A DNA stretch of 64,000 nt from Druceiella hillmani (taxonomy: Eukaryota; Arthropoda; Insecta; Lepidoptera; Hepialidae), in assembly GCA_039881145.1 (NCBI GenBank), contig JAYKKI010000004.1:48264001-48328000 (forward strand), written 5' to 3'. Positions 1-64,000 of the stretch are shown here, in pieces (the stretch's first letter is position 1; each line of letters opens with the position of its first letter). The translations under genes and the position numbers were made by a program. Under the pieces are notes generated by a model. That model ran no database searches and was not told the origin of the DNA. It saw only the letters and a list, made by a program, of their open reading frames with translations.

Positions 1-851
1 ATCAAATTTTTACATGCCAGAGCATATCTAATTTTGATTGTGTTTTTCTTTATTTTCTCCATAATTTACTTATCTTATTTTGTTGCTAGCTGTATATTAT
101 TTATACTCAATGTATTATATTTATAATAACTTTATGGATTAAAACATTATAATTAATAGGTATAGTTTTTGTAATATAAGCTCCAAAATTAACATGAACT
201 ATCCATTGTATTCTCAGGCAAATAGAGTTGCCTTGTCTTGATTAATCCTTCGCTGGGGCGGTCATTAGAAAGGTAACACGTAAATGTTTCAGTTAAACCT
301 TCGCTAGAATATTATTTAGTTAATTTAACTTGTAAACACAGGATGGTATGTATGCGGGTTCATCTAACTGTTAATTTTGATAATAGTCTGAACTTACACA
401 TAAAGGTGAGCGCGGTTAAAGACTTAAGTTCATATGTTTAAAGGGAGTGAAAAACTTGAAAAATGTATTGTATGTTTTAAGCCAATAAGAGTTTGAACGT
501 AAAATTAAAAAAAGGTATGCATTATTAGCTACGATTATCGTGTTAATAAACTTTATATATAAGGGAAAAAAACACTGTGAAGAAGTATTGATATTCCGAA
601 AGTTTTATATCGACGATTAATTAATTTATTAAACATTAATTGCAATTAAATCTAATAAGACACTAATCATTACGAAAACTTGCTAGTTATTCAAGGGCTC
701 AATGTTAAAACAAGGCACTGTTTATAATATTGTGGTATTCGTCCATTCGTCCCCTTATCGGTCAGTCCTTCTGTCACAGCCTCAAAATTCCTAAAGGTTT
801 ATGAATATGTTCATGAAGTTTTATAAATATGTGCTTTATATGAGTATCTAC

Positions 852-1146
852 TATTGAATATATTTGGCGTTAATTTTGTAGAAATTCATTATTCACAATT
901 ACAGTAAACTACGTGACATAGTATTATTTCTACATTCTTTCAGTTCTTTACCACGACCTAGGTTTTGTTGTATTACAACATCTTCAGGTGGGCTATTAGC
1001 AAAGCCATTTTTTTGTATTACATCTTCAGGTGGGCTTTGCTTATAATAGCCCACCTGAAGATGTAATACGACGAAACCTAAGCCGTGGTAAATAACTTAA
1101 AGTAAGTAGAAATAATACTACATCAAGTAGTTTTATTTAATTGTGA
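852..1146 (-). mobile_element. Foldback element, copy 1 (hammerhead-motif family)
   Basis: An inverted-repeat element. The left side carries the family tail (ttgaatatatttggcg...), followed by arms that are reverse complements of each other. A target-site duplication is visible: ATGAGTATCTAC at 840-851 and ATGAGTACCTAC at 1147-1158 (11 of 12 match). The minus-strand arm (951-991) keeps the hammerhead-like order but has G12 changed to A. The plus-strand arm (1050-1089) has lost part of stem II. A third partial arm, 1015-1040, repeats the ctgaagatg section. Absent from the corresponding place in copy B of the 5-kb duplication. Confidence 0.85.
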
Positions 1147-3532
1147 ATGAGTACCTACATTAATGTAGTATTATCACTATCTAATGTCATGACAAGCGTA
1201 GTGGGTCAGGACATTATTTTGGAGTCTGGACAGGACAAATCTCTCCTTGTCTGTAGATCACCTAATAAGAGTTTTACGCAAGAGAAATGTTTTTTTATTA
1301 AATGCGATTTTAAGAAGTTTTTTTCAATTAATGTGCAGCATAATATTAAAAAAAAAATAACGGACCTGTAAAGAGAGGTGAGACATGCCTAATGCAACAA
1401 ACATTGTATTTCACTCATAGAAATGAATGTTACATCATTGGAAGGGTCTTTTAAAATGAAACTGAGTTTATTGTCCATTTTCCGTTTTGGAGTCCTGTTT
1501 GCGAAATATTAAGCTTTCTAGCAACGTGTAATGTTTCCTGTTTCTCGCGCCGTTTAATGTTTCAGCCGTGCGTTTACAAAATATGAATGAATTCTAGGTT
1601 ATAGAATATGATTAACTTTTTCAAAGACGTTGAAATATTTTATTTCCTTTAATTTCCATAAACATTTTAAAGAAATACACAACTACGAATCTCTACGTTG
1701 TGCGTGTTCTAACATTGATCATTCATTATTTAGCTTGAACCTATGTACACATAAATAATAATATAAGTATTTGTGTGTGTGTATATATATTTGTAAATAT
1801 ACACATATATGAAAAATATATAAATTATAGTGTTTAATTAAATGTAAAAAGTTAAAAGTAATTCGCAAGCCTCTAAATCAAATTTAAAATAAAAATCTTG
1901 TCTGACAATGTTTTGTTCTTAGCAAAATTGTTTTCTCGACATTTTAAAGTCAAGTTTACGTAATTTTATAGTTTATGTGATAAGTTTGTACAAGAATGCG
2001 ACATCTCGTCAAAAGCAGTTATGTTGTCACTACCTAAGTACAAGATTGAGGTACGTAATAAATAAAAGTGATGTTCATATAGCTTGATGTTTTTCTTAAA
2101 TACAAGTGATGGTATGGAATCTGTAAGCCAACTCAATAATTTGTCTTAATAATAATAGCTTCTCTTCATTATAAGTATATACGTTCATTTTATATTAGCA
2201 TTTGCTTACATAATGGTTCCATTTAATTTTTCTTAACTCTTTAAAGCATGAATTAAAGTTACTGAAAATCATTAATTACAATTAAATTTAACCACCATTT
2301 TATAAATATACTTCTTGCATACTCTCCTCATAATTTATGTTCCAGTTAAAAAAACATCTAGAAGTTTGACTTAAGAGTTTTAATACTGATACCATCTAAT
2401 TCTTTACCGCTTGTACCAAAAAATGTTCTTTATTTATTTATTAAACGAAATTATAGAAGAATGAAACCTTATACCGCTTGCTTAAATTTCACTGATATAA
2501 GTACTAGTTTTGATCCGATTTCTATCTTTAAGTTATTTCCTAAACTGACTTTACGAGTGATGCCTTCGAGGCAGATTTATTTATAGTATTTAGATTCGGA
2601 ACTTATGTTTATGTAATCTCAGTTAGGTCTTATTCAAAAAAATAGTTTATGACATCGTTTGGTTCTACAAACAAAATATTTCGCACATTCTGAGATCGGA
2701 GTTTTTTTCCACTGTACCTGCTTTTCTCCAACCTTTTTTTCTTTAAACTGCCATCTCTGGTATGTCTCAACTTTTAACATTGAATATCATCGATCTCTTG
2801 AAGGATATTTTGTTTAGAGACTGAAGGGTTGGAATGTTAGATGTTAACTTCGTTGACAAATTCGAGTTCTATGTATTTCAAAACATATTTTTCCCACTAT
2901 AGATTTTCGAGGCATAAAATATTTTTTAATGCATATTTGGAAGGATTCAATTCGCGTGTAAAATTGTTTTTTATACATAAATATATCGAAACTGCTAGAA
3001 AACCATTAAACCATTAAATAAAATCATTCACATACTTCATTCTAAAACCTTTGCACAGCATTTTGTTAACGAAATATTTTTTCTTTATACAATTGTATTT
3101 AATCACTATTAGCATCTGGTAATTTTTTGTTTATCAGTCTCAATAATGTTAAAAACCATTAATATTTGGTGAAATTTTAGAAAAAAATAAGTACTAATGT
3201 ACAAAATAAGAAATTTATTTAAAAAATATGTAATTTAGAATATTTGAAAGAATCAGTTCTATTTTTTTTCATTTTCGAGATTCATAATAGTTTCAGAATA
3301 AATATCACTAAAATAATAAATAAGTCAAGGAGCAAATAATTTACTACATATGTTTAATAATAAAGATTTGCATAAAACTTTAGACCCACGTCTTTATATT
3401 TAAAAACTATAATCTATTTAGTAGACAGCAGACTCACTTTAGTAATTATATGATGAGAGATACATTTAATTCTGGTCGATTCAGTGACGACCCGCTAGGA
3501 TTTGGTGGGATTCTGCGTACATCGTTCCCTGC

Positions 3533-3567
3533 TGTAATCCTTTTTTGAGGTGACTGAACTCTAACGC
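3533..3567. other. 35-nt block identical between the two 5-kb copies
   Basis: Begins tgtaatccttttttgagg and ends gaactctaacgc. Identical at 12918-12952, while surrounding sequence differs at roughly one base in four. It lies in a wider well-conserved stretch (about 3420-3660 against 12800-13040). Such a block may be a constrained non-coding site, or chance within a recent gene conversion tract. Confidence 0.7.
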
Positions 3568-4348
3568 TTATCTTACACGTACACTGTCCATTCAACTACT
3601 GTCGGGGTGGTGTGATTTATTTCCTCTCTCATCCTGCCGGTATTGTCGTATGATGATTGTTTTTAAATTTGTTTCGAAATTTTCATACCGTGACTACATG
3701 AAATGAGTATTATAGTGAATATTTTTTAATGTCGGATATTGCCATGTGGATATTTGGGCACTATGTGGAACATTATTCTTTTTCTCTCTCTCGTAGTCGA
3801 TTAAAATCCCAGTTAAGAGGTAAATCTTTTTATGAGACAAAACATATTTCCAATGACAAAAAACACCTAAAATTTATGTTGTAGCAAGCTTTGCACGAAT
3901 TCGTATACGGTTATGCAAATATTATTTTTCTCTTTTGATATACTTAAGTATAACATAATTTTTTTACAAAACAGAATGTTTAACAAACACATAATTGACC
4001 AGATGTTACCATCTAAAACTAGAAGAGCATCTTCACCATACAATTTTAATATTTCAATAGTTTTCTTTTTTCTGGAGCTACTGTATATACGTGCTTCTAT
4101 GAGTACATTCGTACATGCTCGTGGCGAATATATTTTATCAGGTTAGAATCAGCTCTCGTTACTTCATGTTCATCAGCAATATGATATAACACAAAAATGT
4201 ATTGTGTTTACTTCACCTTCACTTTAACATTAACTTTGTGGGGACATTGCTTATCATGCATGAGACTGAAACTATTCCCGATCTGCTGACCAAGAGGAAA
4301 CATTATTGGACGTAAGACTTTCTCTGTGTAGTATCAGTTAATCCATCA

Positions 4349-4533
4349 AATGTCGTCACCGTGGTGTGTTGGGTTGATCGCGAGACATACGGCCGTTGAG
4401 TGCGCGGCACATCGCGGGGACCCAGGTTCGATTCTCGGCCGCTTGACTGGAGAAGTTAAACCGTTCGAGCCTCTGGTAGCTATTTTTCCTTATGAGATCT
4501 TCTTCATCTCATGTGGACACGACAGCAAAGATC
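4349..4533 (+). mobile_element. tRNA-derived SINE, copy 1
   Basis: A tRNA-like head has an A-box region at ggttgatcgcgag and a clear B box ggttcgattct at 4425-4435, followed by a tRNA-unrelated body. It is flanked by an imperfect short duplication (atccatca at 4341 and atcaatca at 4531). The matching site in the second 5-kb block (around 13961) is empty. The same head occurs at 9103 and, on the minus strand, at 33190-33390. The 72- and 70-codon ORFs over it are chance. Not an intact tRNA gene: stem pairing is lost and the unit continues well past tRNA length. Confidence 0.75.
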
Positions 4534-4873
4534 AATCAATCGGAAATACTACTAGAGATGCCTATTAAATGGTTAAATTCCGGTCCAGGCCATCAAGGAT
4601 CCACCATTAACCAACTTATTGTAGATCAAATCATAACGCTGGCCGTAACGACATCAGACAAGTGCGCGTTTATTGTTATTGTAAAGACAGACACAGTTCA
4701 TTGAAGGAAAGTACGCTTTTCCATTGTCTTCGATCCTTTGCCATCTCAAACGAACTTCCGAGAATTGACGCCTGACAATTTCGTCAATGCCCTCATATTA
4801 GACTTGTCAATGAGATGAATAATATAACTTTCGCATAATTGCCCTATCGTTCTTGGACATTGTCGTACGTCTG

Positions 4874-4885
4874 CGACCTTGACCT
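4874..4885 (-). promoter_or_regulatory. Conserved nuclear-receptor-like double half-site
   Basis: The minus strand reads AGGTCAAGGTCG: two AGGTCA-type half-sites with zero spacing that also contain TCAAGGTC, the extended half-site used by FTZ-F1/ERR-type receptors. It sits in 22 nt (4867-4888) that are identical in the other 5-kb copy (14298-14319). The motif match and conservation are seen; binding is inference. Confidence 0.35.
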
Positions 4886-5460
4886 GTTTATCAATGGTAC
4901 TCACCTATCTACTGAAACCGATTAACCTCTCGGTTTGTCACAAATAAACTTATTTTAAAGACATTATATGGATATGACATTAATATTCTGAAAGTGACCC
5001 TTAAAACTTAAAGTACTTTATCTCAATGTCAATAAGACTATTTCTTTTATATACGCGCAATTGTGATCTGTCTATTTCTTTCATTGTTCACATGCGTTAA
5101 AATTTGGATGTTTATTTATTATTTTTTATATGGGTATGATGTACCCATTGAATATAACTTCATCATTTAGCATCATGCCTTTCACTCTAATATCTTTCCA
5201 AAAAATAGGAAGGCGAATAATTTCAGTGACGTCAGTTTACAGTAATTCTAATAACCAAAGCGATTGTGGAATTAGGATAAATAAGACACCAGGTTTATTG
5301 AAAGAATATAAAAATTACACACATAATATAAAAATTACACACAGAAGAATATACGTATATAAATCTACGAAATTCGTGAAGCTATTGTAGACTACTGCTT
5401 CGTCGAGGACACTTAATTTTTTCTGACGAACATAGTCATGTTTGAAGACGGTTCTAATAG

Positions 5461-7248
5461 AAACTTTTTTTTGCAATCATAAACTATTTACACAAATTTA
5501 TTTCTTTTTCATGATATATGATTTGGTTGATTTCGTTATGTGGTATTATTTTCAGGTATTACCAAAAAAATTGAGTTAGAATAATTGAGTTTCTCTTATA
5601 ATTGGGGGGAAGGTGGGAGTTGTGGTAAGTACCCTATTTACTTTACCTTGGCTATGTACATAGAAAAAAGTTGATTGATAAAAAAAACGTTGTTCGGTTT
5701 TATAGGTGGTGGCAAAATTTTGACCATATTATATTTAGTTTTGTTATGAATATGTTTTGTTCTAAAACTAGAAAATGACGAACTTCTAAAATTTTTATGT
5801 ACTTCAGAAATAATCTTATGTCAAATGTATTTTTTCCTTCATCGAGCATTTCAACTTCAAATTGTTTATATGTCAGTCCAATATAGGTGGAACATGTATA
5901 TTGTATGTGTTTAAATATTAATCTGATAACAACATCTATCGCACACTATTTATCACGCTAATTATATTCATATACATGATGTTAAAGGATAATTCTTATT
6001 TAATAATCTTTTTAATATTTTTTCAATATGAATACATCTTATAAATCAGGACGTTAGTTTCGAAAGTGGAGTATGGTGAAAACAATAAACGTTTTAAAAT
6101 ATTATTTAATGTTAAGCACGTACAATAAAGCCCAATTGTGTTAACATCGATATAGGACGCCACCTATATTATAGACCGTGACCTACTGGCAGGATGATGT
6201 GTGTATTGATACGTTCGAGTGATGAGCCTATGGATACAGACACACCCAAAGAGTTGCTGGTTCGTCAGTCATGTGTTTTTAGCAAAGTTGTCACTGGACA
6301 AGTTGTGAGAAGCAAGATGGAATAAAAGCAAAAGTCTCTTCAAAAAGATTTTTACTAACAAGTTTTTACTGGACCATAACATAAGCAGGTGGTGTCAAAA
6401 TTTGACCATATTCTATTTTATAGAGAATCATTTCGTATCAAGTCGTATTAGGACTGAAATTTCTAGGTTTAATTACGTAAAGAATGTTATTTTTTATAAT
6501 TTAAGTAGGACTTGGAGTCACTAAGAGTTGTGTTTGCTTCATCGTCTGCTATTATATAACATTTATAACAAATGAAAATTCTCGGTTCACGTGTCGATCC
6601 GAATACGATTCCGTTACGAAAAGTGTGAACCTTACGTCAGCTTAACTGTCAGATTAAAATGATTTGTAAGAGACTTAATTCCACATATTTCCCTTTCTCG
6701 CTTAACCCTTCCGCATGGCCGCCGATAATGACCTTCCGATGAGCCCCTCGCCTTCGATTGATCGAAAGACGCCAGAGGAGATATCCTTCGTTGATACGAA
6801 CCACTAATATTGAATATTATATAGTAACATTTTGCATGAATATGTGTGTAATACTTTTTGGAGTATATACAGATATCGCAAAAAAATTGGAAGTTATCTG
6901 CTTTTATGTAACTTTATTTACTTTTGTTACTATTAAAATTATGGAGGTACTAAAACGGAATGAACCGTTTTGGTTTCTCTAAATTTTTGGGTAAAAATGA
7001 AAATGGTCTACTCTGTAATAGATATGTCAATACGCTGGTCAATATGGAGTGTTTGTTTCTCATTAGAACTGTAACATAATTTTGAGTTGCTCTAGTTATT
7101 CTTTTAATTAACAAAATTCGCACACACTTAAGTATATATTAACATTTTAATGGTAAATGGTATTCCTAATAAATACTATCTTACTTAGACTTAAAGTATT
7201 TTGTTTGTCCATAATTAAATGCGACTATAAACTAAGATTACCTTTCAT
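5461..7248. other. Non-coding stretch with a 33-bp direct repeat
   Basis: No recognisable gene. Near-identical segments at 5704-5737 and 6387-6419 (aggtggtggcaaaattttga / aggtggtgtcaaaatttga) run in the same direction about 680 bp apart. Between them, aatataggtgg (about 5880) and ccacctatatt (about 6163) form an inverted pair. This may be the remains of a transposon, but no transposase can be read. ORFs at 5130-5390 and 6758-6982 show no family features. Confidence 0.4.
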
Positions 7249-7510
7249 AATTAAATGAAACTACGTGATGTAGCATTATTTCAACTTCCTTTCAGTTCTT
7301 TACCACGATCTAGGTTTCGTTGTATTACAACATCTTCAGGTGAGCTATTAGCAATTATCTTTGCTAATAGCCCACCTGAAGATGTTGTAATATAACGAAA
7401 CATAGGTCATGGTAAAGAACTTACAGAAAGTAGAAATAATACTACATCACGTAGTTTCATTTAATTGTGAATAATGAATTTCTACGAAATTAACACCAAA
7501 TATATTCAAT
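7249..7510 (+). mobile_element. Foldback element, copy 2 (hammerhead-motif family)
   Basis: Nearly full palindrome centred near 7353: two arms of about 105-110 bp with a small loop at gctattagcaattatctttg. The one-sided family tail is at the right (about 7468-7510), so this copy is in plus orientation. Hammerhead-like motifs lie on the minus strand at 7303-7345 (stem III damaged, cctagat for cctaggt) and on the plus strand at 7371-7422 (stem II and stem I each with changes). No clean target-site duplication is visible here. Confidence 0.85.
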
Positions 7511-7937
7511 ATTTCGTTTGTAATATTGTTTACTTATAAATTATTTCACGTGTTATAATTCTTAGGTGTTGATTTTATATACATGTAATTCTAATATTTT
7601 GATAATGTGTGTAATCTTGGAACTAAATTACAGCTTCCTAGGTATTGTCATTTTCAAAATAGATAATACATAAAAAGATGTGGTAAACTAACCATTTTTG
7701 TATTATCCAAAATTGTTATATTTTGGTTGGAACATTTAAATAATGCATTTCAACTAAAAGATATTTTATTTAACGGTAAACATATTACGAGGAGGAAAAA
7801 TATGATAACTACAGGATTATTTATTTATAAAGACTGATTGACAAGGAAAGATGTGACTATTTGCTTTATATATTTACATGTACGTAATTTGAATTTTTTT
7901 AGTAAACGGATAAATAAAAAAGTTAATTTTTTGAATC

Positions 7938-7939
<2 letters not shown>
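7511..7939. other. AT-rich non-coding stretch
   Basis: No gene, RNA gene or repeat family recognised. Confidence 0.5.
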
Positions 7940-7987
<48 letters not shown>

Positions 7988-7990
7988 TAT
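7940..7990. repeat. (TA)n microsatellite
   Basis: About 25 TA units with a single interruption near the right end. The 60-codon minus-strand ORF across it, full of I-Y repeats, is an artefact. Confidence 0.95.
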
Positions 7991-9102
7991 TGACTAAATA
8001 TTAACAATTTTTATTGTAGAATAAAAGAATACTTTCTTCAACGAGGTTCCAACTTTTTAAATTACGCAAAAAAGCGGAACCCAATCTAATGAAGGCAATA
8101 GAGATTAATAGTAGTTTTAATAGCACAAGAAGATAACCTTTTAATTACATCAGAAGAACGAAATTGATTTGAAATATAATTGTATTTACATAAATTGACG
8201 AAAAATTACCAATTATAATCAGATTTCAAATGTTATATAAATATCAGAAAATTAAGTTTAATAATAAGACAATACACTTTTCTTCGAACAGAAGAGAACT
8301 TCATTGTTTGGTAAAAAAGGAAATTTTCAATATTTTTTTTGTACATATAATACATGTAATACATTCTTAGATTCTGATCACCAATATAAGTCTAGGCATA
8401 ACATTAGTCTAATAATTCGATTTCACAGTGTAAAAAATATTAACAGAAAAAAATTCGTTACCAAAGTAGCGTATCAAAGTTAAGACAGCGAAAATATTTC
8501 CATCTGCGAAATGCAATAAAGCTTTTAGCCTTAACTTCGCAAGAAAAACGAGACCTCGATTCTGGGAACCGATAGCAATCTGTTCTCGCGATAATACCGT
8601 ACCGAAGTAGCACACGCCACTCGAAGCATGATTAATGTTGGGATATTTTGTTAAAATTTAAGCAGATTCAACAAAACAAGCCCAAGCCGAGGGGAGGCAA
8701 TTAAATAGTTTAGTGGAACGCGGTTTGGTTGTGGCAGTAGCGCCTCGTCTATATCCACCTCTATATCTACTTATATGTACGTGAATTTTACTTTAACTTT
8801 ACGAAGGGCTGGAAAATAAAAGTGATAAATACATGACTTTGTTTACATATGCTCACTCATACGCCCTTGAATTTTATTTTAATTACACGAAGTGAAACAC
8901 TAGGTTTTTGTGCATTTTCCTGAGCACGGATTTTAGCGAAGGGAGAGCCTCTAAATACAATCCGTACGAACTGTGTGTGCAGAGTTGTTCGACTAAATTT
9001 GTATCATTAATAGTTAAATACAATAGGTATTTCTTATTTTATTAATAATATGCACTGAACATACGTATCACGTTGTATTTCGCTACTATAGGCGCTATTT
9101 TT
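7991..9102. other. Non-coding stretch
   Basis: Nothing recognisable. The minus ORF 8409-8615 (68 codons) has no family features. A slightly GC-richer part at about 8490-8770 has no visible motif. Confidence 0.4.
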
Positions 9103-9290
9103 TGATTCGGCACCGCGGTTTGTTACATTGACCACTAGGCTTACGGCCTTGACGGTGCAGCGCACACTTCGTGAGTTTGATTCCTATCCTCTCGTCGAGC
9201 GGGATTGGAGTGATGTTTATAATTGCATAGCTAAATTACTTTGTGTGCGAATCTATGTCTGATCGATCGATTGGCTCGTAATATGCGTCT
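9103..9290 (+). mobile_element. tRNA-derived SINE, copy 2 (decayed)
   Basis: Its head aligns with the SINE at 4349 (caccg-ggtttgtt-attgacc, then acggcc, then gtgcagcgcaca). There is an altered B box, agtttgattcc, at 9174-9184. The body ends in gatcgatcgattgg, like the tail gatcaatcaatcgg of copy 1. More diverged than copy 1. Confidence 0.55.
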
Positions 9291-9479
9291 ACTAGTCAAT
9301 CCTACGAAGTCTAAGGCGATTTATTGTTATTGGTAACAAGAAACTGTGTTCTAGAAATAGTACGCCTGATTAATCATAATTGTTGCTAAAAGTTGTAGTT
9401 ATCGCATTCTTTTAATCAGTAAAAGACTAGTCTAGTAATTGAACAATTTCTTAATTGTCCGCCGCAGGGTTAATAATAG

Positions 9480-9995
9480 ATTGAGCCTCCAACAGAATAC
9501 AGTCCCTCTGAAATGTCTGAAACTAAAGTTCACATATGTCTAACATTGTTATTGTCTTTACTAGACTATGGAAACGTGTACTGTCCTGATATTTCAGAAC
9601 AATTGCTTAACAAACTTCAATGTTTATATGTTCGTTACATTTTCAGTTTCACAAAATTTGATGACTTCTCCGAGTTTAGGTCGCGGTTCAAGTGAAAATT
9701 ATAATATCTTATAATCCCATAGTCCCTCTGATCTTGTAAGATTTGTAACTCTTTTTATCCATTGCTTAAGTCGACGTTCTGAGAAAATTCTCAAGTTCCT
9801 TATATCCAAAAGTACTTATATCTTTTTGTGAGCGTTCATTTACTCTTCACGCTGCCATGTTAACGCCCCATTCAAGTATTCAAGGAGTCATGTAAAACAA
9901 TAATACCTCCTAGCTTTGCTTTCGACATTCCATTTTCACTTAATCCCTCTCTTTTTTTCTCCCAACTGCCCAGTTCTGGTCCGAAGTCAAAAAAT
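9480..9995 (+). pseudogene. LINE reverse-transcriptase C-terminal fragment
   Basis: The 60-codon frame at 9513-9695 contains LLSLLDYGNVY and LLNKLQCLYVRYIF. These match the segment after the fingers/palm of non-LTR reverse transcriptases (consensus: leucine-rich, then FDYGD.VY, then KLQ..QN..VRYIFG). Downstream frames continue in broken form, with residues like those of the C-terminal tail of LINE ORF2 (SxHVK, then FSPNCPVL). No catalytic YADD box is present, so this is a 5'-truncated, frameshifted relic. It ends where copy B of the 5-kb duplication begins. The clade (Jockey/CR1-like) is uncertain. Confidence 0.6.
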
Positions 9996-12917
9996 AATTA
10001 AATTTTGATATGCCAGAGCATATAAATGATATGCCAGAGCATATAAAAATTGGATTATTTTCATATTTTTTCTGTTTTTTTTCCCAAATTTACTTACCAT
10101 ATTTTTATTGCCATTTTTTTATATGTATCTGTCCTATAACTTTAAGAGATTGTATCAGTAGTAATAAGTTGGCCAGATGATTGTTCATAAAATAAATAAT
10201 TAAATAAAGTTTAAAACTACAAAGACTCATTAAAATCCGTCCAGTAGGTGATGCTCGTGTAGAATTATGTGGGAATTATGGCGGTTATGGCTAATCAAAG
10301 AGGACTGTATGAAGAAATAGGATGAAAGGACATAAGCCCAAAATAAGAATTATGAATTGTGGAAAGATGTTAAGAAATAATAAATTATCGAATTCTTCAG
10401 AAAAATATGAAAGATATTAGGGTTCTTAAACATACTGTACATTATTTATACTTGGTGTGTTATATTTATAATGACTCTATGGATTAAAACCTTATAATTA
10501 GTAGGGATGTTTCCCGTGGTATAAGCTCCAAAATTAACATACACGTTGTCCATTGTGTTCTTAGGCAAATTGAGTTGCCTTGTCTTGACAAATCCTTCGT
10601 TAGGGCAGTCATTATGAAGGTAACACGTAAAGGTTTAGTTAAACCCTCACAAAATTAGAATATTATTTAGTTAATTTAACTTGTAAACACAGGACGGTAT
10701 GTGTGTGGTAGGGTAGGGTTAATTTTGATAGTAGTCTGAGTATATACAGAAAGGTAAGCGCCATTAAAGTCTTAAGTTTAAATGTTTAAAGCGAGTGAAA
10801 AAGTTAACAATGTGATGTGTGTTTTAAGCTAACAATAGTTTAAATTAACATTTTAAAAAGCTATGCATGACTGACTGTGATTGTCGCTGTTAATAAATTG
10901 TATATATAAAAGGAGGAAATAATATGAATTCTTCATATTATTTCTTCATGAATTCTTCATATTATTTTATCATGAAGTAGTATTGATGTTTCGTAAAGTT
11001 AACATCGAGTAATTAAATTCCTTCAACGTTAACTTGTAATTAAATCCAAGAGACGCTCATAATTACGAAAACTTACCAGTGCGTAAATTTGAATTTCCAG
11101 TTTAAATTTAATTAAGGTTTAATGATAAAAGAAGGAACTATTATAATATAGTGTAGTGTCTGTCCATTTGTCAGCTTGCCAATCCGTTCTTTTTTCATAA
11201 CGTCGCAATTTTCAAAGGAATCGTACTTTGTTTAAATACAGCTTCCTTTTTTTAAATTTACCTTTGGTTATTTGAGCAAATGGCATTAAATTAAGCAAAC
11301 ATCATGCCCGTTATCATAATTAAATGTCCAAAAAGATATGTTTTTTTGTTAAATAGCGACAGTAAATCTATTACTTATACAATAAGTAAATTATAATTTT
11401 TTTCATACTCATATAATTCGCACGAATTTACTTGCACAAGTATGTAACAATTTTTCCATGCAAAATCCAATTTAATGTAAAAACTTTGACTGACAATTTT
11501 ATGTCGTGGACAAAACCATTATCTCAAAATTTTAAAGTCTGCGTCAATTTTGTGTTCTATATAATAACTTTGTACGAGAAGGCGATCTCTCGTCAAAATA
11601 GGGTATGCCATTACTGCTTACTAGATTGCAGTAAGTAATAGATAAACCTGTTGTCTTGATAATAATAGCTTCGCTTTGTCATGATAAGTACATGTGTTCA
11701 TTTTATATTAGCGTTGGTCCCATTTAATTTTCCTTAACTCTTTAAAGCATAAATTAAACTTTCTGAAAATTATTCATTACAATTAGGCTTAACCACTGTT
11801 CTATAAATAAGTATATCCCACATCCTTACTTCATTATTTAATTGGTTTAATATTGATACCGTTTAATTCCTTCCCGTTGTAAAAACAGGTATTCTTTATT
11901 ATAAACGAAATTACAGAATATAAAACCTCATGTCATTTGCTTATATTTCATTGTTAAAAGTAATAGCTTTGATCCGGTTTCTTTCTTTAATATTTCTTAA
12001 CTGATTTTACGAGTGGTGGAAAATCTAAATGTCCATACCTTCGAGGCAGATTTGTTTTCAATATTTCTATTCGGAACTGGCGATGATGCAATTTCAATTA
12101 GGTCTTGTTAAAAATGCAGTTTATGATATTGTTTGCGTTTACAAACATAATTTTTTTCCACTATACCTGCTTTCTCCAAACTTTTTTTCTTTAAACTGCC
12201 ATCTTTAGTATGGATCAACTTTTTAATATTAAATAATTAGCTTAATATGTCATCGATCTCTTGAAGAATGCTTGATTTAGAGGGCGAAGTGTTCGAATAT
12301 TATATGTAATTTCGTTGGCCAAGTCGAGCTCTATGCATTTCAAAACATATTTTTCGCACTGTATATTTTCAAGGTGCAAAATATTTCTTAATCCATATTA
12401 GGACGGGCTTAATTAAATGTATCTTAACTGCTAGAAAACTATTCAAAAGTCAAATAAAATCATTGACATACTTCATTCTCAAGTCTGGAGGTTAGCATTC
12501 TGTTAACGAAATAATCTCATTATACAATTGTATTTAATCACAATAAGCAGCTTGCATTTTTTATCCATCTATCTCAATGATGTTGAAAATCATTAATATT
12601 TGATGACGTTTTAAAAAACATTAAGTACGTAATTTAGAAGATTTGAAAGCTCAATTAAATTTGTTTAGTTTGCCAGATAATGGTTTCAAAATAAATATCA
12701 CTAAAGTAATAAATAAGTCAAGAAGCAAATAATTTTCTATGTATGTTTATTAATAAGGGTTTGTTTTACAATTTAAACTTGCACCTTTATATATATAAAC
12801 GATATTCTAGTTAGTAGACAGGAGACTCACTATAGTAATTATTTGATGAGAGATAAATTTAATTCTCGTCGACAACCTGTCAGAATTTTGTGGGATTCTG
12901 CATACATCATTCCCTGT

Positions 12918-12952
12918 TGTAATCCTTTTTTGAGGTGACTGAACTCTAACGC
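12918..12952. other. 35-nt conserved block in copy B
   Basis: Exact counterpart of 3533-3567, inside a diverged context. Confidence 0.7.
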
Positions 12953-14304
12953 CTATATTACACATACAACCTCCATTTAACTACTGTCGGACTGGCGTGA
13001 TTTATTTCCTGTCTCATCCTACCGGTATTGTTATGTGAAGATTTATTTGGTAAAATTTGTGTCAAAATTTTCACATCGCAGTTATATGATATAGAAATGA
13101 ATATTAAGTCAATATTTTTTTAATGTAGAATATTGCCACATATTTCGAGACTATCTGAAATAATATCCTTTTTCTCACATTTATAGCCAATTAAAATCCC
13201 AATTAAAAGGTATATGTTTTAATAAAAGAAAAGAGATTTATAATCACAGAAAACACCTAACATTTGAGTTGCAGCAGCTTTTTACGGATGCATCTACTAT
13301 TTTTTTTTCTTTTAATAAAGTTTATTAAAAATTAAAGTTTATATAACTATAATGTTTATGTTGGCGCGAAAACATCGAGTTGTTGATGTTTTGGTTTCAA
13401 GTTTTAAATACCCACAAAATGACCATGTTATTATCTAAAACTAGAAGAATATCTCCACCTTAAAATTTTAACGTTTCTGAGGCTACTGTACGTACGTGCT
13501 TTTGCTTAAAATTTTTCATAAAACATGGCGCGAAATTATAAAATTATAAATACCCGCAACATTTTTAACAAACACCTATTCATCATATGTTATTACTTAA
13601 AACTTGAAGAGGGCCTTCAACTTAAAATTTTAATATTTCCATAGTTTCTTTTTCTTGGGCTCTTGTACGTACTTGCTGTTTGCTTGCTTTCGTTCATGCC
13701 CGTGGCGCAAATTTAACAAACATAGTTACTTTTGTCTAAAATGACACCAAAAATTGTTTAAAATATGCTTCATCAGTCAATATGGTTTCATTACTTGATG
13801 TTCACCAGCAATACGATTTAACGCAAAAATGTATTGTATTCATTTTACCATGGGGACGTTGTGTATCAAGCATGAGTTTAAAATTATTCCCGATTTTCTG
13901 ACCGAGGGGAAATATTATTGGACGTAACACTGTCTCTGTGCAATGAGTAGCAGTTAATCCATCACGTGGAAATACTACTAGAGAAGCCCATTAAAATGGT
14001 GAAATTCCGATCCAGGCTATCACGGATCCACCATTAACCAACTTATTTAGATCGGATTATAACGCTAACCGTAACGACGTTAGGCATGTGAGCATTTGTC
14101 TTTATCGTGAAGACAGACGCAATTCATTGATGAAAAGGATGCTTTTCCATTGTCTTCGACCCATTACGATCGCAAACTAACTTTAAGGATCGGGTCGGGC
14201 AATTTCCGCAGATGTCGGATTAGAAGATTTTCGCCGAGACGAATAGATCTCGGTAAACGTGTAGCTTAACTGTCTTATCATCCTTGGAGTTTACCACACG
14301 TCTG

Positions 14305-14316
14305 CGACCTTGACCT
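14305..14316 (-). promoter_or_regulatory. Conserved nuclear-receptor-like double half-site (copy B)
   Basis: Same AGGTCAAGGTCG on the minus strand as at 4874-4885, within 22 identical nt (14298-14319). Confidence 0.35.
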
Positions 14317-14880
14317 GTTGGTTTATTGTATTCATCTTATTAAATCCGTGTACAAAGCTCGGTTTACCACAGCTTAAGCTTACATCTAATATATTGGCAA
14401 CAATAACACTATAATATAAATATGCCATTGGCGATCTAAAAGTGTTCCTCAAAAATTTTGGAGATTTATCTCAATTTCAATAAGGTAATCTCTTTTATAT
14501 AAATTATTATCTACCTCCCTTGTCCTTGCTCGCAAGTCGCACTTTTTTCTAACACATGTTTTTATTAATTTGACATATGTATAACGTACTTAATGAGTAC
14601 GTCGTTGGTGGGCAACATGTCTTTCACAAGAGTAATGAGACGAACTTTTGTGAAATCGTTAAGACGACGTAAGCTTGTAATTATTTCCTATATCGAATCC
14701 AGTAAGTGTGAATCAGGATAATAAAAGAAGACATTGGGTTCAGAAAGATTATTAATAATTTTCAAAAAAAGTATTAAAATAGATTAGAATGTGGAGTAAG
14801 GAACAACTCTAGGCTACTCTGCGTTGTGAATGTTTTTCAGTTCTGTTTGCCCAACAGCCTTAGCCGTCGTCGAAGATACG

Positions 14881-16049
14881 TTAAAGCATAGTGTTTTTAT
14901 TTCCATTGACAACCTTGCATGTTAGATCCTTGACGAATAATTTGGTTCCTATTTAAGGCGTATGCCAATAAAATTATAAATTATTTTATCTATGGTCTCA
15001 CTAGCTCTTGTATGCGACTTTTTGAAGTGAAAATTTCTTTAGGCGCGTTGAGCGATTATTCGAGGATGCTATTTAATTTTAATCAATCGTTTTGGGAAAA
15101 GCATAATAGTAACGTTTAGTAATATTTACGGTAAATTCAATATATATTATAGAAATTCAATAGGTTTTATAGAAAAACCGGCTTTATTCTTTAACATTAC
15201 CATGGAGATGTAAACCAAATATTCCACCGATCTTACTTAAACTGCCGGACAATTAAATCATTACATTGGATCCCTTTATGAATAATATATAGTTATTTCT
15301 ATTATAAAAACAGGACATAAACATTTTATTATCTTCCACAACTATTACACGACAGACTGCAAACCATCATTAAAAACAAACAATAATTCAAATAGCTTGA
15401 AAAATTTCTATCATATGTCTCCTAATTAGTCAATGATGCATATTAACTAATTACGAGACATAGATAACAAGACAAATAAGACGAGCTTAGCTAAACAATA
15501 TCAAATCGGTTTTCCACTGAGATTTGGAAAAAAGGCCATATAAATAAAATGGCAAACCAACCATTTGGCAATGACTAGATTAGTACTAGTGTAAAGGTAG
15601 TGGAGTGATAGCCTCATCTCCTATGAAAACTGAACCTTTGAAATATGATGCCACAAGAAAGAAATAAAGTGTTTCGTCGTTACTGTATGCTATATCTTTG
15701 TATACGAGATAGATAGATAGTACGAGAGTAGAATCAACAAGACAGAAATATATATTTTAAGGTTGTGGTCATCATCATCTTTTCCATCCATCTATCACAA
15801 GCAGTTAAAATCAGTCTTTATTTAGAATTAAAACTTCGATAATTATTTCAATCTCGTTTATAAGATTATACTCCTCTTTCTGATTTATTTTCGAATTTTC
15901 ACTCTTTATTGAATTTCCATTTCCTTACCAAAAGAATTTTACCGATATTCTTTGACAAAATTTCTACCTTTTCGCTATAATTGATCACTTGCAGTAAATC
16001 GCGTTCGCCGGAAACATATTTTTAGGTTCAACTGCTCTTGGATAGCAGC
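14881..16049. other. AT-rich non-coding stretch
   Basis: No gene or repeat family recognised. A short GATA run (agatagatagatag) is at about 15707-15720. Confidence 0.5.
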
Positions 16050-16727
16050 CAATATATACAGATTTGCCTAATGTAGTTAATGATGTTGGATCGAATCATA
16101 TTATCACTGGCCATGTAGGATCAGTAAATTTTGCCACTAGATACAATTTTAATTAGGGTACTTGATATATACACACTTGTCTAATATAGTTAATGATGTT
16201 GGATCGAATAATATTATCGCTGGCCATGTAGGATCAGTAAATTTTGCCACTAGATAACATTTTAATTAGGGTACTTGATATCTACAGATTTGTCTAATGT
16301 AATTAATGATGTTGGATCGAATAATATTATCGCTGGCCATATAGGATCAGTAAATTTTGCCACTAGATAACATTTTAATTAGGGTACTTGATATATACAG
16401 ATTTGTCTAATGTAGTTAATGATGTTGTATCGAATCATATCATTGTTGGCCATATAGGATCAGTAAATTTTGCCACTAGATAAAATTTTAATTAGGGTAC
16501 TTGTTATATACAAATTTGTCTAATGTAATTAATGATGTTGGATCGAATAATATTATCGCTGGCCATGTAGGATCAGTAAATTTTGTCACTAGATAAAATT
16601 TTAATTAGGGTACTTGATATATACAGATTTGTCCAATGTAGTTAATGATATTGGATCGAATCATATTATCGTTGGCCATGTAGGATCAGTAAATTTTGCC
16701 ACTAGACAAAATTTTAATTAGGGTACT
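16050..16727. repeat. Tandem array, 6 units of 113 bp
   Basis: The landmark gatgttggatcgaa recurs at 16082, 16195, 16308, 16421, 16534 and 16647, exactly 113 bp apart each time. Each unit contains ggccatgtaggatcagtaa and ttttaattagggtacttg. Units differ at a few scattered positions only and there are no indels. It ends abruptly at gggtactcatcagc. No ORF runs through it. Confidence 0.95.
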
Positions 16728-17470
16728 CATCAGCATTTTCACGTTTGTCATGAAAACAAGGCAAAATATTTTATTCGAGTAATTGAAGCTCAATTAGAAA
16801 TTGTTATTAGAAATAAACTCAATAAGAAATTGTTGGATTATAAATTGTTGATAATATGTTAAAAATAATCGAAACTTAACTAAATACATATATTATGAAA
16901 ACAAATATATTAAACTTAATGTGACCCAAAAAATTGAGAAGAAACACGTTCGCGTATTTTCTTAACATATAATTTGTCGCACTGTACTGGTTCTAATCAG
17001 TAAATGCTCGCTGAGGACGAATTATTTCCACCTTATGTCTAAACGTCAGCATTTGTTTCGTCACAAATATTTTTAAAATACTCATTAATTCAGCGTTAGG
17101 GAAAAAGTTTTCTAAACAGCTTCTTTTCGTCTTTATAAATAACTGCCATTCTATACCATTTTCAACAAAACTTAATTCTCCATATATTTCATCGATTTAA
17201 CGATAGCCAGCATTCAGCGAATCTGCGCTATCGTCTGCGACAATACCTTTTTAGGGTAAACGAACTCTTCGAGATATCTTTTAGGCACAATATCATCTCA
17301 ACTTTCGTCTGAGCACAATTTGTATTTTCTTTCTCGTCCTGCTTGTGTCTGCGTGAAGATTTATTAGGTAAAACTCGTGTTGGTGTTCTCACACTATGTT
17401 CATATCGAAAGAACATTCAAAACAAATATTTTGTGTATACGATACAAACCATTTTGTATCGATCCAGTAT
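16728..17470. other. Non-coding stretch
   Basis: Nothing recognisable. Opposed short ORFs at 17228-17416 (-) and 17343-17555 (+) overlap and have no family features. Confidence 0.4.
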
Positions 17471-17970
17471 AATATCGTTCTATGTGCAATTAAGAATAAT
17501 ACGTTTTAATTTTAATTACGTAATCCTTTATAATACTGTCTCCATGCGTAACTAATTAAATGGTATGTTCTAATGTAAAGTAGCTGTTCCAGTGTTATAT
17601 TGTTTATATATTTTTATAATAATAGTACGTTCTAAATAGTTGATCCAGTGTAACACTGACTTTGTATAATATTGATATGTAATATTGATTTTCTATATAT
17701 ACTTATAATAATAATACGTTCAAAATAGCTGATCAACAATTTAAAATAATATAGGACGTTGTAATTCCAAGTAGCTGATCCAGTGTAATATTGTCTATAC
17801 GTACTTATAATAATAGTACGTTCTAATTCTATGTGGCTGGTCCTAGGTAATATTTTCTTTTGTGCAATTAATGGTAATGGTACGTGTTAATTGAAAGTGG
17901 CAGTTCCTGTGTTACATTGTCTTTCTGCACAATTAATGATAACAAGACGTACCAATTGTAAGTGAAGATA
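17471..17970. repeat. Decayed tandem array, units about 60-90 bp
   Basis: A degenerate motif (roughly acgttctaatt..aagtagctgatcc.gtgtaatattgtc....cttataataatag) recurs around 17495, 17560, 17627, 17712, 17755, 17814, 17878 and 17946. Spacing is uneven, with many substitutions and deletions. It appears much older than the arrays at 16050 and 37264. Confidence 0.65.
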
Positions 17971-20184
17971 CGAAGTTATATAAGCTTGTGAAAGTTAGTG
18001 TAAAGGTATGTATGAATAAAAGCAGAAAATTAAAACAATTAAACAATTTTTGTTAGTAGAACTTAAGGAGAAACTCACAGAAGTTAGCATAATTTACATT
18101 ATATGTGTAAAAAACACACCATTTAACTGGGAAATCACTTTTGAATTTGTATTTTTCTCCATTTTATACAATTTTCGGTAATATGCTTACTTATTTCTGT
18201 CCATCTCATATATATAAGTTTCTATACACCCTCGTAATCTCTATATCACATCACATCATACATAAAAGACTAATGCAAAATAAATCACTTGATGCATTGA
18301 TGTAAAACATTCGTATTAAATAACTTTGACATGAGAATTTACTTAGCTTCGCCGTTTTCATGTTTTTCACTTTTTTATTTGAAATTTTTCCATTCCCTCA
18401 CTACGAAAAACACCTACCGATTATTGTAAACCGCTGTTAGGGCCACCTGGGTCATTCTCGTTGCAGGTAGCACCGCTAAACTCATAAACCCATAATATTC
18501 ACGTGCAATGTATTATAAAAGTTTCAATAAAGTAATTTTATTATTCACAAAACTTTTATCATGCACTTTATGTGGAAAGAAAAATCTGAAAATTGACAAT
18601 AACCTGAATATTAAAAATATATATGGAAGTACGGACAGTAAAAATATAGCAGTATTAAAACTTGCGTAGCGTAGGCACATAGGAGCATATAAAGGTTAAA
18701 ACATTCGGAAGATTTATTTATTTTTTTTTAAATATTACAAATATTTATGATATCTTTTACCGCCTTCCACAAAACCTTTAAATTGATTCAGCCGTTTCAG
18801 CCGAGGCGTGGCTCTTTTAATTCAATGAAACTATTGATGCGGAATAGATTTGACTTTTTTAAGGTTTAATTAAAGAAAAATCATTGCGGTGCTTTAATTC
18901 TACATATACCGTGTATTATTTCTTACGACATATTTGTATAGGGGTGAACCTGCCCGTTATTATAAATAATAAAAGAAAGAAAAAAGTCAAATGACTTGAT
19001 TATACCGGCAATGAAGCTTTTGAATAAACCATCATGTCAATATCCGCAAACTTTCAGCTGAGCTTATTAGATACATTTGATTTCGAAAACGGTTTCCTGA
19101 TAGATTTTTAAATTTTATTACACCAATAATAGTACATAGCAGAATTTAATGTAATAAACGCATTGAATTGATTTTGAGCAAAACATATTTTTTTTTATTT
19201 TTAACTTTTGAAGGTAATTTATCTCAGAAACAATTTGTTTTTTGTTTGTATTCACCACAAACATTTCACCTTCATAATGCTGAGAAGATTTACCCGTGAA
19301 AATGTGTCATTAGAAAGAATACAACCTGTATTACATTATTATTAAAAACGTTACTGCACAAAAATTAAAATATAACATTATCTAGAGATATCACTTTTTA
19401 TTCTAGAGATATCACTTTTTATACCTTAACCGTATCTAGAGTGTTTCAGTATGACATTTTTATTACAAAAAGATCAATTTCTACGTTAATCAGTTATCGA
19501 AGCCCGCTACTACATCCATACACATTTTTTTATTTTCAAACGAACTCTCACAAGGACACAACTTAAGAGTGATAACTGTCGTCAGTCAGGTTTTTCCGTA
19601 CATAATTAATTCGTGGATCACGTGCGCCGGAGGCACGTTCTCACACCCAGTTGCTCTGACGACGCATTGTGACAGATGTTCATTGATTTAAATTTATCAA
19701 ACGATTGATGCGACGATATTGATATAAATTCCTTTCATCTCCATTCGGATGAATAACAAATCTCATATGACAAGAAATTATTCGGAAATATATTCAAGAA
19801 AAATATTTTTTCCCAAGCAAGTCTTCCTATCTAAGCGATTTTCCTGACTTTATAAACTTGTTTCAAATATAAAAGTTATGTTAAGTACTTAAAATATTTG
19901 TGTGCACCTTTTAAATTTCAATTATTTTCTTATTTCCCACAAACATTTACTTGGGAGCACGATTATTTGATTGTCTTCGACTTTCGAAAGAGAAATTATA
20001 GACGTGCTATTACTCCTTCACATAATTATGTTAAGGACATAAAATGCTTGAATGCTGTCAAATTTGGCTATGATATCGTTTTTAAAATAACGTTAGCAGA
20101 AATGCCATGATCCTATAAATGTTGGTGTAATTGTGTTAGTCGATTTTATTATTTGTAAAAATACATTTATGGATTTCGCATATA
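17971..20184. other. Non-coding stretch with a small hairpin and a GC-richer spot
   Basis: At 18503-18565, gtgcaatgtattataaaagt and aaaacttttatcatgcac form an imperfect hairpin around an A/T-rich loop. A 21-bp direct duplication (tctagagatatcacttttta) is at 19382-19425. A GC-richer spot at 19570-19680 holds a CACGTG E-box and the opposed words gtcgtcag / ctgacgac. The ORF at 19898-20110 is unrecognised. Confidence 0.45.
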
Positions 20185-20430
20185 ATTAGTAAGGTGTTAC
20201 GTATGTAAATGAGTTTTCCGCGTTCCGGTTTGCGCGTTGGAGTTAAATACAATTTTCCAACACGGCATCATTTTTGGGAGACTGGATATTCCATTTGAAA
20301 TTCAAATGGTGAAAATTTATAAATTTGTGGATGAAATTGTGGAGGGCGGCTCTTGAGGTATTTTCCTCTTCAAACCAATGACGAGATCTGTTGGAGGTTT
20401 TTGGATTAATATAATATTAATATAAGCCTA
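20185..20430 (+). repeat. 300-bp dispersed repeat, copy 1
   Basis: Shares with 25030-25350 and 34990-35330 the order: aaggtgttacgtatgtaaat, ggagttaaatacaatttt, ttttgggagactgg, aattcaaatggtgaaaattt, then a g-rich segment ending cttgaggtattttcctc. All three copies lie in plus orientation. Class unknown; no protein can be read. Confidence 0.65.
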
Positions 20431-20942
20431 ATTGGAGACAAAATTTGCAATATTAGTGGCAAAAATATTATGGGCCAGGAACTTCGAAAATTTTGGATGT
20501 TGCATATTTTAAATAAATGAATTGTGTCAATTCGTTTGACGATGCAAATTTTAAGGTTACTTTAATCAAAGATGACTTGTTTGACTTATTTTAGCACAAC
20601 TATGGATGGAAGTTTCATATATTACGTTGGAAATTAACATAGGTGGTCGCCTTGGATGAGAATTGTCTGAGAGATTAAAATTTCCTTTCTTTAATCTGTG
20701 GAACCGATTCTCGTCTATGTTAGGGTCAAGCACATCTTCTTCGCTCATTAAGCATATATTTCATATTCATAAATCACTATAAGCTTTCTTCGTGAATTTT
20801 TTACGCGCTAAGACTCAATTGCAGACTGAATAGAATATCAAACGATGTGCTCTTTACATACCATACAAGAAATGTTGGAGCAGTTTCTATAGAATTTCTC
20901 ATTGAAAAAAAAGAGGTGTACTTATTTATTTATTTACCAGCG
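20431..20942. other. Non-coding stretch
   Basis: No recognised gene. Minus ORF 20566-20748 (60 codons) has no family features. Confidence 0.4.

Positions 20943-21012
<70 letters not shown>
20943..21012. repeat. (TA)n microsatellite
   Basis: About 35 uninterrupted TA units. The minus ORF running through it is an artefact. Confidence 0.97.
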
Positions 21013-21014
<2 letters not shown>

Positions 21015-21377
21015 CCAGCAAACTTGCAGAGTTTGCAGAGTGCACACTCTCGCATAGAGTCAGCATTGTCCAGGCAGAGTCGGCTTCGGGTAGAACTGAC
21101 AGGCAATGGATTCTTAATGGGCTTTGCGTAGTATGTAGAAATAACGGGTAGTGTCAATATTGCTAAACTAGCAGTGGGCAAAGTTGAATTCATCCATCTA
21201 CGTGCGTAGTTTGTCTAACTTCAAGTGGGTATTAATAATATATATGTAATCAACTGAATTATAATGAATTAAAAATATAAGACATTTGTTTTGAGTTAAA
21301 CTTTTGGTGATAAAATTTAATGTCAAGCACATTAAGTTTAACTTGTTTTAGTTGTACTTATGAACAATAATTTATAT

Positions 21378-21584
21378 ACAATTAAATGAAACTACGTAAT
21401 GTAGTATTATTTCTACTTTCTTTAAGTTCTTTACCCCCCATTAGCTAGGTTTCGTTGTATTACAACATCTTCAGGTGGGCTGTTAGCAAAGAACTTAAAG
21501 AAAGTAGAAATAATACTACATCACGTAGTTTCATTTAATTGTGAATAATGAATTTCTATAAAATTAACGCCAAATATATTCAAT
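21378..21584 (+). mobile_element. Foldback element, copy 3 (one arm shortened)
   Basis: The left arm is complete up to the ggtgggctgttagcaaag centre. The right arm lacks the inner part and resumes at aaagaacttaaag. The family tail is at the right. Target-site duplication: AATAATTTATAT at 21366-21377 and AATAACTTATAT at 21582-21593 (11 of 12, overlapping the tail end). The hammerhead motif of the left arm (minus strand, about 21435-21478) is broken at the GUC/stem I side by attagc. Confidence 0.82.
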
Positions 21585-21593
21585 AACTTATAT

Positions 21594-22254
21594 TTCTAAA
21601 TGTATTGAAACAACTGTATTTTGTAATAATAGGAAAACAAACACATATTTAAGATCTTACGTAAAAATATCTTCAAAATATTAATTAAAATTGAATTCTA
21701 TGGTTTACGACTAAAACGGATGTTTTTAGTTAACAACTACGGATTAATAACAAATAAACACTTTACGAGTATAGAGAGAGCATATAAATAAAATGCTACT
21801 TTGATAGCAAACTTCTAAAACTTTGCTTCATTGCCTTCTAATATAGCATTCATTATATTTCTAGCATAACCTTTATTATAATGAATATTTGGCAATAAAA
21901 TTGTAACAAGGCTTATAATTTTTACGATTGGAAACCAATTTTACTAAGATATAATTATTATTTTTGTATTATTTTTGGTTTCCCTTGAATACTTTTCATC
22001 GCTCTATCTTTATTCAAATTCATATCCCATTGGTACAATACCCACACAATAGCTTCGAAGGTAGATTTTCCCCTTTTCCGAATCATGTATTAATAAATAT
22101 ATCGCATTTCGTACATTGAATTATTTCCCTATTGTTATTATCAAAAAACCCACCTTTTACCTTAAATTAATCCACACTATGGGTTTAATTTTTATCGAGC
22201 AGTTTTTCGATACCTGTAATCGCTGTTATACAAATGTATACATACACACACATG
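21594..22254. other. AT-rich non-coding stretch
   Basis: No gene or repeat family recognised. Confidence 0.5.

Positions 22255-22320
<66 letters not shown>
22255..22320. repeat. (TA)n microsatellite
   Basis: About 33 TA units; next to a CA-rich start (cacacacatg). Overlapping I-Y-rich ORFs on both strands are artefacts. Confidence 0.97.
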
Positions 22321-22324
<4 letters not shown>

Positions 22325-22899
22325 GTGAGCAATACTAAATGACAAATGGTGACGAGGAAGTAATGATAGTTTTTGTAAACGTAAGAGACAGAGTCCGTAG
22401 GATTTTGTCCGCAACATAATATATACAACTTCACCTATTTTCTGCGAATTCGTTCTTGAAATTACAACTGTTTAGTAAAAACACTAAAATAAAAAGTAAT
22501 TAATGATTTGATATTTTGAAGGTAAAAGAAAGCCAAGAGAAAGGTTTTTACACCTCAGAAAATTCTATATCTTGCGATATTCTTCTGTGATAAATTTTCT
22601 TCCAAATATTAGTTTGTAAAATGTTCTGCTAGTGTACAAAATTTGAAAGCATCTGTTTATTTTTCTCTAAGGAACTATATAGTAATAGAAAATGTATAAA
22701 AATACTATTACGCTCATATTATCAGCAAACATTACTTTAATGAGGAATGAAGAAAATTACTCATTTTGCACAAAGAAAAGCCAAAACATTTATCATTAAC
22801 ATCGATGTCAACTTTTTACTTATACACCAACTCTCAAAAAATATCGGACTGATACATAGCTCCAGTCAGCTTTTACCGTTTAATCACGTACAATTGAGT

Positions 22900-23030
22900 C
22901 ACATTCAGACTAGACATTTGCTCGGGTTCAATTACCCCGGTGACATATTATGACAGCCGCCGATTGGCTTGGACTAGTCAAATAAGGCCGGCGGCTGAAT
23001 TGACGGCAGCGGATTGAACAAAATTTATGA
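22900..23030. other. GC-richer islet with inverted word pair
   Basis: Stands out from the AT-rich surroundings. It contains cagccgccgattggc, with an ATTGG (CCAAT-box complement), and 25 bp later ggccggcggctg, so cagccgcc and ggcggctg face each other; gacggcagcggattg follows. No protein is recognised. Could be cis-regulatory or a transposon end. Confidence 0.35.
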
Positions 23031-23201
23031 GCGTCACATAAATAACAGTGATTTTCATCATTTTATAAATGTATTGTATTTTCATTACACTTCAGTGTTC
23101 ATTTTCTGTAAAAGGCAATAAAAAAATTGCTTTAAAATATGTGCATTGTTTAAAATGATTTAATTTAGATATTCATGAAATAATCATAATCCATTTCTAA
23201 A

Positions 23202-23203
<2 letters not shown>

Positions 23204-23270
<67 letters not shown>

Positions 23271-23278
23271 TAAATATA

Positions 23279-23362
<84 letters not shown>
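23204..23362. repeat. Long interrupted (TA)n tract and purine run
   Basis: About 160 bp of TA units with several AATA/ACATA interruptions, followed by agaaagagagagggagaga (to about 23385). Confidence 0.95.
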
Positions 23363-23366
<4 letters not shown>

Positions 23367-23947
23367 AAAGAGAGAGGGAGAGAGATAAGTTATTGAAAAT
23401 GGTAAAGGATCAGAATGAGATTGTACGCTGAAAATGTGTCAAAAATGGTAGTAATAAAATAACGCAACACGCTGGTCTTCTGAGTAACTCGTATTTTGCC
23501 TGAAATTTGACTGATAGGATCGATATTTCATCTCGAGTCATTTGAATCATTTGATTCATTCATCGTTTTGAAAAAATTAAAATCTATCATATTGAATTAA
23601 ATCTATCATAAAACATTAAATCCATCAGTGGAAATAGATTTAAAATTATCCTTTTTTCATTCATTCTCTTCAAAAACTTGATAAAGGTCAATTCAAAGGA
23701 ATGTTCTTTATGACAATTTTGCAATAATACTTTTCATACTTACATAGTATAAAATAAAGTTGCTTCCCACGTCCGCTTAGATCTTTTAAACTACGCAACG
23801 GATTTTGATGCAAATTTGTTGGAAAGATTCTCACTTGCGTAACTTGTATTGTATACTTGCAAAGTAATAACCTATTTGAAATGGTCAGAATTCTCCATTT
23901 AGTATTATATCAAAATTCCTCATTTGTTCGCGCTATACAGTTTCTGA

Positions 23948-24569
23948 TGTGAAACATCTATAGGCGCAGGTATAAACCGGATAGTTGGCGTGGCGACGCT
24001 TGCCGTGGCGACGGGTCGCCACGCTATACTAAGATATATATCTATATGTATCTATATGTACTATATGTACTAGAGTGTACGGTATGACGACGTGTCGCCA
24101 CGCGCAACCGACTACGCGACCCCCTCCTCATTCAGTTCGACACTGTTGTTTACAAGTCATCATTTTCTGTAAGAAATTCGTAATACTTTATTGATGTGAA
24201 ACATCTATAGGTGCAGGTATAAACCGGATCGTTGGCGTGGCGACGCTTGCTGTGGCGACGGGTCACCACGCATTACTAAGGTATATATATATAATCTATA
24301 TACAGTAGATTGTACGGTATGGCGACGTGTCGTCGTGAGCAACCGACTACGCGACCCCCTCCTCACTCAGTTCGACGCTGTTGTTTACTACGGTACACAT
24401 AACCTGTGCTTTATTATTTTTGTATTAATTGTAAATAAATATTTATTAAATAAAGTCACCATTTTCTGTTAGAAATTCGTAATACTTTATTTCTTCATTA
24501 TGCTGTATTTAGTTCCGGTAATAATCTTGTCTTTTATGCATATTACTTGTACGAACACGATGTTTCACA
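23948..24569 (+). mobile_element. LTR pair: truncated LTR followed by a complete 375-bp LTR
   Basis: The complete unit (24195-24569) starts TGTGAAACATC and ends GATGTTTCACA, the TG...CA inverted ends of an LTR. It contains tataaacc near the start, GC-rich inverted words gcgtggcgac / gtcgccacgc, and an AATAAA-rich segment around 24430-24460. The preceding unit (23948-24194) repeats the first part at high identity. It lacks an internal piece of about 70 bp and the last part. Flanks tctga (left) and tctgc (right) nearly match as a 5-bp target duplication, suggesting a solo LTR. Alternatively, ccaggcgtcccgtgacgg just after the end could be a primer-binding site. No gag or pol follows. Confidence 0.7.
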
Positions 24570-25029
24570 TCTGCCAGGCGTCCCGTGACGGCTCACTGTT
24601 TTTTTTTTTAATAATCTGATCACGGTTGAATCAGAATATAATTTGTTTGTGATAAATGAGGACAAACATTCTAAAATATTTCATCATTACAAATTGTAGA
24701 GTCATTAAATTTACTAAATATTGTATTTATCATAAACTTAATTCGGCCGATAATATTGAAAAGACAGATGCAAAACTCTAATATTTCTGTAATTATATGA
24801 AAATAAAATGATTAAACAGAAAGGTCTTCAATTGTTTTTCGTTTAAGTAGTTTTTTTTTTATAATAATATTGTCCTTAAAACCAAATTGTCAATTTTATG
24901 TTAAAGATTTACCTTGAGATTAGGAACGTAATAATGATTCCCAAATAGCGTCTACCAAATATCACAAGGGAAATTACCTCTCAATACCTAATTAATTATA
25001 CACTCGATCTTATTTATCGCATAAGGATA
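24570..25029. other. Non-coding stretch after the LTR
   Basis: AT-rich; no retroelement protein can be read after the LTR and no other feature is recognised. Confidence 0.5.
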
Positions 25030-25350
25030 TTTCCGGACCTCGCACCCATGTAGCAAGGTGTACACAGCAGACATATAAGTGGGTGTTCCGTATTCAACAT
25101 TGGATTTAAATAAAATATGTCCACACAGCATCGTTTTGGGAGGCGGGATATCGCATTTGCAATTCAAATGGTGGAAACTTGCGAATGTGAGCGCATGCGG
25201 GAAGGCTCTTAAGAGGCATTCTTCCCTAAAGCGCGGTTGGACTCACTGAAAGTTTCGGTATAATAATCGGTTAATTGAATAAATATTTATTATTAATTGA
25301 AAGCAGTTTTAGTTTGGTGAGATGTGAATGTTGAGTGAACGAACCTGATC
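25030..25350 (+). repeat. 300-bp dispersed repeat, copy 2
   Basis: Best-preserved member of the family also at 20185 and 34990. It shows catgtagcaaggtgtacac, ggatttaaataaaatatgt, ttttgggaggcgggatatcg, tttgcaattcaaatggtgg, then a GC-richer part and a gatgtgaatgttgagtgaac tail. Confidence 0.65.
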
Positions 25351-25478
25351 AATGTAGATGACGCCAAATGTTTTGTATGAGTCAAATATTTTGTATGAAT
25401 GTCTATTTAGATAGGATGAAAAATATGTAAATATAAAATCGAGTTCAAGCTTCAAAAATGTAAAAAAATTACATGACT

Positions 25479-25704
25479 TATTGAATATATTTGGCGTTAA
25501 TTTTGTAGAAATTTATTATCGACAATTAAATGAAACTACGTGATGTAGTATTATTTCTACTTTCTTTAAGTTCTTTACCACGACTTAAGTATCTTTGCTA
25601 ATAGCCCACCTGAAGACGTTGTAATACAACGAAACCTAGGTCGTGGTAAAGAACTTGAAGAAAGTAGAAATAATACTACATCACGTAGTTTCATTTAATT
25701 GTCA
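25479..25704 (-). mobile_element. Foldback element, copy 4 (clean target-site duplication)
   Basis: Flanked by a perfect 11-bp duplication, ATTACATGACT, at 25468-25478 and 25705-25715. The family tail is at the left (minus orientation). The left arm is shortened between ccacgactta and agtatctttg; the right arm is complete. The 95-codon ORF crossing the right end is chance. Carries the best hammerhead-like motif of the window (separate entry). Confidence 0.9.
25605..25647 (+). ncRNA. Hammerhead-type ribozyme-like motif
   Basis: Order of elements: CCAC (25606-25609, stem I), CTGAAGA (25610-25616, fits CUGANGA), one extra base (25617), GTTGT-AAT-ACAAC (25618-25630, stem II hairpin), GAA (25631-25633), ACC-TA-GGT (25634-25641, stem III with a tiny loop), C (25642, the H17 cleavage position after GU), and GTGG (25643-25646) pairing with the CCAC. 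All three stems pair fully. Deviations from the textbook core are the extra base before stem II and a very short stem III. Related motifs are known from Penelope-like element terminal repeats. Cleavage activity is inference. Confidence 0.5.
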
Positions 25705-25715
25705 ATTACATGACT

Positions 25716-26340
25716 GTAAGAAGAGAGTGAAAACATATAAATTATTAACAGCGTGTAGAAATACGATGTCCATTACCTTCTTATATTTGCTTTTACTTAA
25801 TCAACAGATGTTGCTATGTTCCAATCCTGGAGATAATCCCTTGCAGGCAGATTACATGTATACATTGGACACATTTCATCTAAATCACCCCCACCGATAT
25901 CATATTATGAAAGCAGTCAATAGACGCTGAGCGTCAACCGAATTTCACTGAAACATGAATTGAAGATACATGTGTCAAATATACATGCAATTGTAAATTT
26001 GCCAATTATTCACACGTAATTTTAAATCACATTTATTCTATATAGGAAATAACAGCAAGTTTAAGGGTTCGGCGAAAATTTTTCCTGAATTATTAAAATA
26101 TTTTCATAGTAAGATAAAGGTAATAGTTTTTTTTATATATGTCTGCCATGCGTGCAATAAAATCTATATTCTCGGGCAATTTGGAACAAGTAAGTGAAAA
26201 AGTTGAACTTGTTAGGTAAAGCAATGATAATATTTGGGCATTAGGTTTTTGTCAATTCGGGCGAGTCTAAAAAGTAAAATAAATACTTTAAAATAAATCT
26301 TTCAATGATGGTTCCAACACAGATAAATATTTCGGTTGTA
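25716..26340. other. Non-coding stretch
   Basis: No gene recognised. Confidence 0.45.
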
Positions 26341-26499
26341 GTTCTTTGAGACATTTGAAATAACTCCTTTCAAATCGTTGAATGAAACGTTAGTGGAAAG
26401 CGGTAAAAGAGAGGAATGAATGAGACTTTTTTGCAGCAAGTACACGGAATGCTCTTACCAATGGAACTACTACAATACTTAAACATCATCGACTGTGAG

Positions 26500-27053
26500 A
26501 AATAAGTCGCACTGCCTGACCTTTGACTACATCAATGGCCCCATGTTCTAAGCTAATACCTTGCGAAGGAAATACTTTGCGAACTTCGGAATCAAATTGC
26601 ATTGTAGAGGATCTTTTAAGTCTGCTTTTGCCATTCCATGCTCCAAATGTCTTACTTAAGACGTGGTGTTCAAGTAATACTGTTTATCAATTTGACTAAG
26701 GTTAATTTCCTACGATTTTCTAAGGAGTAAGGACCACATCCATATTCTGCTTTAATATTATTGATTGAAGAAACAGCAATCATTTTGGAGGCCCTTTATT
26801 AGACTATATCGATCTTTTCTTTTACGGAAGGGGCGGATGGTGCCCATATAGGTGCAGCATATTCAAGAATGAGCCTTACACTTGAGGTGTATGTATTCAG
26901 AAGAGTTTTGGGTTGCAATCCCCAAGATATACCACAAAGTCTCTTTAAAATCTTAAGTCTTTTTAAGGCTTTATTCGAAGTTTGTTCAAGGTAGTTGGAG
27001 AATCTCAACTCTGGGTCGAAAGTGACACTGAGGTACTTAACATGATGTTTCAT
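26500..27053 (-). pseudogene. Non-LTR retrotransposon reverse transcriptase, C-terminal part
   Basis: The 84-codon frame at 26799-27053 begins MKHHVKYLSVTFDPELRFSN. This matches the VKYLGVTFD.KL.W..H segment found just after the palm in Jockey-type LINE ORF2. It continues with ALKRLKILKRLCG, then TLLNTYTSSVRLILEYAAPIW, the usual thumb segment (LL.LY.A.VRS.LEYG.P.W). After stop codons, downstream frames keep related residues (RASKMI, YSLENRRKLTLVKL, then WNGKSRLKRS in frame-shifted pieces) to about 26500. The upstream catalytic YADD region is missing. A 5'-truncated, decayed copy with no host function expected. Confidence 0.8.
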
Positions 27054-27174
27054 TGTTGCTGATTATTCTGTCACGATGAAGAATAGCGTGTAAGTAAGAA
27101 AATGGAAGAAGAAATAATCAAATTATTATGTCTACTTTCATTTTTTAAAGAGATTAGATAAGATTCTTCTTCTT

Positions 27175-27390
27175 TCATCCCTAGATGATATCTAGTTGAG
27201 GCTGTCCTCAAAATCAATATACCAGTTTGGATTTATAGCTTGTTCCATAATGACTCTCCATTATTTTCGGTGCGTAGCGCTTGCCCTCGCTAGTATCATA
27301 TTCAACCATTGCTACTCCAAGTTTTCTTATATTTTCTTGTGAAGCCTTGCTGAAGTCTTCCTGAGTACTTGCACCATATATTAAAAAGAA
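27175..27390 (-). pseudogene. Possible coding relic between the two LINE fragments
   Basis: One minus-strand frame reads through EDFSKASQENIRKLGVAMVE and then DTSEGKRYAPKIMESHYG without a stop. This resembles an R-x-x-G-x-x-Y-x-x-x-x-G-K-x-x-x-P pattern seen at the N-terminus of some insect transposon-associated proteins. I cannot name the family with confidence, and the expected cysteines are absent. It may be part of a composite element or chance. Confidence 0.25.
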
Positions 27391-27423
27391 ACTGCAGTAT
27401 TTACGTTATTTATTTCCACAGGC

Positions 27424-27740
27424 ACCATTTAAGTTATGCAAATGTAGCCGCTACATGAATAATTCTGGAATATGTATCTGCAGAGGACGTAACTTTCTCT
27501 TCTTGCACCAGCGATCTGACGTACTTGAATACCTGCATCTACTCCAGTTGGACTCCATAGAGATGAACAATAACTAGTAACTCATGTGATATGAGCATTG
27601 TAGTCTTCTCTGTGCCAATTTTTAGGCTATATGCGACAGCGGTTCGGGTGATTTCTTAAAGAATATAAATACCTTCTGAATCATCTTTTGTTATCACGTT
27701 GTTATCTTAGGTAAACTTGCAAGTGGTAAGCTTGCGTTAC
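27424..27740 (-). pseudogene. Second LINE reverse-transcriptase fragment, different clade
   Basis: The minus-strand frame over about 27424-27650 reads AYSLKIGTEKTTMLIS, then YGVQLE, stop, MQVFKYVRSLVQEEKVTSS and IIHVAATFA. This follows the order of non-LTR reverse transcriptases just downstream of YADD: GL.IN..KTK.M..S, I...G..LE.V..FKYLGS.I.EDGK...DI..RI..A..AF. It has internal stops and no YADD. It overlaps in domain position with the fragment at 26500-27053 but differs in sequence. The two therefore come from different elements rather than one broken gene. Confidence 0.65.
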
Positions 27741-28862
27741 GCAAACTACATCTTTTCATAATTTAGGATTTAATTTGTACTCAGCATACATTTCGTTATG
27801 TCAGTAAATACAGTGCTACTAATCGATTATACAACTACAAGTTACTTTGTCCCTTTTCGTAATTTTTTGTTAAAAAACAGTGATTTCCTCGATTTCCTTA
27901 TTTTATTGTATTAATATTTACACATAATACTATCTCAGTAACAGTACGACTTACATTTAAAAAAAAATCAATATTTAAACAGTTTTATAAACATTCAAAT
28001 TCAAAAATTACACAGTACAAGAACTATATTAATATTTATATTATTATACAAGCGTGTAAACAACAAAAAGAATTACTAACTTTTGCGATAAAATACTAAA
28101 TAGAGAAAATATTGCAATATATAAAATAATATGAAAGAAGAAATGAAAGTAGTAGTGTATATATTGAACGTGTACTACTCGTACATTTCCCAGAAACGGT
28201 AAACACCGTCTAGTGGGATGCATGTTCTTTAACCGTAAGCCTGTGCTGCTCCAATCTCATTCACGTGGTCCCTTTGCACAGAGGTATTGAGGATATTATC
28301 TCCTTAAGCTTGCCTGAGCTCTCCTGAGATTACATTCTTGATAACATCTATAAAACGCCGCTTAGCAGATATCCCAAAGGAAATTTTTCTTGAATTTCTT
28401 TTTAATTATGTACCTGATTTTGTTAGGTACACAACAGGTATTGCGGAAATTGTATTTATGGATCAAGATATACAAGTAGTAAACACCACTTGTGTGACTA
28501 GGTGTTTCACCTGTTATGTAGAACTAAAATAAAATATATCCATCCGAATTATGTTTAGAAAAAAGGCAAAGATAGAAGTATTAATGGAGAATTTTTGAAA
28601 TGTGTAGATAAGAAATAATGGCGTTTCTCTTTAAGTGTAACGAGGTAATTTGGGCACTAGTGAATGGAATTTAATTAAACATGTGCATACGTCATATAAA
28701 TAGAAAGTTATGTTGATGTGGTTCGACAAATGAGGTGGTATCGACAATGTGGTATCAACAAATGAATTTAGTACTCGGCGCGAGTATATATGATAAATCA
28801 TTAATGGTCAGATTCTATTTTATCGTTATTTAAGTGGTAAAAATGTTTATGTCATTTAATAA
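27741..28862. other. Non-coding stretch
   Basis: No gene recognised; ORF 28338-28532 has no family features. Confidence 0.45.
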
Positions 28863-29195
28863 AAATAATATTTAGTTAGGGAAAAATGAGTATACACTTT
28901 AAAAAATCAGAATATGATTTGGTAACAAACGAAAAAAATGTTAACGCTATTTTATAAAAATTATATTTACGCAGGGGAAAACAAGTGTAAACTTCAAGAA
29001 TTCAGAATATGATCTGATAATAAATGTAACAATGTTGACGCCGTTTGATAATAATATTTGGGAAGGAGAAATTGAATGCATACTCCAAGAATTCAGAATA
29101 CCATCTGGTAACAAATGAAACAATAATATTTGGGAAGGAGAAATTGAATGTATACTCCAAGAATTCAGAATATGATGTAGTAATAAATGAAACAA
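28863..29195. repeat. Four-unit decayed tandem repeat
   Basis: The unit aataatatttgggaaggaga ... actccaagaattcagaatat starts at about 28863, 28957, 29050 and 29122. The last two are nearly identical (72-bp spacing), the first two older (about 93 bp). The 82-codon minus ORF across it, with repeated ILNSW.(I/M)HSISPSQILL, is a reflection of the repeat. Confidence 0.8.
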
Positions 29196-31109
29196 TTAAC
29201 TTGAATGTTTTTTAATAGTTAACTCTAAGAAAATTCTATAGGAATTCTAAAGAGAGCATAATTTACTCGATTATTTTATTTAATTTTATTTATCGTGTGA
29301 AATATTTATCGAAACAGTGTTATCTTCAAATTTTATGTAAAATAACTCCGGAAATATTTATTGAAAAAGACTACAAACATTTTATCATAAATTGTTTTAG
29401 GTAAAACAATTTAAACTTTAAATTTTTTATGATGTTAAACCGTATTATCCCGTACATATTTCAATAGTGCAGTTAAAAAAAAAACAATTGGACATTTTAT
29501 AAAGATGTTCTGTGAAATTTCCATATGATAAAGCAATTTTCTTTAATTTTTGTATCGTGTGGGATATCAACCGAAAGAAAAAAGTATAAGGCTTACAAAA
29601 CTGCATTTTTTTCAGAATTTTATATAAAGTAACTATAAGTTCACCTTGAGTCAACCGGAAAACCATAGCAGTGATTCTAAAAAGAGTTTATGAAAAATTC
29701 GCTGTGGAATTTAAGTTAGGCAATATGTTTCCACATGAAAAACAATATTAATATTTATAGATAGTCTAATAAAAATAATAAATAAACTTAAATGCGTTTA
29801 TGTACTCAAATATGTGCAAAAGTGTAAATTCCTGAGTGTGCTTTTGGTTGGTTGAAGTTTATCATGTATTCAGCAAATATGATAGAAGATAGAATTAAAA
29901 TACCATTTCAAACCTATAATGCATTTTTATGCAGGTTGCATACACATGTTAAAATGACATCAAACCACTACTGTCAAAACGACGTATATTTCAATCTAAT
30001 TAAAATTCACTTCATTTACTGGTCTTCTTTATATCGTGAAATCCAAATCTAAGGTGTTTAGTTTAACATAGCCATACTTATATTGTCACACATATTAATG
30101 TTAATGTGGCGGTATTCAACCTTGATAATGCTTCACCAAGTTAGGTCACGGTGTGGCTAAAACTTTGGCTCTTTCCCAAATGCACCGCGTTTACTTCTTA
30201 AAATTTGGCTAAGAGTCAAATATCAAGTAAGTAATTTGGTTACATGCGCTGATTCTGGGTCTCAATATCATAATAGTCGGTTCCTTTATGAGTCTATCCT
30301 TGAAAATAACTCTTAGACTCTTGGAGTATAGTAAGCTTATTTTTATTGTACCAGTCAATAATTTTGGTGATAGAGTTTGCCCCTATTATTGTCGATTTCT
30401 TTTTAACCCGTTTTTTTCAGGATCAGTTTGGCCAAAGCTTCCAGATTTAAGGAAACGGAATCGTGCGTAGACAACCTTTACAGATGTTTAAGATTCCAGG
30501 CATTATAGCTTTTATTAAACTTAATTAGTCATTTTTAATATTAACAGTATCTGGGATTCATATCAATTGTTTTAACAGTATTATCTGATTCCAACTGATG
30601 ACACTCTGGATCAGAGCAAAAAAATATGCAAAAATGGTAGGTTTTTGCTCCTTGGTGATATCTAGGTCTCCTGGAAAAGGGTAATCAGGTTTTCCTTTAC
30701 GCGCTACAACCTTCAGCAAATTTCGCCAGACTTGCGAGCACCGTGTATATATTTACAAGAAACAATTCAAGCCAATTTGATACCCTAACTTAATACCTAT
30801 TTGGTAAATAAAGTCACTTCTTAACTTCATATCAGTAAAGATAATAAACACTAGCTTATCAAATTTATTACATGCGTCGATTCTGTGTCTCAATATTTTG
30901 ATTTGAATATAACTTATTAACTTCCAGAGATATAGACAATGAAAGTTGCAAATTTTGACCCTGACTGACTTGCTGCTCATTATAACCTCTTGCTACTTCT
31001 AATTAACCTAGAAATTTAAAAGTTAGCATGTAACTGGGGTTTCACATATATATGAAAGAAAAAGTCAGAATATGGTCAAGGCTAAGTTAGATTCTTTGTC
31101 AAGTTAGTA
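29196..31109. other. Non-coding stretch with one distant word repeat
   Basis: No gene recognised. Related words occur at about 30240-30265 (tacatgcgctgattctgggt) and 30869-30893 (tacatgcgtcgattctgtgt), followed by ctcaatat in both. This suggests pieces of one old element. A GC-richer part at 30640-30740 has no readable protein. ORFs at 29445, 29852, 30288 and 30753 are unrecognised. Confidence 0.35.
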
Positions 31110-31240
31110 GTATAATTAATAGTCCAGTGGTAGTTTAACTGTGTGTTTTGAGTAGGAAGCGATTTCATTCCCGGAATGATTAGGAACCATTTCATTGGGA
31201 GTATAAAATTCCTCTATTCTATATCTATTCCCTCTCTTTA
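31110..31240 (+). mobile_element. Possible tRNA-derived SINE head of a second type
   Basis: tagtccagtggtagtttaac resembles a tRNA A-box region (GTCYAGTGGTAG), and 35 bp later gcgatttcattcccgg resembles a B box with a small insertion. Spacing fits a decayed tRNA head. No target duplication found. Confidence 0.4.
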
Positions 31241-32345
31241 GTCCCATTTTTTACGAAATGGGTGTGTATAGTGTTCTCTTTTATATCTCGATAATCATAA
31301 GTTCGGGAAATCTTTTACTGAAAAGTTTTTTGCAGGAAATTAAATTATCTACAATCGTTGGTAATTTTTTCATATAAGATTATTAAATAAAATTTTAATA
31401 GCCAAAATAAGTAAAACATTTGCGTTAAAAACTTTTAAGACGTTATAAAGTCTTTATTCCGAACTATGTGAAAGAAATACATGAGCGCTTTTTTGTAAAA
31501 TATTTCATTGCAAAAATTTTAACATACTTAATTCTTCAATTATCTGTATTTTTATTAATTTTCAAAGAGGGAAAAAATAAAGATTTTGCACAATTGTGGT
31601 AAAAAATCTGGGTAAATTTATCTTAATTATTTTAATATTTCAAATTTATGGTTGGAGATGTAGAATCAAGTTTTCGGGATGCCAATTTTTTCTCTAAAAC
31701 ACTAAATGTATTTTTTTTTATCTTAGACACGCGTATACGTGATATATAATTTTGATGGTTTTGACTTGTCATCAAGATCTTCTGTCATCATCATCTGATT
31801 ATCATCAAGAAGACTTGTCATAAGATTTTGCTTATAATTTTGTATTTTTGAAGGCATTTTAGGCGACAAAACTTTATGTCTGTTATAGATTGGTTAGGAC
31901 ATATTTAGTTATTTCTCAACTATCAGAAAAAATCGTGAATCCATTTTGTTCCTGCAGTATGTTTTATTTGATTTTAAAAACTTGCTGAGTATAAATATAC
32001 AAGTTATGTTTAAATAATAAAAACATTTAAGGGTACTTTTTAAATTACGGTTTTATTCTAAGTGAATATAAAGAGACTACTTTGAACTTGAGGATTATGT
32101 TGATGTCAAATTATCTAACAGCTAACACGATGATCCACAAAGAAATTGTCACGTTTTCCATTTACGTTTTTGACGGAATTATCTAGTTCACTTTTATGCC
32201 ATCTGAAAAGTCTACTTTAATATTTACTTTGGTGTGATGTGCCTCTTATTGTGCATAGAGTCACTCCCATTTTCCTAACTCTTCGTAGAGATTTCAAGTT
32301 CCGAGCAAACATTACTGGGCTATAAAACCAATACCGGTTTTTCAT
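31241..32345. other. AT-rich non-coding stretch
   Basis: Nothing recognised. Confidence 0.5.
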
Positions 32346-32699
32346 TTACGCACGTACTGCTACAAGAACACATGAGTGATAAATTATACTCAACCATCTC
32401 TTCCAGGCAGATAAGCTGATCACGTGTAGGCGGGCTACACCCACTGAAAATATATGTTCCGCTTCAGTCACCATGGTGAAGTATTGTGATAAATGTGAAT
32501 TGACTGGTCCGGATTTAGCACGTTTTTCTTTGTTCAAATAATAACAAAGTCCTTCAACGTTCAAAAGAAGCTCTGCCTGAATATTAGAATATATTTTCGT
32601 TGTGGAATGAAAAGAGATTTCCTCGAAACAGCTCTTCAGATTGAAATTTTCTAACAATTGAATCAGTGATATAACGGACAACTTATAATGTGGCGTCAA
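32346..32699 (-). CDS. Unrecognised 117-codon ORF
   Basis: One of the longest ORFs in the window; the sequence under it is slightly GC-richer than its surroundings. The protein has no signal peptide, membrane segment, zinc-binding pattern or repeat that I can see, and matches no family I know. No splice-site or promoter arrangement supports it. It could be an exon piece, part of a lost element, or chance. Confidence 0.15.
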   Translation of the reverse strand: MTPHYKLSVISLIQLLENFNLKSCFEEISFHSTTKIYSNIQAELLLNVEGLCYYLNKEKRAKSGPVNSHLSQYFTMVTEAEHIFSVGVARLHVISLSAWKRWLSIIYHSCVLVAVRA

Positions 32700-32979
32700 T
32701 ATTTTTATGGTATAAATTGTTCTTCTGAAAATCTGTATTTTTGAGAGATGAAGGTGTAAGAAGTTTAAAAACCATTTACGAGTAAGAATAAAACATTGAG
32801 GTGTATTAATTTTTTTATAGGATTCATAGTAATTCTATTCAAGTATTTTATAATATTAATGATTATTTTTTACTATCTACATATATTTATAGCTTTAAAA
32901 GAAAGGAAAAATATTCTTTTAAGACCCATTGAATATTAAAATGAAACCTATTTGTCGTTGTTAAGTCGAAAAAATTAAT

Positions 32980-33092
32980 CATATATACTTTTCAGCTTTT
33001 AAAGTGGGAAAATTAGGTGTCACTTTCTCTCTCTCTTTAGTGAGAGAGGAAATGACACCTAATTTTTCCACATTGTCAAGTATATAATATGA
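32980..33092. repeat. Hairpin-forming inverted repeat
   Basis: The arms gtgggaaaattaggtgtcac (from 33004) and gacacctaatttttccac (to 33071) are reverse complements around ctctctctctttagtgagag. Weaker pairing extends outward to atatatacttttcag / caagtatataatat. Likely a small foldback MITE. Confidence 0.75.
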
Positions 33093-33189
33093 AAAGTGAA
33101 AAATTTTTAAAAATTCTAACTTTTTTAAAAAAGATTTTTCCTCATGCGTACTCACATACACATTAAAATTTTATTTTTTTCTTATCTAT

Positions 33190-33390
33190 TTATTTATTTA
33201 TATAATGTATAGAATTAATACATATGGCGGACTTATTGCTACAGAAGCAATCTCTTACAGCCAACCAGAATACCGATGGACGAGCGGCCAGGAATCGAAC
33301 CCGGACCTCCGCGGTGTGCTGTTCCGTCAAAGACTTGCATTGTCAAAGATGTGCCTTGTGATCAATCTAACACACCATGGCTATGACTTT
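33190..33390 (-). mobile_element. tRNA-derived SINE, copy 3
   Basis: The minus strand reads ccatggtgtgttagattgat (A-box region, about 33375-33356). It then has ggaggtccgggttcgattcc, with the B box at 33291-33302, then a body ending ataagtccgccatatg and an aataaataaata-type tail at 33185-33205. The head matches the SINE at 4349 with a small insertion between the boxes. The 79-codon plus-strand ORF over it is its antisense reading. Confidence 0.75.
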
Positions 33391-34551
33391 TCTTCACTTG
33401 CTTACACTAGATCCTCCTCCAAAATGTTATTTCCCATATTTTAATTCTGCCTTGGGATATAATTTTACATAATCCGTGCAAATTTTAGCCTATCTCTAAG
33501 AATAGAAGAATGTACATGAAAGCATAACGGAGAATGCAAGGGAAGGATTATGGCACTATGCATTGCTGTGTACCATGTCTAGGAGGGACACAGTCTAAAG
33601 GTAGATAGATTAATATCAATAGTTCATCATGTATTGTTATGAAAAAAAATCAGAAAAATTGGTTCTGAAATATACGAAGGAAAACGACCGTTAAACATTT
33701 TCGTTGTGCTTTGTAAATTTTCTTAGGAATCTTTTAACAATCCATGTCATGTTTAAATGAACTTAAACCACAAGATCCCAATTTGGAAATTGTTTCTAAT
33801 TATATGCATTATAACTGAAGAATTACAATACGATTACAATATCTTTTTAAAAATCCTCGACTTACTTTACCTCAAAACATGAAACTTTTAAATAAGCAAA
33901 TTGTAAATAATAAGAAAATTCAGGAATATAGATAATAAGAGAATTTCTCCTGCGAAGAGTCACCACTTTTAAGAAGAGATCTCTCAAATTATTTTTCATG
34001 ACACTTGCGCAGTTTAATAAATGTATACTGAATCCATTTGTAACATGTAATCGGTCTTTTAGAAATGTTGCGCTGTGTTTTTATAGTTATAATCGTATAT
34101 CTTAAAACGAATGGTAGAATATTTTCGAATTTATAAAGAAACTAGCTGTACCTTTAGAAAATGTTGTTGTGTTAACTTTATGAGCAATAGACGGCATCTA
34201 TTATAATAATTATAAATATAAATTTTATTTTGTCACGTCAAAATTTTAGCTACGCTCGATTGCGATTGTATACGATATTAACTTCAGCTGATCCTTATAT
34301 TCTTCTAAAACTCTATCCACATTGGTTCTGTAGGTTTTACGTGAGGTGTTCACAAACAAACCCACAAACGGACAAAAATGATTTTTTGTGTTGTATTAAT
34401 TCTGTTATGCTCTCCTAGATAAATTTTTCGTGAATACCTTTAATACATAGACAGACAAATTCTGCAGTTATATTATATGCATAGATAATCGTGTAAAAAT
34501 TGTAGGACAAATATTGGATCTATTTATGGAGAAAATCACGTTTTCAGGTTT
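33391..34551. other. Non-coding stretch
   Basis: Nothing recognised; ORF 34230-34418 ends in an oligo-Q/N-like segment derived from an acaaac-rich word and is unlikely to be real. Confidence 0.45.
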
Positions 34552-34671
34552 TTAGGATTCCATACTTCAAAAGAAAAAAACGCAGCCCTTATAAGACCAC
34601 TCAGGTGTCTGTTGGTTTGTCCGTAATAGCAATTTTTCACAGAAATTGCTAGATAGAAACTTGAAATTTGC
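34552..34671 (+). repeat. Arthropod dispersed repeat (ccttataagaccact... ctgtccgt type)
   Basis: Order: ggattccatacttcaaaaga, aacgcagcccttataagacc, actcaggtgtctgttggttt, aattgctagatagaaacttg, then aaatttgcata running into a TA tract. I recognise this order from interspersed repeats common in insect genomes. Relatives here: 59690-59895 (-), 54260-54440 (+), 43125-43200 (-) and 36427-36460 (-). Confidence 0.6.
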
Positions 34672-34706
<35 letters not shown>

Positions 34707-34710
34707 TATA

Positions 34711-34757
<47 letters not shown>
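34672..34757. repeat. (TA)n tract
   Basis: TA units with ACACATATACATA interruptions, directly at the end of the dispersed repeat. Confidence 0.95.
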
Positions 34758-34759
<2 letters not shown>

Positions 34760-34989
34760 ATAAAATATATTAACAAAATCTAAACTCTAAAGTAGCTATG
34801 AATAAAAATTCGAGAAGTGTTTAATTAAATATTCGAAATAACTTTTTTAATTCAATATTTAGCATAGGATTTAGTTTGAAAGAGCTAGTCACGAGAGTCC
34901 CAGAAATATATTTTTTTAGAAAATTGTTTCCCAATTTTTATTTAATTACGTATTTCATAATATTGACCACTTAAAGTACTTATAGATCT

Positions 34990-35330
34990 CATGTAGCGAG
35001 GTTCAGTAAATTTCGACAATATGTAAATGTATATTTCGGATTTGATTTAAATGAAATGTACTCATATTTCATACTTTTCGAGAAAGGGAACCTTGTATTT
35101 GCAATTCAAATGGTGTAAATTTGTGAATACATGGACAAAAGCATGGCGGACTGCAGTGAGTGGTGGATTCTCTCTAAATTGGGGAGAAGTTTGTTAAATG
35201 TTTTGGTATATATTGGAATAAGTACTTTTTTTATTTAAAAGTTATATGGCTATGGTAGAATGTGAATGATATCGTGTGGGCTTGGCAATTTAATATGACG
35301 CTGTATATTTTGAATGAGAGGAATTATATT
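34990..35330 (+). repeat. 300-bp dispersed repeat, copy 3
   Basis: Same order of words as copies at 20185 and 25030: catgtagcgaggttcag, ggatttgatttaaatgaaat, tatttgcaattcaaatggtg, then atgtgaatgatatcgtg near the end. Confidence 0.6.
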
Positions 35331-35453
35331 ATGATCAATCACTTTTACTCTGACTTTAGTTTGAAAAAAATAAAGTTAAATCAAAATTAAGTGGAAGCTT
35401 TAAGAATTTTGAATATTATCTTACTGAACAAATAAAGTGAAGTTACATAAACT

Positions 35454-35672
35454 ATGCAAGTGAACGGTAAGGCTTTACTGCTCTTAATAAGATGGAGATG
35501 TACCCTCGAGGTCAGTCACCTCGATGACGTATTGCGACAGCCATCGACGGACGCAGACATGCCAAACATCGTCGATGGCTTAGCTGGAGATATTGGATTG
35601 AATCACATTTATCTCCGTCCAGGCAATAACAGTAACTTTCGCCCGTCGAAGAAAGTTCAATCGGAATATTGA
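35454..35672 (+). CDS. Unrecognised 72-codon ORF in a GC-richer islet
   Basis: The islet 35500-35660 is clearly GC-richer than its surroundings. It contains opposed words ccatcgacg / cgtcgatgg around gacatgccaaac. The ORF product (VSHLDDVLRQPSTDADMP ...) matches nothing I know. The inverted words may make this a small structured or regulatory site rather than a coding exon. Confidence 0.2.
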   Translation: MQVNGKALLLLIRWRCTLEVSHLDDVLRQPSTDADMPNIVDGLAGDIGLNHIYLRPGNNSNFRPSKKVQSEY

Positions 35673-35934
35673 GAAATATTTTCATTGTGAGATAAAGGAA
35701 AATATTCTTTGAGGAATTTTTTTGTTAAACTTTTCCATGAGTTTTATGTTATCTTATATATGACAAAAAGGTTTCGAGATATTTGGTTTATGGAGCAAGA
35801 AATTTTAGTAATTTACGCTAGATATAAATTAATTCGCACCCGAATCATCGAAATAACGAAATCTACTTATTTCTATAATATTACATCCTTTTCTGAAAGT
35901 GATTTAAGATTTGGGTGATTCAGGATGATCATAA

Positions 35935-36290
35935 TTTGTTTCAATGTGGTGTAAGGAAATACCAGCTGCTGCCCAAGAATCTGCTCGCGTGATATCAGGA
36001 AAATGAAAAAAATTTCAAAGAAAGTTTGTCCAGGCCCGTCATGTAGTTACGTGATTTTATTTTGAAAGTAATTTGCCACAGCCCATTTTTAAAATTTGTC
36101 GTGATGCTGTTCGGCATATTGCGCGATTTATGCAGCGGTGGTCTGGCTAAAAATACCGTGCAGTAGTTAGCTGGCAAATTCAACATATTAAATGGATAAT
36201 GTTCCACCACTTTTGAAGATCACATTAATAGCAGCGCATGCGCTTTTTCGTACGCGGTCATAATTATTCATACATTATGTTCATTAATCT
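35935..36290. other. GC-richer stretch, no recognisable product
   Basis: Contains gcgcgatttatgcagcgg and gcagcgcatgcgct. A minus ORF (35995-36210) has no family features. Confidence 0.3.
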
Positions 36291-36352
36291 CGTCCTGTAA
36301 GTGATACCATGATTATAAATAGCATTGTTTAATTTAAGAGTATGTTAACTCC

Positions 36353-36355
<3 letters not shown>

Positions 36356-36412
<57 letters not shown>

Positions 36413-36424
36413 TATATACATATG
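36356..36424. repeat. (TA)n microsatellite
   Basis: About 30 TA units with CATA interruptions at the right end; followed at 36427-36460 by a minus-strand fragment of the dispersed repeat at 34552. Confidence 0.95.
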
Positions 36425-36460
36425 TATGATACCTTTTTTTCTTTTGAGGTGCAAAACTTA

Positions 36461-37263
36461 AAAACAGAAAATATATCGTTAAAAGAAAAACAGATCTAAG
36501 TAGGAAACCAATATTAAAATTCAGACTATATATTTTGAAATATCTCTAATTTTCCAATATTTGATATGAATATCAAGAAGAGAAATTATTTTGTCGCCGT
36601 TCAAAATATTTTCTTTTTGCCATATGAAATATATTAAAGTTTAACTGAATACCCAAAAATTAAATTCTAAATGGCCTTGAGATTTTTCCGATAGACTGGT
36701 TACATTATTAAAAAACTAAACTTTATGTAAATAAATTAATTGACACTGCATTCACAATATAGAAATTTTACTTCAAACATGGCTTTTACTTAAACTATTT
36801 TTCAAAAGTCAGCCAATCGGTGTTTTCTATAAAAAAATTGAAGACATGAATGAAGTTTTATCGACCTTCATGAACCAAATAGTAATATCATTGAATAATC
36901 TTTGACCGACAGTACTTGTAAAGTTACAACAATAAAAAACGTATGACAAAATTGACTGTTTTTGATTCCAGAGTTAATATAATTATGGGGGTAAATCGTA
37001 AGTAAAATTAAAATTAAATAAGAACAAGAAACTAAATTGTTTTTCTCATTTCAAACTTGTTGAAACGCTCAAACTTTGCTAAGCTGATTTGCTTTATAAA
37101 ACTTATAACGATGCTGATATATCACATATGAGCAACTCTTGCTAACTTAGTCTGATGTTTTAATAAAACTAGTCTCATAAATCACTTGAAATGGTCTTTA
37201 AATTGGAGCAAACTTTATTCACGCCAAAAAACAATTACGCTATGCCAACACGAGCTAAAACAA
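36461..37263. other. AT-rich non-coding stretch
   Basis: Nothing recognised. Confidence 0.5.
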
Positions 37264-38046
37264 ATAAAACGACTGTCAAATTCGAATTCTCAGGTCACGG
37301 GTCTGATTCATAATTAAATATTTTAAGTACGCGTATAAAACGACTGTCAAATTCGAATTTTCAGGTCACGGGTCTGATTCATAATTAAATATTTTAAGTA
37401 CGCGTATAAAACGTCTGTCAAATTCGAATTCTCAGGTCACGGGTCTGATTCATAATTAAATATTTTAAGTACGCGTATAAAACGACTGTCAAATTCGAAT
37501 TCTCAGGTCACGGGTCTGATTCATAATTAAATATTTTAAGTACGCGTATAAAACGACTGTCAAATTCGAATTCTCAGGTCACGGGTCTGATTCATAATTA
37601 AATATTTTAAGTACGCGTATAAAACGACTGTCAAATTCGAATTTTCAGGTCACGGGTCTGATTCATAATTAAATATTTTAAGTACGCGTATTAAACGACT
37701 GTCAAATTCGAATTCTCAGGTCACGGGTCTGATTCATAATTAAATATTTTAAGTACGCGTATAAAACGTCTGTCAAATTCGAATTCTCAGGTCACGGGTC
37801 TGATTCATAATTAAATATTTTAAGTACGCATATAAAACGTCTGTCAAATTCGAATTCTCAGGTCACGGGTCTGATTCATAATTAAATATTTTAAGTACGC
37901 GTATAAAACGACTGTCAAATTCGAATTCTCAGGTCACGGGTCTGATTCATAATTAAATATTTTAAGTACGCGTATAAAACGACTGTCAAATTCGAATTCT
38001 TAGATAACGGGTCCGATTTATAATAAAATCTTTTAAGTTCACGTAG
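37264..38046. repeat. Minisatellite, 11 units of 71 bp
   Basis: The unit starts ataaaacgactgtcaaattc and contains gaattctcaggtcacggg and ttaagtacgcg. The word g(a/t)ctgtcaaa occurs at 37271, 37342, 37413, 37484, 37555, 37626, 37697, 37768, 37839, 37910 and 37981, exactly 71 bp apart. Ten units are almost identical; the last decays after 38000. Variant bases recur in several units: t at the second base of gactg in units 3, 8 and 9, and gaatttt in units 2 and 6. Recent amplification is likely. Confidence 0.98.
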
Positions 38047-38338
38047 AGGTCATACGTGAAGGTCATATGAGAGTTTCTTACACACGAGGTAATATATGCA
38101 CATATATTTTAAGGTCTAGTACTTTTTTTCGTAATTTACGATTATAATATTATGCCTGTGAAATACGTATGTAGTGAACTGCATACTTACGTAGTGATAA
38201 ATATTATTACCCATTTTAAATAGTTTAATTTAATGCTATGTAGCTTCAAATGTTTAAACATTCATATATATTTCATGCTCGTAATCATATTAGCTTCATT
38301 GCAGTTATTGCAATGAAGCTGAGAACTGGATCAAGGAA

Positions 38339-38535
38339 TTTTGAATATATTTAGCGTTAATTTTGTCGTAAATTCATTATTCACAATTAAATGAAACTAC
38401 GTGATGTAGTATTATTTTTTAAGGTTTTTGCTTACATCCCACCTGAAGATGTTGTAATACAATGAAACCTAAGTCGTGGTAAAGAACTTAAAGAAAGTAG
38501 AAATAATACTACATCACATAGTTTCATTTAATTGT
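38339..38535 (-). mobile_element. Foldback element, copy 5 (clean target-site duplication)
   Basis: Perfect 11-bp duplication GGATCAAGGAA at 38328-38338 and 38536-38546. The tail is at the left. Most of the left arm is deleted after gtagtattatttttt; the right arm is complete. The plus-strand hammerhead-like motif at 38439-38479 keeps stem I CCAC/GTGG and the core CTGAAGA...GAA. Its stem III is weakened (ACC against AGT) and stem II has one mismatch. Confidence 0.88.
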
Positions 38536-38864
38536 GGATCAAGGAACATGGGTTTAATAACCTTTTACAAATTTCGTATTTCTTTGAAGTAAGTCCACAG
38601 CCTAAACAACCTGACGCTACATTAAACCACAGTATTAGAGCGCTTTACTCAGTCACCACAGGAAAAGCATACGCCGAGACGAAAGCATGGAATAGACGAG
38701 GACGAAATGAAAAGTTCCAGTACATTACTAGACGCGTTCCGTGTGACAGGATTATGGAGCGGAAACGGTGGTCGGCGCACGCTCATCCGCCCGTGACAGC
38801 CTTTACGGAACCAGCCGGCGTTTTCCGGCAGAGACTGCTTCCGGGTGAGGTAGAATGCTATTAA
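38532..38864 (+). CDS. Unrecognised 110-codon ORF in a GC-richer islet
   Basis: From about 38620 to 38880 the sequence is much GC-richer than its flanks. The ORF product is basic (RALYSVTTGKAYAETKAW, then RRGRNEKFQYITRRVPCDR, then HAHPPVTAFTEP) and matches no family I know. The first 15 or so codons lie in the end of the foldback element and its duplicated target, so the ATG is not original. A 3' or internal exon piece, a lost element, or a conserved non-coding islet are all possible. Confidence 0.25.
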   Translation: MWIKEHGFNNLLQISYFFEVSPQPKQPDATLNHSIRALYSVTTGKAYAETKAWNRRGRNEKFQYITRRVPCDRIMERKRWSAHAHPPVTAFTEPAGVFRQRLLPGEVECY

Positions 38865-38880
38865 TGGACAGAGCGTTGCG

Positions 38881-40180
38881 AAAGCGTTTTAAAAGCGATG
38901 CAGTAATCATTACCAGATTATGAATGAAGGAAGCTTTCTTACGTTTGTAGATGGACTAGATAAACATGAAAATGCGTCAGTGAATTTTCTTTATTCGTCG
39001 AATTTTAACTCGTCAAAAATTAGAATAGGCAAGAAACGAATCATACCTTCGTGCGCTTTATTTACATTTTTGAAATATTAATTGTTTACCATTAATTTAT
39101 TAGCAACATTTTCAACACTTTACTCATTTATTCGTATTTTATACGATCCAGTCTTCTGGCGTAAAGCACTTCCAACAAATAATCGACAATAATTGTCAGC
39201 GATATAAATACTAAAACTTTTTGTAGATTTCTTTCAAATATTATTTTTACGTTACTTTAGTTTAAATCACATTTAGTTTAAATAAAATATAATTCTGTGA
39301 TTCAATTTTCCAACGGGAAACGAGCAGATATAACAGACAACCTTATCAATTACCATTGTAAAATATATGTAATGGTTTAAACGTTTACCTCAAACATGCA
39401 CCCGGTATACTTCTAACTTTTAAAAAAAAACTTGAAACTAAGTTATTAGCTACTAAAGTCATTGTTGCTTATTACCCATGTTTTGAAACTGTGCTATATG
39501 TCGATCTGGAAACCATAAGCTACACGATTATAAAAAAGTACATGTTAAACGGATGAGCCGTATCTGTGTCAAATTCTACAAACAAATAAACAAACGAAAC
39601 ATTTTCTTTCTATAAAATTAGTAAGATAATAACAATTATTGACAGATGCATGAGAATATTGTCAATATGCAAGTAGTTTATTTTATAGAAATATGGTAAA
39701 AACATCGACTTATTTATATTTTTTATTTAGTAGCGATCAATGCGTTTCAGAATGGATGCCCGCCACAGAGTCCATTAATCAGCATCATAATTAATATTTT
39801 GATTGAATTATGATGACAGATTATAATAAATACGCTGAAAAACAACTTACAATCAATTTAAGTAGAAAGTAAATCATGAACTAGAAGACAATGTCGCGTG
39901 TGTTGTATATTTAGTTCACTTACTTATCGAGTTTCGGTCCACTGACCCAGGTATTCAGTTTTCCTGATATTCCAAGATGATACTTGTTATATAAATTGTT
40001 TAGATTAAAATTTACAGGATACGACCAAGAGTAGTATTCATAACGCGGAAAGTTATACAAATGCCAGCAAAGCAGTGGGTCTGAGCTAATATTAACACTA
40101 CGCTCTCCTGTGAAACCACGTTAGTATCACGGAGACTAACACTTGTGACATAATAAAATAATCAAGTATCTCACGTTTAT
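38881..40180. other. AT-rich non-coding stretch
   Basis: Nothing recognised. Confidence 0.5.
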
Positions 40181-40492
40181 TTATATACGTATACACTTTG
40201 AAAATTCCGCAAAAATACTATTCAGGTTTTCATGTTTTGTACTCTCCCGAAAATTTCCCATGAAAGCGAAAGGCTCTACGTGAAACCTACCTCGGCCAGA
40301 CAAATATATATTTGTCACATGCATAGTTATGAAACCGTTAAAAATACTCGTAATTTTACAAACTCGCTGATCGTTATGTTGGTAAAAAATATTTAATACC
40401 CCACGGGCAACACGAGACCTGAATAGTGCTTGAGAGCTGCCACCCCTCAACCCCGGGAATTTTATCCACAAACATTTGCGACATTCAGGCAT
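40181..40492 (-). CDS. Unrecognised 103-codon ORF
   Basis: Slightly GC-richer than its surroundings at its 5' end. The product has two CxxC-like cysteines near the start (PECRKC) but no further zinc ligands. It has no membrane segment and no family match that I can see. Chance remains the simplest explanation. Confidence 0.15.
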   Translation of the reverse strand: MPECRKCLWIKFPGLRGGSSQALFRSRVARGVLNIFYQHNDQRVCKITSIFNGFITMHVTNIYLSGRGRFHVEPFAFMGNFRESTKHENLNSIFAEFSKCIRI

Positions 40493-40605
40493 TTAAATTG
40501 CTAATGCGTTCTCTCGACTCCTCCGGAAATGATGTGACGTGCACATATTCTATTTAATTTCAACACAGTGCGTGGAATTTTGACGTATTTTTGAGTGTGG
40601 CTTGT

Positions 40606-40925
40606 GGCGTATTAGGCTTTATTTTTGTATTAGACATGGACGAGAATCTGTTTTTAATTTGTAAAACGATACGCTAATTTAATTTCTTATCTTTCTTTTT
40701 TTTAAAACAATATGCTAATTTACCTCTTATTTACCTTTTTTATTATCATATGTTGGTAATAAATTATATAGGTTGTAATAAATTATATATTCAGTGTATT
40801 AGACATGGCCGGTAATCTGTTTTTAATTTGTGTCCATGTGTTAAGTTCATGATAAGACAATACGCTAATTTACCTCTTATTTACCTTTTTTTTATTATCA
40901 TATGTTGGTAATAAATTATATATCA
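40606..40925. repeat. Diverged direct duplication, about 150-190 bp apart
   Basis: gtattagacatgg.c..gaatctgtttttaatttgt occurs at about 40628 and 40797. acaata(t/c)gctaatttacct plus ttattatcatatgttggtaa occurs at about 40708 and 40857. Confidence 0.75.
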
Positions 40926-41027
40926 ATAGGCATTGTACAAGTAAATAATATTCTGTCAATATTACGGAAACATTATTCTCTGTCAACTAGGGACAATCAG
41001 AAATTAGTATTCTTTATTTTTAAAATG

Positions 41028-41185
41028 TAGTATTCTTAACAATTTAGTTAGTTGTTATCTGCTAATTTTTTATTAGTATTTTTACAATTTAGTATTCTTA
41101 ACAATTTAGTTAGTTGTTATCTGCTAATTTTTTATTAGTATTTTTACAATTTAGTATTCTTAACAATTTAATTACTTGTTATCTG
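41028..41185. repeat. Short tandem repeat, 62-bp unit, 2.5 copies
   Basis: tagtattcttaacaatttag starts at 41028, 41090 and 41152. Confidence 0.92.
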
Positions 41186-42939
41186 CTTTTGTTAAATGCA
41201 GAGCTGTTCGGTTCAATTTTTTAACGTAAAAATGCATCTAACCATGGAACTACGAACATCATTCTAATGGAGAGACCGAAACGACATTTACGGTGAGCAG
41301 TGAAAGTGATACTTTTTATCACTTCTCATACGAAATACAAATAATTCTTATCACATTTTTTGTCTTATTCACACAATAATCAGTAGGAAGATACAGAGCG
41401 AAACAGATGATTATCTTTTCAGTTCTCTTTTAATTCTATATTGAACTATTACCGATATTAAACTAATTTAATTGATTGAATTTATGTTACAAATGGAACA
41501 AAGTAATTTTATTTTTGTAACATGCTTATCTGTTTTCTTAAAACGTCAAAATATTTCAAAAAGCGTTTTGGGATTCTATACCTCACAAAGGTAATTACTT
41601 ATCTCGTAAAAAGACAGAAATATAATACTGCCTAAATCGCTTTAAATATTTAGAAATGAAATAATACCTAGTTTTAGCAACAGAACTTGAAAATATACTT
41701 AAAACAATCCTTTACAGAAATCTGTCCATCATTGAAATAATATCAAGTTTCAGATTACTTTAGTCTTTAATAAATATACATTTTAAAAATTCGACAAGAA
41801 ACATTCTTAATTTCAGTACGAAATCTGTAAACCAAGCAGTATTAAGAAAACAAATATTTTGCTTTTAAAACGACTACATTCCACTTTTTACGTTTGTTTT
41901 AATATACATTTGAATTATTTTTATTAACGATACTAATGATTCGCGTTTTTTTTTTACTTTTGCATAGTTGTAGGTTATTTCGCTTTATCTTTGAATTATA
42001 TTTCGTAAAGTTGATTCTTTGGGTAAAATTTCTAAATATTGTAATCCTTGAGTAATATTGAGTTTCTTAAGTCAAATATCTTAAAATTGAATGTTTTGAT
42101 CCAAATTTCATAATATTGAAATAGGCAACATACGAAGATTACCACTTCCGAATAATTTAATTTGTCTGGGGATCTGTTATTCAATTGAATTTGTCGAAGA
42201 AACGCAATTGTACTCCAATTGCACGATTAAATTAATTTCATTTGGCTTATATTCGTACCATAAAAATTTATTAATCAAACGTAATGGAATTAAATTAAAT
42301 TGAATTTCCATCATCAGCGACACAATTTAATAACGTTAAGTGCAGCCAACGCGACCCTCTGCAGTGTACATCGAGCTATACCGGTTAGGTAAATTATTAT
42401 ATCGATCAAAATGGCATTATTCCAGTTATTACTAGCTCAAAATGCATTTATTCGTTCGAGTGAGCTTATAGTATTTAGTTAAGTTTTTTTTAAATTAAAT
42501 TTAAAATTTTAATTTAGGATAGTTTAAATAAAAGGGCTGGTGTGGTATAACATCAAATGGCGTTACAAAAGTTAAGCTTATACTATAATTTAAGCTTTTA
42601 CATAAATTAATTTTAGTCAAATTTCATAATATTGATGATCTCAGGAAAAATAATATCGACTCAGTATTTTAAGGACGTTTGAGCAAATAGTTACATTTGA
42701 ATGTGAAAAAATGTACTATTGATGCCTAATTACAAGGTAAATGGAAGGACCCTCAAAAGAGACCACGGTCTGGTTGGCCATGCCGCCGGAAAGCGAGACT
42801 CGTAGTACAAAACGCTCATAGAATAGAGATGGTTTAATTTGACTTTTATTATCTAGTAATAATAAAAACGAACTTGTTAATTAAAATAAAATGATCGATA
42901 AAAATTGCCATTTTATGAGAAAATTTAGTTATTTTTCTA
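41186..42939. other. AT-rich non-coding stretch
   Basis: No gene recognised. A short GC-richer spot at 42745-42830 (ccacggtctggttggccatg) has no readable product. Confidence 0.45.
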
Positions 42940-42994
42940 TGTATATATATATATATGTATATATATATAATATATATATATTTATATATACATA

Positions 42995-43030
<36 letters not shown>

Positions 43031-43045
43031 AATATACATATATTA
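42940..43045. repeat. Interrupted (TA)n tract
   Basis: TA units broken by GTATA, AATA and ACATA. Confidence 0.93.
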
Positions 43046-43124
43046 ATACTATATTATTTATTTAAATAGGTATCCCATTATGGTAATTTCTTTAATTTTA
43101 AAACTATACATGAAAAAATATGCT

Positions 43125-43200
43125 CTAATAAACAGACGGATGGACGGACGAATAAACAGCGAGTGCGTGTAAAACTCGCAGTACAAGGATTCTGTACACA
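43125..43200 (-). repeat. Dispersed-repeat fragment
   Basis: cagacggatggacggacg and caaggattctgtacac lie in the order expected for the minus strand of the repeat at 34552. Confidence 0.4.
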
Positions 43201-43688
43201 TTTAGCCACTTATAAATATTTATGTGTGCATAGTGTTTCTATTAAACTATTTATCAATATTAATTTTTTGCACAAAAATAAATATACATTTTAGAACATA
43301 AAAAACATTTTTACAGTTGATTTAAGTCACATGTATGCAGTTTCTATGAACATTTTACGAAATATGTGTATAATAAGCAGCAATCAATTTTTCTTTTACT
43401 CATTACGTTATTTAGCTTTTTCAGATTTAAAACACAACGGAAACTGCACGTTCATTATTTCTCGAAATTTCTAAATTTACCCGAAGCAGATGAAAATAAT
43501 ACGGCTTAAATGTTGAAATAATGTATTTATTAGCGTCGGTATTAAACGTCAGTTTTAATGTTTGAAGAAAAAAAAGAAAATAAATTTAGTTTATGGTAAA
43601 ATATATGAGATCATAAAAGCGAGTGTAACAATTACGGGGCAAATGAAATAAAATTACTGCAATTTCATTTGACTTTTGGTTGCAGCTA

Positions 43689-43762
43689 CAAATAAGCCCA
43701 ATAACCATTGTCATTTACATCACTAGAAAATAAGCCCAATAACCATTGTCATTTACATCACT
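43689..43762. repeat. Tandem duplication of 37 bp
   Basis: aaataagcccaataaccatt gtcatttacatcacta is present twice back to back. Confidence 0.95.
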
Positions 43763-44399
43763 AAAATACTAAATAAGAAATGTTACCTATATTGTTATGC
43801 CCTGTACAGTGCTTACCAACCTCAGTTCATGGAGCAGTCAAAATCTTCGTATCTATTTTAACTTATATCTTTGATAGTAGTAAAGGACAGATTAATAATA
43901 AACCCTTTGCAGCTCATTGACCTTAATAAAGTTGGAATTTGAGTATTTAGGTGTCTCAACTTTTTGGTTATCGGCAAACCAGCGACAGCGGCGGGTGGTA
44001 ATCGAAACATCTGGAACATTATTTTAAAACATAGATCACTTTTCATTCTGTGTTTTATTTAAAATATAAATTTTAAAACAATCACAATCTGAAATGCACT
44101 GCGATCACAGCTTGCGCGTGTGTTTTTTTCTTCTCGCATCTTTGATTGAATATTATGTGACGTTGATATATGTAATTTGTAGCATCAGTATTCCTGACTA
44201 GCATTGTAAAAATAGTCTCACATTGGTCTCACATTGGGTGGGTTGGTCGATTGTTATTCGTTATTAGTTTACGAGAACCTACTTAGCTATGATGATTTCC
44301 CTTTTAGTTTCGTTACATTTATACTAGTATTGAGAATTTCCAGATATTCAAAAGTAAAAAAAGAAGTAAATGTAATCAATTTCATTTAACTCTGGTATT
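43763..44399. other. Non-coding stretch next to the copia relic
   Basis: The 3' LTR of the copia element would be expected here (it reads leftward), but no TG...CA repeat partner was found. Minus ORF 43858-44046 is unrecognised. Confidence 0.4.
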
Positions 44400-46550
44400 T
44401 CAATCTCTTATGCATTCAAATTTCGTTCTAGGTAAGGCTTTCCTAAATAAATCTTGTCTCTACATAGATGATTCAATTCTATAGCGTTTTCAGGTAATTT
44501 TTCTGTAACAAATTTATATTTTATGGCTATTTGTTTAGCTTTTGAGAAACTCACTATTTCTTAGGTCACACAGTAACTGTTTCTCGCGTTTGCGCTGAAC
44601 CTGTCTGTTTATTTCTTGGTCTCAGAATCATGTTGAAAGATGTCGTACCCATCATTCTCATATTTGGTGATTATGAACTCTTGCATGATGAGGACTTGTT
44701 CCCAGATGTATATTTGTTATCAGAATCGCAGTATATAGCTATACCTTCGACTAATGTATTTTGGGAGCTTTCCGAAGCGAAAGATGTACTTGACTCGCAC
44801 TTTGACTCCGCGAGATTTACTGAAACTTGATTTATTTTAAGGGAATACTAATTTTTCCAAGAATACCGTCTCGTCTTTTTATTATAGTTCTTGAATTGGG
44901 TATTATGAATCTATCTAATGAATAATCTATCCCATTTTGGTTTTTACAATATCCGATAAAAATGACCTTCCTTGCACTGTGATCTCATTTCTTTACCTTT
45001 TCTTTTGGGAGATGAATCATAGCTTCACACATCAATGCTCCAAGATGACTAATGTTTGGTTTTTTTCCTCACCACGTCTCTTCTGGAGTTCTTTTTACCA
45101 GTGTTCGTGTTAAAGTTCGATTAGTAAAATAGGTGGCCGTATGCACTCTGTGCATACTGCGATGTAGCCCGTTACAGCTCTGGGAAATTAGCATCGAACA
45201 GCAAGCATTTTTATTTTTCAACCAGTATTCGGTTCATTCGTTTTGCTACTCTGTTTTGTTCGGATGTGTACTGGTGGTAATTTTTTGCGTGATCCCAGCC
45301 TTTTTTATGAACTCAGAAAATTCTTCATTTGTGTATATATGTGCTCGTAGTCTATGTGAATACATTTAATAATGCTATTAAATTGAGTTTCAACTCGGTT
45401 TTAAATTCTTTGAAATTTTATATTATCTCGCTTCAACAAGTGATGTAGTTTCCATCAGACTACAAACATTCGAGTGCACTAAGTCCAACACTTGTGTTTT
45501 ATAAACCTTTACATTTAAGAGGCAATCGGATTAGTTCGTCTTCTAGATATGTTACGCATACAAGTCCGTTATCCTTAATGGATAAATGCATACCGTCAGC
45601 ATTTTCTACAATTTTTCTAGGTCGTTGCAATTTAGATAACCCAGATGCTGGTACCACAGAAAAATATCCGATTTCTTAACATCCAATATATACGCTACAT
45701 TATTATATCCAGTATATTCAATCAGTACATATTGTTGATTAAAACTAGCAGTAGCTAACTTCATTACTTCTGTTTGTTATATGGCAACCTTTTTATTAAA
45801 TATTACTTTACTACCTTGTTTAATGTCTTGGCTAAACAATATACACCTAACATGATTTTAGTTTACTGACATTCATCATTTCAGTCATCAAGGCTCACTT
45901 AATCAAAGCCTTTTACCGAAAGTGGGTTTTCATCTGCCACTTTTATCGTCTTAATAGGCAATGCCATACCTGCCACTGAGTTGCGGTGGCTATTCGTGCT
46001 CTCGTGAGAAAAACGGTTGGGTTTTAATGTACATAGAGGTACTATACCTATCTCGGTATCATTAGATGAGTCGGTGAAAGCAATAGAGTAAATTAAATCC
46101 TCGTTTTTTCAATTCTTCTTTCGTTTTTGATTGGATCTGATTTCTGTTCTTACGTAACGGAATCTGTTAAAGTTGAAGCACTGGAGTTATTTCTGAAGAC
46201 GGTTTTTGTGTTTTTTCTCTCTTTGAAATACTAATAATAATAGGATTGTATGATTCTGGTGGACCATAGGATAGCATTGTTGCTAGTCACACATGGTCCA
46301 TCGTAAACCCGATGTTTAGAAGTATATGTGCCGTGGTTAATATTCTGCTCACGTAGTATTCTGAAATTTTCACATTCTGGAAGAGTTGTATACATATATT
46401 TAAGCAAATCCACTCGGCGTTATATCCCGACATCGAGGAAAGTACAACCCAGACTTCTTTTTCAGGCCGAGTTTCTTGAATGTGAACGTGAAACAATGTG
46501 TCAATTGACAAAATTATTTTTGTACTTGCCGTTAAATCTTCTTTAGAATC
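44400..46550 (-). pseudogene. Ty1/copia retrotransposon polyprotein, heavily deleted
   Basis: Read leftward, the domains keep copia order. Protease-end region: TIKVADENPLSVKGF (45905-45950), SKVIFNKKVA and KLATASFNQQYVL (45720-45818). GAG-pre-integrase: LWYQHLGYLNCNDLEKL (45609-45659). Integrase: FKEFKTE near 45410, TNEEFSEFIKKAGI near 45320, then TNRTLTRTLVKRTPEETW and the C-terminal LGALMCEAMIHLPKEKVKK (44989-45045). RNase H end: KQIAIKYKFVTEK (44461-44541) and ALPRTKFECIRD (44403-44438). The integrase D,D part, nearly all reverse transcriptase and most of RNase H are missing. Stops and frameshifts are many. 46130-46550 may be gag remains. Several plus-strand ORFs here are antisense shadows. 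Confidence 0.88.
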
Positions 46551-46854
46551 AATTAATTCACTATTTTCGGCAAAGTTTCACAATTCTTCATGTTTAAGGT
46601 ACATTTTCACGTCGAACTCCCACGTGGAATAATTATTGTGACTAGTCAACCTCTCAATTAAAAATAGTGAATTATTTGAAGATATTTATACCTTGCTTAG
46701 TTGGTGGTAGTTGGACAGTTTACAATTTCGTGAATTATATAATTATGGCAGCTTCTTTGGTTTTTAAATCTTGAACTATTTTGACGCTACGGCTATTGGG
46801 CCCATAACCTGTGACATCAATGTTGAGTTGGTGGAACCTGGTTTATGATTATTC

Positions 46855-47023
46855 TATAATCCTTGTAGTCTATAGTGGAAGGTATATAAACCGTAATACA
46901 GTCACTACATTTCCTTTCTCTGCTCGGTGACGCCGCAATTCTTGATGTCACCGAGTAGAGAAAGGAAATGTAGAGACGGTTTTACGGTCTATATACCTCC
47001 CACTATAGACTACAAAGATTATA
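46855..47023. mobile_element. Hairpin foldback element, 169 bp
   Basis: Long arms pair almost end to end: tataatccttgtagtctata ... ctctgctcggtgac against gtcaccgagtagagaaagga ... tagactacaaagattata, with a 15-bp loop (gccgcaattcttgat). A few mismatches and single-base gaps near 46890. No transposase and no clear target duplication. Confidence 0.85.
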
Positions 47024-47116
47024 CAGGAAGTAGCGACATTACTATGGACTAAATATTTAAACGTTTGCATTTATAATATTCTATTTCAGGATAAAAAGTA
47101 CTTCAGGATAAAAATC

Positions 47117-47221
47117 ACTAATCCAACTGATTTCTGTAAAACTTAGAATACACATAGCTTGTACACTTACATAATACAAACTATGTGTATTCAAAGTTTT
47201 ACAGAAATCGATTGGATTAGT
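47117..47221. mobile_element. Hairpin foldback element, 105 bp
   Basis: actaatccaactgatttctg...cacatag pairs with ctatgtg...cagaaatcgattggattagt around a small loop (cttgtacacttacataatac). Only 93 bp from the preceding, unrelated hairpin. Confidence 0.85.
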
Positions 47222-48010
47222 CAGGCTTGAAAGGAAGACAAATAAATAATGTCATTTTTGCACGTATAAAATTACTAATTGGGTATTTGACTATTTTTTT
47301 TTTATTTCGTTAATTATAATTTCGAGGTACAAACTGATAAAGAGTGAAAATTTTTTTAATAATCTTAAAAATTTATCAAGTTATAAAAGTTTAAATTTAA
47401 CCTTTAGATAAGGACGGCAATACTGTGTTGTGAGATCATTTTGAATATTGCACATTATATTCTACAAGAGGAAAAGAGACAGGGATATAACCAGCTCTAT
47501 CCGTATCTTCAAATTTAGAAGCTTACAACTGGCTTATTTTTCAATAAATTTTTGAATTTTTTTTAAGATAAGGTTTTTAATTAACTTATATTTCACAATA
47601 TTCAAAATTTAGAATGCGCCAATTACTGTATTAGGATAGTAGTAATGTTCCTATATCATCTCGTATTCAATATAAGTTTTTCCAATAAAATTTATAATAT
47701 GAGATATCGACTTTAATTTACTTCATTTCCACACGAGAAGAGCGTTAAGTTAACGCGAAATTTGATTTATCGTTTTCTTACTAATAATAGCCTGGAGCTT
47801 TATCGTACCTGCGGGTGTATACTTCCTTTATTATCGACTAACGCGCCAGCCGCGAGTTTTGACAATAGATATAATTACAACTTGGATAATTTTACAAATA
47901 ATCGACATTTAATATAGCTTTTTGAAATATTTATTATAATCCAAACTTGCATTTGGAAAATGAAATGCATCTCCGTCCATTGGTCTAAACGTACATACGA
48001 AAGTGCCCAT
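47222..48010. other. AT-rich non-coding stretch
   Basis: Nothing recognised. Confidence 0.5.
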
Positions 48011-48548
48011 TTCGCGTTTTTTTATTAATATTACTTAAATATCAAATATTTTTTTCGCATATTGATATATCTAAGTAACCCTATAAATTTACATTAGTTA
48101 GTTATAACTAATCAAACGTTATGTACCGTTTGTACGCATCACACACTATAGGTAGTACATACCAAAGGTTGCCATTTGTTGACCGATTTTAGTAATTATT
48201 TTCCATCAATTGGAACGCTTATAAGGTTACTAATTTTCATTTATTGACAAATAGATAATCAAATAATTTGACAAATAGATTAATTTTCGTAGACAATTTT
48301 CTACAGAAATTCCTTTTTTCATACTCGGAGACTTTTTTCGGCAGAATAAGCTAATCATCTTGCTCTTTTCTTGATTTTTTGCTCTCTGCTGGTTTTTTAT
48401 TAGGTACATTACCAAAAAATGAAATACCTTATTAATTTTCACTTATTTATTGGTTATAAATAACTAATGTAAATTTATATGGCTACTTAGATATTCAATA
48501 AGCAAAAAAAATATTCAATATTTAAATAATGTTAATAAAAAATGCGGA
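48011..48548. mobile_element. Non-autonomous DNA element with about 100-bp TIRs
   Basis: The left end ttcgcgtttttttattaata ... acattagttagttataac (48011-48110) is matched by the reverse complement of the right end gttataaataactaatgtaa ... ttaataaaaaatgcgga (48453-48548), with about 85-90 percent agreement by eye. The interior (about 340 bp) has no transposase. The 70-codon minus ORF inside is lysine-rich and unrecognised. Ends do not match a superfamily that I can name. Confidence 0.82.
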
Positions 48549-49107
48549 TTGTGCTTTTTTGGTATTACCAGAGATTATTTGAAAAAATATATAATTCCTA
48601 AGAAAAATAACCTTTCAAGGATCAAAAGGGATTAATTGATTGGGACTTAGTACGTTTTAATTTCTTTAGCAGTTTTAATAAAATAAACATCAATAATTCA
48701 AATTAGAGTCATTTTGTATCCTAGAGTAATGTTATATCTTTCTGAAACTTCTTATCTCATGTCTTCGTGTAAATAAATTTAAATATCGTCACGAAATTGC
48801 GTGACGAAAGCAACGAGGCCAAAGTGGGAATAATGCTCTAGTCTACAGTCGAGATTTATATAAATACCTTTCCAAGTGACGTCTTTTCTCTAAAACACTG
48901 CTTAGTGCGTAAACTAGAAAACTGTTTAGTGCGTAAACTTGTTTATTTTAAAATTATCAATGAAAAGAAAAATAATAAAAAACATTAAGAGTATAAGTCC
49001 CAAAAGTAACGTTATTAATCTTAATCTCAGTTGCTAATATTAAAATAAAAGTATTCAATCAAACAAATACATTCTTAAATTCAATCACATTAATTCATGT
49101 ATTTTGT
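48549..49107. other. AT-rich non-coding stretch
   Basis: Contains a 20-bp near-duplication (cttagtgcgtaaact / tttagtgcgtaaactt) at about 48900-48945; nothing else recognised. Confidence 0.45.
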
Positions 49108-49160
49108 AACACACACATACACAAGAGCGCGCACGCGCACACACACACACACATATATAT
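49108..49160. repeat. (CA)n/(CG)n microsatellite
   Basis: cacacacatacacaagagcg followed by cgcacgcgcacacacacaca and a short TA run. Confidence 0.95.
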
Positions 49161-49239
49161 TCGATTGGCTAATAACTTTTTAACTCCGAGTTGCTGTCAA
49201 TAACTTTTATTAAAAATTGTATATATTACACTAAATTAT

Positions 49240-49880
49240 TATCTATTATTTATCGCCATCTAGTTGGCAGTGTTGATATGCCTTTCTTGTAAAATTCTTT
49301 TCATTCAAAAAACTGTGCGAAGTCGTTTTATAGATATTTTTAACGCCGAATTTTCTTCATGTAAATGGTTACTTAGGACCCTGAATAAATGGTAATTAGA
49401 GGGCGCAATGTCCGGCGAATATGGTAGATAAGTGAGTAGAATCCGGCCGAGCTCCTCTAATTTATCACGAGTATATTTTACCCCATGTAGTTTAGCATTA
49501 TATGTGGAAAATAAACTCGATCCTGTTGACTACTCAATTTATTAGCTAATCGGTCCAATCGTTTAGATATCTGAATTAATTGTAATCCTCTGGAAACAAC
49601 TCCCAACGAATAATGCTCTTGACATTCCACTAGCAGCTTAGCATCTCTTTTTGGCACTTATTTCAGCAGTAGGTATCCACACACCATATTTTGAAATTTT
49701 TCCCACTTCGTCAAAATGTGTTTTTATAGTATCATGACTGCAGTGTAGCTCATCTGCCAATTGACGAGTCGTCAGTCAAGGATCTTCCTCAATTAGGCGG
49801 CGTATTCGTTGAACGGCGTCGTGACCCAAACGAAATTCGTAAACTAATAGAATCCGTATTTTATATCGATTTAAATCCAT
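49240..49880 (-). pseudogene. mariner-family transposase, internally deleted
   Basis: Reading leftward from the ATG at 49880: MDLNRYKIRILLVYEFRLGH (the usual mariner N-terminus), then RLIEEDP, stop, LTTRQLADELHCSHDTIKTH and FDEVGK (49700-49785), the second helix-turn-helix part. After stops and frameshifts come QDRVYFPH (in place of the catalytic HDNA segment), then RDKLEELG and YSPDIAPSNYHLFRVLSNHL (49383-49421), the hallmark YSPDLAPSDYHLF with the third acidic position region. The segment between the two helix-turn-helix parts and the first catalytic aspartate region are deleted. Intact relatives are about 340-350 residues. Ends near 49164 (ggctaataactttttaactc) and 50020 may be decayed TIRs. 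Confidence 0.88.
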
Positions 49881-50562
49881 TATCTTTTATGTAATTCACT
49901 TAAAGCTTCGGCGCAGACTGTGGCCTACTTATATACCCAACAGTAAAACCTCCTAAAAGTTTCGAGAATCTTTCTAAAAAAGTCCCGAAGTTGTGGTTAA
50001 AAACTTACGAATTGCTTAAAGAGGGGTCCATAATTAAATATTCTTGCTATAATGTACGTAAATAAGATAATATATTTGTCGGTATGTTCGTTATTTAACA
50101 AACCTAAAACCTCGCAAAAAGGGAATAATGTTATGTATTTCATCGATGTGTAGTGATTAATGAAGTAGTAATAATAAATATTAAAGTAGTTTACTATAGT
50201 TTGCCAAATTATCAAAATAGTAAAGTCTGCATATTTCTATAGGTCTTGATACTTCTAGTAAAAATAAATCAAGAAAAGAACAATAGTGCAGCCACTTATT
50301 TAATTTATAAAATAGCCTTTACGAGTTCGAGACATAATTTAAATCATGTTAAAATAAACAAAAAATTATAATAAACATAATTTAAATCAATTTAGCAACA
50401 TCTAATTTAGTATACGTAAAAGAATCACTATTTTTGGGAAATAATATACTACAAAGCGACTCAGAATTTGTGAGTAAAAATATCTTAAAAAACCTTTAAA
50501 TATTAAGTTAAAAAAGGTGAGCATAATAGGTTTTGAAATTTTGAAATTTTGAAAACAAAACA
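49881..50562. other. Non-coding stretch
   Basis: The first part is probably the 5' non-coding region of the mariner relic. Otherwise AT-rich; minus ORFs 49997-50215 and 50402-50602 are unrecognised. Confidence 0.4.
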
Positions 50563-50707
50563 TTGATTGAATATATTTGGCGTTAATTTTGTAGAAATTC
50601 ATTATTCACAATTAAATGAAACTACGTGATGTAGTATTATTTCTAACTTCTTTAATTTCTTTAACCATGACCTAGGTTTCGTTGTATCACAACATCTTGA
50701 GGTGGCA
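50563..50707 (-). mobile_element. Foldback element, copy 6 (truncated)
   Basis: Family tail and left arm complete up to ggtggcaaag; the whole right arm is missing. The minus-strand hammerhead-like motif (50664-50705) has CTCAAGA in place of CTGAAGA, which should abolish function, and CATGG for CGTGG. No target duplication seen. Confidence 0.85.
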
Positions 50708-52440
50708 AAGATCCCACTTTTGAAACTTTTGAATATGTTGAGAAATATTTATAAAAGAAATAGTGAGCAAAAAGGACTTTTAATAATTTCAACCTTCATT
50801 CAAACATATTTAAAATTACTTGAACCTTAAATAACCAACAATTTAACACACCTCATTTGCGAAGGATCAATTACGATTATTGGGATTAAATTTAAACTAC
50901 CATATTTTTAGCGCGACATAAAATGGCTCGTTTATGTTGTAGCCAACAAAAAAATTAATCATGCATTTTTGCAGGTGTTGAGAACATTGAATCGCAGTTT
51001 AAATAATTTATTACTGGACTACTTGAGTTATATTTTCATATTTTTTTCTAATTAATTGTACCAAAAAAGCGCTTAGGGTAGGTAATTTGGGAATATTTTT
51101 TATCGAAGTTTTGTAACGTCAAAACTAATTAAATAATATTTAATGCAAAAAATTTCTCAGTGAAAAAAACCAGAGAATTGTTCCGCTCAAAGTATGAAGT
51201 TATATCAGTTTTATAGATTAAAATTTATGATTTCAATGTCAGATTTTTTAAACACTGAAGTTATTTACCATAGAAAGTCCTTCTAGTCTTAACGATTTTA
51301 CGGCTGGCTGGTTCATTTATACACCAGGCCATTTACGCTGTATTCCAAAAATAAAAACATACTAATAATAAATACCTATTTACACAATAACAACATTTTC
51401 ATTTTCCACCAGGTCTAGCAATTTATTAAGATGAACATACTAGTAGAAAAAATAATTAGAAACAAAATATTTATATGACTTTCAGTCTTCAATAATTTAT
51501 ATTTTTGCCTTTTACTCTATTAAATAAACAATTATGTATGGCGAATTCATTAATTCTGAAAAAATAACTCGCTTGTAATTAGGATAATCAATATAACTTA
51601 TTTACAGGATTACATTTTACTTGATACTATTACGATAAAGCTAGTACATTCTAAAATAATTTAAAAAATGTTATTAATTACAATTTAATTATTGGTGCTT
51701 TTATAAATATTATGTAATTTATTTTTTAATCAATCCCTTTGTGGAATCCCTTTCTCCCAGGAATTTGTCATCAAACAAATAAATATAATGGGAAATTGTG
51801 TTAACTATTACCATACATTCATCTCAAAAATGTTAAAATCTAATACTTCTAACTAACATTATAAAGGCTAAAGTGTGTTTGTTCGCTACCTAATAACTCT
51901 ACAACTAAGTCACGAATTGATATTATATTAATATGCTTGTAGTTCGTATAGCAAAGTAACGTGTAGATTATTATTACTAATGGCTTTAACTGCGTGAAAT
52001 ATCAATAGCTAGAAAAGTATGTTTAGATGATTATTATACATTTATGTCTAAACAGATGGATAGATGTTCGTTAGAATTAATATATTTCTTTATTAATTCT
52101 AATGAACATATTAATTCTAACGAACATATTAATGCGAAACATTATTTCTATAAATTATGTTATCAAACTCGATGTTTCTTATTGAATAGTTACCATTTAT
52201 TACTACAATGTGCTAATAGATGGAGCAATGTGGGTATTAATATTTTAATATTATTTATAAAAAAATATTGTGATAGTTTCACCAATCCAGAGTTCAATTC
52301 CGCCAATCGAAGAAGAGTGAAGAGAGAAGTCGTGGGCAAAATTATTAATCTAAAAAGGTTAAAAAAATCCGTCGGCGTTATAATATAACAAAATGTGACA
52401 TAGATAGACCAGTCGAGAGGATTTTAATTAATTCGTAGGT
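50708..52440. other. AT-rich non-coding stretch
   Basis: No gene recognised. A local triple word (attctaa(t/c)gaacatatta) lies at 52075-52130. The 114-codon ORF at 52044-52388 runs through it and has no family features. Confidence 0.45.
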
Positions 52441-53170
52441 GATAGGGTGCATCTAGTCGTGATGAGAAATGAGAAAGATTACTGTTCGATGAACGCGTAA
52501 TAATGAAACGAATAGGCTATAATTGACATACAAAGATATATAATTTTGATATATAAAGTCCATTACTCGAGAGGGTTTTAAATAATTAATAAGTACAATA
52601 ATATTCATATGATGTTGATGAGAAATGTGAAAGATTGCTGTTCTCTGAATGCGTAATAATGAAACAAATAGACTACAATATAATAGTGTGATGTTCAAAT
52701 GCCATTAATAGAGAGTATAAAATCATGTTGACCCAATCATGATAATAAGTGTGAAAGATTGCTGTTCTCTGAATATGTAATAATGAAACAAATAGACTAT
52801 AATATAATAGTGTGATATACAAATGCCATTACTAGAGAGTGTAAAATCGTGTTGACCCAATCATGATAATAAGTGTGCAAGATTGCTGTTCGTTGAATAT
52901 GTAATAATGAAACAAATAGACTACAATATTATAGTGTGATGTACAAATGCTATTACCAGAGAGTGTAAAATCGTGTTGACTTAATCATGACAATAAGTAT
53001 GAAAGATTGCTGTTCTCTGAATATGTAATAATGAAACAAATAGACTGCAATATAATAAAGTGTGGTGTAAAGAGGTCATTACCCGAGAGTCTTTTAATTA
53101 ATTTGTAGGTCGTGTTACCTGATCATGACGGGAAATGTGAAAGATTGCTGTAAAGAAGAATGCGTAATAA
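52441..53170. repeat. Tandem array, about 124-bp unit, 6 copies
   Basis: The word gattgctgtt (or gattactgtt) occurs at 52477, 52633, 52757, 52881, 53005 and 53143. The four central units are exactly 124 bp apart; the outer ones are 156 and 138. Each unit has gtaataatgaaacaaataga and a cgtgttgacccaatcatgat stretch. Minus ORF 52453-52698 is a shadow. Confidence 0.92.
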
Positions 53171-53299
53171 TGAAACTATTAATTGGTAGGTGTGACAGTG
53201 TTCACCTGATCATGCTAAGAATTATTGCTGTTATTTGTAATATGACATACAGATCAATCAAATTAAGAAGATTGCTTATTAAAGCTGCAAACAGCTTTT

Positions 53300-53720
53300 T
53301 ATAGTGTCATTGACATGGCGCAATAGAGGAAAATATTTGCTCGATCACGATTTTCCCAAGCGAGAGAATGGCTGTGAAAGAGAAGGTGAGATATATCGTG
53401 GTGCTATAAATAGCTCCCCCTCTTATTGTAATGTTCCAGAAATTAGGATCGAGGCAAAAAAGTACGCGCCGACGAATTTACAAATCGCCTTTTGCAACAT
53501 AACGTCGAAAACAATTTCGTGATATCGTTTGCATAAAAAGGCCATGATCGGCGGGCGGAACGTTTGAAGGTATAAAAGTTTACATATTTTTTGGGGCCGG
53601 TCTTCTTCTTTTATTTTCGCACTCCGTCCCCTCTTATCCCCTCCGTTGCTCGTTACTGAAACAACTTCCGTCCGTTTGAGGGGGCGTTTGGTAATTAGAA
53701 CTGTTCATTTTTGTTTTCGA
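53300..53720 (+). promoter_or_regulatory. GC-richer islet with a TATA box; possible promoter or conserved element
   Basis: A sharp rise in G+C over about 400 bp. It contains gcataaaaaggccatgatcg, gcgggcggaacg, a TATAAAAG at 53571-53578 and, 20-45 bp downstream, pyrimidine-rich gtcttcttcttttattttcg and cactccgtcccctctta. A start site near 53600-53612 would be well placed. GCCAT (the Pho core) occurs once. The 72-codon ORF at 53304-53522 has no family features. No donor site or coding exon is evident downstream, so the assignment is tentative. Confidence 0.35.
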
Positions 53721-54259
53721 TATATTCGTGCTAAGTCAGTGCCAGCGGTTTTATTGGTTTGTGTTGTAACTAGCGAAAAATTTTGCTCTGACTATTATCT
53801 AAATATTGATTTATTTCTTTAAAAATATACTTTTTTATTAAATTATAATCCTGACTAGTTCTAACTACAAATGTTTTTTTGACTTGCTTTCACCAACTAC
53901 TCAATTTATCTCCATATAATTTTGCACACATACAACGTGTGCCACGGAAATAACTTTAGGCTACGTTTATGGCTATTTTTATATTTTTGATAAAGAAAAA
54001 TTAAGTACTATAAGCGGTCAATATCGTGTATATTAAATCCCACAATCTCAAGCCACAACCACATGGATGAACCGTAAGTAATAGTCAGTATCGAAATAAA
54101 TGAGACATATAGCGTCTATAATACAAACTACGTTATTAGCTAACGTTACCGCTGACTCTGGAATTGATATTAAAAATGATATATTATAATTTTATTTAAT
54201 TCTTTGCGTACTTCCACGAATTTCAAAATATTGTTTAAATGATTTTTTATTTGCTATTT
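53721..54259. other. AT-rich non-coding stretch
   Basis: Nothing recognised. Confidence 0.45.
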
Positions 54260-54960
54260 TCAATCATTTAAATTGATTTGTGATTTTAAAGTCCCGTTTC
54301 TTAAAAAGTAAAAACGAAATGATTATGGACGGCCATCTAACATTTACGTCTCCAGTGACTGCCTGTCCGCATATCACGATTGTTTTTAAGTGTCTACTAT
54401 TGCCAAGAACTTGAAATTTGGCTCAGTTGTGGTTTTTTGGAAATATTTCTATTTTTATCAAGAATAGGGGTTTGAAAGTAGTGCAACAAGGGCGATTGAA
54501 AGATTATGTGAAAGGGATTTACTTATGCGTTCCCATACTATCTTTTTTTTAATTTAAGTTACTTAGTTTTTGATTTATGGCCAAAATACCCCAAAACATC
54601 ATCCCCGCTCTCTTTGAAGTCTGCAACCTGAAAAATCTAAAATAATTCAGACTCATAAAAAGTATATTGTAAGAAAAATAAAACGAAGTTCCCGATAATT
54701 CTAGTTTTTGAGAAAATACACATTGAAAATATTTGTTATAATCATTTTATTATATTATAAAATTGTAATTTGTTTCTTTCCCACGTCCCTTAATTTTTCG
54801 GCACGGCAAATTGGCAGGTCCTAATTCCTAATTTTCAACATAACACTATTTCTACATTAGCAAAATCCATCTTATATTAATGAAGTTACAGACACAGAGA
54901 CGGACAAACAAATTATATCATATAATATACCCTTTTCACCTTTTGTAGTAAAACGAAAAT
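54260..54960 (+). repeat. Dispersed-repeat remains (two parts)
   Basis: 54285-54440 carries aaagtcccgtttcttaaaaa, ggacggccatctaac, gactgcctgtccgcat and aagaacttgaaatttggct. 54785-54935 carries ttttcggcacggcaaattgg, caggtcctaattcc and agacggacaaacaaatt. Both resemble the insect dispersed repeat at 34552; decayed. Confidence 0.4.
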
Positions 54961-57525
54961 TCCCCAGCTATTTATGATTCTACTTCAATACGTCTTAAAC
55001 TGAAATAAGTTTTACAAGTAGTTATAGAAAATCTTCACTTCATTTTCCATTACTACGTGCTACGATGGAAACTCACATTGCACTCACTTGTTTACACGAC
55101 ACTCCCTGATATCGCAGCCGCTTAATTTCCGGAGGAAACAGTATGGCGAGAGTTAGTCTTCCCGTTGCAGTTGTAAAGCATATAATTTACAGCCAACATA
55201 TATCTGTTTCATTATAATAGCAATTATAATTTAGCTATACGTGAACTCATTTTCCTTGTAAAATTTGCTAAACAGATTTTCTTCTCAATTTAGAAATGAC
55301 TACAGTAAATAAACGCTTTCAAGTGATGTGAAACTTCTATTTCTTTTTAAAATTTTAAGGAAATAGAACAGATGCTCCAATTTATCCATCATCCATTTCT
55401 TAATTTATGTGTGATGGATTATAATTATTTATTGTTACGTTTTACATATTTTTTATAATAAATCCTTATATAGTCATTGTAACGCTGAATTTTCAAATAC
55501 TTCTGTAGCCTTAGCGTAACTTCACAGAAAATGCGCAAGTTCAACATTTGCAGTTTTTGTATTTGGTTTTATTGCAAAATTGACAAAAAGTTGTTTTCCT
55601 GTTAATTTTTTTTTCATATTATTTTTCTTTGCTAATTAAATTTAATAGAACATGTCATGTTACCAGTGTAATTCAAATACAGGATAAAATGAAAATATTA
55701 TATTTATTTTGAAGCGAATTATTGAATAAAATCGCTAATTAGTAAAACGGATAATTATATAAAAGTACTGAAACAACGTGGCGAAACATTTTTTTAATTT
55801 TAGCTTGCGAAACAATTAACTTTTTTTTGACCTCCTGTTCCAAAGTTTCTCACATAATTTATGAAAAATCCATCTAGTATCAAATTTTGATACCAAAATT
55901 GCATTTCTCATATAATAATAAACTTTATTTCAGAACTAGTTAACACTTAGACTTCTGCGATCGTTCGAAAGTGCAAAACTCGGATATCTCAAAAATATAG
56001 AATTTTGACGTAAAATGTCAATTTATATTCGATTTCTTGATATAAACTCCAAAGAGAATAAAAGGCCTCATCATATGACAAACAAAATACTTTTTTTTGA
56101 TGTTATATTATTTTTTATAATATTTATTTGTATATATTTTCTGCCGAATAGCCCAATGAACATGGGGGATCTATACATATAACGAAACTGTAGAATAAGC
56201 GTATGTATCCATTGGCAATATTTATGCAAAAATGGTTTTATGGTACATAACAAAAAGAGACAAAAACTCCAAATATATCATTTTCGGAATTTTTATTTGT
56301 TCTTCTGTTTATCTGTTTGCGTGATCGATCGCACCAGTCAACCGTTTTATTTGAAAAATATAAGGGATGACTTTAAATAAAATGTAGTTTTTATTTTATT
56401 AGGAATAGTTTTAATATGTCATAAACATGAATTTAATATTTTCCAAAAATTATTTTATTGATTGAATTAGTACAACAACAACCAAATACGTAGCCACTCG
56501 TCACGTATTAATTAAACAAGTGTATAGTTTTAAATTACATTTTTAATTAAATTTTCACTGGACATACATTAACAAAATAGGTTTGGAATTAAAATTTAGT
56601 AGTGTGTCCCACATAGGTGTTTATGTAAATAATCTGAATATGGGCAGACGTATGAGAGCATACGTCTTTGGCGGTCGTCTTCTATACATAAAACTTTTCG
56701 TATTAAAACGTATATGTTCGATATACGCTTAATTTATTTTTTAAATTCTTTTTAAATTTGGATTTGTCGCCATTATTTGTGAGTTAGTACGTACTTTATT
56801 ATACATGCATATAATAAAATTGTAAATTTTGCCCGTTTATGTATTTATATATATTTAAATATATTTAGGAAAAAATGTTTTAAAGAAAAATAACAAAAAT
56901 ATTATTCTCGAAAATTTTTTCTCTTTGTCAGCGCGACTGTTTATTTGTTTGCGCATCACGCAAAAACTCCTGAAGGGATTTGATAAAGCTTTCGCTCATA
57001 AGTTATTTCGGGTTTGGAGTTAAAACATATACTATGTTTCATCACAATACGTCAATTAAAAATAATATATGGTAATTGAACATTTCAATAGAAAGCGAAT
57101 TATTCAAAAAAGTTTAATTTCGTAATTATTTAAGTGTATTTATCTTAAAGTTAACTTAATAATAATTTTAAAGATCCACACTAGTGAAATCGTAGGCATA
57201 GCTAATAACAAAACTATTCGAAAATCGAGAGAATAGAAATTAACCACTATTATTATTTCTATGAACTCATTTTGATTATTTTCAACCTCACCATAATCAT
57301 AAATAATATAAAATTGTAATATAAACGGAGAAGTGAGTTTGTGTGTTTGTTTTTCTCGCTTTCAAGTTTCAACATTTTAATTGACTTTTATATATGTGAT
57401 CTCTATCGTGGGAATAAATATAGGATACTCTTTACCTTAAAATAATTTATTTTTCAATAATTAAAATTCTCGCCTCAGGAACAAGAGCGTACACATATAT
57501 ATTTATATATTTACATAGTAATAAT
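54961..57525. other. AT-rich non-coding stretch with minor repeat debris
   Basis: No gene recognised. 56930-57060 (cgcgactgtttatttgtttg, then aactcctgaagggatttgat) and 56295-56350 look like debris of interspersed repeats. ORF 56071-56253 is unrecognised. Confidence 0.4.
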
Positions 57526-58044
57526 CTATATATTTTCATGGTATAATGTGATATTAATTATTGTGAAGTACCAACTACAGACCATTAAATTCGATTCTAA
57601 ATGAATCAAACGCGGGTGATGTCGCGGAAAATAGTCATAAACAAGTCTCATTCTGAAGTAATCACTGTTGGAAGACAGATCGACACAGTAAAGACTGAAA
57701 AAGTGAACGGCGTCGATATAAACATATATATTCGCGTTCGATATAATTAGTTTCCATACAACATTGATATCGCTTAAAAGATGGTTATTATGCGAACATG
57801 GAAATTTATTAACTACGAGAATAAGAGTTGCTTTGGCAGCATAACGTACAGAATATTTCCATTTAACGAAAAAAGAAAAAAGAAATTTAAAAAACGAATT
57901 GTCTCTTCTTAGTTGCAATAAATTGAATACTGGCATGCAAAGAAGAATATATATAAGGAGAACATAAATAGATAAGGGGAATAACCGAATCGTCTCATGT
58001 ACAGTCATCGAATGAACGTTTTTTAGAATACGTTCAATCGTCAA
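57526..58044 (-). CDS. Longest ORF of the window, 172 codons, unrecognised
   Basis: A hydrophobic stretch at residues about 20-45 (IRLFPLSIYVLLIYILLCMP) could be a membrane segment or signal anchor; a basic patch RRDNSFFKFLFSF follows. The C-terminal half has scattered aromatic residues and no motif that I know. In DNA this AT-rich, 172 codons without a stop is unusual for chance but not decisive. No TATA box, splice sites or polyadenylation arrangement clearly frames it. The opposite strand is slightly GC-richer than the surroundings, so a non-coding constrained element is an alternative. Confidence 0.3.
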   Translation of the reverse strand: MTIERILKNVHSMTVHETIRLFPLSIYVLLIYILLCMPVFNLLQLRRDNSFFKFLFSFFVKWKYSVRYAAKATLILVVNKFPCSHNNHLLSDINVVWKLIISNANIYVYIDAVHFFSLYCVDLSSNSDYFRMRLVYDYFPRHHPRLIHLESNLMVCSWYFTIINITLYHENI

Positions 58045-58179
58045 TGTGTCTTGGTTTTATTTTGACACAAAACTACTTAACTGTTCTATTTTACATTTCC
58101 TTTAAGCCCATTTCAATCCATACGCACGATGTATAGTCACATATGTTTTATGATATTAAATCTTGACAAACACTCGTAC

Positions 58180-58390
58180 TCATACTTTGTGCGCAGTTTA
58201 TATTTCCAAGCAAATGTGCTTTGCTCAAACATCAGTCGCGTTATTTCTTGCCGTGTCGTATTTCATTTTTTAATATCGCGTTGCATCCAATACTCGCGGG
58301 AACTGACATCTGCTGGCGAAAAGGGCGACGGAGTGCTAATGGACGGACGACGGTTACCTAATACGCTGTTGAACATGTGTTGATATTGAA
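58180..58390. promoter_or_regulatory. GC-richer islet with a CTCF-like site
   Basis: gacatctgctgg at 58305-58316 matches the reverse-orientation CTCF core GCCMYCTRSTGG at 11 of 12 positions. It lies in an islet (gcgggaactgacatctgctg, then aaaagggcgacggag) between AT-rich flanks. Site function is inference. Confidence 0.3.
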
Positions 58391-59689
58391 CTTTGCAAGA
58401 AAGCGTTAATCTTATCACAGAGATCGATATCACTTTATAGCAATACTAGCACAGGTAACAACTAAATAACATGATTGATACGGAAATTATTAATCACAAT
58501 TTAAGTCTGAAAGTAATATCAAAATTACGATCATTTTTAAACTTAATAATATACGAATGCATGAAAAATAAAATAGTAATAAAATTAACTTTACCATCGA
58601 CAAAGAGACAGACAATCAGATCGATATATGATGTATTATGACATATAAAGGTAAATGTTTTGCAGTTTTTCTAATACATACATTGTCAGTTGTTTATTTA
58701 CATAATAAACTGTTGATATTTTAAAAATGTGACTTAATTAAGTTCTTGAAAGTTTTAATAAAAAAATCCTTTTTTTCCAAATAACTTAGGGTTCACAGTC
58801 TGTAATTCAAAATATGTTTATGAACTTATCAATTTTACAAAGTGTCAATTTTACAAGTTAGTATAAACTTAAAACGTGACAAATTGTCAAGGATGATTGA
58901 TAAATCACGTAACTAAACATTTTTTCCATCGCATATCTATCCTATTTGTGTTTGATATTGTAATCAATGTAATTCGAATTACCATGGATCATAAGTTTAA
59001 ATGAAAAATAAAATAATTCGCTGATAGTTTTCCTATGATTTATGTATTCGTATGCAAACTCACAATATTTGTTCGTATTATTATTTTATGTTCTTGAACC
59101 AATTAATTACATATTATATGCAAATTTTTAAATTCCGTTCCGTTTAGGAATGAAAATCCTCCGACATACGTATGAATGGACAACATGGCTATAAAAGGTT
59201 ACATTTGAACTCTTCGAATACGATACCTGAAAATTAGTCGCTGTTGATCACAACAAACCAAAAAGGTGTTTGCAGACTTATAGGATAATTTTAACCGAAC
59301 AATGTCAGTCTCGGTCTTAACTGTAACTTCTAGCATCCAATTTAAACGTCCAACATTAGACTTAACTCCATAAATATTAATACTTTACTTGGATATGATT
59401 AAGGTAGTATATACCTCATTGATAAGTAAAACTTTGAGCGAAAGGATATTATAACCATTCTTTCTCCTATTCAATGGCATAAAAGACAATGAGTATCCTC
59501 TCCTACATTCTATTGAAAGAATGTGATGTATTGCTGTTATGGTAAATGACATTTAGATTTTGGCAAACGGGATGTGTACCGTTAACGTCTTATGTCTATT
59601 GATTTAGATGGACTGATCAGTAACTAATATTCATAATGTAAATTCATAATTTACTAAATTCTCAGTTAAGATTTATTTAAGACTGGGGA
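58391..59689. other. AT-rich non-coding stretch
   Basis: Nothing recognised. Confidence 0.5.
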
Positions 59690-59895
59690 GTATTTTAGGG
59701 TTCTTCTTAGTTACGTTGACTTAGAAGCTTGATTTTGTATAGCTCCATGGTTCGTAGATACAATTATTTGATATTCATTTTAATTTGATACCTCATTGAA
59801 TTCCAGAGAAAAGGGATCTTGACAGATCAACAGACGGAAAAGGAAGTGATACTATAAGGATTCCTTTTTTTTTCTTTTGAGGTACAGAACACTAA
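59690..59895 (-). repeat. Arthropod dispersed repeat, minus strand
   Basis: The minus strand reads tgtacctcaaaagaaaaaaa, aggaatccttatagtatcac, ttccgtctgttgatctgtca, agatcccttttctctgg and gaggtatcaaattaaaat. This is the same order as the repeat at 34552 and longer at the 3' side. Confidence 0.65.
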
Positions 59896-60884
59896 GAATG
59901 AAACTACTTTTTTTAGAATTACTTTGTGTTTGTAAGACTATTTATCTATATGTCTTTTTAAGCAGTACGTATAAACTACTGGATCGATTTGAATGGGACT
60001 TATTCTAGAATAATTATAGGACTTAAAATTAAAATCTGGAATATCTTTATTCCTACTGAATATTCCCTAAGATACTTTTTGTTTTTATTTGTATGCTTTT
60101 ACGTTTGTTTGAGTAACACACAAAAAGTAGGTAAGTAATTTGAATAAGGCTTTCACTGAAATAATGTTTCAAGTTAAGATTAAAGCCATAATTGTCATTT
60201 TATTTCTTCACATATGCTCGCAGGAGTGTTAATTATTTGTATCCACACAGTAACAAACAAGTATATAGGTTCAAGAACTCCCGAAGCCTAGACTATTACA
60301 GCGATTAGTGTTTAAATTAAATTATGAGATACTTTTATCTCATATACATAAAAAAACAACGGGTGTCAAACTTCGGACAAAAGACACCTGCATATAAATT
60401 ATTTTTCTATTGTCAGCTTTCTTACATTTTAACTACTATTAGTTTCTTAAAAAATCGTATTAATTTCATAAATTTATTGCAAATATTTTAAAAACTGTGA
60501 CTGGTAATGGGTGTATCATACCGTCGGTAGAAAGGAGACAGAAAGTGAACCAATAAGTGAAATATACAAGTTGTCATTTTGGGTAAATGTCAAAATGTTT
60601 AAAACACAAGTATATTTAATATTAGAAAGATACTACCTAAAGCGTTCTAACATGAAAATCAATAAGATAAGCCCTTATTACTTAATATGTCGATGGGTGA
60701 TGACTTGTAAATAAATTAATATAATGCTATAGACATAAAATACATCTGACATTAAATTCCTTAACATAAACTTCGATATAATTTATAGGACAATGTTTAT
60801 TTAACTATCATTATGCTGTTTCATGAAAAAAACAACTGATACTGATCAGCTATAAATTAAACAATTTTGATAGATATTTATTGA
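59896..60884. other. Non-coding stretch with repeat debris
   Basis: 59930-60070 (ataaactactggatcgattt) and 60090-60190 (tttgaataaggctttcact) resemble 3' parts of insect interspersed repeats. ORF 60511-60714 is unrecognised. Confidence 0.4.
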
Positions 60885-61120
60885 AGCGAGGTACGCACCC
60901 CCGGCATTGCGTCACCCGCGCTTAACGCTCACGTTCATAAAGCATTCCCGGGAAAGTCGATTCATTATCCGTCGCCACGGCGGAAGTCGTAAATATCTAC
61001 GTGATTTTTCCCGCTACCTCCATCGGCAAAAAACGTTAATATCAATTTTAATACGAGTTTTCATTTTCCCTTCGCGTGATGTTGCGGAATATACCTATTT
61101 AAATGGAGGCGTCGTGAGAT
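60885..61120. promoter_or_regulatory. GC-richer islet, possible conserved non-coding element
   Basis: Sharp boundaries against AT-rich flanks. It contains cgcacccccggcattgcgtc, attcccgggaaagtcg, cgtcgccacggcggaagtcg and ttttcccgctacctccatcg. The 71-codon ORF (60907-61122) and the opposite frame show no family features. No transposon trait is visible. Confidence 0.3.
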
Positions 61121-61328
61121 AGATTTCGCAATTCTGTACATATTTTTTAGGATAATGGTATGTCTTGATGTCGTTATGCGGAGCGCTCATCATATATCCA
61201 TCGGTGTACAGTGTCGAGTTTACTAAGAACGTGCATCTTTTATAAGTAATATAGTACCATCTAGAAATATTTAGGGGAATATAAATCTTTCGCAACGTTT
61301 TAGTGATCCGTGTGATCGCAACGTTTAG

Positions 61329-61700
61329 TGATAGGCATATTCAAAATACACTTGTTGCAATTAATATTAAATTGTGAGTATTTTTGTTTTTTCTTTGTTT
61401 GTAACATAATAATTCAACAATAAAGCAACATTTTGAAAAATTTGGTACATACATAACTCATATGATAAAGAAACATATAGGCTATTACTTTTGACTTCAA
61501 TACTACTACTACGAAAACTTTATTTGTTTGTTAGTTACTTAATCAAACCTAAACGATAGGCATATTCAACATGTACTAGTTACAATTAATATTAAAAATG
61601 TGAGCGTTTTTGTTTTTTCTTTGTTTGTAACATAATAACTCTAAAATAATGACAAAGTTACATATAGACTTCATTTGAACGTTAGTTACTTAGTGAAGTA
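61329..61700. repeat. Diverged tandem duplication, 225-bp period
   Basis: gataggcatattcaa at 61330 and 61555; gtttttgttttttctttgtt plus tgtaacataata follows in both; gttagttactta recurs at the ends. The second unit is shortened. Confidence 0.85.
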
Positions 61701-61831
61701 TAAACAGTATGCAAACAATGTTTACGTTTCAAATTAACGTATTGGTAATTTTTAAGCAGAAAAATGTAATTCTTGAAGGTTGAATTTCAGTATTTTTATT
61801 CAATAACGCAAATTAATAATATAATCTGTCA

Positions 61832-61833
<2 letters not shown>

Positions 61834-61870
<37 letters not shown>
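61834..61870. repeat. (TA)n microsatellite
   Basis: About 18 TA units. Confidence 0.95.
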
Positions 61871-61873
<3 letters not shown>

Positions 61874-62260
61874 GGAAGATAATATGATTTGAAACCATTT
61901 AACTTTTGGCTAAGATGAAAATATAATTTGATTCAGAAAATAATTTTGGCCAACGGCTTCATTCATTTCATTTCATCAGATTCATTTATATCTTCGCTAA
62001 AATTTAAATGTTTTCAAATCTTCTATTGTTCTCAAATACAAATATACATTCTCAACTGTATCTAATATTAGCAAGATTAAATCAATTATCCGCCTATCAC
62101 TTGTGCATTTCTTGAAAATAACTGGACCTATCGAACCCTTTCCCGGTAAATATGTGTCGAAAAAGCCAATAAATAAATAAAATATTCCAGCAATATCCTC
62201 AGTTAAATATTAATAAAACATTGTAAGGTTGCGTTGGTGTAAACGGGCAGAAGCGAATGC
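61871..62260. other. AT-rich non-coding stretch
   Basis: Nothing recognised. Confidence 0.5.
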
Positions 62261-62272
62261 GAACGGCCTATT

Positions 62273-62320
62273 TCAGTGGTCGCCAACTTTGAGATTCGCA
62301 AATCATAATATATTTAACAA
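62273..62320. mobile_element. Possible end of a hAT-type element
   Basis: cagtggtcgccaactttgag resembles the CAGNGGTCG(G/C)CAAC terminal sequence of many hAT transposons. The opposite end (reverse complement) was not found in the window, so only an end fragment is supported. Confidence 0.3.
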
Positions 62321-62344
62321 AAACTTGTCAATCCCCAGTTTCCG

Positions 62345-62480
62345 TTTCTCAAATATTATATAGCGCATAAAGACACAGATATTATACAGATACACAGATA
62401 TTATATGGCGCATAAAGATATTATACACAGCTATTATATAGCGCATAAATATATTATACACAGATATTATATAGCGTATA
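62345..62480. repeat. Short irregular tandem repeat
   Basis: The unit agatattatatagcgcataa recurs five times with changes, interspersed with tatacacag. Confidence 0.85.
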
Positions 62481-63341
62481 ACGTTTAAAGTTTGGGGAAA
62501 TTAGACGAGATATAGCAAAATTGAAAAACACATAAGCTTTTCTTACAATAATATATATAATTTAATGTTGAAAATATGAAAATAAAATAAAGGCGTTAAT
62601 ATAACCCAATATTTGAATAACACCGGCCACGTTCGTGTCAGAATACGCATAAAGAAGGGTTTCGTTCTTTTTTAATTGTTTTTTTTTCAGATTTTTGCAA
62701 CTCATGGTTGAAATATTAAAGAGATTGAAATTGAAGGTAATACGGTATGCATTAACTATTATTTTAATATAAAATTTTCCTTCAAATACTTTCGGAATTT
62801 TTGAATTTTTACAAACAATATGAAACTTACTTTTTAATAGAAATATGTGATATTTCTTGTTATCGCTTTGTTGTCATTTATACATTTTTATAATAACATT
62901 ATAGCATTTTGGGAAAAAGAAAATCGTTTCTTTTTTTCGACTTTTGTGTGACTTTTTGTGTTTAACTTTTTATATTTTATCGGTATAAAAAAACTTGTGT
63001 CATTATTTTGACATTCATTCCTTTTTTGTTTTAGTCATAAAAATCAATTATACTCACATGGTTGAAAATAAACAATAAACAGATTGGCTCATTTAACAAA
63101 GTGGAACAAGGTGCCAGGTTAGACCGTACCTCGAACTTAACTACAGAACCTTGAACATTACGAAGTATACAAGGTTCATACTGAACATGGTTATACACCC
63201 CTGCCTTCAGTACCAGGAAAACATTCGCAAGCCGCCGCTTCACTATAGTGATATCCACGTCTCGGCGACCCAAATACCGCGAATGGAAAATAAAGAATGA
63301 AAGACGAGTGAATTAAATATTGATGCAGAGCCAGGAATGGA
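62481..63341. other. AT-rich non-coding stretch
   Basis: No gene recognised; minus ORF 63031-63273 is unrecognised. Confidence 0.45.
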
Positions 63342-63402
63342 GGCCATATGACTTGTAATTCTGATATGAAGAAGTATACTTATAATTCTGATATGAAGAA
63401 GA
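63342..63402. repeat. 28-bp tandem duplication
   Basis: ttgtaattctgatatgaaga agtatac is followed by a near copy ending agaatac. Confidence 0.85.
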
Positions 63403-64000
63403 ATACAGCGCGAAAGAACGCTAAAAATATTGTGATTCATAACTTCTTTATGGATTTAGCGCTGCAACATGTGAACTTTACTCGGAGGTAACCAGAGTTA
63501 AATATTATTCTGGAAGATTCCGCGCATTTATAACAGTATGGAGTTATTTACTTTCTGGTTTATGTATATATACACAATATAAATATATTATAAATACACA
63601 AGTTTGATGTCGCCATTATATTGCTCTTTGTAAAGTATAATAGCATTTTCATGCAATTTAGTTAATTACGGGATATAATTGGAGATTATTGGTAGATTAA
63701 AGAAGACGAAGCCTTGAATTTAAAGTAAGGACATGTTTTATTATCCCAATTGTTTAACATTTGGGTAGATTTAAAGTGATGGACTATCTAAACTTGTTAC
63801 AATGAAATTAAAATATTCTTTCTTATTATTAATGGAACAGAATAATACACAATGATCAACTTTAGGTATATCTGAAATTCGTTTTATTAATATTGATCAT
63901 GTATTTAATACACACTTTATATACTTTTATATTTAAATACCGTGTTTTTTTATTAACAGTTGTCATTATTTAACTGTACTTGTAATAAATCTTTCAACGT
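63403..64000. other. AT-rich non-coding stretch to the window end
   Basis: Nothing recognised. Confidence 0.5.

Follow-up and report, generated by a model that had tools for sequence, protein, structure and literature searches.

The foldback elements of Druceiella hillmani analysed here very probably derive from a Penelope-like element (PLE), as solo pseudo-LTRs joined in inverted pairs that would be inserted by a process in which both strands of the target prime reverse transcription. They lie in a window of 64,000 nt (the whole stretch of DNA analysed; the genome measures 2.59 Gb and has 181 contigs), and their arms carry a motif resembling a hammerhead ribozyme. The odd occurrence of two such motifs as an inverted pair within one element is best read as a by-product of the PLE mode of insertion.

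Foldback copies in the window

Six related inverted-repeat elements had been noted in the window, and six related copies do lie at those places (74–97% identity in local alignments between copies); five are two-armed, asymmetric foldbacks, and the one at 50563–50707 proved to be a single arm. In the orientation of the hammerhead-like motif, the arm (about 113 nt) starts with ATCTTTGC, runs through the motif and ends with ...AATTGTGA. A tail of about 41 nt (TAATGAATTTCTAC...TTCAATA) extends beyond the arm end, at one end only in 5/5 two-armed window copies. The copy at 25479–25703, a foldback with no assigned strand, has a tailed left arm on the minus strand (25479–25597) that is truncated at its inner end (arm consensus position 37 onward) and a tail-less right arm on the plus strand (25591–25703) that begins at the constant ATCTTTGC. 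It is flanked by the target-site duplication AATTACATGACT on the left (25467–25478) and on the right (25704–25715).

The remaining copies vary on this plan. Copy 1 combines a tailed minus-strand arm (852–1004; motif G12 changed to A) with a tail-less plus-strand arm (1035–1146) that lacks 3 nt at the start of stem II, between flanking duplications with one mismatch (840–851 and 1147–1158). Copy 2 has a tail-less minus-strand arm (7244–7354), whose motif (7303–7343, minus strand) passes a relaxed structural scan and has no Rfam hammerhead match, and a full tailed plus-strand arm (7356–7511); no target-site duplication was found around this copy (7244–7511). In copy 3, the motif of the tail-less minus-strand arm (21378–21492) is disrupted on the helix I/III side, the tailed plus-strand arm (21488–21585) is truncated ahead of the motif, and the duplication (21365–21377 and 21581–21593; one mismatch) overlaps the tail end. 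Copy 5 comprises a tailed minus-strand arm truncated at arm position 78 (38341–38417) and a tail-less plus-strand arm (38427–38534; motif at 38439–38479), with the target duplication TGGATCAAGGAA at 38327–38338 and 38535–38546. The lone arm of copy 6 (50566–50705, minus strand) is tailed and carries CTCAAGA in place of CTGAAGA.

The window contains other repeats. Tandem arrays occupy 37264–38045 (71-bp unit, 11 copies, 97% matches; directly upstream of the 38339 element), 16052–16727 (113-bp unit, 6 copies, 92% matches) and 52626–53057 (124-bp unit, 3.5 copies, 91% matches). An 87-aa open frame on the minus strand (26802–27062) resembles, by eye, a fragment of reverse transcriptase from a non-LTR retrotransposon and has no Pfam match. 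The low-scoring matches to microRNA-precursor models in the window (Rfam up to E 10) arise because the matched sequences form hairpins; one hairpin outside the six foldbacks (46870–47008) gave sub-cut-off matches to several such models.

Link to a Penelope-like element

A tblastn search revealed no PLE remnant in the window (best E values, 5.3 for a reverse transcriptase fragment and 0.41 for an endonuclease fragment), and Pfam analysis of 10 of the 53 window open reading frames of at least 75 aa gave no family above cut-off. A search of the host genome for GIY-YIG endonucleases yielded two loci: L080, presumably an SLX1 nuclease-like gene, and L081. The L081 frame (121 aa; 34.5 bits against a cut-off of 22.6) is flanked by an antisense arm without a full tail (86% identity to the arm consensus) and a sense tailed arm (90%), and the sole database protein above threshold (188 aa) is 50% identical to it. 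The L081 body matched 40 scored places among 5035 candidates. An arm lay 3′ of the PLE body in 18/20 fetched loci (including that of L081 itself), at or near a ...GAGTTA/ATCTTTGC border; L091 and L092 retain only the first arm bases at the body border, and the arm of L097 is internally deleted. In L064, a locus found through its arm, about 110 nt of L081-type body (83% identical) adjoins the arm. Further coding traces are weaker, with GIY-YIG scores of 19.8 and 20.3 bits in L084 and L089 (below the 22.6 cut-off) and an upstream RVT_1 frame in L095 (27.9 bits, E 2.4e-6, just below the 29.6 cut-off), which has tblastn relatives in L086, L089, L090, L091 and L099.

On sequence grounds, the combination of reverse transcriptase and GIY-YIG endonuclease linked to the arms is that of a PLE, the arms are putative PLE pseudo-LTRs and the foldbacks would be inverted solo pseudo-LTRs. 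All coding copies seen are decayed: no intact PLE was found, the frames being broken in 20/20 loci examined (40 of the 5035 candidates were scored), and neither a full-length copy nor a direct pseudo-LTR–ORF–pseudo-LTR arrangement within one copy occurred in the 20 loci or in three longer stretches. By eye, PLE-adjoining arms appear to depart somewhat further from the arm consensus than the window arms do, and the solo arms may therefore have a source RNA of their own. In L091, a 331-aa frame that looks by eye like a mariner transposase separates the first PLE-arm bases from an arm piece about 1.3 kb further on; perhaps a mariner inserted into the PLE arm.

Ends, duplications and centres

We analysed the structure of 52 two-armed copies: the 5 from the window, copies at 19 of 20 loci retrieved with a whole-element query and 28 pairs in 24 of 30 loci retrieved with a tail-less query. 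These are the best matches of the searches and not random picks. L051 and L058 (duplicates of the 25479 copy and of L032) and L052 (a tandem expansion) were excluded, and no arm pair was recognized under the script's rule in L043, L059, L064 and L067. Matches ending at arm positions 104–137 were classed as having no tail and those ending at position 148 or beyond as tailed; the counts of arm starts used slightly different limits.

The asymmetry of the window copies proved general. One tail and one tail-less end were present in 45 copies, two tails in 4, none in 1, and 2 were unclear. By sample, the one-of-each arrangement accounted for 5/5 window copies, 18/19 copies from the whole-element query, which itself has one tail, and 22/28 from the tail-less query; among the 26 classified copies of this last sample, 22 is above the expectation of one half (one-sided binomial P 0.0003). 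Target duplications of 8–19 bp with at most one mismatch flank 34/52 copies, with a mode of 12 bp (39/906 background trials), and were not found in 18/52; an earlier run with other limits gave 19/30 against 29/600 background trials.

The inner ends of the two arm types also differ. Arm starts fell at positions 1–5 in 44/48 tail-less and 26/61 tailed arms, some of which were selected by the query; among hand-sorted arms that were not query-selected, the counts were 16/18 and 8/22 (Fisher P 0.001). In whole-element alignments, tailed arms stop at variable points and are followed by a few unmatched bases and then by the tail-less arm from its constant start. Grouping by centre sorted the 52 copies into 47 groups, indicating that, in most cases, the inverted pair is created by the insertion event itself. 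One group holds five copies, in which the centres of L030, L036 and L038 are identical and those of L032 and L035 close, and a few joins consist of an identical short palindrome; some foldbacks may therefore have been re-copied, or have been joined through short homology. L071 holds two pairs that resemble one local duplication. In L053 (777–1616), three foldback-like pairs stand in series, with starts 270–310 bp apart.

The flanks of 53 loci (132.5 kb) held 12 further arm clusters, some of them PLE copies, and the window has 6 in 64 kb. This suggests about 2 × 10^5 clusters genome-wide, to be taken as an order of magnitude only, given that the loci are non-random.

The hammerhead-like motif

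The order of elements that had been claimed for the 25479 copy holds, with refined coordinates. The motif (25606–25646, plus strand) consists of CCAC (25606–25609), CTGAAGA (25610–25616), an extra C (25617), stem II (GTTG 25618–25621, loop TAATA, CAAC 25627–25630), GAA (25631–25633), ACC-TA-GGT (25634–25641), C (25642) and GTGG (25643–25646), with the predicted cut after 25642. Stem II had been counted as 5 bp; the fifth pair takes the G of GAA, and because this G must stay free in the hammerhead register, that register gives 4 bp plus one extra base. The statement that all three helices pair likewise fails for a single molecule, in which the loop of ACC-TA-GGT is 2 nt and the minimum free energy fold is not a hammerhead. 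The extra base between CTGAAGA and stem II was correctly noted and is present in all three window arms that pass a relaxed structural scan permitting one such base after CTGANGA (25606 plus, 38439 plus and 7343 minus). De la Pena and Flores reportedly described, in 2001, a viroid hammerhead with an additional nucleotide in its core, and minimal type I hammerhead motifs of PLEs are said to have been treated by Cervera and de la Pena in 2014 and by Lunse in 2017.

Covariance-model searches, which the earlier note had proposed as a check, gave only sub-threshold matches. Rfam found nothing at gathering thresholds in the whole window or in six host loci (three with PLE bodies), and the whole-window results up to E 10 contained no hammerhead. 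When short stretches were searched, Hammerhead_1 (RF00163) matched 25606–25646 with 14.7 bits (E 0.27) and 38437–38481 with 11.7 bits (E 2.5), both below the 34-bit cut-off, and was the best of 4227 Rfam families on the 25606–25646 stretch; no hammerhead was reported on the stretch 7300–7355. The relaxed scan matched nothing when applied to 60 dinucleotide-shuffled versions of the window. Pattern scans of the viral_contigs collection returned 2 + 19 matches, of which, by eye, the 2 look like coding sequence and the 19 are unconvincing as hammerheads, and an exact family-specific pattern had 0 matches in the genome_contigs collection.

Folding predictions differ between one and two molecules. 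The lowest-energy fold of monomer arm RNA is not a hammerhead, and that of a dimer of the T/U variant is a double-hammerhead layout with a shared helix III of 8 bp. This exact fold arose in 0/500 shuffles under a strict criterion; the energy gain of the dimer is ordinary, with 124/500 shuffles equal or better. In the dimer fold of the C variant, which includes the window's best arm, the extra C pairs with the G of GAA that is needed free in a hammerhead. The whole 25479 element folds as one long hairpin (−114 kcal/mol).

The consensus of 114 arms contains the invariant core (CUGANGA, GAA and UH) and one extra base ahead of stem II; 61/79 motif-spanning arms keep the core and 41/79 the core with all helices. 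Among 80 arms, partly selected by a query with C at this site, the extra base is T in 48, C in 26 and deleted in 6, and in six arms T and A replace C and G at the extra base and G12. In the test for compensatory changes that had been called for, one-sided substitutions in stems I–III (11 pairs) break the pair in 40 cases and keep it in 16, and double changes keep it in 1 and break it in 2, a weak test in young, pseudogene-like copies. Conservation of the motif does not exceed that of the other arm sequence (divergence outside CpG, 0.030 in the motif and 0.028 elsewhere). By the earlier note's own tests, the ribozyme claim is weak. Stem decay in the copies says little about the source RNA, however, because the copies are pseudogene-like. 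We consider the motif, from its sequence, a degenerate hammerhead-like motif of the PLE type with putative activity.

Inner ends show no peak around the predicted cut, which separates arm positions 52 and 53 (ends at 51–55 in 0/48 tail-less and 4/61 tailed arms), indicating that the template RNAs were mostly uncut. Two comparisons between the arms of a copy bear on the number of templates. At position 64 (C or A), the two arms of a copy agree above chance (Fisher P 0.0012) with 5 discordant copies, which may reflect two template molecules from one pool and is too weak to rest on. Derived states common to both arms of a copy number 14, where shuffling gave a mean of 5.7 (P 0.002), as could also result from one template. 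A seemingly strand-biased G at position 67 (14 arms, all plus strand; 0/51 minus-strand arms) was set aside as most likely an effect of search selection, the tail-less query having G. In L052 (1232–1500), a minisatellite of about five units of about 53 bp has grown from the arm start and motif.

Proposed origin and alternative explanations

The arms' link to PLE coding remnants, the tails, the target duplications, the mostly unique centres and the fixed start of tail-less arms are all observed features, and from them we infer two-strand priming, the RNA 5′ end and the use of two template molecules. PLE protein would cut both target strands, and each cut end would prime reverse transcription of PLE RNA at one or the other of its two internal start sites, which lie about 41 nt from each other. 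Copying from the inner site (giving the tail-less arm) would usually reach the fixed point ATCTTTGC, taken as the RNA 5′ end solely because of this sharp boundary, the sequence beyond the tail in a full-length element being visible in no copy, and the cDNA from the outer site (giving the tailed arm) would often halt at a variable point. The two cDNAs would then be joined head to head, with repair leaving a target duplication of about 12 bp. The inserts would be gene-less because the start sites lie inside the 5′-proximal pseudo-LTR, and the hammerhead-like motif would be carried along within it, in RNAs mostly uncut at that place. More tentatively, and with rather less than even confidence, we propose that PLE insertion is a concerted, two-ended reaction in which a dimeric protein with two RNAs primes once per strand and uses each start site once, giving one tailed and one tail-less end; the genome would then hold some 10^5 natural records of such events, made from RNAs not cut by the hammerhead.

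A gene-less inverted repeat could also be a MITE or a foldback DNA transposon with long terminal inverted repeats. This is scarcely credible here: the duplication length is variable (8–19 bp) and not fixed, the ends are usually unlike, differing by the 41-nt tail, the arms are truncated on the inner side, and the same arms adjoin PLE endonuclease remnants. Replication of the two-ribozyme foldback itself, as the earlier note had it, was at first suggested by the 40 scored whole-element matches, which are nearly full length, and is also compatible with the centre common to L030, L036 and L038 (L032 and L035 being close). We now consider it very unlikely: the similar layout of those matches stems from the query that selected them, the truncation points of tailed arms vary, centres differ (47 groups among 52 copies), and the arms are putative PLE pseudo-LTRs. 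The concern that a full-length hairpin would compete with the ribozyme fold largely falls away with it, because a foldback copy need not be the source of the functional RNA. What stands of the proposed hammerhead-bearing non-autonomous family is an ORF-less mobile family with Penelope-type hammerhead-like arms; the ribozyme matches are sub-threshold and the stem changes mostly break pairs.

Two further explanations concern the source RNA and the motif. Solo arms might be transcribed from ATCTTTGC as a short, SINE-like RNA and moved in trans by PLE protein, with unchanged insertion chemistry. The high density of ORF-less copies (12 further clusters across 132.5 kb of flanking sequence and 6 in the 64-kb window) and the constant arm start would fit, as would TAGCCCACCTG, about 12 nt from the arm start, which by eye matches the pol III A-box pattern (TRGYNNANNNG); no B box was seen. 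Yet the junctions are mostly new, so that transcription of a foldback copy would need to begin inside one arm, and a PLE mRNA with the same start point would yield identical products, which leaves the short RNA somewhat unlikely. That the hammerhead likeness is a chance resemblance, or a dead relic inside a PLE pseudo-LTR, would agree with sub-threshold covariance scores (neither the window nor six loci gave one at gathering level), the extra base after CTGAAGA, the excess of broken stem pairs (40 against 16 for single-sided changes, 2 against 1 for double), a conservation no higher than in the rest of the arm (0.030 and 0.028), the unremarkable dimer energy gain (124/500 shuffles) and the missing peak of inner ends at the predicted cut. 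We nevertheless regard it as unlikely, given 0 scan matches in 60 shuffled windows, the top rank of the hammerhead among 4227 families on its stretch, the U-variant dimer with its double-hammerhead layout (exact fold in 0/500 shuffles), the pseudogene-like state of the copies, whose decay is uninformative on the source RNA, and the minimal type I hammerheads reported in PLE pseudo-LTRs in the parts of those sources considered (PMC6155905, PMC7761336). We retain inverted solo pseudo-LTRs of a PLE, bearing a degenerate hammerhead-like motif, as the preferred reading.

Significance and comparison with known systems

PLE insertion is poorly known. A family this abundant, with its sharp ends, its tails and its joins, provides natural data on the mechanism, bearing on which priming site is used on each strand, where the template RNA starts and whether hammerhead action precedes reverse transcription. 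The family also suggests that gene-less foldbacks of PLE origin can come to fill a genome, where repeat finders could call them MITEs. Inverted pseudo-LTRs, tails and hammerhead motifs are already published for PLEs; what stands out here is the gene-less abundance and the one-of-each use of priming sites. Our literature search found no report of a dominant arms-only PLE family, which is not proof of absence.

The following comparisons draw on the portions of the cited reports considered here. Inverted pseudo-LTRs and 3′ extensions are described as peculiarities of PLEs (PMC8969392). The enzyme of the Anolis carolinensis PLE (PAc) cuts and extends both target strands from two internal start sites, producing a tail, and unprocessed RNA is its dominant template in vitro (PMC11167929), with which the mostly uncut templates here agree. 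Further likenesses to PAc, an element of the Penelope/Poseidon type, are the GIY-YIG domain, the two reverse transcription start sites with an optional tail of 30–40 bp and a hammerhead motif at the border of pseudo-LTR and ORF (PMC11167929). In contrast to PAc, the coding copies seen here have broken frames, the tail measures about 41 nt and the arm search mostly gave gene-less inverted pairs.

Penelope families of Adineta vaga have inverted pseudo-LTRs, a 31-bp tail on one of them and duplications of 8–10 bp (PMC3846280), and resemble the present family in their inverted pseudo-LTRs, one-sided tail, palindromic junctions and solo pseudo-LTRs; they are of low copy number (PMC3846280), whereas arms-only pairs are very numerous here and duplications centre on 12 bp. 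The hammerheads of PLE pseudo-LTRs are described as minimal type I, lacking helix III or tertiary contacts, and those of PLEs and Terminons match the motif here in their CTGANGA and GAA core, GUC site, weak or missing monomeric helix III and likely dimeric action (PMC6155905, PMC7761336); the one extra base between core and stem II sets ours apart. Metazoan retrozymes are likewise non-autonomous and hammerhead-bearing, with PLEs suggested as helpers, but have canonical hammerheads and circular RNAs and are arranged as direct tandem repeats (PMC7229834), in contrast to the inverted pairs of Druceiella hillmani.
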